Shown: positions 1 through 45,503 of the stretch, one piece after another | How positions within the stretch are numbered: the first letter of the stretch is position 1 | How the letters are laid out: each line of letters starts with the position of its first letter | From: Nitrosarchaeum sp. | Lineage (GTDB): Archaea > Thermoproteota > Nitrososphaeria > Nitrososphaerales > Nitrosopumilaceae | NCBI GenBank assembly: GCA_021414365.1 | Contig: JAIOOR010000001.1 | Span: forward strand, 1-45,503 | DNA: 45,503 nt | Reading direction: 5' to 3' | Made by a program: the position numbers and the translations under genes | Notes under the pieces: generated by a model | Told to the model about the DNA's origin: nothing | Databases searched by the model: none | The model's input: the letters and a program-made list of their open reading frames with translations, nothing else

Positions 1-277
1 TTCTCTTTACTTCAATTTCTATTGTTGAAACGTTTCTGGTTCTACCGTCTTGTGACTCTAATGATTCGGAGCCTATTTTTATTTCTCCAATAGAGTATCC
101 AGCATTTTCTGTTTTTCTTGCAATGATTTGAGCTACATCCACAGCACGACCTATGCTTAGACCTCTAGCTTTGATGTAGACGGCTGGTAAGTTTGCCAAT
201 TGAATTAGCGTTGATGTTACATATGCCATCAATGGTTTCTTACCAATGAATATGGTGTTTCTGGATTCGTTTGACAT
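1..277 (-). CDS. albA: Alba DNA/RNA-binding chromatin protein (3' end cut by window edge)
   Basis: Reading leftward from an ATG at 275-277, 92 codons stay open to the window edge, so only the C-terminal tail is missing (the family is about 90-100 residues). The protein has the Alba pattern: FIGKKPLMAYV near the start, the lysine-containing loop that contacts nucleic acid, then GRAVDVAQIIARK and a final strand ending in EIEVKR. Alba dimers coat archaeal DNA and also bind RNA. A TATA-like box lies about 26 nt upstream of the ATG, which fits a leaderless mRNA. The next gene on the right is divergent. Confidence 0.9.
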   Translation of the reverse strand, partial: MSNESRNTIFIGKKPLMAYVTSTLIQLANLPAVYIKARGLSIGRAVDVAQIIARKTENAGYSIGEIKIGSESLESQDGRTRNVSTIEIEVKR

Positions 278-299
278 AAGAAATTCGGTATTTAACGAT

Positions 300-307
300 A
301 ATTTAAA
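300..307 (-). promoter_or_regulatory. TATA box of albA
   Basis: On the minus strand this reads TTTAAATT, centred about 26 nt before the albA ATG. That is the archaeal spacing from TATA to transcription start, so transcription should begin at or next to the start codon. Confidence 0.5.
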
Positions 308-385
308 GCTAAAAGAGATTTTTTGATTCTAGAGAAATTTTTATGAAAAATATTGAACCATTATTAACTAGATTTGGTGATTTTA

Positions 386-946
386 ATGAATAACTTGAAA
401 AATATCAAAGAAATTTTAGATTCAGGGACTAGTGAAGAAAAAATCAAAATTCTCGAATCTCTTTCTTCTACAGATAATATAGAAATCATACAAAAAATAA
501 TTTCAAAATTAGATGATAATGATATTAAAGTAAGAGGAGAAGCATTTAGCTCACTGGTATTAAATGAAAATAAAATTTCAGATTTATTGATAAACAGCTT
601 AAGTTCTCAAAATAAAAACATCAGAGGATATGCAGCTTTGGTATTATCAAATAGAAATGATTCTAATGCCATACCAGAAATTATCAAGCTAACATATGAT
701 CAAAGTTCCATGGTAAGATCATCTGCATTAGGAGCATTAGGTCATCTAAAAGCAAAAGAAGCAAAAAAAGTAATTCACAATTGTCTGTTTGATTCTAATT
801 TGGAAGTTAAAAAAAGTGCACTACAAGCAATTATTGATCTTGGATATTCACTAGCAGAAGAAGAGATTAAAGAAATTTCCAAGGAAAAAGATTCTGAACT
901 AGATAGACTACTTGATAATGTAAAGAGTGGACCGAAAGGGATTTGA
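386..946 (+). CDS. HEAT-repeat protein
   Basis: The product is 186 residues from ATG 386. Alternative TTG and GTG starts lie 12 and 9 nt upstream, but a GGTGA Shine-Dalgarno-like stretch sits 5 nt before the ATG. It is a string of about five helical repeats of roughly 30 residues, with recurring patterns such as DNDIKVRGEAFSSL, QNKNIRGYAALVL, SSMVRSSALGALGHL and NLEVKKSALQAIIDLG. This is a HEAT or PBS-lyase-like alpha solenoid, usually a protein-protein scaffold; no catalytic residues are visible and the partner is unknown. The last 19 nt, including the stop, overlap the tRNA-Ala gene on the other strand. Confidence 0.8.
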   Translation: MNNLKNIKEILDSGTSEEKIKILESLSSTDNIEIIQKIISKLDDNDIKVRGEAFSSLVLNENKISDLLINSLSSQNKNIRGYAALVLSNRNDSNAIPEIIKLTYDQSSMVRSSALGALGHLKAKEAKKVIHNCLFDSNLEVKKSALQAIIDLGYSLAEEEIKEISKEKDSELDRLLDNVKSGPKGI

Positions 947-1001
947 ACCCTCGATCTGATGCATGCCATGCACCCATCCTACCAGACTAGACGATCGGCC
1001 C
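928..1001 (-). tRNA. tRNA-Ala (anticodon GGC)
   Basis: The minus strand folds as a 74-nt tRNA including the discriminator A. The acceptor stem GGGCCGA pairs with TCGGTCC and contains the G3:U70 wobble that marks alanine tRNAs. The anticodon stem GGTGC/GCATC closes the loop ATGGCAT, giving anticodon GGC. The T-arm has GGGTTCAAATCCC. CCA is not encoded. The 3' end overlaps the end of the convergent HEAT-repeat gene. Confidence 0.95.
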
Positions 1002-1124
1002 AATAATCAGTAAACTGATCGAATAACGTTTTTCAAATTGGTTATTAACGTTTAGCGGTTAAAGAAAAAAACTAGTATAATCTAACACAAGATATTTAAC
1101 CATAATTAGGATGGATGTAACGTT

Positions 1125-1970
1125 ATGGTAGTAGATAACAAAGCAACTATCACATATGTTCAGTTACTTAAAGAAGATCTTGTAATTATTAGACTAGTAC
1201 CAAAAGATGGTCCAGTTCCAGAATATCAACCTGGTCAATTTATCACATTAGGATTACCAAATCCTCTTGAAGGTGGGAAAATTGTCAGAAGAGCATATTC
1301 AATTGCATCACATTCTGAAAATAGAAAATACGTTGAGCTTGTAATTAGATGGGTTAGAAAACCACTTCCAGGTAGATTAACTACACAGTTATTTAATGCA
1401 AAAGAAGGTGATGAAATTTTATGGTTAAAACCTACAGGCAGAGCGCTTTTGATAAATGAGACACTTCCAAATGGAGAAAAAGACAATAGAAGAATTGTTT
1501 GTATTGGTGGAGGAACTGGTCTTGCACCATTTGTGAGTTTTGCGCAACACCTACATGATGCTGGAGATAAACGAGAGATTATTGTTTTACAAGGCGCAAG
1601 TTATGTTGATGAGCTAAGTTACAAAGAATTACTGACAGAATTGGAAAATGACAGCATAGCAAGAGGAAAAGATCAATGGAATTTCAAATATAGGGCAGCT
1701 ATCAGTAGACCACAAGAATGGTTTAACAGATCTTGGGCAGGTCAGGTTGGAAGAGTTGAAACATTTCTTAGACCAAGAGACAATGGAATTTCACCATTAG
1801 AAGAATTGATTGGTGATGAGATAACGAAAGAAAATACAATATTTTATGTCTGTGGTTGGCAAGGAACGATTGATGGTGTAATGGATTTCTTAAAACCAAA
1901 AGGTTTTGTTACAGAACATGATAAACGTGCAGACGGAAGCTTTGAAGTAAAGTACGAATCATACGGTTAA
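1125..1970 (+). CDS. Ferredoxin-NADP reductase family flavoprotein
   Basis: This 281-residue protein has the FNR layout: an N-terminal FAD-binding barrel with RRAYSIAS near residue 55 (the RxYS flavin motif), then an NAD(P)-binding domain with GGGTGLAPFVS near residue 129 and a C-terminal YVCGWQGTIDGVMDFL. It should pass electrons between NAD(P)H and ferredoxin or a similar carrier in the cytoplasm. Two ferredoxin genes in this window (14546 and 15250) are possible partners, which is inference. A TATA-like GATATTTAAC lies about 27 nt before the ATG. It stands alone between two tRNA genes. Confidence 0.85.
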   Translation: MVVDNKATITYVQLLKEDLVIIRLVPKDGPVPEYQPGQFITLGLPNPLEGGKIVRRAYSIASHSENRKYVELVIRWVRKPLPGRLTTQLFNAKEGDEILWLKPTGRALLINETLPNGEKDNRRIVCIGGGTGLAPFVSFAQHLHDAGDKREIIVLQGASYVDELSYKELLTELENDSIARGKDQWNFKYRAAISRPQEWFNRSWAGQVGRVETFLRPRDNGISPLEELIGDEITKENTIFYVCGWQGTIDGVMDFLKPKGFVTEHDKRADGSFEVKYESYG

Positions 1971-2011
1971 TCAATTTAAAGAAATAAAATCTTCGAATTA
2001 TTCTTACTTGT

Positions 2012-2085
2012 GGGGACGTAGGTTAGCTTGGTATACTGCCAGCCTCGGGTGCTGGAGATCATGGGTTCAAGTCCCATCGTCCCCA
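2012..2085 (+). tRNA. tRNA-Pro (anticodon CGG)
   Basis: A 74-nt cloverleaf with acceptor GGGGACG/CGTCCCC, anticodon stem CCAGC/GCTGG, loop CTCGGGT (anticodon CGG, with the G37 usual for proline), T-arm ATGGGTTCAAGTCCCAT and discriminator A. There is no intron and no encoded CCA. A TTTAAA element lies roughly 35 nt upstream. Confidence 0.95.
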
Positions 2086-2136
2086 TATTTTGTAAAAGTC
2101 AATCATTGAAATATGACATTTTTTTAGTTAGTATAG

Positions 2137-2745
2137 TTGATAACTGCTCTATATCTTGCACATCTAAATCCTGTAACCAATGCACATGTTGAAATAATTA
2201 ATGAATTAAAAAAGAATGCAGATAAAGTAAAAGTCATGCCTGTTGTTTTTAAATCAGGAGATAAAGAAATCAACAGCAAAAGTTTTCCATTTAATTTTGA
2301 GATTAGAAAAAAAATGCTTGCATCAATTTTTGGTGATTCTATTTTAGTGACAGATGATTATGCGTTTTTTGCTCCTTTTAAAAAATACATGCCGCCATTA
2401 TTATCACCTAAATCCTGGGAGTTGCGAAAACAAATACTCAAAGGAGTACAAGGAGATTTCTTTTCATACACAGGTGATAAAGCAGAAGGATACATGCTCA
2501 AATTATACAGATTAAAACCCAAAGTAGGACAAAGAAGAGCATTATCTGCAGCAGCTGTAAAAGAAAGTCTCTATGATTCAGCATTGGGAAGAGAAACAGA
2601 TTGGAAAAACAATGTTCCAGAAAGTGTTGAAAAAATTATTAAAGAAAATTGGGATGTAATTAAGAAATTTTCAGATTTGGAAGATAAAACAACCCGAGTT
2701 TTGGGAATGAAATTTCCAAAAGAGGGATGGTCTGAGCAGAATTAG
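2137..2745 (+). CDS. Cytidylyltransferase/NMN adenylyltransferase-like nucleotidyltransferase
   Basis: The 202-residue product starts at TTG 2137 immediately with a nucleotidyltransferase core: TALYLAHLNPVTNAHVEII is the HxGH-type nucleotide-binding strand-loop-helix, here as HLNPVTNAH. A downstream LSAAAVKESLY segment sits where the family has its ISSTxIR phosphate-binding motif. The family joins a nucleoside monophosphate to a phosphorylated substrate with release of pyrophosphate; archaeal members include NMN adenylyltransferase. The exact substrate cannot be read from the sequence, and the first histidine motif is divergent. It follows tRNA-Pro by 51 nt as a single-gene unit. Confidence 0.7.
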   Translation: MITALYLAHLNPVTNAHVEIINELKKNADKVKVMPVVFKSGDKEINSKSFPFNFEIRKKMLASIFGDSILVTDDYAFFAPFKKYMPPLLSPKSWELRKQILKGVQGDFFSYTGDKAEGYMLKLYRLKPKVGQRRALSAAAVKESLYDSALGRETDWKNNVPESVEKIIKENWDVIKKFSDLEDKTTRVLGMKFPKEGWSEQN

Positions 2746-2822
2746 AAAAGGATAATTTTTAGAAAAATAAAGATATGAAAAATAAAGATTAGACTAGAAA
2801 AAATGAAATAAGCTTCAAAAGT

Positions 2823-2885
2823 CTATTTCTTTTTTGAAGCCTTTTTGGTTGTTTTTTTAGCTGCTGCTTTTTTCTTTGCTGCCAT
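2823..2885 (-). CDS. Very short lysine/alanine-rich basic peptide
   Basis: An ATG at 2883-2885 opens a 20-codon frame ending in TAG. The peptide is almost only Lys, Ala, Thr and Ser (starting MAAKKKAAAKKTTKK), like the tails of histone H1 or other nucleic-acid-binding proteins. It could be a real mini-protein that neutralises nucleic acid, or a chance open frame in A-rich DNA. Its clean start and strongly biased composition argue for coding, but there is no independent support. Confidence 0.4.
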   Translation of the reverse strand: MAAKKKAAAKKTTKKASKKK

Positions 2886-3220
2886 AATGGAAACGATGAT
2901 TTACTTGGATTTCTACAGGTGAAATTAAAAAAATTACACAAAATGGGTGATGTTGAGAATACATTTTTAAAAAGAAAAAATGATCATGGATCAAAATCAG
3001 ATCCATATTTTCAGTATTTTTATCTTCAAATCTTTATTGTTTTCAAATTATTACAATCATTTGATCATATGAAAATTTGAATAAATCAAAAACATCTTCA
3101 AACTTTGGTGATTTCATCAAATGAAATGATCAGAATCATCTACCAAATCAAGATTTTAGAGAAAATATCAAAGGATAGTTCCCCGAATAGATTAATTACT
3201 GATATGGTGGAGATTTTTTT
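2886..3220. other. Intergenic stretch with several TGATCA-type short palindromes
   Basis: There is no convincing gene here. The stretch is very AT-rich and contains clustered GATC/TGATCA elements (near 2980, 3060 and 3126) plus overlapping ATCAAATGA/TCATTTGAT words that could form small hairpins or an operator. It probably holds the promoter of the downstream aminotransferase operon. Confidence 0.4.
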
Positions 3221-4138
3221 ATGGGTCTGCCTCTTTCAAAATATGTTTGGTTTGATGGGAAATTTGTAACATTAGACAAGGCCAACGTTCCAATAACAAC
3301 ACATGCAATTCACTATGGAACATCAGTTTTTGAGGGAATACGGGCATATTGGAATGGAAAAAATCTCTATGTCTTTAGATTAGATGAGCATATTAAGCGA
3401 TTTAGAAGATCAGGACAATTTTATAACATTTCACTTAATTTTTCAGATAAAATCATCAGTGATGCAGTAATTGGAATTTGTAAAAAAAATAAAATAAAAA
3501 AATCGTGCTACATTAGACCATTTTACTTTATTGGCGATTATGGAATAAACCTACATGTAACAGAAAAAGCGCCAACTAATGTTGCAATTTTTATATTTCC
3601 ATTTGGCAATCTATTTGATAAAAATGGAATTACTGCCGGTGTTGTATCATGGAGAAAATTCTCAGACATGTCAACACCTACTCAAGCAAAGATGGGCGGT
3701 AATTATCTTAATTCAATCATAGCGACACAAGAAGCAAAAAGAAATGGATTGGATGAAGCAATTTTACTGGATCATAATGGAAATGTCAGCGAAGCACCAG
3801 GTGAAAACATTTTCATTGTAAGAAAAGGTCAATTAATTACACCACCATTATCATCTTCGGCTTTAAATGGAATTACACGTGATGCTGTCATAAAAATTGC
3901 AAAAGATCTTAACATAGATGTAACAGAAACTGAAATTGCAAGAAGGGAATTGACTGTTTCTGATGAAATTTTTCTTACTGGTACTGCAGCAGAAATTACG
4001 CCAATAATTGCAATGGATGGCAAAAAAATTGGCAATGGCAAGCCTGGAGATATTACCAAAAAAATGATGAATGTGTATACAGACATAGTAATGAACAAAA
4101 ACCAGGACTACTCTCATTGGTTAACTGCGGTGTATTAG
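3221..4138 (+). CDS. ilvE: Branched-chain amino acid aminotransferase (fold type IV)
   Basis: The 305-residue protein matches the class IV PLP aminotransferases: HAIHYGTSVFEGIRAYW near residue 27, a YIRPFYFIG strand, KMGGNYLNSI near residue 165 with the Schiff-base lysine, and EAPGENIFIV followed by a hinge (LNGITRDAVI) that positions PLP. It should interconvert Val, Leu and Ile with their 2-oxo acids in the cytoplasm. It is followed with zero spacing by a Gfo/Idh/MocA oxidoreductase. Class IV members can also be D-amino acid or aminodeoxychorismate enzymes, but the length and the ExxGxNIF context fit ilvE. Confidence 0.9.
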   Translation: MGLPLSKYVWFDGKFVTLDKANVPITTHAIHYGTSVFEGIRAYWNGKNLYVFRLDEHIKRFRRSGQFYNISLNFSDKIISDAVIGICKKNKIKKSCYIRPFYFIGDYGINLHVTEKAPTNVAIFIFPFGNLFDKNGITAGVVSWRKFSDMSTPTQAKMGGNYLNSIIATQEAKRNGLDEAILLDHNGNVSEAPGENIFIVRKGQLITPPLSSSALNGITRDAVIKIAKDLNIDVTETEIARRELTVSDEIFLTGTAAEITPIIAMDGKKIGNGKPGDITKKMMNVYTDIVMNKNQDYSHWLTAVY

Positions 4139-5074
4139 ATGAAAATTGTTCAAATTGGTACTGGCGGATGGGGTAAAAATCACACCAGAATACTATCACA
4201 ACTAGGTGTACTCGTTGCAGTTTGTGATGCAGATGCTCAAAGAAGTAAGGAATACGGTGAAAAATATTCAGTCAATCATTATAGTTCATTAGATGATTTG
4301 ATTAAATCTGAAAAATTTGATGGAGCTTTTGTTGTAACGCCAACATCAACTCATACAGAAATTGCTACAAAATTACTAGAGGCAAAAAAACATGTGTTTG
4401 TAGAAAAACCAATGACATACAAATCAGAAGACGGTCAGAAAATTGCAGAGTTGGCAGAAAAAAACAAAGTTATCTTAACATGTGGATATATCGAGCGTTT
4501 TAATCCTGCAGTAGATATTGTGAAAAAATTTGTCAAAGAAAAAAAATATGGTGAACTAGTAATGCTTGAATTTCATCGAGAAAATAGAATGCCGTTACAT
4601 ATCAAAGATGTTGGAATAATTTATGATACTTCGGTACACGACATTGATACTGCAAATTGGCTCTTTGATGATATGCCTGTGGTAGTCTTTGCAAGATCAG
4701 GTAGAATAAATCATGAACATGAAGATTTTGCAAGCATAATGTTAGGATACAAAAACGACAAAGTAGCAATCATTTCATCAAACTGGATTACACCAAAGAG
4801 AGTCAGGACATTTACTGCAGTTTGTACGGATGCACTAATCACATCAGATTTTATCTCACAAGAGGTAAAAGTAGAGAGAAAAGAAGAACCCGAAATTTTA
4901 CACAATGAAAAACAAGAGCCATTATTATTAGAAATTCAAAGCTTCTTGGGAGCTATAGAAGGAAAAAACAGCATAGTTGTAAAAGCACAACAAGCAGTAA
5001 ATGTAACAAAAATAGCAGAAGCTGCACTTTTATCTAGCCAAAAAGGAATTCCAATCTATCTGGATTTAAAATGA
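4139..5074 (+). CDS. Gfo/Idh/MocA-family NAD(P)-dependent oxidoreductase
   Basis: The 311-residue protein opens with a Rossmann fingerprint GTGGWGKNH after the first strand, has the family EKPM motif near residue 96 (the catalytic Lys sits in this EKP), and an alpha/beta C-terminal domain with DTSVHDIDTANWLFD carrying the conserved DxxxHDID histidine. Such enzymes oxidise or reduce sugar hydroxyls, often on nucleotide sugars. It begins directly after ilvE's stop and overlaps the next gene by 4 nt. The acyltransferase two genes downstream suggests a WlbA/WlbB-like nucleotide-sugar modification route; that is inference. Confidence 0.85.
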   Translation: MKIVQIGTGGWGKNHTRILSQLGVLVAVCDADAQRSKEYGEKYSVNHYSSLDDLIKSEKFDGAFVVTPTSTHTEIATKLLEAKKHVFVEKPMTYKSEDGQKIAELAEKNKVILTCGYIERFNPAVDIVKKFVKEKKYGELVMLEFHRENRMPLHIKDVGIIYDTSVHDIDTANWLFDDMPVVVFARSGRINHEHEDFASIMLGYKNDKVAIISSNWITPKRVRTFTAVCTDALITSDFISQEVKVERKEEPEILHNEKQEPLLLEIQSFLGAIEGKNSIVVKAQQAVNVTKIAEAALLSSQKGIPIYLDLK

Positions 5075-5340
5075 ACAAAACAATGATGGATATTTTGGCA
5101 TGTCCCATAGACAAGAATCATCCTTTGGAATTATACGAAATTAAAGAAAAAAACAATGTTGTTTCAGAAGGTGCATTATTTTGTTCCAAATGCTCTAGGT
5201 TTTATCCAATAATCGAGGAAATACCAATAATGCTGCCAGATGAATTAAGAAACAAGCAACAAGAGATGGAATTTCTTACAAACAATAAGAAAAACTTGCC
5301 TGAAAAAATTATTACTATGGCAAACCCATGGCATTTGTGA
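5071..5340 (+). CDS. Trm112-like zinc-binding small protein
   Basis: The 89-residue protein has the Trm112 pattern: MDILACPIDKNHPLELY at the start, then a second cysteine pair CSKCSRFYPI followed by IPIMLPDE. Trm112 proteins bind zinc and stabilise several SAM-dependent methyltransferases acting on tRNA, rRNA or release factor. The ATG overlaps the preceding stop (ATGA), so translation is probably coupled, yet the neighbours are sugar enzymes and no methyltransferase is adjacent. The first metal site shows only one Cys (ACPID), so zinc binding may be partial. The C-terminal 30 residues are not recognised. Confidence 0.75.
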   Translation: MNKTMMDILACPIDKNHPLELYEIKEKNNVVSEGALFCSKCSRFYPIIEEIPIMLPDELRNKQQEMEFLTNNKKNLPEKIITMANPWHL

Positions 5341-5345
5341 TATAA

Positions 5346-5822
5346 TTGGTTACTAATTTTATTTCAGAAAAAGCAAAAATTGGCCAGAATGTCAAGATTT
5401 GGCATTTTTCATACATTGGAGATAATGTAGAAATCGGAGACAACGTAAAGATTGGCTCACTTGTACACATTGATTATGATGTAAAAATAGGTGAGAACAC
5501 AAAGATAGAAGGACAAGCATACATCCCACCACTTTCAAGAATTGGAAAAAATGTATTCATAGGACCTGCTGCTGTACTTACAAACGATCCATATCCAATG
5601 TGCGATAAAATGATTGGAGTCACAATAAAAGATAATGCAATAATTGGAGCGCGAGCTGTCATTAAAGCAGGAGTGACCATTGGAAAAAACAGTGTTGTTG
5701 CAATGGGTGCAGTAGTAACAAGAGATGTTCCAGAAGATTCTGTAGTTATTGGGACTCCTGCAACAATAAGATACACACGTAAAGAATATGATAAAAAACA
5801 AAAACAGTGGATTGAAAGTTAG
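5346..5822 (+). CDS. Left-handed beta-helix (hexapeptide) acyltransferase, WlbB/WbpD-like
   Basis: The 158-residue product from TTG 5346 consists of hexapeptide turns ([IV]GxNVxIG type) throughout, interrupted by a loop with GPAAVLTNDPYP and closed by DNAIIGARAVIKAG. The IWHFSYIG opening and the TNDPYP loop resemble N-acetyltransferases that act on 3-amino nucleotide sugars (WlbB/WbpD), though this one is shorter than most. It lies 5 nt after the Trm112-like gene and completes the operon. Its end overlaps the convergent small membrane gene by 4 nt. Donor and acceptor are not determined. Confidence 0.8.
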   Translation: MVTNFISEKAKIGQNVKIWHFSYIGDNVEIGDNVKIGSLVHIDYDVKIGENTKIEGQAYIPPLSRIGKNVFIGPAAVLTNDPYPMCDKMIGVTIKDNAIIGARAVIKAGVTIGKNSVVAMGAVVTRDVPEDSVVIGTPATIRYTRKEYDKKQKQWIES

Positions 5823-6049
5823 GACTTTATCTCTTTTTTAAATATCCAGTTTTTTAATTTCGATAATACCAAAACCCAAATCACTACTAGAATTATTGCA
5901 ATAATTGCTTTGAGTATTGAAGTCAATAACAAATCAAGATCACCATAACCAGAAATAGAAAAAGGACCCAAAATTGTAACTAGAATTCCCCCTCCAGCAA
6001 TAATCAAAGCCCACATTGCAAACAAAAATCCAAAAAGCCCTATCTTCAA
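5819..6049 (-). CDS. Small two-helix membrane protein
   Basis: The 76 residues contain two strongly hydrophobic helices (about 5-30 and 42-62) separated by a short Gly/Asp-rich loop, and end in a Lys-rich cytoplasmic tail. No family is recognised. It overlaps the stop of the upstream glycosyl-phosphate transferase by 4 nt (ATGA), so it is likely translated with it and may assist it at the membrane; that is inference from position. Confidence 0.6.
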   Translation of the reverse strand: MKIGLFGFLFAMWALIIAGGGILVTILGPFSISGYGDLDLLLTSILKAIIAIILVVIWVLVLSKLKNWIFKKEIKS

Positions 6050-7038
6050 ATTTGCACCCTCATCATAAATGCAGTAATTATTGCCAGTATTCCTGAAAAA
6101 ATTGCTAGCTTGAAAATTGCAAACCCAACTTGTTTTTCAGACAATGGCCCAGCAGCTAGGATTAATCTCACTAGGGTAATAGGAGCAGTTTTATCACTAG
6201 TTGCTTTGAGTTTGAAATCTTCAGTGTGCTCTACTGGTTTTCCTTTGATTTGTCTGTGCTCTACAATTCGTTTCATGCTTGAGAGAAACAAAAATGAGTT
6301 AATTATAGCCGGCAAAAGCGCAACAGCTGCAATAATTTCCACATGACCTACAATTGCAATTGCACCATACATTGCACCCAAAGTCAAAGCACCAGAATCT
6401 CCAGGAAATATCTTGCTTGGAATTTTATGATACTTGTAAAATGCCAATGAGATAAATCCCAGCGGTAGACTGATTATTGCCATTTCATAGTTTTGTAAAA
6501 TAAATAATGCAATGCTTAATGAGAAACTTGCAATCATCATAAAACCACTTGCTACTCCATTTAGCACATCAATAGAATTAATGGTATTACCTGTAATTGG
6601 AATCATGAAAATTATTAATCCAAGATAAAGAGCAGGAATTTGGACTGTACCAAATAAAGGAAATGACAAATTAGAATCATATGTACCAAGTAAAATTATT
6701 GGTGCTGCGGCAATTACTAGTGCAACTGGTTTGAACCATCCACTCATAACTTTTCTGTCATCTACATAGCCAATCACAAATGCAATAAAACTAGTAATCA
6801 TTATTGCAAGAATTTCATTGAGCTGGAAAAAATAATACAAAACAATCTCAGATGCAATAATTCCAGCAATAATTGAAGGACCACCTGGCCTTACTACCAT
6901 GACATGATCTTTTTTGTTCATGTCTTTGACTGCAAGATTTCTTTTTTGCAGAAATTTGATTAATGGTGGAGTGATAAAATATACTGTAAAAAATGCAATT
7001 ATACATGAAACTATTGCAGGGATTATCAATTCAGCCAA
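6046..7038 (-). CDS. Polyprenyl-phosphate GlcNAc-1-phosphate transferase (MraY/WecA/GPT family)
   Basis: The 330-residue multi-pass membrane protein carries family motifs: YVDDRKVMSGWFKP near residue 90 (the DD motif), N(T)INSIDVLNG near 150, and FPGDSGALTLGAM near 215. These enzymes load a sugar-1-phosphate from UDP-sugar onto polyprenyl phosphate, the first step of N-glycan or surface glycan assembly. The start is a TTG directly abutting the stop of hel308. Two sugar-modifying genes lie on the facing strand to the left. In archaea the AglH/Alg7-like GlcNAc-1-P activity is the most likely. Confidence 0.85.
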   Translation of the reverse strand: MAELIIPAIVSCIIAFFTVYFITPPLIKFLQKRNLAVKDMNKKDHVMVVRPGGPSIIAGIIASEIVLYYFFQLNEILAIMITSFIAFVIGYVDDRKVMSGWFKPVALVIAAAPIILLGTYDSNLSFPLFGTVQIPALYLGLIIFMIPITGNTINSIDVLNGVASGFMMIASFSLSIALFILQNYEMAIISLPLGFISLAFYKYHKIPSKIFPGDSGALTLGAMYGAIAIVGHVEIIAAVALLPAIINSFLFLSSMKRIVEHRQIKGKPVEHTEDFKLKATSDKTAPITLVRLILAAGPLSEKQVGFAIFKLAIFSGILAIITAFMMRVQI

Positions 7039-9165
7039 TTATCTAACCTTACGTAACTCTGACTTTATGTTATCTGCTAATGTTGAACCAATTTTATCTA
7101 TCTCCGATAATTTATTCACCGGAATCTTTGCCAAATCATCTAGGGTTTTAATTCCATGTTTATACAGTGTTCTTGCCCTTATTCGTCCGATTCCCTTTAC
7201 TTTGACTAAATCCAGCAATTCCTCTCTAATGCCATAAATAATTCGTCTTCGCAGATTTTCTAATTCATCTAGTAAATCTACACGCTCAACATGCTTTGAA
7301 ATCTCCCTAAGACAGTACGATAGCCAATCTCCCGTTTCTACCATCCTATGCATATCTCCAGACTCGATTCCTAAATTATCAGAAAGAGCCAACTCTGAAG
7401 ATTCTGTAATCCAGGACTGTAATGCAAGTAAACTCCTAGAGCAATCATACTCAGATATTGGTGCCAAAAGCTCAGAAGAGTGATTTGTTATCATCAGACT
7501 GGCAGTTTCATAGTCTTTTTGTCTCAGTGAGAATTTTGGGAAAAATTCCTCACAACTTGAAATTAAATGTAAAAACCCAAAAGTGTGTTTTTTTTCTTTT
7601 GATACATTTTCAATTGCATCTCTAAAGTAAGTTGCAGTTAGTGGATCAATGTATAACATGGAGGTCTTTTTGCCAAACTCTGTTGCAGCATATCTTTCGC
7701 CTTTTTTAATAATTAAAAATGCGCCTGTGAGAAATCTCAATGAAATATCAATTGCAAACTTTATTGTTGCTTTTCTTGATTGCAATCCACCTAATGTTTG
7801 CAAAAAGAAATCCAGAATGTCTTCTTTTTTAATTCCAGGAGTGGTTACAATTATACTCAATACATGCGTTCTCAGTGATTTATCATCTGTAATTTTTGAT
7901 ACAATTGGTTCAGGTTCTCCGTGGATATAATATTCCATCAAATCTTCACTGTTTCCATTTCCAACAATAATTGATTCTCCGTAATTATCATATTGCGGCC
8001 TTCCGGCTCTGCCGCATAATTGTTTATACTCTAAAATACTAATTGGTCTGTTGCCACCAACTTTAGCATTATACCTGTTGATATTTGATATGACAACTCT
8101 TCTTGCAGGAAGATTTACACCAGCAGCCAAAGTCGGTGTGGAGGACAATAGCTTGATGGTTCCTTTACGAAATTCAGTTTCTATTGTTTGTCTGCAGTTT
8201 TGATTTAGTCCAGCATGATGAAATGCTACTCCTTTTTTTATCAATATTGCCAGAGTCTTAACTAGTTCAGTATGCTCATTATTTGATAGAATTTTTTTTG
8301 AAATCTTTTCTAGTTCTTCGGATTCTTTTTTTTCTAGTAATTGTGAAATAATATCAGCTGCCTTTGTTGCAAGCGCTTTTGAGCGAGTCCTAGTCTCTGC
8401 AAAAACCAGGGATTGTCCTCCATCTTTTACTGATTGTACGCCTAAATCAATGGGAATACCACGAAGACTGGGCTCAACATCAAATTTTTTGCCATCACTC
8501 ATGATTACCTGCCCTGCATCATAGACTCCTTCTGAAAGAGGTACAGGTCTCCAGTCATTTTTTACCAAGATACAACCAAGCCAATTTGCTAGTTCATCAG
8601 AATTTGTTATGGTAGCACTAAGACCTACAATTTGTGGTTTTGATGCTAATAATTTTAGTTTTGTTAGAATCATCTCTAATGTTGGTCCTCTAGTTTCATC
8701 ACCAATCAGATGAATCTCATCTGCAATGACTAGACCAATTTCATCAATCCATTCAGCGCTATGTCTTATTATAGAATCCATCTTTTCATTTGTTAAAATT
8801 AGAACATTATTTTTTTCAAGATTTTTTTCAAGATTTTCAAAATCTCCAGTAGAGATACCTACTTTGATCTTTTTTCCTAGATCAACTTTTTCTAGTTTTT
8901 TAAATTCTGTAAATTTTTCAGCAGCTAGTGCCCTTAATGGGCTAAGATAAATGACCTTGCCATCATTTTTTAAAAGATAGCTAATCATTGCAAGTGTTGC
9001 TGTAAGGGTTTTTCCACTTGCAGTAGGTGCAGAAACCAAAATACTTTTTCCATCTAGTAATCCAGCATCAACGCAATCAGCTTGAGGAGGATATAATGTA
9101 GAAAATCCTTCAGACAATAAAAAATCAATTGCAGGTTTGGGAAGATCTAGTTTTTCTATTTTCAT
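7039..9165 (-). CDS. hel308: Ski2-type DNA helicase Hel308
   Basis: The 708-residue protein has all superfamily 2 motifs in order: a Q-motif-like start, SAPTASGKTL (Walker A, near 45), ADEIH (Walker B, near 147), SATITNS, PTLAAGVNLPARR and QLCGRAGRP. A winged-helix and ratchet region follow, and a C-terminal helix-hairpin-helix (VKGIGRIRARTLY, IDKIGSTLADNI). Hel308 unwinds lagging strands at stalled forks. Its ATG overlaps the mcm stop (ATGA), placing it in the replication operon gins23-mcm-hel308. Confidence 0.93.
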   Translation of the reverse strand: MKIEKLDLPKPAIDFLLSEGFSTLYPPQADCVDAGLLDGKSILVSAPTASGKTLTATLAMISYLLKNDGKVIYLSPLRALAAEKFTEFKKLEKVDLGKKIKVGISTGDFENLEKNLEKNNVLILTNEKMDSIIRHSAEWIDEIGLVIADEIHLIGDETRGPTLEMILTKLKLLASKPQIVGLSATITNSDELANWLGCILVKNDWRPVPLSEGVYDAGQVIMSDGKKFDVEPSLRGIPIDLGVQSVKDGGQSLVFAETRTRSKALATKAADIISQLLEKKESEELEKISKKILSNNEHTELVKTLAILIKKGVAFHHAGLNQNCRQTIETEFRKGTIKLLSSTPTLAAGVNLPARRVVISNINRYNAKVGGNRPISILEYKQLCGRAGRPQYDNYGESIIVGNGNSEDLMEYYIHGEPEPIVSKITDDKSLRTHVLSIIVTTPGIKKEDILDFFLQTLGGLQSRKATIKFAIDISLRFLTGAFLIIKKGERYAATEFGKKTSMLYIDPLTATYFRDAIENVSKEKKHTFGFLHLISSCEEFFPKFSLRQKDYETASLMITNHSSELLAPISEYDCSRSLLALQSWITESSELALSDNLGIESGDMHRMVETGDWLSYCLREISKHVERVDLLDELENLRRRIIYGIREELLDLVKVKGIGRIRARTLYKHGIKTLDDLAKIPVNKLSEIDKIGSTLADNIKSELRKVR

Positions 9166-11249
9166 ACCCGGTTATAATGACCGGGTTTTGATTCATAAAT
9201 AGATGCTTCGCGGAGCATTCTTCGGATATAGTTTCGTGCTTCTTCTTCAGTGAATTTTTCTGTCTTTTGCAGTTCTTTTACAAATGATCTTTCTTCAACT
9301 GCAACTTTGTTGTCACCTTCCATTGATTTTAAAACATCCATGAATAGTTGCATCTTTGATACTTCACTTCTCGGTCTGCCTTGTAAGACTCCAAGGTCTA
9401 CCTTGCCAGTATTGACATCAACACCTGCATCCTGAAGCATGCTTTGAATCAGAAATATTGCGCGTTCTGCATCCTCTTCTTCTACCTTATCTTTCATTAA
9501 TAATCTGGCTCTGGCAGTTGAAAGTCGAATAATACCTTCTAGTTGTCTAGGAGTAACTGTAATCATTTCCTCAGACTCTACATTTCTCATTTGTAAATAA
9601 TACTCTAGAATCTTTTCTTCTGCTTCTTTTGTCAAATCAGGGCTAGATCTTTTTGCATATGAGAGATATTTGGTTAGGGTATCAACATCAATTACAGAGC
9701 GCTTGTCAGTTCCCTGAGGAGTGTGTAATTCAATGATGTGTCTTGCAATTTTTTCATCTTTTTCTCTTCCTGGAATATCACGTACCACAAAGATCAAGTC
9801 AAATCTTGTCAATAATGGAATTGGCAAGTTTACATTTTCTGTAATATTTTTGAATGGATCATATTTTCCATACATTGGATTTGCAGCTGCCAAAATTGAT
9901 GTTCTTGCATTTAATGTAGCAACAATACCACCTTTTGCAATACTTGCAGATTGTTGTTCCATAACTTCGTGCAATGCACTTCTGTCTTCTGGTTTCATCT
10001 TATCAAATTCATCAATACATACAAGACCTTGATCACCAAGGACTACAGCTCCTGCCTCTAACATCATAATGCCTGTTTTATCACGAACTACTGCTGCAGT
10101 AAGACCTGCAGCAGTTGAACCTCTACCTGATGTGTATAATCCTCTTGGGGCTATTCTTGCACAAAATTTTAACATCTCACTTTTTGCAGTACCAGGATCA
10201 CCTACAAGAAATACATTAATGTCACCTCTAATTTTGCTACCATCTCCAAGTAATCTTTGAGTTGAACCTACAATCAATAACAAAATAGCTTCTTTGATTA
10301 GTGATTGTCCTTGTATATGAGGAGCAAAAGAATCAATCAGTCTCTGATAAACATTAGGACTTTGGGAAAGTGTTTTAATCATTTTTTCATCCTCTGGTGA
10401 GACCTCTTCTCTTTCTATTTTACGAGAGGTCTTTGAGCCTCTTCCTCCCAAAAATTCAATGTTATTTCCTTCAATTCGTAATCTGTATAATCCACTATGT
10501 CCACGAATTATCCCTGCAACTGCTTCTTGTTCTACTCTAACTATTCCGGTAAGAATGATTCTATCACCTGGCCTTGCATTATCTACAAGATCCTGCCTAA
10601 TTGTCACATCAATGTAGTGAGGTAATTGTCCAGGAGGAAGATCCTCAGGAAGTTCCTGTAATCTAAGAATTTGAAAATCGATGAACTTGCTTGCTTCTGG
10701 TTTTAATTCAAAATCTCTATGTTTGCAACTTGGATTATCACAAACTACTGGAATTTTTACGTCCATTCCCTTTAGTTGAATTACTTTTGTTTGATGTTCA
10801 TCAGGACAAATAAACACAAGTTCTTTTGCAAGTGGTTTTACTTCTGATGCTCTAACTACCATTCCTGAAACACTAGTAATGTTTCCAATAGTTTCAGCAT
10901 TAATTTGTCTTAGACTTCTTTGAAGTGGATAATTTACTAGTCTTACACGTACCTCATCTTTAATTTTTTCAGCATAGTCAGGAAATCTTGTCTGAAGTGC
11001 TTCTTTGATTGCACGTGAAAATGCATTTAGAATTCTATCAGGATCTGTTGAAAAGAAAATTTCTATTTCAGGTTCTACTACAAGATCATTGTAATCTACA
11101 AGAATAAATTTTGCGCCCTTTGGCATCATCTCATCTATTTGTTCAACGTACTTGTAACTACCAAATTTGTCTTTGAATCTTGTAAGAAAATCCTTAACTT
11201 TGTCTGATAATGCAGATTCAGTAAAAGTACTAGTTTGAACTTTGCTCAT
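9162..11249 (-). CDS. mcm: Replicative helicase MCM
   Basis: The 695-residue protein has the N-terminal DNA-binding domain with a zinc-type site (FICPDEH then CDNPSCKH, near 145-175), the AAA+ core with GDPGTAKSEMLK (Walker A, near 350), CIDEFDKM (Walker B), AAANPMYGKYD (sensor 1) and LLTRFDLIF (arginine finger), and a C-terminal winged helix. It is the hexameric fork helicase. The ATG lies 20 nt inside the end of gins23, and the stop overlaps hel308, so the three are translated together. Confidence 0.97.
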   Translation of the reverse strand: MSKVQTSTFTESALSDKVKDFLTRFKDKFGSYKYVEQIDEMMPKGAKFILVDYNDLVVEPEIEIFFSTDPDRILNAFSRAIKEALQTRFPDYAEKIKDEVRVRLVNYPLQRSLRQINAETIGNITSVSGMVVRASEVKPLAKELVFICPDEHQTKVIQLKGMDVKIPVVCDNPSCKHRDFELKPEASKFIDFQILRLQELPEDLPPGQLPHYIDVTIRQDLVDNARPGDRIILTGIVRVEQEAVAGIIRGHSGLYRLRIEGNNIEFLGGRGSKTSRKIEREEVSPEDEKMIKTLSQSPNVYQRLIDSFAPHIQGQSLIKEAILLLIVGSTQRLLGDGSKIRGDINVFLVGDPGTAKSEMLKFCARIAPRGLYTSGRGSTAAGLTAAVVRDKTGIMMLEAGAVVLGDQGLVCIDEFDKMKPEDRSALHEVMEQQSASIAKGGIVATLNARTSILAAANPMYGKYDPFKNITENVNLPIPLLTRFDLIFVVRDIPGREKDEKIARHIIELHTPQGTDKRSVIDVDTLTKYLSYAKRSSPDLTKEAEEKILEYYLQMRNVESEEMITVTPRQLEGIIRLSTARARLLMKDKVEEEDAERAIFLIQSMLQDAGVDVNTGKVDLGVLQGRPRSEVSKMQLFMDVLKSMEGDNKVAVEERSFVKELQKTEKFTEEEARNYIRRMLREASIYESKPGHYNRV

Positions 11250-11760
11250 TTAAATCTCCTCTAATTTGTTTTTCAAATTCTATACTATTATCATGAATGG
11301 TTTTAAAGAAAATCTTTTCTTCAACAGTTAGTTTGTTATATAATTCAGAATTAAGTTTTGTAGAGTCTGCAAGCTTTACAAGTTTTCCTCTTCTCATTCT
11401 AAATAATTCCAACATGATACTTTCTACATGATTAAAATCATCACGGTTCAAATTCTTCATAGATTCTTTTAGTTTGATGTAAAAATGAGGATCAAGGGTA
11501 GACATTTGGTATTCACCAACCATTTTTTCTTTTGATAGAGCTTGTTTTAGCTCAGTAATCATATCTGGAGTTTCCATAGTTGCCAGTTTGTTCTGAGATA
11601 GAATTTTTCCTATCCATTGTGGTAAATTCAAAACCTCTCCTTGGGTACCATTAATTTTTACGCCTGCTACATTGAATTTGATGTCATGATTTATGGTGAC
11701 TTTAGAATCCTTTAGGCCATATCCAATAGAGTGCAATTTTTCTATTTTATCAATTTCCAT
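11230..11760 (-). CDS. GINS complex subunit Gins23
   Basis: The 176-residue product begins at ATG 11758-11760; an in-frame TTG 24 nt upstream is less likely. The order is a small N-terminal beta domain (VTINHDIKFNVAGVKING, then LPQWIGKIL) followed by a helical domain ending in LTVEEKIFFKTI. This B-then-A arrangement is that of Psf2/Psf3 and archaeal Gins23 rather than Gins15/51. GINS joins MCM at the fork, and gins23 next to mcm is a known archaeal arrangement. Similarity is weak, as usual for GINS, so the call rests partly on context. Confidence 0.8.
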   Translation of the reverse strand: MEIDKIEKLHSIGYGLKDSKVTINHDIKFNVAGVKINGTQGEVLNLPQWIGKILSQNKLATMETPDMITELKQALSKEKMVGEYQMSTLDPHFYIKLKESMKNLNRDDFNHVESIMLELFRMRRGKLVKLADSTKLNSELYNKLTVEEKIFFKTIHDNSIEFEKQIRGDLNEQSSN

Positions 11761-11853
11761 CGTAAGATCACTATTTCTCAACAAGTTCCTGATGTAATGG
11801 ATCGATCAATTCTATTCACTATTTTGTGAGATCAATTGATCCTATTAATTTCG

Positions 11854-11861
11854 ATTTATTA
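11854..11861 (+). promoter_or_regulatory. TATA-like box for rfcS
   Basis: An A/T box (ATTTATTA) lies about 28 nt before the ATG at 11886. It supports a leaderless transcript from that ATG and argues against the GTG at 11826, which lies upstream of the box. Confidence 0.4.
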
Positions 11862-11885
11862 GTGGGAAATAGACTAGAAGATCAC

Positions 11886-12833
11886 ATGTTATCAACAGGT
11901 ATGTGGGTAGAGAAATACCGCCCCTCAAAGCTTTCAGAAATTGTAAATCAAACAGAGATTATAGGGAGTCTAGAAGCTTTAATCAAAGATCCAACAGACA
12001 TGCCACATCTAATGTTTTCTGGGTCTGCAGGAGTAGGAAAAACAACTACCGCATTATGTATAGCCAGACAGATTCTTGGGGAATACGCCAAAGACTATAC
12101 TTTAGAGCTAAATGCCTCAGATGAAAGAGGAATAGGAATGGTCAGAGAAAAAGTAAAGAAATTTTCAAGATACGCAGGAATGACAGATGTTCCATTTAAG
12201 ATAATTATTTTAGATGAGGCAGATGAGATGACATCAGATGCACAAACTGCACTTAGACGGATTATAGAAGATACTGCAAAATATTGCAGATTTATCTTAA
12301 TTGCAAATAACATATCAAAAATTATTGATCCTATTCAAAGCAGATGTGCCACCTTCAAGTTTACATCGATTCCTGAAGAAGACATGATCAATCATCTAGA
12401 AAGCATAGCAAAAAAAGAGAAGGTAAAATCAGATAAAAAAGGACTAAAAGCAATTTATGATTATTCGGAAGGAGACCTCAGACATGCCATCAATCTAATG
12501 CAGGCAACTGCAAGTCTTGGTGAAATCACTGAAGCAAATGTAAAGGCATCTGCAGGTCTTACAAAAACTAGTGATGTTGATGAAGTTCTAAAAATGGCAC
12601 TAGCAGGAAAAGTCATTGAAGCAAGAGAGAAGATGATTGAATTAATCAAAGTTTATGGAATGTCAGAGTCTGATTTTCTAAAATATATCAATTCAGCTGT
12701 ATTCAAATCAAAACATGATAAACTATCAGAGATTTTACAGGCAATTGCAAAGTATGATTATAGAATTTTATCGGGAGCAAACTCTGAGATTCAGCTTTCA
12801 GCACTTTTAGCTGAGATTAGTACATTAAAATAA
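11886..12833 (+). CDS. rfcS: Replication factor C small subunit (clamp loader)
   Basis: From ATG 11886 the protein is 315 residues, the usual RfcS size. The ATG at 11901 directly before WVEKYRPSKL is an alternative, and the GTG at 11826 would add an uncharacteristic extension. Motifs are FSGSAGVGKTTTA (Walker A), IILDEADEMT (Walker B), a DERGIGMVREKVKKF helix and IDPIQSRCATFKF (the SRC arginine finger motif). RFC loads the PCNA clamp at primer ends. The gene is divergent from gins23-mcm-hel308, which puts four replication genes side by side. Confidence 0.92.
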   Translation: MLSTGMWVEKYRPSKLSEIVNQTEIIGSLEALIKDPTDMPHLMFSGSAGVGKTTTALCIARQILGEYAKDYTLELNASDERGIGMVREKVKKFSRYAGMTDVPFKIIILDEADEMTSDAQTALRRIIEDTAKYCRFILIANNISKIIDPIQSRCATFKFTSIPEEDMINHLESIAKKEKVKSDKKGLKAIYDYSEGDLRHAINLMQATASLGEITEANVKASAGLTKTSDVDEVLKMALAGKVIEAREKMIELIKVYGMSESDFLKYINSAVFKSKHDKLSEILQAIAKYDYRILSGANSEIQLSALLAEISTLK

Positions 12834-12887
12834 ATCGTATTTGGAATTTTAAAGAAACGTTATAAGACAAAAAAAGAAAATAAATCG

Positions 12888-14369
12888 ATGAGTAACTTAA
12901 ATAGGATAATTTTTCAATGGTTAGCAGTTTTTTTGGTATCTATTATAATTATTACAATATGGATGGTTATAGTAATTCCTGAAGTTGAAAAATTATCAAA
13001 AAAAGATTTGCTAGATAGAGAGTATGAAGGAGAAGAACAGATAGTAGATAATATTTATGGAAACATGTCTAAACCATTTGGTATTATAGACAAGTTATCA
13101 CAAAAGATAATTGATGAAAATGGTAATGAAATTACAATTGAGTCAACATTATCAAGTAAAAGAGTAGATACGAATAATGAGATATTTCACGTAGATAACA
13201 TCTACAAAGTAGATGCAGTAACTCTAATGCACATAGATAAAAAAGGCAAAAGATATGGATTTTCGCCAGGGGTTGAAAAAAAAGATTATGATTTTTTTCA
13301 TCCAGCAATATTTTATGATAGTTCATTAGTGTTTAAAAAAACGGATAGTGTAAACGGATTAGGAGTATATGTTTTTGAATCAATAATTAAACAAGTCGAC
13401 ACATCTAATTCATTTCCACAATTTAAAGGACATACAATCTTTACAGATAGTATATCAAGACTTTATGTAGAACCAATTACTGGAAACACTATTCAATTTG
13501 AGAAAGAGTGGGAGAGTTACTTAGTTGAAGAGGGGAAACGGATCAATACAATCGACATGGGTGAAAAACATACTAGAGAATATACAAAACTTGTGCTAAT
13601 ACAATTTACACAAGAAAAAATTGAAAATATTAGATTCTACACAATTGTAATGCCAATCTTTTTGATAGTGTTAGTTTTCGGTATAGGAGTAATTTTGATT
13701 TTATTATCGTATCTAGGAAGAATAAAAAGAGCATCAATGAATCAAGAAAAATTAGCATTAATTGGAGATATGACAGCAAAATTATCACATGATTTACGAA
13801 ATCCGTTAACCATTGTAAAAAACGGTATTGAATTAATGCAAATAGGATTAGCAGAAGAGAGAAAAGAAGAAAACATGAAACGCATTCAAAATGCAGTAGA
13901 CAGAATATCATATGAGATAGAATCAATCATGGATTTTGTAAGAGGTAATCCATTAAGTAAAGAGATAGTCTCATTGAGAAAGATCATAGATTTAGCTATA
14001 GAAAACATCAAAATTCCACAAAAGATCACAGTTGAAAAAGAAATACCAGACATCATAGTAGATGTAGATAAGAATCAAATGATCAAAGTATTTTCAAACA
14101 TCCTAAAAAATTCAGTTGAAGTAATGCATCAAGGAAAGATAACAATTTCAACAAAAATTAAAACAAAAACAATAGAAATAGAATTTGCAGATTCTGGTCC
14201 AGGAATTCCAAAAGATAAGATAGATAAAATTTTTGAACCTTTGTTCACAACAAAGCAGAAAGGAACTGGATTAGGTCTTGCAAGCTGCAAGACATTGATT
14301 GAAAAACATGGCGGTCATATTTCAGTCAAAAACGATCCAACGAGATTTACAATCATTCTTCCAAGATAA
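12888..14369 (+). CDS. Membrane sensor histidine kinase with PorA/DUF3068-like ectodomain
   Basis: The 493-residue protein has a membrane helix at about 8-30, an extracytoplasmic domain to about 248, a second helix at about 252-275, then HisKA with phosphoacceptor H301 (LSHDLRNPLT) and HATPase_c motifs: the N-box near 400 (NILKNSVEVM), DSGPGIP, and GTGLGLASCKTLIEKHGG. It should sense an outside cue and phosphorylate a response regulator, which is not encoded nearby. The ectodomain (RYGFSPGVEKKDYDFFHP, GLGVYVFES, RLYVEPITGN) resembles DUF3068/PorA-type domains; that match is by eye and tentative. It stands alone after rfcS. Confidence 0.88.
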   Translation: MSNLNRIIFQWLAVFLVSIIIITIWMVIVIPEVEKLSKKDLLDREYEGEEQIVDNIYGNMSKPFGIIDKLSQKIIDENGNEITIESTLSSKRVDTNNEIFHVDNIYKVDAVTLMHIDKKGKRYGFSPGVEKKDYDFFHPAIFYDSSLVFKKTDSVNGLGVYVFESIIKQVDTSNSFPQFKGHTIFTDSISRLYVEPITGNTIQFEKEWESYLVEEGKRINTIDMGEKHTREYTKLVLIQFTQEKIENIRFYTIVMPIFLIVLVFGIGVILILLSYLGRIKRASMNQEKLALIGDMTAKLSHDLRNPLTIVKNGIELMQIGLAEERKEENMKRIQNAVDRISYEIESIMDFVRGNPLSKEIVSLRKIIDLAIENIKIPQKITVEKEIPDIIVDVDKNQMIKVFSNILKNSVEVMHQGKITISTKIKTKTIEIEFADSGPGIPKDKIDKIFEPLFTTKQKGTGLGLASCKTLIEKHGGHISVKNDPTRFTIILPR

Positions 14370-14374
14370 TATAA

Positions 14375-14458
14375 CGCAGAGAGAGGGATTTGAACCCCCG
14401 GGTGCTTGCGCACACAGGCTCTCAAGGCCCGCGCCCTACCGAGCTAGGCGACCTCTGC
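14375..14458 (-). tRNA. tRNA-Ser (anticodon TGA)
   Basis: An 84-nt class II tRNA on the minus strand: acceptor GCAGAGG/TCTCTGC, anticodon stem CGGGC/GCCTG with loop CTTGAGA (anticodon TGA), a long variable arm GTGC-GCAA-GCAC, T-arm GGGGGTTCAAATCCCTC and discriminator G, as expected for serine. It lies 6 nt past the histidine kinase stop and is convergent with it. Confidence 0.95.
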
Positions 14459-14545
14459 AAAAAGTGTTGGATAACAGTGATTAAAATTTGTTGAGTATAA
14501 GAAAAAACAGAATTTTAGAAAAATAAGAAAAAAGAAAATAATTCT

Positions 14546-15088
14546 TTAATCGTGTGCGTGTGGATTGCCACTACCTGTCATTTTGACAAAGGTACCTGCT
14601 GCTTTCTCATGCCATTCCAAGTTTGCTTGTTCAATTCTAATAGCTCCTGTAGGACATATTTCCTGACAAGCCATACAAATTGTACAATCATGTTCTCGAA
14701 TTGGTTGTGATTTGTCAGTATAGTCTAATCGTTCATCTTGTTCAGTTTTTCCAGTTCCTTCGAAAACTTTACCAACTACGTCTTTAGCTGCAATGTCTTG
14801 TTCGGTTCTATACCACTGAAATGTTTGAACTGGACATACACTCATGCATGAACCAGCTGCAATACAAGAATCCCAATCAACTGCTACTGTTGTGCCATGA
14901 ATACCTAGAGGAACTTGTTCTTCTCCTCGGGCTTCATATGCTGCTTTTACATCTTCATTTGAGAATGCTGCGCCTTCTGGATTTCCTTTGCCCCAAATCC
15001 AATGAAAATTCTCACCATTTGCATGGCTAGTTTTTCCAACTGGTTTTTGGTCATGACAAAAATCTTCAGGTATAACTAATTCTACCAT
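14546..15088 (-). CDS. Sulfolobus-type (zinc-ferredoxin family) dicluster ferredoxin, paralogue 1
   Basis: The 180-residue protein aligns with archaeal seven-iron zinc ferredoxins: [17 protein letters not shown] leads to cluster I with C75, C81 and C85, and cluster II is C135-C138-C141 plus C145 (CTICMACQEICP). The position of the fourth cluster I ligand is Ala78 (CIAAGSC), so cluster I should be a [3Fe-4S]. His64 of the GIHG zinc ligand is kept, but the other zinc ligands known from Sulfolobus look missing. The protein carries electrons in the cytoplasm, possibly with the FNR at 1125. A long linker (95-125) and a C-terminal extension are extra. It has its own promoter. Confidence 0.9.
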   Translation of the reverse strand: MVELVIPEDFCHDQKPVGKTSHANGENFHWIWGKGNPEGAAFSNEDVKAAYEARGEEQVPLGIHGTTVAVDWDSCIAAGSCMSVCPVQTFQWYRTEQDIAAKDVVGKVFEGTGKTEQDERLDYTDKSQPIREHDCTICMACQEICPTGAIRIEQANLEWHEKAAGTFVKMTGSGNPHAHD

Positions 15089-15105
15089 ACAGAATTATTA
15101 TCAGA

Positions 15106-15145
15106 ATATTATTTAAAGCTAGACAAAATTAGTTGGGACTAAATT
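15106..15145 (-). promoter_or_regulatory. Ferredoxin 1 promoter, copy 1 of a duplicated 40-bp element
   Basis: The minus strand has TTTAAATA centred about 26 nt before the ATG at 15088. The 40-bp block including TATA, the BRE position and about 20 bp further upstream is repeated before the second ferredoxin with only two mismatches. Conservation well beyond TATA/BRE suggests a shared regulator site or a recent duplication. Confidence 0.7.
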
Positions 15146-15249
15146 ATAATTTAACTTAGTTTTCAGGCTTATTTTATCTACAGGTTAAAAACCATAATAA
15201 AGAAAATAGGAAAAAAGAGAATTATTCTTTAATGATATGAACTAGAAGT

Positions 15250-15780
<531 letters not shown>

Positions 15781-15795
15781 TCAACTTTCGTTCAG

Positions 15796-15835
15796 ATATT
15801 ATTTAAAGCTAGACAAAATTAGTGGAGACTAAATT
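15796..15835 (-). promoter_or_regulatory. Ferredoxin 2 promoter, copy 2 of the duplicated 40-bp element
   Basis: TTTAAATA on the minus strand is centred about 26 nt before the ATG at 15777. Over 40 bp it differs from the ferredoxin 1 promoter at two positions only, whereas the 5' untranslated stretches between box and ATG differ. Confidence 0.7.
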
Positions 15836-15915
15836 TAGATATAATAAAAAATCTGTGCTCAAAACCTATTTGGAATTTCCTTACGTTCATATCGTTTGAA
15901 GTTTAGATATAACAA

Positions 15916-16581
15916 ATGGATATTATCAAATTTGATGTTTACCGAGGACCAAACATCGGTATTTACATTAACACAAATGATGATTTTGTTTTTGTTCCAA
16001 TGGGTTTTGCTCAATCTAAAGCTGAAAAGCTTGCAGAATATCTGAATACTCAAATTGTGTATTCTTCTGTTGCTAATACTCGCCTTTTAGGAGCATTAAT
16101 GGTTATGAATAACAATGGAATTTTACTTCCAAAGACGGCATATACTGATGAATACGAATTTCTAAAAAAAGAAACCAAGATGGAGATAGGAGTATTGGAT
16201 TCAAAATACACAGCGCTTGGAAATATAATTTGTTCAAATGATAAAGGGGCAATCGTATCTCCATGGTTATCAAAAGAAGATTGTCAAACAATAGAACAAG
16301 TCTTAGGAATAGAGGTGTTACAGAAAAGAATTTCTGGGTTTAATCAAACTGGTGCAGTAATGGTTGCAAATAATTCTGGCGCTGCAATTCACCCAGAGGC
16401 TGATGAAGAAGATATGAAAATAATTGCAAATGTGATGGGCGTAAAAATAGAACAAACAACCATCAACAATGGAATTCCGTATGTCAAGTCTGGAATGCTA
16501 GTAAACAATCATTCAGTGGTGGTCGGATCTATGACTAGTGGTCCTGAAATTATGATGTTAACTAGGGCTTTTCTAAATTAA
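15916..16581 (+). CDS. eif6: Translation initiation factor aIF6
   Basis: The 221-residue protein shows the five-fold pseudosymmetric IF6 repeats, with recurring lines such as FDVYRGPNIGIY, NTRLLGALMVMNNNG, GNIICSNDKGAIVSP, GAVMVANNSGAAIHPEA and VGSMTSGPEIMMLTRAF. aIF6 binds the large ribosomal subunit and blocks premature joining with the small one. Full length for an archaeal homologue. Its last 20 nt overlap the end of hisS on the opposite strand. Confidence 0.93.
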   Translation: MDIIKFDVYRGPNIGIYINTNDDFVFVPMGFAQSKAEKLAEYLNTQIVYSSVANTRLLGALMVMNNNGILLPKTAYTDEYEFLKKETKMEIGVLDSKYTALGNIICSNDKGAIVSPWLSKEDCQTIEQVLGIEVLQKRISGFNQTGAVMVANNSGAAIHPEADEEDMKIIANVMGVKIEQTTINNGIPYVKSGMLVNNHSVVVGSMTSGPEIMMLTRAFLN

Positions 16582-17842
16582 GGACAAATATAGGATCTTC
16601 TGTAAGCTTTTCAATCTCAATTTGGGATTCAGATCCATCTTGCATGTTTCGTAATACAACTTTACTTTGTTCAAGTTCTTTTGGAGCTACTATAATGCAG
16701 TATTTTGATTCAGATGCTTGTTCAATTTGTTTTTTTAGATTCTTTCCAGATAGATCAATATTAGTTGGAATATTATTTAGTCTAAGTAAAGATGTAATGC
16801 TCATTGCAACTTTTTGCATTTCTTCATTAATGTATAAAACTGAAATTCTAGTTTGTCTTATTTCTGGAATTATTCCCTGATCTTGCATTGTAAGTATAAT
16901 TCTCTCTACACCACCTGCAACACCTGTAGCTCCAATGTCTTCTCTACCAAATGCTTTTGTTAGCGAATCATATCGTCCTCCACCAGCTAATGCACCCAAT
17001 GTTGAATTTTTATCAAATACTTCAAAGACCATTCCAGAGTAATAATCCAATCCCCTGACTATACCAAAATTGATGCGAATGTTTACAACCCCTCTATTTT
17101 CCAGTGAATCAAATAGTTGTTTTAGTTCATCCCATGATTGTAATTTGGATGTATCAAGTTTTGATTCAACTTCGGAAATGGTTCCCTTAATTTGTGAAAA
17201 TTCCAGAATTTTTTCTAGTTTGTTTTCATCATATCTATCTTTGAATTCATTTAGAATTTCTTGCTTTGATTTTTTTTGTATTTTATCAATTGCTCTTAGC
17301 ATATCACCTACTAGTTGCGAATCTTTTGAATCAAATGTTTGGTTGATAAATGATTCAACTAAATTTCTGTGGTTGATATCAATTGTGATATCTTTGAGCA
17401 ATAACGAATCAAATAATCTAGATGTCAGTTCAATAATCTCAGCTTCTGATTCTAATCCTGGCTTTCCGTAAATTTCCACATCCCATTGGTGAAAATATCT
17501 ATACCGTCCTTTTTGTGGTTCATCATATCGAAATACACCACCAAATGCTGAAAATTTTGCAGGTAGTCTCATTGACTTTTGCATGGTAGCATATCTTGTC
17601 AGACCTACGGTAAAGTCAAATCTTAGTGCTACTTCTCTTTCTCCCTTATCTTTGAAATAATAGATTTCATCTTTAATTGCTGGGCCCGATTTTGTCTCCA
17701 ATACAGATAACAACTCAAGTGGAGATGGATCCACAAATGAGAACCCAAATAGGTTTGATAATTTTTTAAAATGTTCCCTAATATGCTCAATGTTTGCATT
17801 TTCCTTTTCTTCAAAGTCTTTCATTCCACGTGGTAGTTCCAA
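16562..17842 (-). CDS. hisS: Histidyl-tRNA synthetase
   Basis: The 426-residue class II synthetase starts with PRGMKDF, has motif 2 (FGGVFRYDEPQKGRYRYFHQWDVEIYG), the histidine-specific motif RGLDYYSGMVFEVF, motif 3 (GGVERIILTM) and a C-terminal anticodon-binding domain. It charges tRNA-His. It is convergent with aIF6, with a 20-nt overlap of the two 3' ends. The ATG at 17840-17842 gives the usual N-terminus. Confidence 0.95.
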   Translation of the reverse strand: MELPRGMKDFEEKENANIEHIREHFKKLSNLFGFSFVDPSPLELLSVLETKSGPAIKDEIYYFKDKGEREVALRFDFTVGLTRYATMQKSMRLPAKFSAFGGVFRYDEPQKGRYRYFHQWDVEIYGKPGLESEAEIIELTSRLFDSLLLKDITIDINHRNLVESFINQTFDSKDSQLVGDMLRAIDKIQKKSKQEILNEFKDRYDENKLEKILEFSQIKGTISEVESKLDTSKLQSWDELKQLFDSLENRGVVNIRINFGIVRGLDYYSGMVFEVFDKNSTLGALAGGGRYDSLTKAFGREDIGATGVAGGVERIILTMQDQGIIPEIRQTRISVLYINEEMQKVAMSITSLLRLNNIPTNIDLSGKNLKKQIEQASESKYCIIVAPKELEQSKVVLRNMQDGSESQIEIEKLTEDPIFVLNLEKP

Positions 17843-18235
17843 GATGATAGATGTTTAGTCGGTTGTGATTTAGATATTTCTGTAATAACTATGCAGAACT
17901 AGGCAGTTTTTTAAAAAACATCTGATCGATTCTATGCCAATCAAAATGACAAAACTAATAATGATTAAAATGCCATTAATGTATTTTTATTTTTAAAACA
18001 TATTTTGTAATATTTGAAAAGTTGGATTGATGTGAATACTTTATATTATAATATTAATTTCATATACTTGACATAAGGAAGATGTCATTTCAATTAATCG
18101 CAAATTCCTTGACAAGTCATCTTCCTTATGTTTAAGAATTACAGTAGATGGAAAATTTACTGTAAAGCAACAAATTTGAAAAATTAAGTTCAAAAACCAT
18201 CTAAATTAATAATTAGCGAGATTTCAAAAACATAG
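17843..18235. other. Long intergenic region with promoter-like A/T box and a large inverted repeat
   Basis: No gene is supported here. A TATA-rich stretch (about 18042-18058) is followed some 25 nt later by the inverted repeat at 18071-18131. The region is either a long 5' leader for the archease gene or a separate small RNA gene. Confidence 0.5.
18071..18131. repeat. Perfect 14-bp inverted repeat (stem-loop)
   Basis: ACATAAGGAAGATG at 18071-18084 is matched by its exact complement CATCTTCCTTATGT at 18118-18131, with a 33-nt loop that contains a further TGTCA/TGACA pair overlapping the stem base. Such a perfect stem is unusual in this AT-rich DNA and sits where a transcript from the upstream A/T box would start. 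Confidence 0.75.
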
Positions 18236-18652
18236 TTGAGTTACAAATTCTTAGATCATACAACTGATGCATTCATCGAGGTAACTGCAAAAGATCTCAA
18301 AGAGGCATTGTTAGTCACAGCAAATGCAGTGATAAACATCACATTAGATCAAGATAAAGTTGAAGAAAAAGAACAAAAAGAAATCATTGCCAAAGGAAAA
18401 GATCTCAGATATCTTTTATTTAGTTGGCTAGAAGAAATTACATTTGTCCTCATCACTGAAGGCTTTGCAATCAAAAGAATAGAGCTTGAAATTCAAGAAA
18501 ACAATGGTTACAAAATCATAGCCAAAGCACATGGTGAACCACTTGATTTTTCAAAACACAATTTTAAGGTAGAAATCAAAGCTCCTACATTCTATGAGAT
18601 GAAAATTGAGCAAAATAATGGTGTGTTTATGAGGTTTTTACTTGATCTTTGA
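18236..18652 (+). CDS. Archease
   Basis: The 138-residue protein starts at TTG 18236 and has the archease signature: YKFLDHTTDAFIEV at the N-terminus (FLDHTaD), a central RYLLFSWLEEITFVL helix, and KAPTFYEMKIE near the C-terminus where the family has KAxTYH. Archease activates the RNA ligase RtcB, which joins tRNA halves after intron removal; rtcB is not in this window. The final His of the KAxTYH motif is Glu here. An unusually long (roughly 160 nt) possible leader with a stem-loop lies upstream. Confidence 0.88.
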   Translation: MSYKFLDHTTDAFIEVTAKDLKEALLVTANAVINITLDQDKVEEKEQKEIIAKGKDLRYLLFSWLEEITFVLITEGFAIKRIELEIQENNGYKIIAKAHGEPLDFSKHNFKVEIKAPTFYEMKIEQNNGVFMRFLLDL

Positions 18653-18731
18653 ATTTAGTGAAATTTTATTATCAAATTAATAGAACAATTTATCCGTGTT
18701 TTTTAAAAGCAAATGTATTTTATTTCATAAT

Positions 18732-20070
18732 ATGCACATAAAATTAGGTATAGTTGCAGCCCTTACTGTTTGTACAGTATTTGCGTTGATGATTGTACCA
18801 ACTTATGCAGATGTTACTTCTATTTCCATGAAAAAAAGTTTTTACACTATTGATGAATTAATATCATTTTTTGGAACTGAAAGTGATGGAAATTCAGTAA
18901 TTAACATTGTAGTAAGAGATCCAAATGGAAAGGCAACATTACTTGGAGGTTTTTCAGATTCTGATGGAAACTATGAGACGATTCCAAAAACTGTAAAAAG
19001 TGTTTTTTCAGTAAATGGAATTTATAATGTGACCGCATTTACCGATAAAATTGAAAATAGTAAATCCATGCAGGTAGAATTTAATGGAGATCGAGTTGAT
19101 CTAATTCCAGATTTTGTGTTAACACTTAATTCAATTTCAGATAAAACAGTTGAAGCAAAAAAGACATTAGTATTTACTGCTACAGTAGCTGATTCAGTAG
19201 TAGATGTAGTATTCAGCCTTGAAAATGCACCTGTAGGTGCATCCATCAATAGTGAAACAGGACAATTTACATGGACTCCAACAGAATCTCAAGGTTCTGG
19301 TTCATATCTTGTTGATGTTATAGTGCAAAAAGGAACATTAGAAGATAGGCAAACTGTAAAGATCACCGTAACAAAGCCTGTGGTTGTACAACCAGAACCT
19401 ACACCAACTCCCACACCAGTACCAGAGCCTCAACCAACACCAGAACCAACTAAAGAACTGGGAATTGCATCATTTGTGGATCCAACAAAAGATCCGCAAT
19501 CTTATGTTGATAGATACAACAACGAACCAACTTACAAAATCAATTTATGAGGCAGTTGGATTAGTAGAACCAGAAAGTACAAAGCCTGAAACTACAAAAC
19601 CAGAAACTACAGAATCTGAAATTGGGCAATGTGGTCCAGGAACAACACTAGTTGGTGATACCTGTGAAGTTGTAGAGAATACTCAGAAGGGCGGCGGATG
19701 CCTAATTGCTACTGCAGCATATGGCTCTGAGATGGCACCTCAGGTACAATTTCTCAGAGAAATCAGAGATAGTAAAGTAATGAGTACTACATCAGGTGTT
19801 TCATTTATGACTGCATTCAACAGTTTCTATTACTCTTTTTCACCAACAGTAGCCGATTTAGAAAGAGAGAATCCAGTGTTCAAAGAGGTTGTAAAAATTG
19901 GAATCACTCCAATGTTGTCATCACTTTCAATCATGTCTGCAGCTGATTCTGAACAAGAGATTATAACATATGGAATTGGAGTAATTTTGATGAATGCTGG
20001 AATGTATTTTGTAGCGCCAGTTATGATAGTTTACAGTATTAAAAAGGCAAAAACACGACTAAGTTTTTAA
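18732..20070 (+). pseudogene. Secreted Ig-like/CFI-box protein, interrupted by a +1 frameshift
   Basis: From ATG 18732 there is a signal peptide (KLGIVAALTVCTVFALMIVPTYAD), a beta-rich domain, an Ig/cadherin-like domain (near 130-215, with INSETGQFTWTP), a Pro/Thr linker and SYVDRYNNEPTYK, then a stop at 19548-19550. The next frame continues with SIYEAVGLVEPE, the CFI-type box GGGCLIATAAYGS and a C-terminal hydrophobic helix. Removing one A from the run at 19536-19539 joins the two. The C-terminal 120 residues closely match those of the intact gene at 31389. It is likely a cell-surface protein; whether it is a sequencing error, a young pseudogene or a real shift site is open. Confidence 0.75.
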
Positions 20071-20093
20071 TCATAATGTGTAATTACGCTAAC

Positions 20094-20240
20094 ATGGGTA
20101 AACTTAGTAGAAACCTCAGAATTTGTGGCGATTGTGGGATAGTTTACACCTCTGTAAGTATGACAAAATACATTGATGCATGTCCAATATGCAAATCAAA
20201 AAGATATGAGTCTATGCCAATAAAATCAGATACAGATTGA
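20094..20240 (+). CDS. Small zinc-ribbon protein (48 aa)
   Basis: An ATG at 20094 opens 48 codons with two cysteine pairs, CGDC near residue 11 and CPIC near residue 30, the spacing of a rubredoxin-like zinc ribbon. The remaining residues are basic (GKLSRNLR, KSKRYES). Function is unknown; such mini-ribbons often bind nucleic acid or assist larger complexes. It lies between the CFI-box gene and thioredoxin on the same strand. Confidence 0.7.
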   Translation: MGKLSRNLRICGDCGIVYTSVSMTKYIDACPICKSKRYESMPIKSDTD

Positions 20241-20325
20241 AAAATATTATTGAAAAATATTATAGAAAATTATTTGGAAAGTATCTAACATAGATTTTTT
20301 AATAGAATCAACCTTTTTGGAATTA

Positions 20326-20727
20326 TTGTCAGATGATCCAGAAATTGAAAAGATAAAACAAAGAAAACTTGAAGAAATGATTAGACAACAAAATCAGCCT
20401 CAGATCAAACCAGGAATAATTGATTTGGATAATACAAATTTTACCGAGATAATTTCTGCTGAGAATCCAACATTGGTTGACTTTTGGGCAGAATGGTGTG
20501 GTCCATGTAAAATGATGCATCCAGTATTTGAGAGTCTTTCAAGTAAATATCCAAAAATAAAATTTGCGCGGGTTAATGTTGATCAAAATCAAAACATTGC
20601 AATGAGATTTGCAGTGCAATCAATTCCAATGTTTATCATGTTCAAATCAGGACAAATTGTAGATAAGATGATGGGTGCTGTAGGTGCACCTGGAATTCAC
20701 ATGATTTGTAAAAAACATTCAAACTAG
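20326..20727 (+). CDS. Thioredoxin with a charged N-terminal extension
   Basis: The active site WCGPC (EWCGPCKMMHPV) and the cis-Pro segment QSIPMFIMFKSG identify thioredoxin, a cytoplasmic disulfide reductase. The product is 133 residues from TTG 20326; another TTG lies 9 nt upstream. The A/T box TTTTTAAT at 20296-20303 is about 26 nt before 20326 and favours that start for a leaderless mRNA. The first 25 residues (SDDPEIEKIKQRKLEEMI) are a charged helix outside the thioredoxin fold and resemble the N-terminus of PDCD5 proteins. The 3' end overlaps infB by 4 nt. Confidence 0.9.
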   Translation: MSDDPEIEKIKQRKLEEMIRQQNQPQIKPGIIDLDNTNFTEIISAENPTLVDFWAEWCGPCKMMHPVFESLSSKYPKIKFARVNVDQNQNIAMRFAVQSIPMFIMFKSGQIVDKMMGAVGAPGIHMICKKHSN

Positions 20728-22505
20728 TAAGCATAGGCTGCATCCTTGTTTCGTTGAATTTCTATAATTTTATTTAGAATTTCTTGCTCCTCGGAGCTAA
20801 GCTTGTACATGAATTTTGCCAAAAGTTGTTTGGCTTCATGTGATGGAGGGAATGTGTAAAATTCTTCCTCTTCAAAAATATGTCTACCAATCGTTATACC
20901 TTGAACAGAACATGCAACTTCTTGTCCTGCTCTAGCAGAAGTTACAGTTTTTTTATCAAGTTGAAGTTGATGTACCACTCCAATTTTTTTTCCATCTTTG
21001 TTCATGAAAGGAACTTTTTGTTTTAATGTTCCAACATCAATTTTAATTCCAAATACGGCAGGATCGGTATTTCTAAAAACATAACCTTTGAGAAATGTAA
21101 ATTTGGAAATTGGGGTTAATTCAGCAAAAATTGCATCTTCTTCGTTAGCTGTATCTTCACTTACCCAAGCATTGTAATTATCAATTAGACTGTAAATGAT
21201 ATTGTCTTCAAAAATTTTGATATGGCCACTTTCTGATTCTTCTTTTGCATCTGGAAGTATTTTGACATTAAAGGCCAAGATTATGCCTAAATGCCGGTCA
21301 TTTTCTTTGATTGCTCTTGCCTCCATGATATCACGACGATTTACAGGCCCAATGTCTGCTTTAGATATTGGCACTTGAGAGCGTCTTAACATCTCAACTA
21401 TTGCCTCAAGTGAGCCTATAGTATCACATTTTAAAACAACACCATTGGTTTCTGTGTCAATAAACACAGATTTCATTTCAGATTCAATTAATTTGATATA
21501 TTTTGGAATATCGGATTCATTAGATACAACATAAAGTGTACTGCCAGGTAAAACTCCTTCAAGATCAGGTGATGCAATTTTGAGTCCTGCTGCTGCATCC
21601 ACACTTTGAACAGGTTTGAATTTGTCACGAGGATCCCTCATTTCATCAAGGGGTTTTGGTAAAAGAATTGCTTTTGGTTTTGTTACAATTACTGAATCCC
21701 TTTTTGCAACTACTATGGTGTCAGTTTTTTTAATACTACCATCAATCAAAATAATGTTTGCTGTATGACCCAACCCAATTTCTTCATTTACTTCAAGTAC
21801 AATTCCTCTTGATTCTTTTTCTTTCTGATCTAATCTTTTTTGTAGATATTGTTGGGTTAATCCAACTAGTACTGCAAGTAATTCAGGGATTCCAACTCCA
21901 GACCTTGCAGAGATTGGCACAATCGCAATTTCAGATTTAAAATCTTTAACTCGATAAAATGCTTCTGATTGATATCCCAAAATAGACAAAGTTCCCACTA
22001 CATCATAGATTTTTTGATCAAGGTCAGTTTGAATAAAAGCATCTTGTTCTTTGATTGCTTGTGAGATAAATTTTGTATCAGACTTTCGCCATCCAGATAT
22101 TTGATCACATTTGTTTAGTGCAACAACAAATGGAACTTTTCTACTCTGTAGAATTTTTAGACTCTCATTTGTTTGTGGTTGAAATCCTCTGTTAACATCG
22201 ACTACAAGTATTGCAATATCTGCAGCAGATCCACCTCTTGCTCTAAGATTAGTAAAAACTTCGTGTCCAGGTGTATCAATTACTAAAAGTCCTGGAACTT
22301 GATTCTCTGATTCTTGTAACTTTTTATACAGCTGGCCACATGTTTCTTTGATTGTTTCAGTTGGAAGAAAACTGGCACCAATATGCTGAGTAATTCCTCC
22401 AGCTTCTCTACCTTGAACTCCAGTACCTCTAATTCTATCTAAGAGAGATGTTTTACCAGAATCTACGTGACCAAGAACTACCACTATGGGTTGACGAATT
22501 TGCAA
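20724..22505 (-). CDS. infB: Translation initiation factor aIF5B (IF-2)
   Basis: The 593-residue GTPase has GHVDSGKTSLLD (G1), DTPGHEVF (G3), NKCD (G4) and SARSGVG (G5), followed by the beta-barrel, domain III and the C-terminal eIF5B domain with the long linking helix. It promotes ribosomal subunit joining and initiator tRNA positioning. It is the last gene of the rpl7ae-rps28e-rpl24e-ndk-infB operon, starting at a TTG 5 nt after ndk's stop. There is no N-terminal extension, as in other archaea. Confidence 0.96.
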   Translation of the reverse strand: MQIRQPIVVVLGHVDSGKTSLLDRIRGTGVQGREAGGITQHIGASFLPTETIKETCGQLYKKLQESENQVPGLLVIDTPGHEVFTNLRARGGSAADIAILVVDVNRGFQPQTNESLKILQSRKVPFVVALNKCDQISGWRKSDTKFISQAIKEQDAFIQTDLDQKIYDVVGTLSILGYQSEAFYRVKDFKSEIAIVPISARSGVGIPELLAVLVGLTQQYLQKRLDQKEKESRGIVLEVNEEIGLGHTANIILIDGSIKKTDTIVVAKRDSVIVTKPKAILLPKPLDEMRDPRDKFKPVQSVDAAAGLKIASPDLEGVLPGSTLYVVSNESDIPKYIKLIESEMKSVFIDTETNGVVLKCDTIGSLEAIVEMLRRSQVPISKADIGPVNRRDIMEARAIKENDRHLGIILAFNVKILPDAKEESESGHIKIFEDNIIYSLIDNYNAWVSEDTANEEDAIFAELTPISKFTFLKGYVFRNTDPAVFGIKIDVGTLKQKVPFMNKDGKKIGVVHQLQLDKKTVTSARAGQEVACSVQGITIGRHIFEEEEFYTFPPSHEAKQLLAKFMYKLSSEEQEILNKIIEIQRNKDAAYAY

Positions 22506-22510
22506 TCAGA

Positions 22511-22912
22511 TCACTCAAATGCTACCCTCGATTCGTGAACAAAACTTTCTTGTGAATCAGATGCATGAATGATATTGTCACTAAATCCTAGCCCAAAATC
22601 TCCTCGGATAGAACCAGGTGCTGCCTCAAATGATTTAGTAGATCCAATCATAATTCTAGTAGTTGCAATTGCATTGTTTCCCTCAATGATTGCTGCTACT
22701 ACAGGACCAGATGTGATAAATGATGTGAGTTCACCAAAAAATGGTTTGTCTTTATGTACACCATAGAAATTTTCAGCTTGCTTTTGTGTAAACATAAACA
22801 TTTTTAATTTTAAAAGTTTGAATCCCTTTCTTTCAAATCTTGCAATAACTTCACCAGTAAGTTTTCTTGCTACTGCATCAGGCTTTACAATGAAAAGAGT
22901 TTGTTCAGTCAA
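22511..22912 (-). CDS. ndk: Nucleoside diphosphate kinase
   Basis: The 133-residue protein has the full NDK pattern: TLFIVKPDAVARKLTGEVI, the KPFFGELTSFI segment, GPVVAAIIEG, and the catalytic histidine loop NIIHASDSQES (H of IIHASD). It balances NTP pools by phosphate transfer from ATP. It is 2 nt from rpl24e in the ribosomal operon. Confidence 0.97.
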   Translation of the reverse strand: MTEQTLFIVKPDAVARKLTGEVIARFERKGFKLLKLKMFMFTQKQAENFYGVHKDKPFFGELTSFITSGPVVAAIIEGNNAIATTRIMIGSTKSFEAAPGSIRGDFGLGFSDNIIHASDSQESFVHESRVAFE

Positions 22913-22914
22913 TT

Positions 22915-23118
22915 TTATTTCTTGTGTTGAATTCCGCCCTTAACGTATTTTTTGGTCCATTTTAATTTTCTTGGATCACGTTTCAATTCTAGTGCATTTT
23001 TCTTGCATTTTGCTGAACAAAACCATAAAACAGTTCCATCATTTTTTGCAAGCATTGTACCTGAACCTTTTGCAACAGGTCTAGCACAAAAACTGCAGGG
23101 TTTAACTAAAAGACTCAT
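22915..23118 (-). CDS. rpl24e: Ribosomal protein L24e
   Basis: The 67-residue protein has the L24e zinc motif: PCSFCARPV followed by WFCSAKCKKNALEL, then the basic KRDPRKLKWTKKY. It belongs to the large subunit. Its place between rps28e and ndk is the conserved archaeal order. Confidence 0.96.
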   Translation of the reverse strand: MSLLVKPCSFCARPVAKGSGTMLAKNDGTVLWFCSAKCKKNALELKRDPRKLKWTKKYVKGGIQHKK

Positions 23119-23127
23119 CTATTTCAC

Positions 23128-23340
23128 CTAATGAATTTTCTTTGCTTCTCTTTCTGTTTCTCTTAGCATTAGAATTTCTCCAATTCTAACAGAACCTTTT
23201 ACATTTCTAGTAAGGATTCTGCCTTTATCTTTACCAGAAAGAACTTTGACTCTAACTTGAATAACTTCGCCAGCAATACCAGTTCTGCCAACAATTTGAA
23301 TAATTTCAGATTGAGTTACGTCGTCAGTTGTAGTACTCAT
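23128..23340 (-). CDS. rps28e: Ribosomal protein S28e
   Basis: The 70-residue protein has the OB-fold of S28e with [20 protein letters not shown] and the C-terminal [14 protein letters not shown], both diagnostic. It is a small-subunit protein. Its ATG overlaps the stop of rpl7ae by 4 nt. Confidence 0.97.
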
Positions 23341-23723
23341 TTGCTAGTCTTTCCACCTTTAATTTTAGCAATTGCTGAGACAACTTGATCAACTATGTGT
23401 TGTGCATCACCAGCGTCTAAAATTGCTGCAGCGGCAGAAGTAATGTCAATGCCCAAAGATTTTCCTAATTCTGCTTTGCTTGGAACAAATGCATATGCTG
23501 CACCCTGTTCTTCACATAGAATTGGAAGATGGGCAACTACCTCTGGTGGTTCAACATCTTCAGCGATAACGATAAGTTTGCTTGTTCCTCGTTCAATTGC
23601 CTTTGTGGCTTCATTGGTTCCTTTCTTTACTTTACCACTGGTAGATGCGACTCTAACAGCCTCCAAGATTGGATTTACGAGTTCTTCAGGCGTCTCAAAT
23701 TTTACATAATAAGCTTTACCCAT
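23337..23723 (-). CDS. rpl7ae: Ribosomal protein L7Ae (K-turn RNA-binding)
   Basis: The 128-residue protein shows the L7Ae core: [18 protein letters not shown] (RNA-contacting), [24 protein letters not shown] and [16 protein letters not shown]. It binds kink-turns in 23S rRNA, C/D and H/ACA guide RNAs and RNase P RNA. It is the first gene of the operon that ends in infB. Confidence 0.97.
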
Positions 23724-23764
23724 ACTATGTCACCCTTTAGGGATCATTCTCCATTCCAATCATG

Positions 23765-25135
23765 TTAAGGATTGGTTTTAAAAGTGTTGTCGGAAATGAT
23801 GGACCTGGCTTTTTGTATGTATTTTAACATCAAAGCATCTAGTTTTTGCTGACTTTCGGCTTCTCCATATATTCTAATGATTGGTTCAGTACCACTTGGT
23901 CTAATCATTACCCAGTTTTTTGGATCACTTGTAATTTTGATACCATCTGTAGTATCAGAACTTGTGAATTCTTTTTTTAGGGATTGTATTAGTTTTTTAG
24001 AATTTTCTTGAGAACAAGAAACTTTGTCTTTTGTTGTAAACGAAGGTGGAAGACTAGAAGTTTCTTCAGACAATGGTTTTTGATTAGTAGCCAAAAGTTC
24101 CAACATTAAAGCCAAAGTCATACATCCGTCTCTTACCTGATTATGTTTTCCAAACATAAATCCACCATTTTCTTCAAAACCAATTAATGCGTTTGTTGGA
24201 ACCATTTTTCTTGAAACTTCAACACTTCCAACTTTGGTTCGAATTACTTGAGAATTAAATTCATTTGCAACAAGTTCTATACTTGAACCAGAATTCAAAC
24301 AAGTAACAACTAAAGAGTTTGGATTTTTTTGTAAAATGAATCTTGTGAGAACAAGTGCTGATTTGTCACCACTGAGTATCTCACCGTTGTTATCACAGAA
24401 AATACTTCGATCACCGTCACCATCAAATGCAATTCCAAGATCAGCATTATTTTTTTGAACAGTTTTTGAAAGCTCTGAAAGATTTTGTGGTGTTGGTTCT
24501 GAACCACGTCCAGGAAACAAACCATTAATTTTTTCATTAATCAATATTGTTTCACAACCAATAGATTTACAAAATGTAGGTGCAGTTACTGCCTGTGCTC
24601 CATTTCCTAAATCCAAAACAACTTTGAGATTTTTGGATTTTATTTTTTGAGAATCTACTTGAGATATTACACCATTTACATAAATATCGATTGCTTTATC
24701 TTCTTTTCCAGTGATTCCCCATTTAGAAGGATTTTTTATCCAATTTTTTTTTAGAAATATATCTTCAATTATCAATTCATCTTCTCGTGAAATTTCTACA
24801 CCATCTTTTGCAACAGGTTTAATGCCATTGTATTGTGGTGGATTATGAGATGCTGTAATCATTATTCCTCCAGAGTAACCAAGTTTTTTTACAGCATATT
24901 CTAGACAAGGGGTTGGCACAAGTCCTGCATTATTACAATCAATCCCAGCATAATTTAATGCAGAACAGACAACTTTTGAAATTATTGGACTTGATTCTCT
25001 TCCATCATATCCAACCAATATTGGTCCTTTTTTGAAATATGTTGCAATTGCTAATGTCATATCATGTACAAATTCTAATGTAAAATCTTCAGAAAAGACT
25101 CCGCGTATTCCATTAGTTCCAAAAAATTTCGCCAT
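23765..25135 (-). CDS. Phosphohexomutase (phosphoglucosamine mutase/phosphomannomutase)
   Basis: The 456-residue protein from ATG 25133-25135 (a TTG 12 nt upstream would add four residues) opens with the typical FFGTNGIRG. It has the phosphoserine loop ITASHNPPQYNGIK near 95, the metal site FDGDGDRS near 240, the sugar-binding GFEENGGFMF near 322 and the phosphate-binding RPSGTEPIIRIY near 415. It interconverts hexose 1- and 6-phosphates and feeds nucleotide sugars. GlmM-like activity is most likely, but mannose or glucose specificity cannot be excluded. It lies 41 nt upstream of rpl7ae on the same strand. Confidence 0.9.
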   Translation of the reverse strand: MAKFFGTNGIRGVFSEDFTLEFVHDMTLAIATYFKKGPILVGYDGRESSPIISKVVCSALNYAGIDCNNAGLVPTPCLEYAVKKLGYSGGIMITASHNPPQYNGIKPVAKDGVEISREDELIIEDIFLKKNWIKNPSKWGITGKEDKAIDIYVNGVISQVDSQKIKSKNLKVVLDLGNGAQAVTAPTFCKSIGCETILINEKINGLFPGRGSEPTPQNLSELSKTVQKNNADLGIAFDGDGDRSIFCDNNGEILSGDKSALVLTRFILQKNPNSLVVTCLNSGSSIELVANEFNSQVIRTKVGSVEVSRKMVPTNALIGFEENGGFMFGKHNQVRDGCMTLALMLELLATNQKPLSEETSSLPPSFTTKDKVSCSQENSKKLIQSLKKEFTSSDTTDGIKITSDPKNWVMIRPSGTEPIIRIYGEAESQQKLDALMLKYIQKARSIISDNTFKTNP

Positions 25136-25182
25136 GATTCTCTTCAATAATAGATAAATTTGTGTTTAATGGCAAGTCCGAT

Positions 25183-25267
25183 GCGGGAGTCGCCCAGCCT
25201 GGTCAAAGGCGTAGGGCTTAGGACCCTATCTCTTAGGAGTTCGTGGGTTCAAATCCCACCTCCCGCA
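25183..25267 (+). tRNA. tRNA-Leu (anticodon TAG)
   Basis: An 85-nt class II tRNA: acceptor GCGGGAG/CTCCCGC, anticodon stem TAGGG/CCCTA with loop CTTAGGA (anticodon TAG), a long variable arm, T-arm GTGGGTTCAAATCCCAC and discriminator A, as expected for leucine. There is no intron. Confidence 0.95.
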
Positions 25268-25324
25268 TTAGTTGTAAATTTCTGTGAATGATTAATAATG
25301 AGAAAATAGTGATCAAAAAAAGTT

Positions 25325-26173
25325 ATGAAAAAAACAGTGATTGGTATTACGGTAGTTGGAAAAGATAGAGAGGGAATAGTTGCAGCATTTACCAATTTCG
25401 TATTTGAAAACGGTGGAAACATTGAAAAAATAAATCAAAATGTAATCAAAGGTCTTTTTGGAATGTATCTTGAAGCCTCTTTTACAAAGGCGGTAAATGT
25501 AGAGAAGTTTGATTCAGGAATTCAGTTATTATCAAAAATAGAAAAAATGGATGTAAATACTCACCATGAAACAAATTCTGAAAAAAACATTGTAGTGTTA
25601 GTTACTAAGGAACCTAAATGTTTGGAAACTATACTTGATTCTGCCAAAAAGAATTCATTGAAGGGAAGTATTTCAGCGATCATTGGAACTGAAAAAACAT
25701 TAGAGTCGATAGTAAAGAAAACAAAGATCCCATTTATTGTAATTGACGAATCAAATCAGGAAAAAGCTGAAGAAAAAATAATTGATATTTGTAAAAAATA
25801 TGAAATTGACTTGATTGTACTTGCAAGATACATGAAAATTCTTAGTCCTAACTTTGTTTGGAGATATCCAAACAGAATAATTAACATTCATCCGTCATTG
25901 TTACCTGCATTTCCAGGTGCATTGGCATATGCGCAAGCTTATGAGAGGGGAACAAAAATTGTTGGTGTAACTGCTCATTATGTAACTGAAAACTTGGATC
26001 AGGGACCAATAATTTTCCAAGATTCTTTTAAAGTAGATCCAAATGATACATTAGAGGAAATTAAAACCAAGGGTCAAAAACTAGAAGCAGATACTTTGCT
26101 AAAAGCAGTAAAGATGCATCTAGAAAATAAGCTTGAAGTTCGTTGGAGAAAAGTTCATGTCAAATCTAAGTGA
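25325..26173 (+). CDS. purU: Formyltetrahydrofolate deformylase
   Basis: The 282-residue protein has an N-terminal ACT domain (ITVVGKDREGIVAAFTNFV) and a formyltransferase-like domain with ARYMKILSPNFVWRYPNRI, then INIHPSLLPAFPG and GVTAHYVTENLDQGPII, which contain the catalytic Asn/His/Asp set. PurU hydrolyses 10-formyl-THF to formate and THF. The stop overlaps a possible GTG start of the next gene, so the two are probably cotranscribed. Confidence 0.9.
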   Translation: MKKTVIGITVVGKDREGIVAAFTNFVFENGGNIEKINQNVIKGLFGMYLEASFTKAVNVEKFDSGIQLLSKIEKMDVNTHHETNSEKNIVVLVTKEPKCLETILDSAKKNSLKGSISAIIGTEKTLESIVKKTKIPFIVIDESNQEKAEEKIIDICKKYEIDLIVLARYMKILSPNFVWRYPNRIINIHPSLLPAFPGALAYAQAYERGTKIVGVTAHYVTENLDQGPIIFQDSFKVDPNDTLEEIKTKGQKLEADTLLKAVKMHLENKLEVRWRKVHVKSK

Positions 26174-26178
26174 AACAG

Positions 26179-26913
26179 ATGACAGAAATTAGATCTCAAT
26201 TTGATCCTAATCTAAGAGAAATTATTAAAAAAAATAAGCAAGTTGCAGTAATTCCGATTGGTTCAATCGAACAACATGGTCCACATTTACCAATTTCTAC
26301 GGATTCAGATATTGTAACTGAGATAGCAAGACAATTATCAGAAAAGAGAAACTTTCTACTGTTACCTACAATAACATATGGGGTATCATTTGAACATGCA
26401 CCGTTTTTTAATCTAAGTATCAAAGAATCAACTCTTCGTACAGTTGTTATTGATTTATGCACATCACTTTTTGCAAATAATATCAAGACAGTTTTTATCA
26501 TTAATGGGCATCATGGAAACCTAAAACCATTGAAAAACATAGACAAAAAACTAGGAAAAATATCAAAAAACAAACTCAGAGTATTTTCATTATCATATTG
26601 GCATTTTATGCAAAAAGAATTTGATCATGCTGGATTTGTAGAAACATCATTAATGTTAGCAATCTCAAAAAATGTTAAAATGAAATTGGCAAAAAAAGGA
26701 CTGGTAACAGATGGGATGAAGCAACAACAAATCAACAATTTAGGAAAATTAGCAGCAATATCATTTCCAAAAGTCACTAAAAATGGAATTTGGGGAGATC
26801 CAAGAAAAGCGACAAAAAAAGATGGTCAGATGATTTTAGAGGAAATCATAAAAAATCTTGAAAAAAAGTGTCAAACTTGCCTTACTGGGCATAGTTTAAA
26901 GTTACACCAATGA
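26179..26913 (+). CDS. Creatininase-family amidohydrolase (possible ArfB-type formamide hydrolase)
   Basis: The 244-residue protein has the metal-binding motifs of the family: PIGSIEQHGPHLPISTD near 22-38, INGHHGN near 110 and DHAGFVETSLML near 150, where the Glu of VETS completes the site. Members include creatininase, MftE and the archaeal ArfB, which removes formate in riboflavin/F420 synthesis. Starting at ATG 26179 after an AAGTGA stretch; GTG 26170 is also in frame. Lying behind purU, another formate-releasing enzyme, it may be ArfB; this is inference. Confidence 0.75.
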   Translation: MTEIRSQFDPNLREIIKKNKQVAVIPIGSIEQHGPHLPISTDSDIVTEIARQLSEKRNFLLLPTITYGVSFEHAPFFNLSIKESTLRTVVIDLCTSLFANNIKTVFIINGHHGNLKPLKNIDKKLGKISKNKLRVFSLSYWHFMQKEFDHAGFVETSLMLAISKNVKMKLAKKGLVTDGMKQQQINNLGKLAAISFPKVTKNGIWGDPRKATKKDGQMILEEIIKNLEKKCQTCLTGHSLKLHQ

Positions 26914-26957
26914 AATTTTAATATAATCCCTCAATACCAAAGTCAATAAGTGATATA

Positions 26958-27194
26958 ATGTCCGTTGATATGGCAGTAAAAGTACTTGATGAGAGTATCA
27001 ATCAAATAGTATTGATAAAGCTCAAAGGCGGCAAAACAATTAGAGGCAGTTTGCTCGGTTTTGATCAGCACATGAACCTGCTACTTGACTCATCAGAGGA
27101 AATTCCTCTTGAGGGCAATTCAAAAAGCCTAGGCACCATTGTTGTTAGAGGAGACAATGTTGTTATGATATCTCCTCCACCCGCAGCAAATTAG
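26958..27194 (+). CDS. Sm-like (Lsm) RNA-binding protein
   Basis: The 78-residue protein has both Sm motifs: Sm1 with LKGGKTIRGSLLGFDQHMNLLL and Sm2 with IVVRGDNVVMISPP. Archaeal Sm proteins form heptameric rings that bind U-rich RNA. The following gene is rpl37e, 10 nt downstream, the usual lsm-L37e pair of archaea. Confidence 0.93.
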   Translation: MSVDMAVKVLDESINQIVLIKLKGGKTIRGSLLGFDQHMNLLLDSSEEIPLEGNSKSLGTIVVRGDNVVMISPPPAAN

Positions 27195-27204
27195 GTGATT
27201 TGAG

Positions 27205-27372
27205 ATGACGCGAGGCACAACTTCAATGGGTGGCTTTACAAAGAAAAAAGTACACATAAGATGTAGAAGATGTGGAAACAACGCATTTCATAGACGTCAC
27301 CACCAATGTGCCAGTTGTGGTTTTCCAGAGGCTAAACGCAGAAAGTATTCCTGGATTAAATGGTATACGTAG
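27205..27372 (+). CDS. rpl37e: Ribosomal protein L37e
   Basis: An ATG at 27205 opens 55 codons with the L37e signature: basic start MTRGTTSMG, then [25 protein letters not shown], two CxxC pairs forming a zinc ribbon. It belongs to the large subunit. It sits between lsm and the next gene, whose ATG follows its stop with no gap. Confidence 0.96.
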
Positions 27373-28305
27373 ATGCAAGAGATTGCAATTATTCTTAGTT
27401 CATTAGCTGGAGTTGCTACAGCAGCTGCCGCAAGAAAAATGCCTAGAAATAAAACACAATTACTGAGTCTAGGTGCCAGTTCTCATATAAAAAGTCAGAT
27501 TAATTCTTTAAAGATTGAAAAAGACATTCTTACAAAAACAATTTCTAGATTATATCAAACTGATTCAGATTTTCCAAAAATTCAACGTGATAAATTATTG
27601 TTAAGATATCAACATCAATTGGGAATTGTGTTAGCTAAATTGGAAAAAATGGAAGAGGCAAGTCACCATCCAGATTTAGGTCCAATTGGAGATGGACTAA
27701 TTACATTGATGGATCAGAAACTATCAAAATTAGACGACAGATTGTATGAATTATCATCAAAGATTACAACTGTTAATGCAGTTCCAGAAATAAAAAAAGA
27801 AGAAACACTTGAGAGCAAACAAGAAGCAAAAATAAGTAGAAAAGAATTCAAATTTGAAAAATCCGAAGAGATAAAATTAGATCCTATAGTTATCCCACAA
27901 GCAAAATCAAGACAATCATTTGAATTAACTACATTAACCAGATTTTCAAACAAAGAACCAGAATTTCCATTATTTAAAAAATACATAGAGCCAAAAGAGG
28001 AAATAATTCAAGAAATAACACAACCAAAAAAAGAGAGCAAAGTAGAAACAGAACAACCAAAAATTCAGGATAAAATTGAGATCATCCAAACAGTTTCAAA
28101 ACCAGAAATTAAATTTGAAGAAAAACCAGACATTAACAAAGAAGTTGCAAAGATAACTGAGCACAAAGCTCTTCCAGAACCAAAAATAAATCCAAACATA
28201 GTATTAGAAGATGATTTTGATGAAGATAATTCAGACGATCTAGACAAAATCAAAGGAGAGATTATGAAAGTTCTCTCCAAGATTGAGCAAGCAGAGGTAG
28301 AGTGA
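27373..28305 (+). CDS. Hypothetical membrane-anchored coiled-coil protein
   Basis: The 310-residue product is not recognised. An N-terminal hydrophobic segment (about 3-21, AIILSSLAGVATAAAARKM) could be an anchor. Residues 35-130 are heptad-like, rich in Lys, Glu, Leu and Ile. The rest to about 285 is a highly charged, Pro- and Glu-rich, low-complexity tail with repeated EEK/KPE elements, and the last 25 residues (DDFDEDNSDDLDKIKGEIMK) are acidic. It abuts rpl37e upstream and rpiA downstream without spacing, so it is part of their operon. A scaffolding role is possible but unproven. Confidence 0.65.
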   Translation: MQEIAIILSSLAGVATAAAARKMPRNKTQLLSLGASSHIKSQINSLKIEKDILTKTISRLYQTDSDFPKIQRDKLLLRYQHQLGIVLAKLEKMEEASHHPDLGPIGDGLITLMDQKLSKLDDRLYELSSKITTVNAVPEIKKEETLESKQEAKISRKEFKFEKSEEIKLDPIVIPQAKSRQSFELTTLTRFSNKEPEFPLFKKYIEPKEEIIQEITQPKKESKVETEQPKIQDKIEIIQTVSKPEIKFEEKPDINKEVAKITEHKALPEPKINPNIVLEDDFDEDNSDDLDKIKGEIMKVLSKIEQAEVE

Positions 28306-28980
28306 TTGTCTTACGATGATGCCATTGAGGCATTATCAACTGATGCATTAAAATTTGTAAAAGATGGTTTTGTTATTGGACTTGGTAGTGGCAGAGCGGC
28401 TACTACTTTTGTAAAATCACTTTCATCATTTGTAAAAATCAAAAATTACAACATAAAAGCAGTTCCAACATCATTGCAGATAAAATTGATTGCTGAAAAT
28501 GGAGGTATACCATTAGTGGAAGCTGATCATGTCGATCACATAGATGTTGTATTTGATGGTGCAGATCAAATTGATTCACAAAAATTTGTCATCAAAGGAG
28601 GAGGCGGATCTTTGTTACGAGAAAATATTTTGTTTAATTTATCTAAAAAGGTAGTAGTAATGGCAGACAAATCAAAATTTGTTGAGAATTTTACAAGAAC
28701 AGTTCCAGTAGAAGTTCATCCACTAGCAAGAAATTTAGTTACAGATTCAATTAAGAAATTAGGAGGAAAAGCACAACTACGTTCACTTGATAAAGGATAT
28801 CCGTTTTTTACAGAAAATGGAAATATTATTCTTGATTGTGATTTTGGAGTAATAAAAAATCCAAAAGAGCTTTCACAAAAAATCAAGCTGATTACAGGAG
28901 TGATGGAGTCAGGAATATTCATCAGAAAACCAGACGTGATTTACAAAGCCAAGATTGGCGGAAAATTTGATATCATTTAG
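28306..28980 (+). CDS. rpiA: Ribose-5-phosphate isomerase A
   Basis: The 224-residue protein starts at TTG 28306 directly after the previous stop. It has VIGLGSGRAATTFV near 25, the DGADQID catalytic loop near 85, KGGGGSLLRE near 99 (catalytic Glu) and MADKSKFVE near 120. It interconverts ribulose 5-phosphate and ribose 5-phosphate, feeding nucleotide synthesis. Confidence 0.96.
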   Translation: MSYDDAIEALSTDALKFVKDGFVIGLGSGRAATTFVKSLSSFVKIKNYNIKAVPTSLQIKLIAENGGIPLVEADHVDHIDVVFDGADQIDSQKFVIKGGGGSLLRENILFNLSKKVVVMADKSKFVENFTRTVPVEVHPLARNLVTDSIKKLGGKAQLRSLDKGYPFFTENGNIILDCDFGVIKNPKELSQKIKLITGVMESGIFIRKPDVIYKAKIGGKFDII

Positions 28981-29307
28981 AAGATAATTTGAATTATAAG
29001 AATTTCAGGCATATTCAGATCAAAATTATTCTAAAAAGTTCAGAAGACTAGTAAATTTTTGAAAATATGAACAATTTTGTCATTATTGCGAAAAAAAGAG
29101 ATCAGTGATTATTCATCATCCAAAATTAGCCATGATAAACCTCTTATTTCTTCCCATGGTAATTTTGATTCATTGTTATTTTCTAACATATTGCAGTATA
29201 ATGAAAAGTAGTTTAAAAGATCCATGAACAATTTGTTCAGATCAATGATCCATGAATTATATGATTATTCAAAAAGTGATGTTGGTTTAAAGTTTCAATT
29301 CAATATT
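28981..29307. other. Intergenic region with one possible micro-ORF
   Basis: This AT-rich stretch separates convergent rpiA and the cupredoxin gene. Apart from the 26-codon frame at 29109-29189 it holds a short palindrome, GAACAATTTGTTC at 29227-29239, and repeated GATCCATGAA words near 29220 and 29249. No other gene is supported. Confidence 0.4.
29109..29189 (-). CDS. Possible 26-residue peptide
   Basis: The ATG at 29187-29189 opens 26 codons. The peptide is acidic and has two tryptophans (KLPWEEIRGLSWLILDDE), which is not the composition expected of random AT-rich DNA. A TTTAAAC box on the same strand lies about 25 nt before the ATG, the leaderless promoter spacing seen for real genes here. 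No family is known. Confidence 0.4.
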   Translation of the reverse strand: MLENNNESKLPWEEIRGLSWLILDDE

Positions 29308-29808
29308 TTATTGAATAATTAACAATCCTTTCATTTCTGGATGAATTGTGCAATGATAAGTGTACTGACCGGATTTATCGGCTAAAAATGTAATTGATTG
29401 TGAGTCAAAATATCCAAGATCTTTAGAATGTACATTAAATTCATCTATGTTAAAATTATGTTCAGATTTTTCTTGAGGCGTGTTTTTTATTTCGTTAATG
29501 ATATGAAGCGATACTAAACTCCCTTTAGAGATGGTCAAGGTGGGACTAGACATACCATTTTGAACAATTTGTTTTCCACCTCTGCTTGACTGGTGACTAA
29601 ATACATAATGTCCATCACTTGCTTGTCCAGTCTTAATCAAAACATTTTCAGGAGCCAGAAATACTGGATAATCCAAATTAACAGGAATTAGTGATTGATA
29701 TACATAGTAAACTCCAGCTGCAATTATTAGAATTATTCCAATACCAATTAGTTTCATTATGGGTAGCTTTGGTTTAGACTGTGGTTTAGATTTTAGTTTC
29801 TTTGCCAT
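29308..29808 (-). CDS. Membrane-anchored cupredoxin (plastocyanin-like)
   Basis: The 166-residue protein has a basic start, one membrane helix (about 18-40), then a cupredoxin domain outside the membrane. Copper ligands are visible: His in SEHNFNIDEF near 115, and Cys, His and Met in YHCTIHPEMKG near 150-160, a complete type 1 set. Ammonia-oxidising archaea use many such copper proteins as electron carriers instead of cytochrome c. It is a single gene on the minus strand with dihydroorotase-like gene upstream. Confidence 0.87.
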   Translation of the reverse strand: MAKKLKSKPQSKPKLPIMKLIGIGIILIIAAGVYYVYQSLIPVNLDYPVFLAPENVLIKTGQASDGHYVFSHQSSRGGKQIVQNGMSSPTLTISKGSLVSLHIINEIKNTPQEKSEHNFNIDEFNVHSKDLGYFDSQSITFLADKSGQYTYHCTIHPEMKGLLIIQ

Positions 29809-29876
29809 ATAATGACTAGTAGACTTGCCTTCATTTCCTTTTATTAAGATATGGGAATTTTAGTTAAAAGATATCT

Positions 29877-31268
29877 TTACGTAATAGATCTTTTAACAAA
29901 TTTTCCATGTCCAAGTTTTCCAATAACTTGAAAATCTTCAGCTACTAGATGACCTCTTACAATTGTTTTAACAGGCCAACCTTTCAATAACATTCCATCA
30001 TAGACAATATAGTCAGAAAAGCCACCAAATAAATCAGACGATACTTTTTGTTCCTTTTTCAAATTTATCATGGTGATATCTGCATCTGCGTCTTTATCCA
30101 ATGTTCCTTTTTTAGGATACATTCCAAATATTTGTGCAGCATTTGTACTTGTAATTTTAACAAATTGTTCAAGAGAGATTCTATTCTTGTTTACTCCCTC
30201 GCTTAACAAAAGTGGTATTTCTGTACCTATTCCTGGAAATCCTGCCAGAGCACCCCAAACATCAGAACCTCCAAGTTTTAGTTTTAATTGATTGGCAACA
30301 TGATCAGTACCCATAGTGTCAATAAAATTGTGAGACAAGGCATCCCATACTGCTACATTATCTTGTGTGGTTCGAATTGGAGGCATTACTTTAGCAAGAT
30401 ATCCTTTTTGATTTTCATATGACATAGTAAGATAGTGAGGACATGTTTCAACAAAAATTTTAGTTCCAAGTTTTCGTTCTTCTTTAATTTGTTGTAATGC
30501 TTTTTGAGAGCCAATATGAACAAAGTAAATTGTACAATTATAGTTTCGTCCAAATTTTGAAACTGTTTTTATTGCCTTTGCTTCAAATTCAGGAGATCTA
30601 CTTTCAGACCATGCAGGAAGACCATCACGTTTTTTTTCTTTAGCAGTCTTTATTCCACATGCACATGATTCATAATCTTCTGCATGAACCAAAACAGGAC
30701 AACCGAGTGATGCAGCAGTTTTTACAATTTCTTCTACCAGTTTATCATTTAGATCTACAGTTGTTTCAGACAGCTTAGAAGAATATGGTGGCATGTCCAT
30801 ATACACATGTCCAACATCACCACCAAGATTCATGTAAATTTTAAATGAAGTGATTCCTTTTTCAATACAATAAGGCATTTCGCTTATTTGTTGAGGAGTG
30901 AAAATAGATGCATGAATTGTATAATCTACGTAATGGTTTTTGGATGAAGCGTCGAGTTGTTCAGGTAATGAAGTTTTAAATGAATTTCCCAATCGCAGCA
31001 TTCTCATCATGGTGGTTATTCCACCAATAGCTGCTGCATGTGACTCAGTTTTTGCAGCCTGATCAATTGGAGAGTAAACACCATAATGTACGTGTGTGTC
31101 TATTGGTCCAGGTATGGAAATTAGACCATTTCCATTAATTTTGTGATCACATGCAGGGATATCATTTGTAAAACCAACAATTTTTCCATCATCAATTATG
31201 ATGTTTTTATCAAGTACTCCTTGAGGTAAAATTATGTGTGAATTTGTGATCACGGTATCATACGTCAT
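29877..31268 (-). CDS. Dihydroorotase/dihydropyrimidinase-family amidohydrolase
   Basis: From ATG 31266-31268 the protein is 463 residues. It shows the cyclic amidohydrolase metal site in order: DTHVHYG near 58, a probable carbamylated Lys in SFKIYM near 145, VHAED near 195, FVHIGS near 245 and MGTDH near 310. Family members open cyclic amides such as dihydroorotate, dihydropyrimidines or hydantoins. Thaumarchaeal relatives are often labelled dihydroorotase, but no other pyrimidine gene is nearby, so the substrate is uncertain. Transcription starts from a region facing the divergent sugar dehydrogenase-like gene. Confidence 0.8.
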   Translation of the reverse strand: MTYDTVITNSHIILPQGVLDKNIIIDDGKIVGFTNDIPACDHKINGNGLISIPGPIDTHVHYGVYSPIDQAAKTESHAAAIGGITTMMRMLRLGNSFKTSLPEQLDASSKNHYVDYTIHASIFTPQQISEMPYCIEKGITSFKIYMNLGGDVGHVYMDMPPYSSKLSETTVDLNDKLVEEIVKTAASLGCPVLVHAEDYESCACGIKTAKEKKRDGLPAWSESRSPEFEAKAIKTVSKFGRNYNCTIYFVHIGSQKALQQIKEERKLGTKIFVETCPHYLTMSYENQKGYLAKVMPPIRTTQDNVAVWDALSHNFIDTMGTDHVANQLKLKLGGSDVWGALAGFPGIGTEIPLLLSEGVNKNRISLEQFVKITSTNAAQIFGMYPKKGTLDKDADADITMINLKKEQKVSSDLFGGFSDYIVYDGMLLKGWPVKTIVRGHLVAEDFQVIGKLGHGKFVKRSIT

Positions 31269-31388
31269 CAAAAAAATTCATGCTTCGCAGTCTATTATGC
31301 GTTGAGATAGGTTACATAAGAAAATCACGCTAGAAAATGCGCATAGAGTATAAAACAAACTTAACTAGCTCAAAATTATTATTTTTGT

Positions 31389-32936
31389 GTGAAAGTTTTA
31401 CTTTTTGTTTGTACAATAATTCTTATTGGAATTATAATTATTCCATATACATTTGCAGATCACACAGGTAATTCTGAACAGTCATCACTACCTGAGGTTC
31501 TTGATGAAAACTATGTAGTCGAACAATTTGTGGCAGAAGGCATTCCAAACAGTCCAACCACAATGACATTTGTCGGAGACGACATTTTGGTATTACAAAG
31601 ATATGATGGAATAGTAAGGTTGGTAAGAGATAGAGTTTTGCAGCCATGGCCTGTTTTGGATGTATCTGTTGCAAAAGATGGGGAACGGGGAATGCTTGGA
31701 ATTACATCTGATGGTTCCAAAGTTTATGTCTATTTTACAGCAGCAGACGTTGACGCGGGAAAGGCAATTGAAAATAGAATTTACAAATATGATTGGAATG
31801 GTGAAAAACTAGTAAATCCAGTATTACTCAAGACTTTGCCAAGCGACAATTATTTTCATAACGGTGGAGCAATGACTAGTTTCGGTGGACAAACATATGC
31901 AGTAATTGGAGACAATGGGAATTATGGCAGACTACAGAATAGAGATGCGGATTGGAAAAACGATACAAGTGTGATTCTCAGAATAGATCCACCAGGACCA
32001 TATTATGCTATGGGAATCAGAAATAGTTTTGGAATAACAGTAGATCCAATCACCGGAAACTTGTGGGATACTGAAAATGGAGATGATTCACACGATGAAA
32101 TCAACATGGTGCCAGAAAATTTTAACAGTGGCTGGATTGAGATAATGGGAATTACAAAGAATCAAACTCTAATTGATTCATTACCGAAATACGGAGATTT
32201 TGTTTACAGCAATCCAGAATTTGTATGGGAAAAACCAGTTTGCCCTACTGGAATTGTGTTTAGCACATCAGAAAAATTTGCACAGACTAACAGAGTTTTT
32301 GTAGGAGATTGTAATAACGGAAATATTTATCGTTTTAATTTAAATGAACAAAGAACCGGATTTATTTTTAATTCACCTGATCTTCAAGATAATATATTAA
32401 ACATCAATGAATCAAATAAAGAAATTTTATTTGGAACTGGATTTGGTGCAATTACAGATGTTGAAGAAGGCCCAGACGGTTTCTTGTATATTGTATCATT
32501 ATCCAATGGAAAAATATACCGAATAATTCCAAAAGAGGTTGTTCAAAGTATGCCTGAATCAAAAGGTGGTGGATGTCTGATAGCTACCGCAGCGTATGGT
32601 TCTGAGCTTGCACCACAAGTACAACAACTACGAGAGATTAGAGACAATAAATTATCACAGACTGAAGCAGGATCTAGTTTTATGAAATCATTTAATTCGT
32701 TTTATTACTTGTTTAGCCCCACAATAGCTGATTATGAAAGAGAAAATCCAGTATTCAAGGAAGCGGTAAAGATTATGATCACACCCATGATTAGCTCATT
32801 ATCAATCCTAAATCATGTCAATTTAGATACAGAAGAATCAGTATTAGGATATGGAATTAGTTTGATCTTACTAAATCTAGGAATGTATTTTGTGGCTCCT
32901 GCTATAATAATTATTAGCATAAGAAAGAAATTCTAA
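31389..32936 (+). CDS. Secreted PQQ-type sugar dehydrogenase-like beta-propeller with CFI-box C-terminus
   Basis: The 515-residue protein starts at GTG 31389 with a signal peptide to about residue 23. The body is a six-bladed glucose/sorbosone dehydrogenase propeller: LQRYDGIVRLV, GERGMLGI, HNGGAMTSFGG, YAVIGDNG, GIRNSFGITVDP and DTENGDDSHDEIN are the usual quinone/calcium-lining segments. From about 392 follows GGGCLIATAAYGS and a C-terminal hydrophobic helix, shared with the frameshifted gene at 18732. It likely oxidises an external substrate or serves as a surface propeller; cofactor use is not proven. Confidence 0.83.
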   Translation: MKVLLFVCTIILIGIIIIPYTFADHTGNSEQSSLPEVLDENYVVEQFVAEGIPNSPTTMTFVGDDILVLQRYDGIVRLVRDRVLQPWPVLDVSVAKDGERGMLGITSDGSKVYVYFTAADVDAGKAIENRIYKYDWNGEKLVNPVLLKTLPSDNYFHNGGAMTSFGGQTYAVIGDNGNYGRLQNRDADWKNDTSVILRIDPPGPYYAMGIRNSFGITVDPITGNLWDTENGDDSHDEINMVPENFNSGWIEIMGITKNQTLIDSLPKYGDFVYSNPEFVWEKPVCPTGIVFSTSEKFAQTNRVFVGDCNNGNIYRFNLNEQRTGFIFNSPDLQDNILNINESNKEILFGTGFGAITDVEEGPDGFLYIVSLSNGKIYRIIPKEVVQSMPESKGGGCLIATAAYGSELAPQVQQLREIRDNKLSQTEAGSSFMKSFNSFYYLFSPTIADYERENPVFKEAVKIMITPMISSLSILNHVNLDTEESVLGYGISLILLNLGMYFVAPAIIIISIRKKF

Positions 32937-33024
32937 ATTCTTTTTCAAAGCACAGATATTGTGAATTATAGATTTGAAGGCTTTTAGAAAATGAATAAAA
33001 ACACATCTCTTAGAGATAATGGAA

Positions 33025-33096
33025 GGGCCGGTGGTTTAGTGGTATAATGCCTCGTTCGCAACGAGGATGTCGGGGGTTCAATTCCCCCCCGGTCCA
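33025..33096 (+). tRNA. tRNA-Ala (anticodon CGC)
   Basis: A 72-nt cloverleaf: acceptor GGGCCGG/CCGGTCC with the alanine-identity G3:U70 pair, anticodon stem CCTCG/CGAGG, loop TTCGCAA (anticodon CGC), T-arm GGGGGTTCAATTCCCCC and discriminator A. It marks the left edge of the accessory region and would be a plausible integration site, though no duplicated 3' end was found. Confidence 0.95.
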
Positions 33097-33146
33097 TTAA
33101 AATTGTGTATAGGTAAAATTTTAAAAATAAAAAAGAGATTTAGCAT

Positions 33147-33287
33147 CTATCTCTTTTTAGATTTAGACATCTTCAAAAATTGCCATTGTCCTTTAGCATT
33201 AACTTGTACTTTTCTAATACATGTTTTGTCTTGACAATTTTTCATTTTTACAAAATGAATGCCTTTTGAGAGTTTCTTTTTTGCCAT
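33147..33287 (-). CDS. Small basic protein (46 aa)
   Basis: The ATG at 33285-33287 opens 46 codons. The peptide is Lys-rich (starting MAKKKLSKGIHFVKMKNC), with two cysteines five residues apart and a QVNAKGQWQFLKM segment that looks like a short beta hairpin. It is not recognised. It overlaps in a different frame the 3' end of the methyltransferase remnant, which suggests either reuse of that DNA or that one of the two is fortuitous. Confidence 0.6.
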   Translation of the reverse strand: MAKKKLSKGIHFVKMKNCQDKTCIRKVQVNAKGQWQFLKMSKSKKR

Positions 33288-33439
33288 ACTAAGTAACGCC
33301 GCTTGATATTGTTTTTTTCAAAATATTGTTTTAAAGAAATCAATCTTTCTTGTCGAACATATGGGGAATTGCCTATCACAATGTCAAACCCTTTATCTTT
33401 GATCCGAGTCCGCACTGGTACGAATCTTTTAGTTTTTGG
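33251..33439 (-). pseudogene. Remnant of an N6-adenine DNA methyltransferase (type IIG/Eco57I-like)
   Basis: A 63-codon open stretch without a proper start encodes KGFDIVIGNSPYVRQERLIS followed by LKQYFEKNN. This is the catalytic motif IV region of adenine methyltransferases, normally NPPYVRQE, and the residues around it follow Eco57I/PglX-type enzymes. Here NPPY is NSPY (33359-33373). These enzymes are normally several hundred to over 1000 residues, so only a fragment remains, evidence of a lost restriction-modification or BREX-like system. No other parts of the enzyme were found on either side. Confidence 0.6.
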
Positions 33440-33536
33440 TTAATTTTGAGAGATGTTTTGGCCATTTAGTAAAAAATAAGATTGTTGTAAAATATACAAA
33501 GTAGAAAATATTTAACATGTAAAAAAATTCCAAATG

Positions 33537-33576
33537 GCGGTTCAATTCGCTCTCCTCCGCATATGGCGCGGGAGAT
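33537..33576 (+). ncRNA. Candidate small structured RNA (GC-rich hairpin)
   Basis: In very AT-rich DNA this stretch is suddenly GC-rich. CCGC at 33557-33560 pairs with GCGG at 33568-33571, and the stem extends outward through T-G, a mismatch, C-G and T-A. TATTTAA at 33509-33515 lies about 26 nt before 33538, a proper promoter distance. It resembles a tRNA T-loop (GGTTCAATTC) only superficially. The 3' end is unknown. Confidence 0.3.
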
Positions 33577-33709
33577 ATAGTTAGAGAGTTGGATTTTGCA
33601 CTATTTCAGTCTCAAATTATAGATAAAAGGCAATTTCAAAATATGTCTTAGATCATAATTCAAAAGGAATGATTCTGATTTACATAGGTGTTTACTAGAA
33701 TTGTTGGAA

Positions 33710-34495
33710 TTATCTCAGTGCATCTTGATCATTAAACGGCTTGTTTTTATCAATTCTACTCCAGAGATTCAGATTACCAATTATCCCACCAGTAAAAATT
33801 GCATATGCCCAGAGATAGGGAATATCAATCAGATGACCAGTGTAATACTCATTTATGGAATCAAAATACAAAAAACCATAGTCAGCTATCACAAAGCTCA
33901 GCATTCCAAAAAACAATAAGGCCAATGAAAATTTCACACGTCCATTAAAAAACAACATTATGCCAAGAATAGATGGAATCAGCATTAACGAGTCTGCAAT
34001 AGGGTAAGATGCAGACAATATGCGCTCAAATGTGTCTGTCTGTGATTCTGTGGTGTAAAATACTATAATTAAAACAGGTAACACAATAAGTGAAATTGCA
34101 AGTATGTTTTTTCTTGTGATTTGAGATGCAAAAAATTTCAGATACATTACACCAAACATAAAATAAAACCCATACCCTCCTAACCAAAAAAGATCTGCAT
34201 AAGATGGCCAAGTATCATTATTTGTCAACTCGTTTATTGTCCATATTCTTTCAGCTATAAACCACAATGCAATTGCTAATGTAAAAAATATCCATGCCTT
34301 TCCTTGTTTTCCCCTTGACCCCATCTTGAAATTATTTACAATGCATACAACTAGCAAAATACTTGTAAAAACTAGATTCAAGGAATTGGACCAAAACCCA
34401 GCATATGATGAATCAACCATGTTGGATAGAATAATTGCAAAAACTATTACATGTAATGAAATGCCTAGAAAGAAAATACTCTGTTTATTTTCCAA
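33710..34495 (-). CDS. Multi-pass membrane protein (7-8 helices), sensor-like
   Basis: The 261-residue protein starts at TTG 34495 and has about eight hydrophobic helices. A loop after helix 3 reads WPSYADLFWLGGYGF, close to the PSxADxxYLxGY line found in N-terminal seven-helix modules of many membrane sensors. The C-terminus is a short charged tail without kinase or cyclase domain. It begins at the base after the stop of the NitrOD5-like gene (TAATTG), so the two are translated together and may form a signalling pair; that is inference. Confidence 0.75.
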   Translation of the reverse strand: MENKQSIFFLGISLHVIVFAIILSNMVDSSYAGFWSNSLNLVFTSILLVVCIVNNFKMGSRGKQGKAWIFFTLAIALWFIAERIWTINELTNNDTWPSYADLFWLGGYGFYFMFGVMYLKFFASQITRKNILAISLIVLPVLIIVFYTTESQTDTFERILSASYPIADSLMLIPSILGIMLFFNGRVKFSLALLFFGMLSFVIADYGFLYFDSINEYYTGHLIDIPYLWAYAIFTGGIIGNLNLWSRIDKNKPFNDQDALR

Positions 34496-34780
34496 TTACT
34501 TGTTTATTCCTAAAAGAAATTCATTGATTGGCTTTTGGTAGGAAAATTCTTCCAGTTTCTTGTTGATGTTGTTAACTATTGAGAGGTATCCGTCACCAAA
34601 TACTTGTTTTAAGACATCTACAAGATAGTCTGGGTGTTCAAGACAATCATGAAAATAACACTTGTGTTTTAGATATAGATTATAACCTACATCGTCATGT
34701 AATGCGACACTAATATCATATAATGACTGGGATATTGTCATACTAACCAGTGCGGCAGTAACTTTATCCATGTCCTTCAT
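34496..34780 (-). CDS. NitrOD5-like signalling output domain protein
   Basis: The 94-residue, all-helical protein has the sequence pattern LYDISVALHDDVGYNLYLKH, then a Leu/Val heptad and VFGDGYLSIVNNINKKLEEF. This resembles the Nitrosopumilus output domain 5 (NitrOD5), a thaumarchaeal domain attached to signal-transduction proteins or standing alone. The match is by eye. It lies directly upstream of, and abuts, the multi-pass membrane gene. Start ATG 34780; a second in-frame ATG lies 9 nt in. Confidence 0.55.
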   Translation of the reverse strand: MKDMDKVTAALVSMTISQSLYDISVALHDDVGYNLYLKHKCYFHDCLEHPDYLVDVLKQVFGDGYLSIVNNINKKLEEFSYQKPINEFLLGINK

Positions 34781-34839
34781 TGTTTCTTTAAAGTGATATG
34801 ATGTTATTAAATTTAAGAGAATTTGAAAATTAGTCGATT

Positions 34840-35155
34840 TCAGAAAATTTTATTGCCATATTGCTCTTTGATTTTTCTCAAATAAGCGGTGCTAGTTGGG
34901 AATTTTATTTTTAATAGTATGCTAAATTCTAAGAGGACACGGTGAGTGGTGTCTATTTTGACTTGTAATTCATTTGCCAAAGTAGGGCATACTCTGAGAA
35001 TCATCAATGCAAGGCAGATTATTTTCCAATAGCCAAACCAAACTATTCCAATTTGGATTGTGTTTCAAGTGATACTTTGGATGTCCTAAAACAGCGTGGA
35101 TGGAATCCAGTGATTCTATCATAGATGATTTATGAACAAATGAATTTGAAATCAT
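34840..35155 (-). pseudogene. Hypothetical protein gene, apparently frameshifted
   Basis: Two overlapping frames look like one gene. The first (35155-34970, 61 codons) contains KYHLKHNPNWNSLVWLLENN. The second (open from 35004, ending at 34840, 54 codons) contains ANELQVKIDTTHRVLLEFS and ends YLRKIKEQYGNKIF. Both have protein-like composition with no low complexity, and reading from one to the other needs a +1 shift near 34990-35005, giving about 105 residues. An ACTAAAATAC box lies about 26 nt before the first ATG. The family is unknown. Two separate small genes remain possible. Confidence 0.4.
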
Positions 35156-35327
35156 TACAAATTAAGATGCGTGAAGTATTTTAGTTCTAAACCGTTAACA
35201 AAAACATGAGATTTTCAGAAATGGTTAGATTCGGAATAAAATTTCAAAAAAGTACAAACAGGGGAACTAGGATAATTCGCTCAAAACTGACTTTTATTAA
35301 TTGGAATTCTGAGGAATTTCGAGAATT

Positions 35328-35558
35328 TCAAACTAGGCAATTATCATCTATTCCATCTAATTTTATAATACATATTGGCAGGGGAATCAGAACCATGAAA
35401 ATAGGAGATCTTCCAAAATTGCAAAAATCAGCAAATACCATAAGACACAGTATTGTGATTAACAGGGGAACAAAAACCAGAACGATTTGAAAAACAAACC
35501 ATAGTGCAAACACTAGTGACAGATTGAACATAGAACAACACTTAACAAGCATCAGCAT
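35328..35558 (-). CDS. Possible small membrane protein (76 aa)
   Basis: The frame encodes two strongly hydrophobic segments, about 12-42 (LSLVFALWFVFQIVLVFVP) and 54-66 (FMVLIPLPICII), and a short acidic C-terminus. It is divergent from the zinc-finger gene at 35591. A plus-strand frame over the same DNA (35206-35490) is rejected because it is a repetitive Arg/Thr/Ile mirror of this hydrophobic sequence. The function is unknown and the coding status is uncertain. Confidence 0.4.
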   Translation of the reverse strand: MLMLVKCCSMFNLSLVFALWFVFQIVLVFVPLLITILCLMVFADFCNFGRSPIFMVLIPLPICIIKLDGIDDNCLV

Positions 35559-35590
35559 TGTTTATTAGTTCAAAAAGCAATATTTTACGC

Positions 35591-35722
35591 ATGAAAAAAG
35601 TGTGCAGAGAGTGTGGACAGATATTTGAAAACCGTGCAAGCGATTACTGCTCATCAGCATGTGCCCGTAAATATTTGGGAAAAATATCAAATGTTACATC
35701 GCAGAAATTAGAAATGAGTTAG
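35591..35722 (+). CDS. Small zinc-finger protein (43 aa)
   Basis: The ATG at 35591 opens 43 codons with CRECGQIFENRASDYCSSAC, a CxxC-x11-CxxxC treble-clef-like knuckle similar to those in ribosome-associated or FCS-type fingers. A basic, helical tail follows. It is 3 nt upstream of the ribbon-helix-helix gene, so they are probably one transcript. It likely binds nucleic acid or a protein. Confidence 0.65.
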   Translation: MKKVCRECGQIFENRASDYCSSACARKYLGKISNVTSQKLEMS

Positions 35723-35725
35723 CCC

Positions 35726-35875
35726 ATGCCAAAGCGAATAACATTCATGCTAGATGATAATGTGGATAAAAAATTAAGAGCACTGCAAGCAAAAATGATT
35801 CAAACTGAAACTAAATCCGTGAGTTTTTCCAAATTAATTAGCGAGACTGAAAAAAGAGATAAAATAATCCATTAA
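35726..35875 (+). CDS. Ribbon-helix-helix (CopG/Arc-like) DNA-binding protein
   Basis: The ATG at 35726 opens 49 codons: KRITFMLDDNVDKKLRALQAK forms the beta ribbon and helix 1, and SVSFSKLISETEKRD forms the second helix. The length and SFSKLI pattern match thaumarchaeal RHH proteins. Such dimers are transcription repressors or antitoxins. It follows the small zinc finger by 3 nt; no toxin gene is adjacent. Its operator is not identified, but it lies just ahead of the large gene array and could control it, which is inference. Confidence 0.75.
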   Translation: MPKRITFMLDDNVDKKLRALQAKMIQTETKSVSFSKLISETEKRDKIIH

Positions 35876-35948
35876 GACAAATTACATTGTACGTCTAGCA
35901 TCTAAAAGATAAGAAGAACTTATGAATATGTGAATTTTAAAATTATGT

Positions 35949-36143
35949 GTGAATCAATGCAAGAATATCTGCAGAAAACATCCACAGGGAAACAAGAGCA
36001 GGATATACCAAGAGGGCGGGAGTTTTTGCAGAAACTGTGATTATTATTTTGAAGAGTGGATTATACGGTGCCCGTGCTGCAATGCCATGGTGCGGCATAC
36101 TACTAGGAACAGAAAAGATCAGGACATGTTGCAGAGGATATGA
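35949..36143 (+). CDS. Small zinc-ribbon protein, first gene of the array
   Basis: The 64-residue protein from GTG 35949 has seven cysteines: CKNIC near residue 4, CRNC near 28 and CPCC near 42, with the aromatic CDYYFEEWI between the last two. This looks like a double zinc knuckle, and the rest is basic. Its TGA overlaps the ATG of the next gene (ATGA), so it begins a chain of coupled genes that otherwise encode secreted proteins. Role unknown; a regulatory or RNA-binding function is possible. Confidence 0.65.
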   Translation: MNQCKNICRKHPQGNKSRIYQEGGSFCRNCDYYFEEWIIRCPCCNAMVRHTTRNRKDQDMLQRI

Positions 36144-37336
36144 TGAAATATTTTGTAATTTTTTTGATTTTGATTGGAGCGATCGGGATACAAGAATCAT
36201 TTGCAGAGGAAATTTCAACCTTAGATTTTCACACAACACAAATTGAAGACATTGACGGTTCATGGTACTATGTTTCTGAACCTGTTATGATGGGCTCATC
36301 TGATCAGAAGGTGATTTTTCAGAATGTTACATTTTCGTTGCCATACACGACAGATCCACCACGCCGCATATACTCTGATGTGATATTTTCAGACGGAATC
36401 AAAGAAACACTTTCGATTCTTTTTGATTATCCTGATTTTACTGAACATATTGACCCGCAAGCAGGATTAGTTGAAAGAACTGATGGATATTATTTTCTAG
36501 TTACTGCAAACCTGAAAGAGTTATCGCCATTAAAACAAATCAAATCAGGAATTGAACCTGAAAATATACTATGTAGAGAAAACTTGGAATTGATATTCAA
36601 ATATGATAATTCTTCGGCATGTGTGAAATCTGAAACTAAAATTAAATTGATTGAGAGAGGATATGCAATACAAAATGAATTGTTAATAAACAATACAGGC
36701 GTACATTTCCAAAATTCAATTGTAAATATTTTAAATGATTCATCAAATCCAGAATCACAAGTACAACTAGACCCTAAAACAATCACAGTCATGCTTGGAA
36801 TAAACAATACTGTAACTTGGATCAATGAAGACGCCACTCCTCACACACTTGTAAGCAATGAAAATTCTACTTGGCAGACAGGAATTATTTTGCCGGATAA
36901 AGAATCATCTGTGATTTTTAATCAGACTGGGATTTTTGAGTATCATGGAGAACCACATCCTTGGATAAGTGGTAAAGTGATAGTTTTGGAAAATGGAAAT
37001 CCTGAACCCGAATTTAAAGATGAAAAAATTTCTACAATTAAAATTTCCAAAGGAGAGATTGTGAGTGCAAAAGCAATAAAATTCAATGGCTGGACAAATC
37101 AGCCAAATCAGGAAATATTGTTAACTGTAACTGCACCAAATGGAGACATAATATCAACAGGTAAATTATCTTCAATGAATAATGGGACATTTGCTGATGC
37201 CATTACTACTGGTGGTCCATTATGGGAACAGCAAGATGGTATCTATCTAGTTACAGTGCAACAAGGCGATGATCCAACAAACAGTGCTTATTTTGAATTG
37301 GATCTCAAAGATGGAAATATAATTACAGGAAAATGA
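36140..37336 (+). CDS. Secreted protein with a ligand-poor cupredoxin domain
   Basis: The 398-residue protein has a signal peptide (about 1-22). A beta-rich domain follows, then a cysteine-bracketed motif CRENLELIFKYDNSSACV with KLIERGY near 145-175, common in thaumarchaeal surface proteins. A cupredoxin domain covers about 210-285: DATPHTLVSN keeps one His, but the copper loop reads YHGEPHPWISG, where the usual YHCxxHPxM has Gly for Cys and Ile for Met. The C-terminus is another beta domain. It probably lies outside the membrane and may not bind type 1 copper. Its stop overlaps the next ATG. Confidence 0.75.
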   Translation: MMKYFVIFLILIGAIGIQESFAEEISTLDFHTTQIEDIDGSWYYVSEPVMMGSSDQKVIFQNVTFSLPYTTDPPRRIYSDVIFSDGIKETLSILFDYPDFTEHIDPQAGLVERTDGYYFLVTANLKELSPLKQIKSGIEPENILCRENLELIFKYDNSSACVKSETKIKLIERGYAIQNELLINNTGVHFQNSIVNILNDSSNPESQVQLDPKTITVMLGINNTVTWINEDATPHTLVSNENSTWQTGIILPDKESSVIFNQTGIFEYHGEPHPWISGKVIVLENGNPEPEFKDEKISTIKISKGEIVSAKAIKFNGWTNQPNQEILLTVTAPNGDIISTGKLSSMNNGTFADAITTGGPLWEQQDGIYLVTVQQGDDPTNSAYFELDLKDGNIITGK

Positions 37337-38256
37337 AAACTAGACTTTTGATATTATTTGCAATTGTTTTCACCGTTGTTTTTTCATCGTCTGCATATGG
37401 TCTTGTTATGCCGATGACTGCTCAGGAAGTTTTGGACGGATTTGATCTGATTCTTCTTGGGACTGTAACTGATAAAAAACAATCCGAAGGCAATGCTCCA
37501 GTATACACTATAGGAATTGAAGAGATTGTAAAAAAGTCAGACTCTTTTGGAATACCCAAATCAGTACTGGCAATTGGATGCAATCCAAATAGAGGACACA
37601 TAGGTACTCCGTGTCCATCATATGAGATAGGGGATAGGGGACTGTTCTTGCTTGCAGGAACTAAGGATAATTATGAAGTGTCTTTTTACTCCCAAGTCTC
37701 AGAACCGCATTGCACATCAGAGCAATTTCTTGCAAATTACAGAGGTTTGGAGTATGGCTTTTTCTGGACGCAAGATGAACAATCAAAGACATTCTTTACT
37801 GGAAAACCAATTGACATGCACTATAATGTAAACAACAGAGACATGAAAGAAAAAGAATATTCTGTCATATTTTCTGCATATTCTGGCAAGTTTTCTTATT
37901 CTGATATAGTAAATGGTACTGTCAATGAATGTGTTGGCTCAAAGATTGTGACTGCATCGTTTGTTCCAACAGTAATGGGGGTATACGGCTTTAATGCAGG
38001 CTCTGAGGGTGCTTATGGAATGTCGATAATTGATTACGGTTCAACTCCTTTGAAGCAACATAAAGCAGGCGTTCATGGACAAGACACGTGGTGCAGAGAT
38101 GATTTTATTTTAATTCTAAAAAATGACAACACGAAACCAACATTTGATAACTATCCTGCATGCGTTACAAAAGACACTGCTGCAAAACTAATTGAAAGAA
38201 ACTGGGGATTTGTTCTCCCAGAAAGCAACGTATCTGGATATCTTGGAGGTAAATGA
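37333..38256 (+). CDS. Secreted thaumarchaeal protein with the Cys/LIERxW motif
   Basis: The 307-residue protein begins MKTRLLIL and has a signal peptide to about 23. The body has eight cysteines, mostly paired (CNPNRGHIGTPCPSYE, CTSEQ, CVGS). The C-terminus carries WCRDDFILILKND, YPACV and KLIERNWGF, the same motif as in the previous gene. The first half with DLILLGTVTDK and IGDRGLFLLAG resembles OB-like surface proteins. No enzyme is recognised. The next gene begins 9 nt after its stop. Confidence 0.65.
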   Translation: MKTRLLILFAIVFTVVFSSSAYGLVMPMTAQEVLDGFDLILLGTVTDKKQSEGNAPVYTIGIEEIVKKSDSFGIPKSVLAIGCNPNRGHIGTPCPSYEIGDRGLFLLAGTKDNYEVSFYSQVSEPHCTSEQFLANYRGLEYGFFWTQDEQSKTFFTGKPIDMHYNVNNRDMKEKEYSVIFSAYSGKFSYSDIVNGTVNECVGSKIVTASFVPTVMGVYGFNAGSEGAYGMSIIDYGSTPLKQHKAGVHGQDTWCRDDFILILKNDNTKPTFDNYPACVTKDTAAKLIERNWGFVLPESNVSGYLGGK

Positions 38257-38265
38257 TTAAAGAAA

Positions 38266-38958
38266 ATGAAAACTAAACTGTTGATATCAATTGGTATTGG
38301 CACGTTGATAATCATTACTATTATTTTTGGGACTAATTTTATGATAGAGCATAATAATCAACGAGAAACAGAATTAAATCAAAGAGCTATCGCACTAGAT
38401 TCAAAACGAGAATCTGAACCGAACACTATACTAATTTATGATATGCATGACTATGAAGGAATCAGACTATCCATTACACCACATACCTTGGTGATGAATT
38501 TGACTGATGGTAACATTGTAAGATTTGTCAATGATGGTTCTACTCCTGTAAATATTTTTGATAAAGCAAAGGGCATCTGGCGTTTTGATGATGTGAAACC
38601 GTCATCTCAGAGAGTTTTGACGATGAATAACACAGGATTTTATGAAATTCTAGTTCAAAATTCAAGAGAAGGAGAAAGTGGCAGAATTGTGGTATTGGAT
38701 AATAATGTAAACTCTCTTTCAGTTGGCGATAGGATAAAAATGGGAAAGGCAATCATAAGTGATAATTTTCAAGAGTATCCTGAACTTGTGAGTGTTGGAG
38801 TAGGCAGTGGTGAAATAGGCGTGCATGTTACAATTAATAAAAAAGAATTAGAATTACATGAAGATGCAAAATCTTACTATCATGAAAAGTTTAGTAAAAT
38901 AATTCCTTTTGAGGTGCCAATTGTAATTGAATTTGGAGATCCAATAAAACCCGAGTGA
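38266..38958 (+). CDS. Membrane-anchored protein with a degenerate cupredoxin-like domain
   Basis: The 230-residue protein begins MKTKLLISIG and has one membrane helix (about 3-25). Residues 55-145 follow cupredoxin order (VRFVNDGSTPVNIF, then SSQRVLTMNNTGFYEILVQN and GRIVVLD), but no Cys, no suitable His and no Met occupy the copper positions. The C-terminal 80 residues (SVGVGSGEIGVHVTINKKEL) form a separate, unrecognised domain. It shares the 5' start sequence with its neighbours. The stop overlaps a GTG of the next gene. Confidence 0.6.
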   Translation: MKTKLLISIGIGTLIIITIIFGTNFMIEHNNQRETELNQRAIALDSKRESEPNTILIYDMHDYEGIRLSITPHTLVMNLTDGNIVRFVNDGSTPVNIFDKAKGIWRFDDVKPSSQRVLTMNNTGFYEILVQNSREGESGRIVVLDNNVNSLSVGDRIKMGKAIISDNFQEYPELVSVGVGSGEIGVHVTINKKELELHEDAKSYYHEKFSKIIPFEVPIVIEFGDPIKPE

Positions 38959-38960
38959 AA

Positions 38961-40031
38961 ATGAAAACTAGACTTTTGATAATCATTCCAATAATCATTG
39001 CATCTGCAATACTTGGAGTAATCGCATATGATTCTGTATCGCTGGATAGGTTGTGTGCAGACGATGGCGGAAAAAGAATCGGCGACACATGTAGAATTCC
39101 AATAATTACAAACTCTACAAAAAACAATCTATCAAGTGTAGATACATCTCTTATCAGAACAATGAAGCCAAACAGCATGGAATGGTTTTACTATCCAAAC
39201 ACCAAAAACCATAAGAAAGCAGATGCATATCAAACATTTCTGTTAATCAGACTACCCGTATGGATGGGAGGAGATGCAAATGACTCTACCGCATTTAGGG
39301 CATACAGTGCAAAATCCCTTGATGACTCTTGTCTTGTAAAATACTGGGGTGAATATGGCAGACAGAGAATAGAGAACCCGTGTCAGGGTGCAATGTATCG
39401 AGTGATTGACGGTGCAATGACTTTTGGTGCAACTCATAGATCCACTGCAATGACTGCTCTTCCACACTTGGATTTGTCAAGTGATGAAAACGGATTCTTG
39501 TATGTAATGCCTCCAAAGTGGGAGAAAACTGAAAACGGTGTGGTAGGATACGGCAGAGAAATGACTCTTGATGAGATTCGTAACGGCTCTGCATTTCTAG
39601 CAAAGTCATTTGAAAAATCATACTCTGGCTACCCTCACATCCCAACAGAATTTGCAGGATACATACTATCTGAGATTTCGCCTGATAACTATGGTGCTAT
39701 TGTGTCGTACTTGGATTTTCCAAGCAAGTCTGGAGCCATATCTATGACTATTAGCAAGACATCGCTTGGCTTTGTCACTACAGATCTGGCACAACCAAAT
39801 TCAGAGTTTTGGCAGATTGGAAATACTGTAATTAAGATAAGCGGTTCTGCACTGGATAAAAATAGTGATAGACCAGAGTCTCTGAGATATTATACGATAG
39901 AGTTTAACAATGGAATTAATTTTAGAATAGAGGGAAAGAATCTAGAGTTTATCAAACAAGAAATTGTGAAAAATTATTTCCCAGAGTACAAGTATGGTGA
40001 CATGTTTTTGATTTCCAAAACTACAGAATGA
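38961..40031 (+). CDS. Membrane-anchored protein with a possible degenerate Rieske-like domain
   Basis: From ATG 38961 (GTG 38955 is also possible) the protein is 356 residues with an N-terminal membrane helix. The segment near 110-190 reads DDSCLVKYWGEYGRQRIENPCQGAMYRVIDG and then ALPHLDLSSDENGFLYV, which follows the Rieske order CxH, CPCHG, Gly-rich, L, but both cluster histidines and one Cys pair are missing, so a 2Fe-2S cluster is unlikely. The C-terminal half is unrecognised. It probably acts on the outer face of the membrane. The stop overlaps the next ATG. Confidence 0.55.
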   Translation: MKTRLLIIIPIIIASAILGVIAYDSVSLDRLCADDGGKRIGDTCRIPIITNSTKNNLSSVDTSLIRTMKPNSMEWFYYPNTKNHKKADAYQTFLLIRLPVWMGGDANDSTAFRAYSAKSLDDSCLVKYWGEYGRQRIENPCQGAMYRVIDGAMTFGATHRSTAMTALPHLDLSSDENGFLYVMPPKWEKTENGVVGYGREMTLDEIRNGSAFLAKSFEKSYSGYPHIPTEFAGYILSEISPDNYGAIVSYLDFPSKSGAISMTISKTSLGFVTTDLAQPNSEFWQIGNTVIKISGSALDKNSDRPESLRYYTIEFNNGINFRIEGKNLEFIKQEIVKNYFPEYKYGDMFLISKTTE

Positions 40032-40279
40032 AAATGAAAACTAAATCAATAATTGCAATCATTTGTCTAGGTGTAGGTACAATCTTGGCAGTATTAGGAA
40101 TGATAAATTATTATCAAGTCAGTAAGGCAATAGAAGAATATGCATCGTCTCCATTAGCAAAACCGGGTAGCAGTTCACCATATCCTGCCTATGATGAAGC
40201 ATTACTATACCTTGATGTGAGTGGAATATTTTTTGTAACAAGTGGGATTCTGTTTATAATTAAGAGAAAAGGAAAATGA
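40028..40279 (+). CDS. Small two-helix membrane protein of the array
   Basis: The 83-residue protein begins MKMKTKSII, with helices at about 7-27 and 60-77 joined by a 30-residue external loop rich in Ser, Pro and Tyr (GSSSPYPAYDEALLY), and ends in a basic tail. No family is recognised. ATGA overlaps link it at both ends to the neighbours. Confidence 0.6.
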   Translation: MKMKTKSIIAIICLGVGTILAVLGMINYYQVSKAIEEYASSPLAKPGSSSPYPAYDEALLYLDVSGIFFVTSGILFIIKRKGK

Positions 40280-40563
40280 AAAATAAATTTTTGATAACAG
40301 GAATTGGTCTGCTTGTGTTTGGACTGGCTAACTTGTTTTCATATTTGCCAATATCACTTGGAATAGCATTACAAAACAGACCGTTTCCTTTTGAACATAT
40401 TCAGAAGGTAATTCCATCTGAAGGACATGGAACCACTGTTCAGACAGGCTATTTGCCAATAGAGAATGCAGTTAATGACCCATACTGGCTTTTTTGGTCA
40501 CTTGCACTGTATGCCGGAATTGTAATACTTTGCTTTTATGGAATCAATGAGGTTAGAAAATGA
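40276..40563 (+). CDS. Small two-helix membrane protein of the array
   Basis: The 95-residue protein begins MKNKFLITGIG, with helices at about 5-30 and 70-90, and an external loop of 40 residues (PFEHIQKVIPSEGHGTTVQT). The layout matches the preceding gene but sequence similarity is limited to the first residues. ATGA overlaps at both ends. Function unknown. Confidence 0.6.
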   Translation: MKNKFLITGIGLLVFGLANLFSYLPISLGIALQNRPFPFEHIQKVIPSEGHGTTVQTGYLPIENAVNDPYWLFWSLALYAGIVILCFYGINEVRK

Positions 40564-41405
40564 AAACTAAGCTTTTGATAATCACAATACTAGTAATTGC
40601 ATGTGGTGTATCTTTTTTTACTGTATTTCAGATTAGTCATGATCTACAGACATATTCCATAAGCATTGATGGAAACTACATACACATAAACTCTGAATAC
40701 TCATGTGCAACAGTATCGCTCGAACGACTATCGCCTGATTCCTTAAAACAAGTAAAATTACAAAATGCTACTTTCTTTGAGATTAATGACACAGACATAA
40801 AGGATATTCCTGTTCTAGAAGAGCTGATTCAAGCAACACACAAGATTGATTTTCCTACAAAGGATCATTCGCGTACGTATGTTGGATTAAGGGAGTTTGT
40901 AGATTACGAATTTTTCATAATGGATAAAGTCATTTCAAAATACGGCGGAACACAGGATGATTATTTTTTAAAACTGGATTCAGATCTTGATAAACGATTA
41001 GCAGATCCAAATAAACAAGGGTTCAAAAATGAGTTTGATGCTCCTCAGATTATTTATCACGATAAAATCTATACATTAGGAGATACAGTATTTTGGACAT
41101 CAGATGAGGATGAGCTTCATCAGCTAGTGATTCGCCTAGATGATTCTCTTAGAGACAATTCCAAATTTATCATTCTTACTGATGATGATATGAAACATGT
41201 GCCAAAAATAAAGCAACTAATTGACATCATCGGAACAGAATATGATGATATCATAGCATCAAAAAGTGTTAAAGAAAATCCAGACTGGAAAAATTACAGG
41301 GATTGGTTTAAGCAAAAAAGATTGGAATTTGAAACAGATGAATCAAAGATACATGGATTTATGTATAAAGAAGAATATTATTCGCTTAGTTTTCCCATAT
41401 GTTGA
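40560..41405 (+). CDS. Secreted protein with an internal duplication, last gene of the array
   Basis: The 281-residue protein begins MKTKLLIIT with a membrane helix or signal peptide (about 4-24). Two related halves can be seen: FFEINDTDIKDIPVLEELI near 75 and FIILTDDDMKHVPKIKQLI near 210, each followed by a Tyr-rich or Asp-rich segment. Each half has the same order, so an ancient duplication is likely. No catalytic motif is visible. Downstream is a hairpin and then a convergent gene, so the array ends here. Confidence 0.65.
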   Translation: MKTKLLIITILVIACGVSFFTVFQISHDLQTYSISIDGNYIHINSEYSCATVSLERLSPDSLKQVKLQNATFFEINDTDIKDIPVLEELIQATHKIDFPTKDHSRTYVGLREFVDYEFFIMDKVISKYGGTQDDYFLKLDSDLDKRLADPNKQGFKNEFDAPQIIYHDKIYTLGDTVFWTSDEDELHQLVIRLDDSLRDNSKFIILTDDDMKHVPKIKQLIDIIGTEYDDIIASKSVKENPDWKNYRDWFKQKRLEFETDESKIHGFMYKEEYYSLSFPIC

Positions 41406-41421
41406 AATGAACAGGACGGTA

Positions 41422-41450
41422 CCACATTTTATTATGTATTACTAATGTGG
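41422..41450. repeat. Hairpin downstream of the array
   Basis: CCACATT at 41422-41428 pairs with AATGTGG at 41444-41450 around a 15-nt AT-rich loop. It lies 17 nt past the last stop of the array and may mark transcript end or RNA processing. A GC-richer stretch follows to about 41510 without a gene. Confidence 0.4.
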
Positions 41451-41525
41451 GTTCTATTCGATTCATGGGACATGTTCTCTGTGTTCGAGGTCGGGACATA
41501 GGCGTACTTTTAATGATGATTTTTA

Positions 41526-41822
41526 CTATTCTTTAAAATAGATGGCTTGTCTAATTTCTGCCAATCTTTTGATTATTACCTGAACTATTTCATCATTCTC
41601 TGATTGATTAGGAAGTCTTCTATTGAATGTTGTAAAATGATTACCAAACTTATGAAAAATTTCATCATATACCATACCAAAAACAAAATCTTCAACATTC
41701 GTTAAATGAAATCCTTGTTTGACTTTAGGATCAATAAACATATTCAAATTCTCTTTTGAATGATTTATTGCTTGATCAATTATCTTATCTAAACTTCCTC
41801 TATCAAATTCATTTAATCCCAT
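41526..41822 (-). CDS. Hypothetical helical protein (98 aa)
   Basis: The 98-residue product is soluble and predicted mostly helical, with a mixed-charge N-terminus (NEFDRGSLDKIIDQAINHS) and a central VEDFVFGMVYDEIFHKFGNHF. No cysteines, signal peptide or known motif. It is convergent with the gene array. Family not recognised; the protein-like composition and clean ATG make it a probable gene. Confidence 0.55.
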   Translation of the reverse strand: MGLNEFDRGSLDKIIDQAINHSKENLNMFIDPKVKQGFHLTNVEDFVFGMVYDEIFHKFGNHFTTFNRRLPNQSENDEIVQVIIKRLAEIRQAIYFKE

Positions 41823-41934
41823 TGATTAGCAATTACGTGTTTAATAGATATACATGATCTGGTAATCATAGTTCACTTAAAGTCAGTAATTTACATATGA
41901 TCCGTTTGAAATATTTCTCGCCTATTCTATAATC

Positions 41935-42120
41935 ATGCCAAAAACAGGCGAAATTTGTCAGACCTCTGGACATTACAAGTTCTCAGGTCATACTGACGGA
42001 AGTATTGGATGTCATCCAACAGAAAATGAAAGGGACATACCAATGAAAAGAGGAGAACCCTTTCCTCCAATAAGGTCATGTGGTAAAGGTGCGTTTTGGA
42101 CGTATGTTAGACCACTATGA
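41935..42120 (+). CDS. YjzC-like small protein (61 aa)
   Basis: The protein has three cysteines (EICQTSGHYKF, SIGCHPTENER, SCGKGAFW) and reads GHTDGSIGC, then RDIPMKRGEPFPPIRSC. This is the arrangement of the YjzC family, small proteins found in bacteria and archaea that have no assigned role, probably a small metal-binding fold. The ATG at 41935 directly follows a CGCCTATTCTATAA element that recurs at 42908. Confidence 0.65.
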   Translation: MPKTGEICQTSGHYKFSGHTDGSIGCHPTENERDIPMKRGEPFPPIRSCGKGAFWTYVRPL

Positions 42121-42203
42121 TTATTTTTTAAATCTTAATTGCTATTTTTGTATGAATATCATACATAACGTTTAACTCAATCATACGTAGGATCAACATA
42201 GAT

Positions 42204-42888
42204 TTGCCTTTTGTATCTGTTTATGTTGATGAATCTGGAGATTTAGGTTTTGATAATGGGGCATCTAAGTTTTTTACAATTGGGTATGCTTTTAGTTATA
42301 ATCGACATCCTTTTGCAGAAAGTAGTATGGTAAAACGGGCACTAAAAAAAATTAATGATGGTTCAAAAAAACAAAAAATTCCTGAATTCAAATTCTCTGC
42401 TGATAGTGATGAAACGAAGATTTCTTACTAAAATACAAGAGATGAATGTTGTATTAGGTGCATTTTGTATAAGTAAAGATTCGGTAAAAAATGAATTAAA
42501 ATTAGATCAAGGCAGACTTTATAGATATTTAGTAGTTGATACAATCATCACCCATCTTGTAAATGATCATTTCAAATCACATGATCCATACAATTCAATA
42601 CGTTTTGTTATTGATAGAAGTCTTTCTAAACAAAAAAGAAAGGATTTTGATCAATACTGTGATGATAAAACATCTTTTCGTTCTTGGGAACAAGACAAGA
42701 ATATGGATTACAAGGTGGTTGTAACTCATGAAGATTCAAAAGCAGTACCCATGTTACAAGTTGCAGATTATATTGCAGGGTGTGTTCAACGAAAATTTCA
42801 AATGAATGATTCTGTATGTTATGATTTGATTATGGATAAAATCAAATACAAAGAACAGTGGGATAAATTCGGTAAAATTAATTGGTGA
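42204..42888 (+). pseudogene. DUF3800 protein, interrupted by a frameshift
   Basis: The first frame from TTG 42204 has FVSVYVDESGDLGFDNG, the acidic DESGD motif of DUF3800, and stops at 42429-42431. The next frame continues with FVIDRSLSKQKRKDFD and ends with MLQVADYIAGCVQRK, two further DUF3800 motifs. Dropping one T at 42421-42423 joins the frames into about 227 residues. DUF3800 proteins have an RNase H-like fold and often sit in mobile or defence islands. Here the acidic residues all remain, so decay is either very recent or only apparent. Confidence 0.75.
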
Positions 42889-42944
42889 CTCTCAGCCTAC
42901 TTGTCCCCGCCTATTCCATAAGCTTCATTCTTTCGGCTAAGATC

Positions 42945-42962
42945 CTATTGATTACTCAATAG
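42945..42962. terminator. Hairpin between DUF3800 and the integrase unit
   Basis: CTATTGA and TCAATAG pair perfectly around a 4-nt loop (TTAC). It lies 57 nt past the DUF3800 stop and 38 nt past the end of the small ORF facing it, so it may end both transcripts. Another short palindrome, ATAACACATATGTTAT, lies 20 nt further. Confidence 0.35.
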
Positions 42963-42999
42963 ACTTTACCCACCTATATGATAACACATATGTTATTAT

Positions 43000-43101
43000 T
43001 TATTCTTCTCTACTGATGGCATTTTGAATCAAAGTTTTCCACTTATTCTCACCCTCGATAGTAATTCCACAGGCTTCGGCAGGTGTATTGCCATCTAGCA
43101 T
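43000..43101 (-). CDS. Small helical protein or C-terminal fragment downstream of the recombinase
   Basis: A 33-codon frame from ATG 43099-43101 encodes MLDGNTPAEACGITIEGENK and WKTLIQNAISREE. The same frame stays open upstream to 43125 (IDEKILLG), starting within the recombinase stop region. The TPAEACGI turn looks like a helix-turn-helix core. It may be a mini-protein coupled to the recombinase, in the manner of an excisionase, or the tail of a longer lost gene; neither is proven. Confidence 0.45.
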   Translation of the reverse strand: MLDGNTPAEACGITIEGENKWKTLIQNAISREE

Positions 43102-43120
43102 TCCAAGTAAAATTTTCTCA

Positions 43121-44473
43121 TCAATTTACCATTATGCCTTTAATTTTTCTCTGAAAATCCTTCTGGGTTCTCTTGCCATACCATTTCTTCAAGGTCTCAG
43201 TACCTTCATGAGACATTTCAGCAACTAGATTGTAATTGTAATCAGTGGCAATAAGCCACATTTGGATTCCAAAATGTCTAAAGCCGTAATTTGCCCTGAA
43301 ATATAGTCCAAAATCAGACTTTTGAAAACCTATCATAGACAAGATTTTTTTGAAAAACTTGTTATCCCTAGATACTGAGCTAGTCAGAATTTTATCATAT
43401 GTTTTGGATTCGAATTTGGTATTGTTATCTTCCCAAAACAGATATTTTTTTCCCTGTGATATTCGTGTGTTGTAAAATTGTTCTAATGGTTCAACAAATT
43501 CAGAATCCAAAATGTATTTGTCAAAATCATCATGTGTTTTGTTTTCATGAACTTCAATGTGACATACTCTTCTGACGTAAGAATAGATCTTATCACCCTT
43601 GAATTTTGCATAGGATACAACCTTTTCATCGGTTAACTTTGTACCATCTGCACCATCTACATATTCAACTAGCTGGTCAATGAACTCCATTTTTGCCAAT
43701 TCAATTAGATAAACTGTTGAAGGTCTAACAAAAGTCCATGTCTTGACACCAAACTTTAGATAGTCTTCAATTGAATAATGTTTCGACAGTAATTTTTTTG
43801 CTTCTATAATTTGTTCAGATGTAATATGCAAGTCAGATGATTTTTCTTTTGGTTTTTGCCCACTTATTCTTAATTGGATTCCTTCATTTTCACTAATTTC
43901 TATTCCTAGTCCGTATTTTATGGCGTGTCTTATTGCCTGTCTGTTTGACCAGTTAGGCTCACCATCAACAATATCATAATTTGCAACTTCTAGCAATGCA
44001 TCTACCATGTTTGGAATGACTTCCCTCCAATTTTCTTTGGTAATATCATCAGGATGAATTTTGAATTTGTGAGTTACAAAACCAAGCACAATTCTGGCAA
44101 AACGTGTCTGATTTTTGTACTCAAATTTTGCATGATTTTTTCTAGTCCAGTTTTTGAACAAGTTAGTATTAAAAATCTCAGATTCTGAGCGTAACTGCTT
44201 TTGGATTGTAACTATTGTGTTTTTTTGCCCTGCTAATTGATAATAGTTGGATCCATCAACCTTTTCAATTTTTTTAGAATTTCTTAGAGGATAGATGTAG
44301 CTTTTTGAAAATTGTTCTCTTGTTTGATGGAAATAATTTGCTAGCTCGGTTGGTGTATGTGGTTTTATTTTTAATAATTCTAGAATTTTATTTTGAATAT
44401 TATCTTTTGATATGGTAATACCGCCTAATCTAGAATGATTGGAAGTGATTTTTGCACTTAATACACTGTCCAA
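43121..44473 (-). CDS. Tyrosine recombinase (integrase) with N-terminal winged helix
   Basis: The 450-residue protein has an N-terminal winged-helix-like domain (about 25-80, ILELLKIKPHTPTELANYF), a core-binding-like helical region, and a C-terminal catalytic domain. In it YGFRHFGIQMWL gives the Arg-x-x-His type box and MSHEGTETLKKWYGKR gives the late His and the nucleophile Tyr near 434. Other catalytic residues (first Arg, Lys) are not certain by eye. It would carry out site-specific recombination of an integrated element. The upstream 700 nt hold inverted repeats that may be its target or operator. Confidence 0.75.
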   Translation of the reverse strand: MDSVLSAKITSNHSRLGGITISKDNIQNKILELLKIKPHTPTELANYFHQTREQFSKSYIYPLRNSKKIEKVDGSNYYQLAGQKNTIVTIQKQLRSESEIFNTNLFKNWTRKNHAKFEYKNQTRFARIVLGFVTHKFKIHPDDITKENWREVIPNMVDALLEVANYDIVDGEPNWSNRQAIRHAIKYGLGIEISENEGIQLRISGQKPKEKSSDLHITSEQIIEAKKLLSKHYSIEDYLKFGVKTWTFVRPSTVYLIELAKMEFIDQLVEYVDGADGTKLTDEKVVSYAKFKGDKIYSYVRRVCHIEVHENKTHDDFDKYILDSEFVEPLEQFYNTRISQGKKYLFWEDNNTKFESKTYDKILTSSVSRDNKFFKKILSMIGFQKSDFGLYFRANYGFRHFGIQMWLIATDYNYNLVAEMSHEGTETLKKWYGKRTQKDFQRKIKGIMVN

Positions 44474-44696
44474 TTATCCCAACCTCTGAAAGTGGGATTG
44501 AGATCAATCTCATAATTTGATACAGAAAGATTTAGACTCTTTCCCACTATTTGCTTCAACAAAAAACGATATGCATGAGAGTTTTAAAATCTTACTGAGA
44601 GAATATAGACAACAAAATGATATTCAGGCATAAATTTGAGGATGATTTTGTTTAATTTCTCCACAAATCAGATCTTCATAATTTTCATGGATCTAG

Positions 44697-44773
44697 TGTC
44701 CGATAGTATGAAAGTCTAAATTGGTTGTTGAAGCAAATTTAGGGAAATCCACACCATCGGACAATACTTTCAT
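44697..44773. repeat. Interleaved inverted repeats upstream of the recombinase
   Basis: Three complementary pairs lie within 77 nt. X is TGTCCGAT (44697-44704) with ATCGGACA (44756-44763). Y is ATGAAAGT (44708-44715) with ACTTTCAT (44766-44773). C is CTAAATT (44716-44722) with AATTTAG (44736-44742). The order X-Y-C-C'-X'-Y' means X and Y pairs cross each other, so as RNA it would be a pseudoknot or an either/or switch; as DNA it could be a recombinase site. Confidence 0.65.
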
Positions 44774-44830
44774 GAAATTATTTCTATAAAAAATGATGGA
44801 TTTCATCATGGTCTATCATTTTATCACTTT

Positions 44831-44961
44831 CCATTTTTTAAAAATGGTTTTCGTTTTCATTTTTTCAAGTATGTGAACTATTTCGTGGGCATGCATTTTC
44901 CATTTGCGTGGGCATGGAAAAATAAAAAATGGTCATTTTTAAAAAACGTGTGCCCACGAAA
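44831..44961. repeat. Nested palindromes with a repeated CGTGGGCA word
   Basis: A perfect palindrome with one central base, CCATTTTTTAAAAATGG, lies at 44831-44847. TTTCGTGGGCA at 44881-44891 is inverted at 44951-44961. A further CGTGGGCA copy lies at 44907-44914, and TTTTCCAT (44896-44903) pairs with ATGGAAAA (44914-44921) inside. No gene overlaps convincingly. It has the look of a protein-binding region such as a replication, partition or recombination site. Confidence 0.6.
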
Positions 44962-45176
44962 AAAATGGTTACAAAATGGATTTCCAAAATGAAACTTTGG
45001 GCATATCTAATAGAGTGAAAAAACGTGAGAATAAAATATTTCACGAACATTCCTAAATGAAATCATTTTGTTAAAGCCACGCTAAATATCACGTTTTATA
45101 CCACGCTTTGTGCCTACAAAGTAGTAAAAAATAGTTTCCAGAAACTATTATACATAAACAATGATTACAAATTTCT

Positions 45177-45503
45177 ATGAAGGTTTTTGACGGAAAAAAG
45201 GCTGCTCAAGAATACATGTCCAAACATACTCTTGCATTTTCTACTCCAGAACTAACTCTGATGAGGTTTGCATTTTGGTTAGGAGATACTGTTCCAGATC
45301 CAGAAAACAAAGATAACACAATTCCAAGAATGCTTACATTTATGGTAGAACAAGATTTTGCGCCCATTTTAATCGATGATGATAAATATGAACCATCAGG
45401 TGCTGTAAGAAGTTCAAACGTTTATGGAAATGCATTTACAGAAACCAGTTCTGATGGTAAGTTTTGTTCTGAATGCGGTACAACATTATCAAAAACTGCA
45501 AAG
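45177..45503 (+). CDS. Hypothetical zinc-finger-containing protein (3' end cut by window edge)
   Basis: An ATG at 45177 opens 109 codons with no stop before the window edge. The protein-like sequence begins MKVFDGKKAAQEYMSKHTLA and includes FAFWLGDTVPDPENKD. Near the edge is a CSECGTTLSK pair, half of a zinc ribbon. No family is recognised. A TAGTTTCCAGAAACTA palindrome lies about 30 nt before the start and may be an operator. Confidence 0.7.
   Translation, partial: MKVFDGKKAAQEYMSKHTLAFSTPELTLMRFAFWLGDTVPDPENKDNTIPRMLTFMVEQDFAPILIDDDKYEPSGAVRSSNVYGNAFTETSSDGKFCSECGTTLSKTAK

Follow-up and report, generated by a model that had tools for sequence, protein, structure and literature searches.

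Why do six consecutive genes in a Nitrosarchaeum genome begin with almost the same 25 nucleotides when the rest of each gene is different? The genes lie within a run of eight open reading frames (ORFs), all in the same orientation in the ORF list, at positions 35949 to 41405 of the window, i.e. the whole stretch of 45,503 nt that was analysed. Ammonia-oxidizing archaea rank with the most abundant cells of the ocean and of soils but, to our knowledge, little is understood of how they vary the features that viruses, grazers and neighbours encounter. An earlier interpretation, referred to here as the sequence-only reading, proposed that the shared block is a recombination seam or a translation re-initiation element. 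Both proposals are supported and may describe one thing; re-initiation itself is inferred. The explanation that we consider probable is a family of cassette arrays in which a stop-restart linker doubles as an exchange seam.

The window array and its shared block

The near-identity of the six start blocks was confirmed, with 18 to 25 of 25 positions matching GAAAATGAAAACTAGACTTTTGATA at all six ATGs (Table 1). A 14-mer search of the window allowing <=2 mismatches gives 9 matches against 2.4 expected, a count reached in 0 of 100 shuffles, and the reversed-pattern control has no match anywhere in the whole genome. The gene bodies were described as different, which holds for the five cassette proteins tested (the 81-aa protein at 40034 was left out): BLASTP among them found no mutual similarity past the signal peptide. 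The description of nearly all junctions as ATGA or GTGA overlaps was too broad. Four of the seven junctions are 4-nt ATGA overlaps with the ATG of the block as the start, and the other three are gapped, two by 2 nt (TGA-AA-ATG) and one by 9 nt (38256/38266). Similarly, the block was said to straddle the previous stop each time; that stop is inside the block or adjoins it in five of the six cases.

The start block of the lead gene differs from that of the cassettes, and most arrays are opened by a lead gene carrying its own start block. The lead gene of the window matches PF13473 with an E value of 1.1e-5, slightly short of the curated cut-off. An ORF similar to the cysteine-rich one also precedes the lead gene in the array of Nitrosarchaeum G006 (L075). 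AlphaFold2 models of cassettes 1 and 3 were uninformative (pLDDT 37-38).

Table 1. Positions of the array features and of the insertion in the window; seam matches are to GAAAATGAAAACTAGACTTTTGATA, and stop positions are relative to the ATG.
Feature	Position	Strand	Basis and remarks
Cysteine-rich (zinc-ribbon-like) ORF, 64 aa	35949..36143	+	ATGA overlap with lead gene; weak RUBY_RBDX match
Lead gene, 398 aa, MMKYFVIFLILIG..., cupredoxin-like domain	36140..37336	+	ORF; lead-type start class
Seam 1	37329..37353	+	25/25 match; upstream stop TGA at +1
Cassette 1, 307 aa (...AYGLVMPMTA...)	37333..38256	+	ORF
Seam 2	38262..38286	+	23/25 match; upstream stop 9 nt ahead of ATG
Cassette 2, 230 aa	38266..38958	+	ORF; family of 5 (BLAST clustering)
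Seam 3	38957..38981	+	25/25 match; upstream TGA at -5
Cassette 3, 356 aa	38961..40031	+	ORF
Seam 4	40030..40054	+	18/25 match, only first ~15 nt retained; upstream TGA at -5
Cassette 4, membrane protein, 81 aa	40034..40279	+	ORF
Seam 5	40272..40296	+	22/25 match; upstream TGA at +1
Cassette 5, membrane protein, 95 aa	40276..40563	+	ORF; related cassettes in L063, L075
Seam 6	40556..40580	+	23/25 match; upstream TGA at +1
Cassette 6, 281 aa, final gene of the array	40560..41405	+	ORF
12.0-kb insertion with array, adjoining tRNA-Ala(CGC) (33025-33096)	33097..45130	.	Empty equivalent sites; edges uncertain by a few nt

Arrays of this kind recur in Nitrosarchaeum and Nitrosopumilus, and essentially none occur elsewhere among 84,980 species genomes. 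The loci compared below were retrieved partly via the seam pattern itself. A block scattered over secreted genes genome-wide would have spoken against the sequence-only reading, but in its own assembly, where sequence was read only in stretches around matches, 17 of 20 relaxed matches lie within 2.5 kb of another match, against a random mean of 1.0. A search of IMG/VR for viral carriage returned no matches, and no description of these arrays was found in open-access full-text literature, subscription papers being outside the scope.

Fixed codons and stops in three frames

The seam consensus, TTAGAAAATGAAAACTAGACTTTTGATAATnATTGG, covers the first ~25 nt of each unit and is conserved at the DNA level. 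Synonymous codons are fixed within it, e.g. ACT in 96% against 34% of bulk genes, TTG in 86% against 20% and ATA in 84% against 30%. The fixation is seen among 89 protein-anchored starts and also among 25 picked by no search pattern. This synonymous conservation is strong inside the block, and identity is at background just past it where the adjoining cassette differs. The argument that a signal-peptide requirement alone is insufficient is thus upheld, since both synonymous codons and bases before the ATG are fixed. The same fixation weighs against an old tandem duplication, in which the bodies of a single ancestral gene diverged past recognition and the start was kept for its signal peptide without seam-specific exchange. 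Such an origin would fit the secreted or membrane type and similar N-termini of 90 of 94 cassettes, but a signal peptide fixes neither synonymous codons nor pre-ATG bases, and cassettes 80-91% identical lie amid unrelated neighbours in different arrays and species. We give it almost no credence; it is already contradicted by the data, barring an assembly or binning artefact in the recent sharing of single cassettes.

Around its one ATG, the extended consensus, TAGAAAATGAAAACTAG, closes each of the three frames with a stop, namely TAG(-6), TGA(+1) and TAG(+8), so that nearly any frame will do for the gene that joins from upstream. All three are used: among 146 upstream stops, 43 are at +1, 29 at +8 and 17 at -6. 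These 89 of 146 overlap the downstream start or lie a few nt from it, as at a translational coupling junction; the ~40% that fall elsewhere count against the linker reading. The +8 stop is present in 123 of 142 seams against 44 of 399 ordinary starts, and all three frames are closed in 46 of 142 against 4 of 399. Overlapping stop-start (ATGA) junctions are consistent with re-initiation, and we know of no common flanking sequence at ordinary ATGA overlaps. The seam likewise overlaps stop and start, but it has ~25 fixed nt and a second stop at +8 that ends about one-fifth of upstream genes. Each unit would thus be a gene for a secreted or membrane protein that starts with a linker from which, by inferred re-initiation, the next gene still starts after the upstream gene closes.

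Selection for termination-reinitiation in polycistronic mRNAs might explain the block without any role in exchange, if rearrangements fall anywhere and the survivors that respect gene boundaries merely look seam-specific. The fusion of stops with the start agrees with this, as do Shine-Dalgarno-like motifs, which are commoner ahead of seams (48/142) than ahead of ordinary starts (45/399), and a seam likeness that is equal across genomes, as functional constraint predicts. However, the fixed codons at +12..+20 sit beyond the start, lead genes have a different block, and orphan seams with no gene behind them are common, above all at array ends. The +8 stop also stays where no upstream gene uses it, being retained in 30 of 36 seams whose upstream gene stops at +1 and in 39 of 44 where it stops elsewhere. 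A role in translation only is judged unlikely.

Exchange at the seam

The linker that doubles as an exchange seam would have a second function, as the common DNA stretch where cassettes are gained, lost or replaced. Of 120 pairs compared between arrays, 115 lose their DNA similarity at the block and 5 run through. Of 104 pairs at ordinary tight gene starts, 10 break and 94 run through; this control takes in conserved operons, so the contrast is overstated. Similarity ends within -12..+30 of the seam in 92 of 370 cases against 3.5% expected. Several arrays have one cassette in common, up to 91% identical, amid unrelated neighbours. Examples are L065/L079, where a single cassette is 91% identical with a colinear downstream and an unrelated upstream flank, and L060/L067, where a single-cassette exchange lies beside a 96.7% flank; further pairs are L131/L148, L074/L128 and L144/L155. 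Relatives of cassette 1 occur in three other arrays at 80-84% DNA identity, and similarity begins 3-9 nt before the ATG. Cassette 3 has relatives at 51-54% identity in Nitrosopumilus OFTM383 (L133) and in Nitrosarchaeum G006, and in the latter the relatives of cassettes 3 and 5 have no counterpart of cassette 4 between them. Families obtained by BLAST clustering are chained together via common C-terminal membrane segments, so the largest one, with 32 members, is no genuine family.

Between species, cassettes were thus found to be gained, lost and replaced with the breakpoints falling at the block, as the sequence-only reading predicted; one genome per species was compared, and no strain-level event was seen. 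That cassette exchange occurs at the seam is well supported. Many arrays finish with an orphan seam, and such seams are enriched at array ends (21/51 versus 8/74, p 2e-4). The exchange would most likely be ordinary homologous recombination over ~25-30 bp; the machinery is inferred, and whether 25-30 bp suffices here is unknown. Gene conversion homogenizing seams within a genome is unsupported: seam likeness is 0.755 within and 0.768 between genomes, so no local homogenization by recombination is seen, a point against the seam explanation.

A dedicated site-specific system, either an integron or an unknown recombinase, could also move cassettes at the seam. It would account for arrays of co-oriented cassettes that use a single junction sequence and retain a residual site at their end, and the inserted island that carries the window array includes an ORF (43121-44473) that appears integrase-like from its C-terminus only. 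This identity is unconfirmed, as the ORF matches no family, and an integrase was rejected as a general feature of arrays because the ORF was not found at the other array loci. The attC core GTTRRRY lies near 22 of 142 seams compared with 27 in shuffles, with paired R-box motifs at 1 of 142, and IntI (TIGR02249) exceeds its cut-off in none of the 18 genomes examined from the genus. Because IntI may be missing from CALINs, the attC result carries more weight; an integron or CALIN was rejected on both. The seam has no inverted repeat either (arm 4.05 versus 4.13 shuffled). Movement by such a system is considered very improbable. Action of TnpB/IS605 on the TTGAT within the seam was also rejected, TnpB being present only in G000 and missing in six other genomes checked, four of them seam-bearing.

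Known systems and the insertion

The closest known systems each resemble the arrays in part. In Borrelia hermsii, vmp switching uses Upstream and Downstream Homology Sequences, the former (UHS) of ~60 nt (PMC3974855). As in the arrays, short common DNA covers the end of surface-protein genes that holds the start and the signal peptide, while the bodies vary, and it is thought to anchor recombination. In Borrelia, however, the switch replaces one gene, at a single expression site, from silent copies, and a 214-bp downstream homology is used in addition (PMC3974855). The archaeal arrays, in an unrelated lineage, instead chain many intact genes head to tail, each with a three-frame-stop seam. Two features of homology-anchored exchange of the UHS type are nevertheless found, i.e. 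a shared 5' sequence on genes whose bodies are unrelated, and breakpoints at that sequence in related loci, the latter at the species level only. Integrons and CALINs, archaeal ones included, share co-oriented cassettes, a common separating site, unit exchange and many unknown products (PMC9668308), whereas the seam is a ~25-30 nt junction that overlaps coding starts and stops, without an attC-like motif, inverted repeat or IntI.

With near-identical junctions of 25-30 letters and between-species exchange exactly there, the arrays have the look of a modular system for rebuilding the cell surface; the surface location of the products and variation among cells or living populations are inferred. 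If one short sequence ends all three frames, restarts one of them and also marks the exchange point, modular gene assembly would have a simple answer to its frame problem. The bolder proposal of a recombinase-free analogue of the integron is conceivable, although on balance we lean against it. A universal three-frame seam would there let almost any secreted-protein cassette be added to an expressed array by short-homology recombination and traded between species to remodel the surface. Used as a search handle, the seam uncovers numerous secreted proteins that lack annotation, and it allows surface variation in these archaea to be tested directly in metagenomes.

The window array sits on a 12-kb insertion next to a tRNA gene, a position that recalls the integrated mobile genetic elements of Thaumarchaeota (PMC6563490), but that element does not carry the other arrays, nor do the seams serve as its attachment sites. 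The text of that paper has no mention of Nitrosarchaeum, signal peptides or surface proteins. Only a ~5-nt repeat (TAAAA) is visible at the flanks of the insertion. As expected of a mobile element, the insertion is missing at the same site in relatives: 11 equivalent sites (10 relatives and a second copy in the same assembly) have the tRNA joined directly to 45127-45503.

The array and its products

The window is one complete contig (C25) of a draft genome of 1.875 Mb, and its placement in Nitrosarchaeum comes from named relatives. The eight chained genes claimed in the sequence-only reading were recovered as eight ORFs in the same orientation, and the near-identical 25-nt block described there, GAAAATGAAAACTAGACTTTTGATA, is present at six successive starts, matching at 25, 23, 25, 18, 22 and 23 of 25 positions. 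The 14-mer core of the block (at most two mismatches) has nine matches in the window versus 2.4 expected, a number reached by 0 of 100 shuffles. The description of nearly all junctions as overlaps was slightly generous; counted from the block ATG, four junctions overlap by 4 nt (ATGA), two leave 2 nt between the genes and one leaves 9 nt. That the genes differ beyond this block, here called the seam, holds for the five proteins compared from the genes it opens (cassettes), which lack similarity to one another apart from the signal peptide; the 81-aa protein at 40034 was under the seam-score limit and was left out.

In most arrays the first gene is a lead gene whose start is of a different type (MKYFVI...). 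Lead genes of arrays, e.g. L066:10599(-), L069:9797(-) and L115:2721(+), have a common second start block, ATGAAATATTTTGT, and several have, some 30 nt upstream, a TATGAACTTCC-like stretch that might act as a shared promoter or operator. An N-terminal hydrophobic stretch is found in 90/94 cassette proteins and a C-terminal one, often ending WRKRK, in 35/94. Pfam recognises few of the products (one Kunitz domain, one Monooxygenase_B-like, a beta-propeller, cupredoxins and three DUF4367), and AlphaFold2 gave no usable model of cassette proteins. From the hydrophobic termini and Pfam features, the products are inferred to be surface or secreted proteins.

Conservation and stop codons of the seam

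The seam is conserved as DNA. Among 89 starts chosen by protein motif only, Thr3 is ACT in 96%, Leu5 is CTT in 72%, Leu6 is TTG in 86% and Ile7 is ATA in 84%, as compared with 34, 21, 20 and 30% in bulk genes. The same codons are kept (17/19, 13/17, 16/22 and 15/20) at 25 starts not picked by any search pattern. The conserved stretch starts near -5 and weakens beyond about +26; the profile was selected on -4 to +20, so only its flanks are independent.

Around a single ATG, TAGAAAATGAAAACTAG carries one stop per frame: TAG (-6), TGA (+1) and TAG (+8). All three are used by upstream genes, at +1 in 43, +8 in 29 and -6 in 17 of the 146 sites with an upstream ORF, and genes stopping at +8 have tails of the form ...ENEN, encoded by the block in a different frame. 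The +8 stop is present in 123/142 seams versus 44/399 ordinary ATG starts, and is retained where the upstream gene stops at +1 (30/36) or elsewhere (39/44). Within 17 nt, 133/142 seams close at least two frames, versus 95/399 ordinary starts. Since all three are closed in 46/142 (versus 4/399), the complete three-frame form is a consensus, found in about a third of seams. Shine-Dalgarno-like motifs are also commoner before seams (48/142 versus 45/399).

Breakpoints, orphan seams and the probable role of the seam

In pairwise BLASTN of array loci, similarity sets in 1-10 nt ahead of one seam ATG and stops 0-30 nt past the next. Its ends fall within -12 to +30 of a seam in 92/370 cases versus 3.5% expected (binomial p ~1e-50, the ends not being independent). 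Where pairs of related DNA reach a seam, similarity breaks off in 115 and continues in 5, compared with 10 and 94 at 74 ordinary tight gene starts; this control contains conserved operons, so the contrast is overstated. Loci L065 (window assembly) and L079 (genome G017) have in common a 91% identical last cassette, the similarity running from 1 nt ahead of its ATG into the next seam, and a colinear downstream flank at 82%, with unrelated upstream cassettes. L060 and L067 share a left flank at 96.7%, differ in the lead gene and first cassettes, and then carry the same two cassettes at 86%, with onset 5 nt before the seam. Exactly one cassette is common to L131/L148, L074/L128 and L144/L155, and L070/L079 keep 80-100% identity per 20 nt across the 80 nt preceding a seam, falling to background soon past it. 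Three other arrays contain cassettes with 80-84% identity to window cassette 1, and in every one the similarity starts 3-9 nt ahead of the ATG; genome G006 has relatives of window cassettes 3 and 5 without cassette 4 between. Cassette differences with breakpoints at the block, as had been proposed, are seen between species.

Of the high-scoring seams, 25/109 open an ORF of <40 aa. Orphan seams, with no gene behind them, are enriched at array ends (21/51 terminal versus 8/74 internal; odds ratio 5.8, p 2e-4), an excess not expected from a signal-peptide or re-initiation function by itself, although a final gene disrupted only recently would give the same picture. The main rival explanation, in which only translation coupling is selected and the rearrangements that survive are those respecting gene boundaries, fits the absence of within-genome homogenization of seams but not the orphan seams, and it is considered unlikely. 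A dual role of the seam, in cassette recombination and frame-tolerant stop-restart, is considered probable. What is observed is that the seam is conserved as DNA, that upstream genes end at each of its three stops, that breakpoints lie at seams and that some seams are orphans; the role is inferred, with no strain-level event observed and expression untested. Seams would be homology stretches at which cassettes recombine, by an unknown enzyme and at an unknown rate, and the fused stops and start would make joins frame-tolerant and keep the chain translatable.

Switching of vmp genes in Borrelia hermsii uses a homologous stretch of ~60 nt across the signal-peptide start (PMC3974855). It is the nearest working analogue, without membership being claimed; the archaeal arrays differ by tandem chaining and the archaeal seam by its frame-closing stops. 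An integron was rejected, failing both features tested (attC-like motifs and IntI).

Distribution and genomic setting

The block is clustered rather than scattered: 17 of 20 relaxed matches in its own assembly lie no more than 2.5 kb from another, against a random mean of 1.0, and several arrays exist there besides that of the window. The search of relatives likewise found it, in 8/18 genomes of the genus, where a reversed-pattern control gave no match. Among 84,980 species genomes, an exact 27-nt pattern retrieved 35 stretches, all from Nitrosarchaeum, Nitrosopumilus or records labelled Thaumarchaeota/Nitrososphaerota apart from two contigs binned as bacterial (OFTM22 and OFTM376). Both are taken as mis-binned because the cassette on OFTM22 matches, at 86% identity, one of Nitrosopumilus OFTM383, which belongs to the same series of isolates. 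IMG/VR gave no seam match. Array comparisons used one genome per species, chiefly fragmentary metagenome assemblies.

Features of the island and of one cassette protein (L075, an array locus)
Feature	Position	Strand	Remark
tRNA-Ala(CGC)	33025-33096		
Insertion, 12.0 kb	33097-45130		carries array
Restriction-methylase-like remnant	33248-33415	-	55 aa
tRNA 3' end-like stretch	33534-33563		GCGGTTCAATTCGCTCTCCTCCGCA
Array	35949-41405		eight ORFs
DUF3800 gene	42204-42431 + 42355-42888		split across two frames; directly adjoins DUF3800-X RNA
DUF3800-X RNA (RF02984)	42883-42975	-	Rfam, 49 bits, above gathering score
450-aa ORF	43121-44473	-	right end of insertion; C-terminus tyrosine-integrase-like by eye only
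Kunitz/BPTI protease-inhibitor domain, clear	L075:8035-9228	+	C-terminal end of archaeal cassette protein, E 1.7e-11

Because the tRNA is directly joined to the sequence of window 45127-45503 in ten relatives and in another copy within the window's own assembly, the array is seen to lie on an insertion, absent from the same site in these genomes and in that copy. Almost nothing of an attachment-site repeat can be seen, only a ~5-nt flanking TAAAA. The 450-aa ORF has no match in Pfam, PHROGs or PDB sequences and is absent from other array loci. The assembly holds a second version of parts of the window contig, 85-87% identical (7004-17653 in contig C15, 29900-33100 in contig C12), and the bin is probably a mixture of two Nitrosarchaeum species. 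Given these two versions of the surrounding chromosome, the window contig may come from a second species, which qualifies statements about "one genome".

Read by eye, the remnant (GNSPYVRQERL) resembles part of a type II restriction-methylase gene, and the stretch resembling a tRNA 3' end may be what a further integration into this island left behind.
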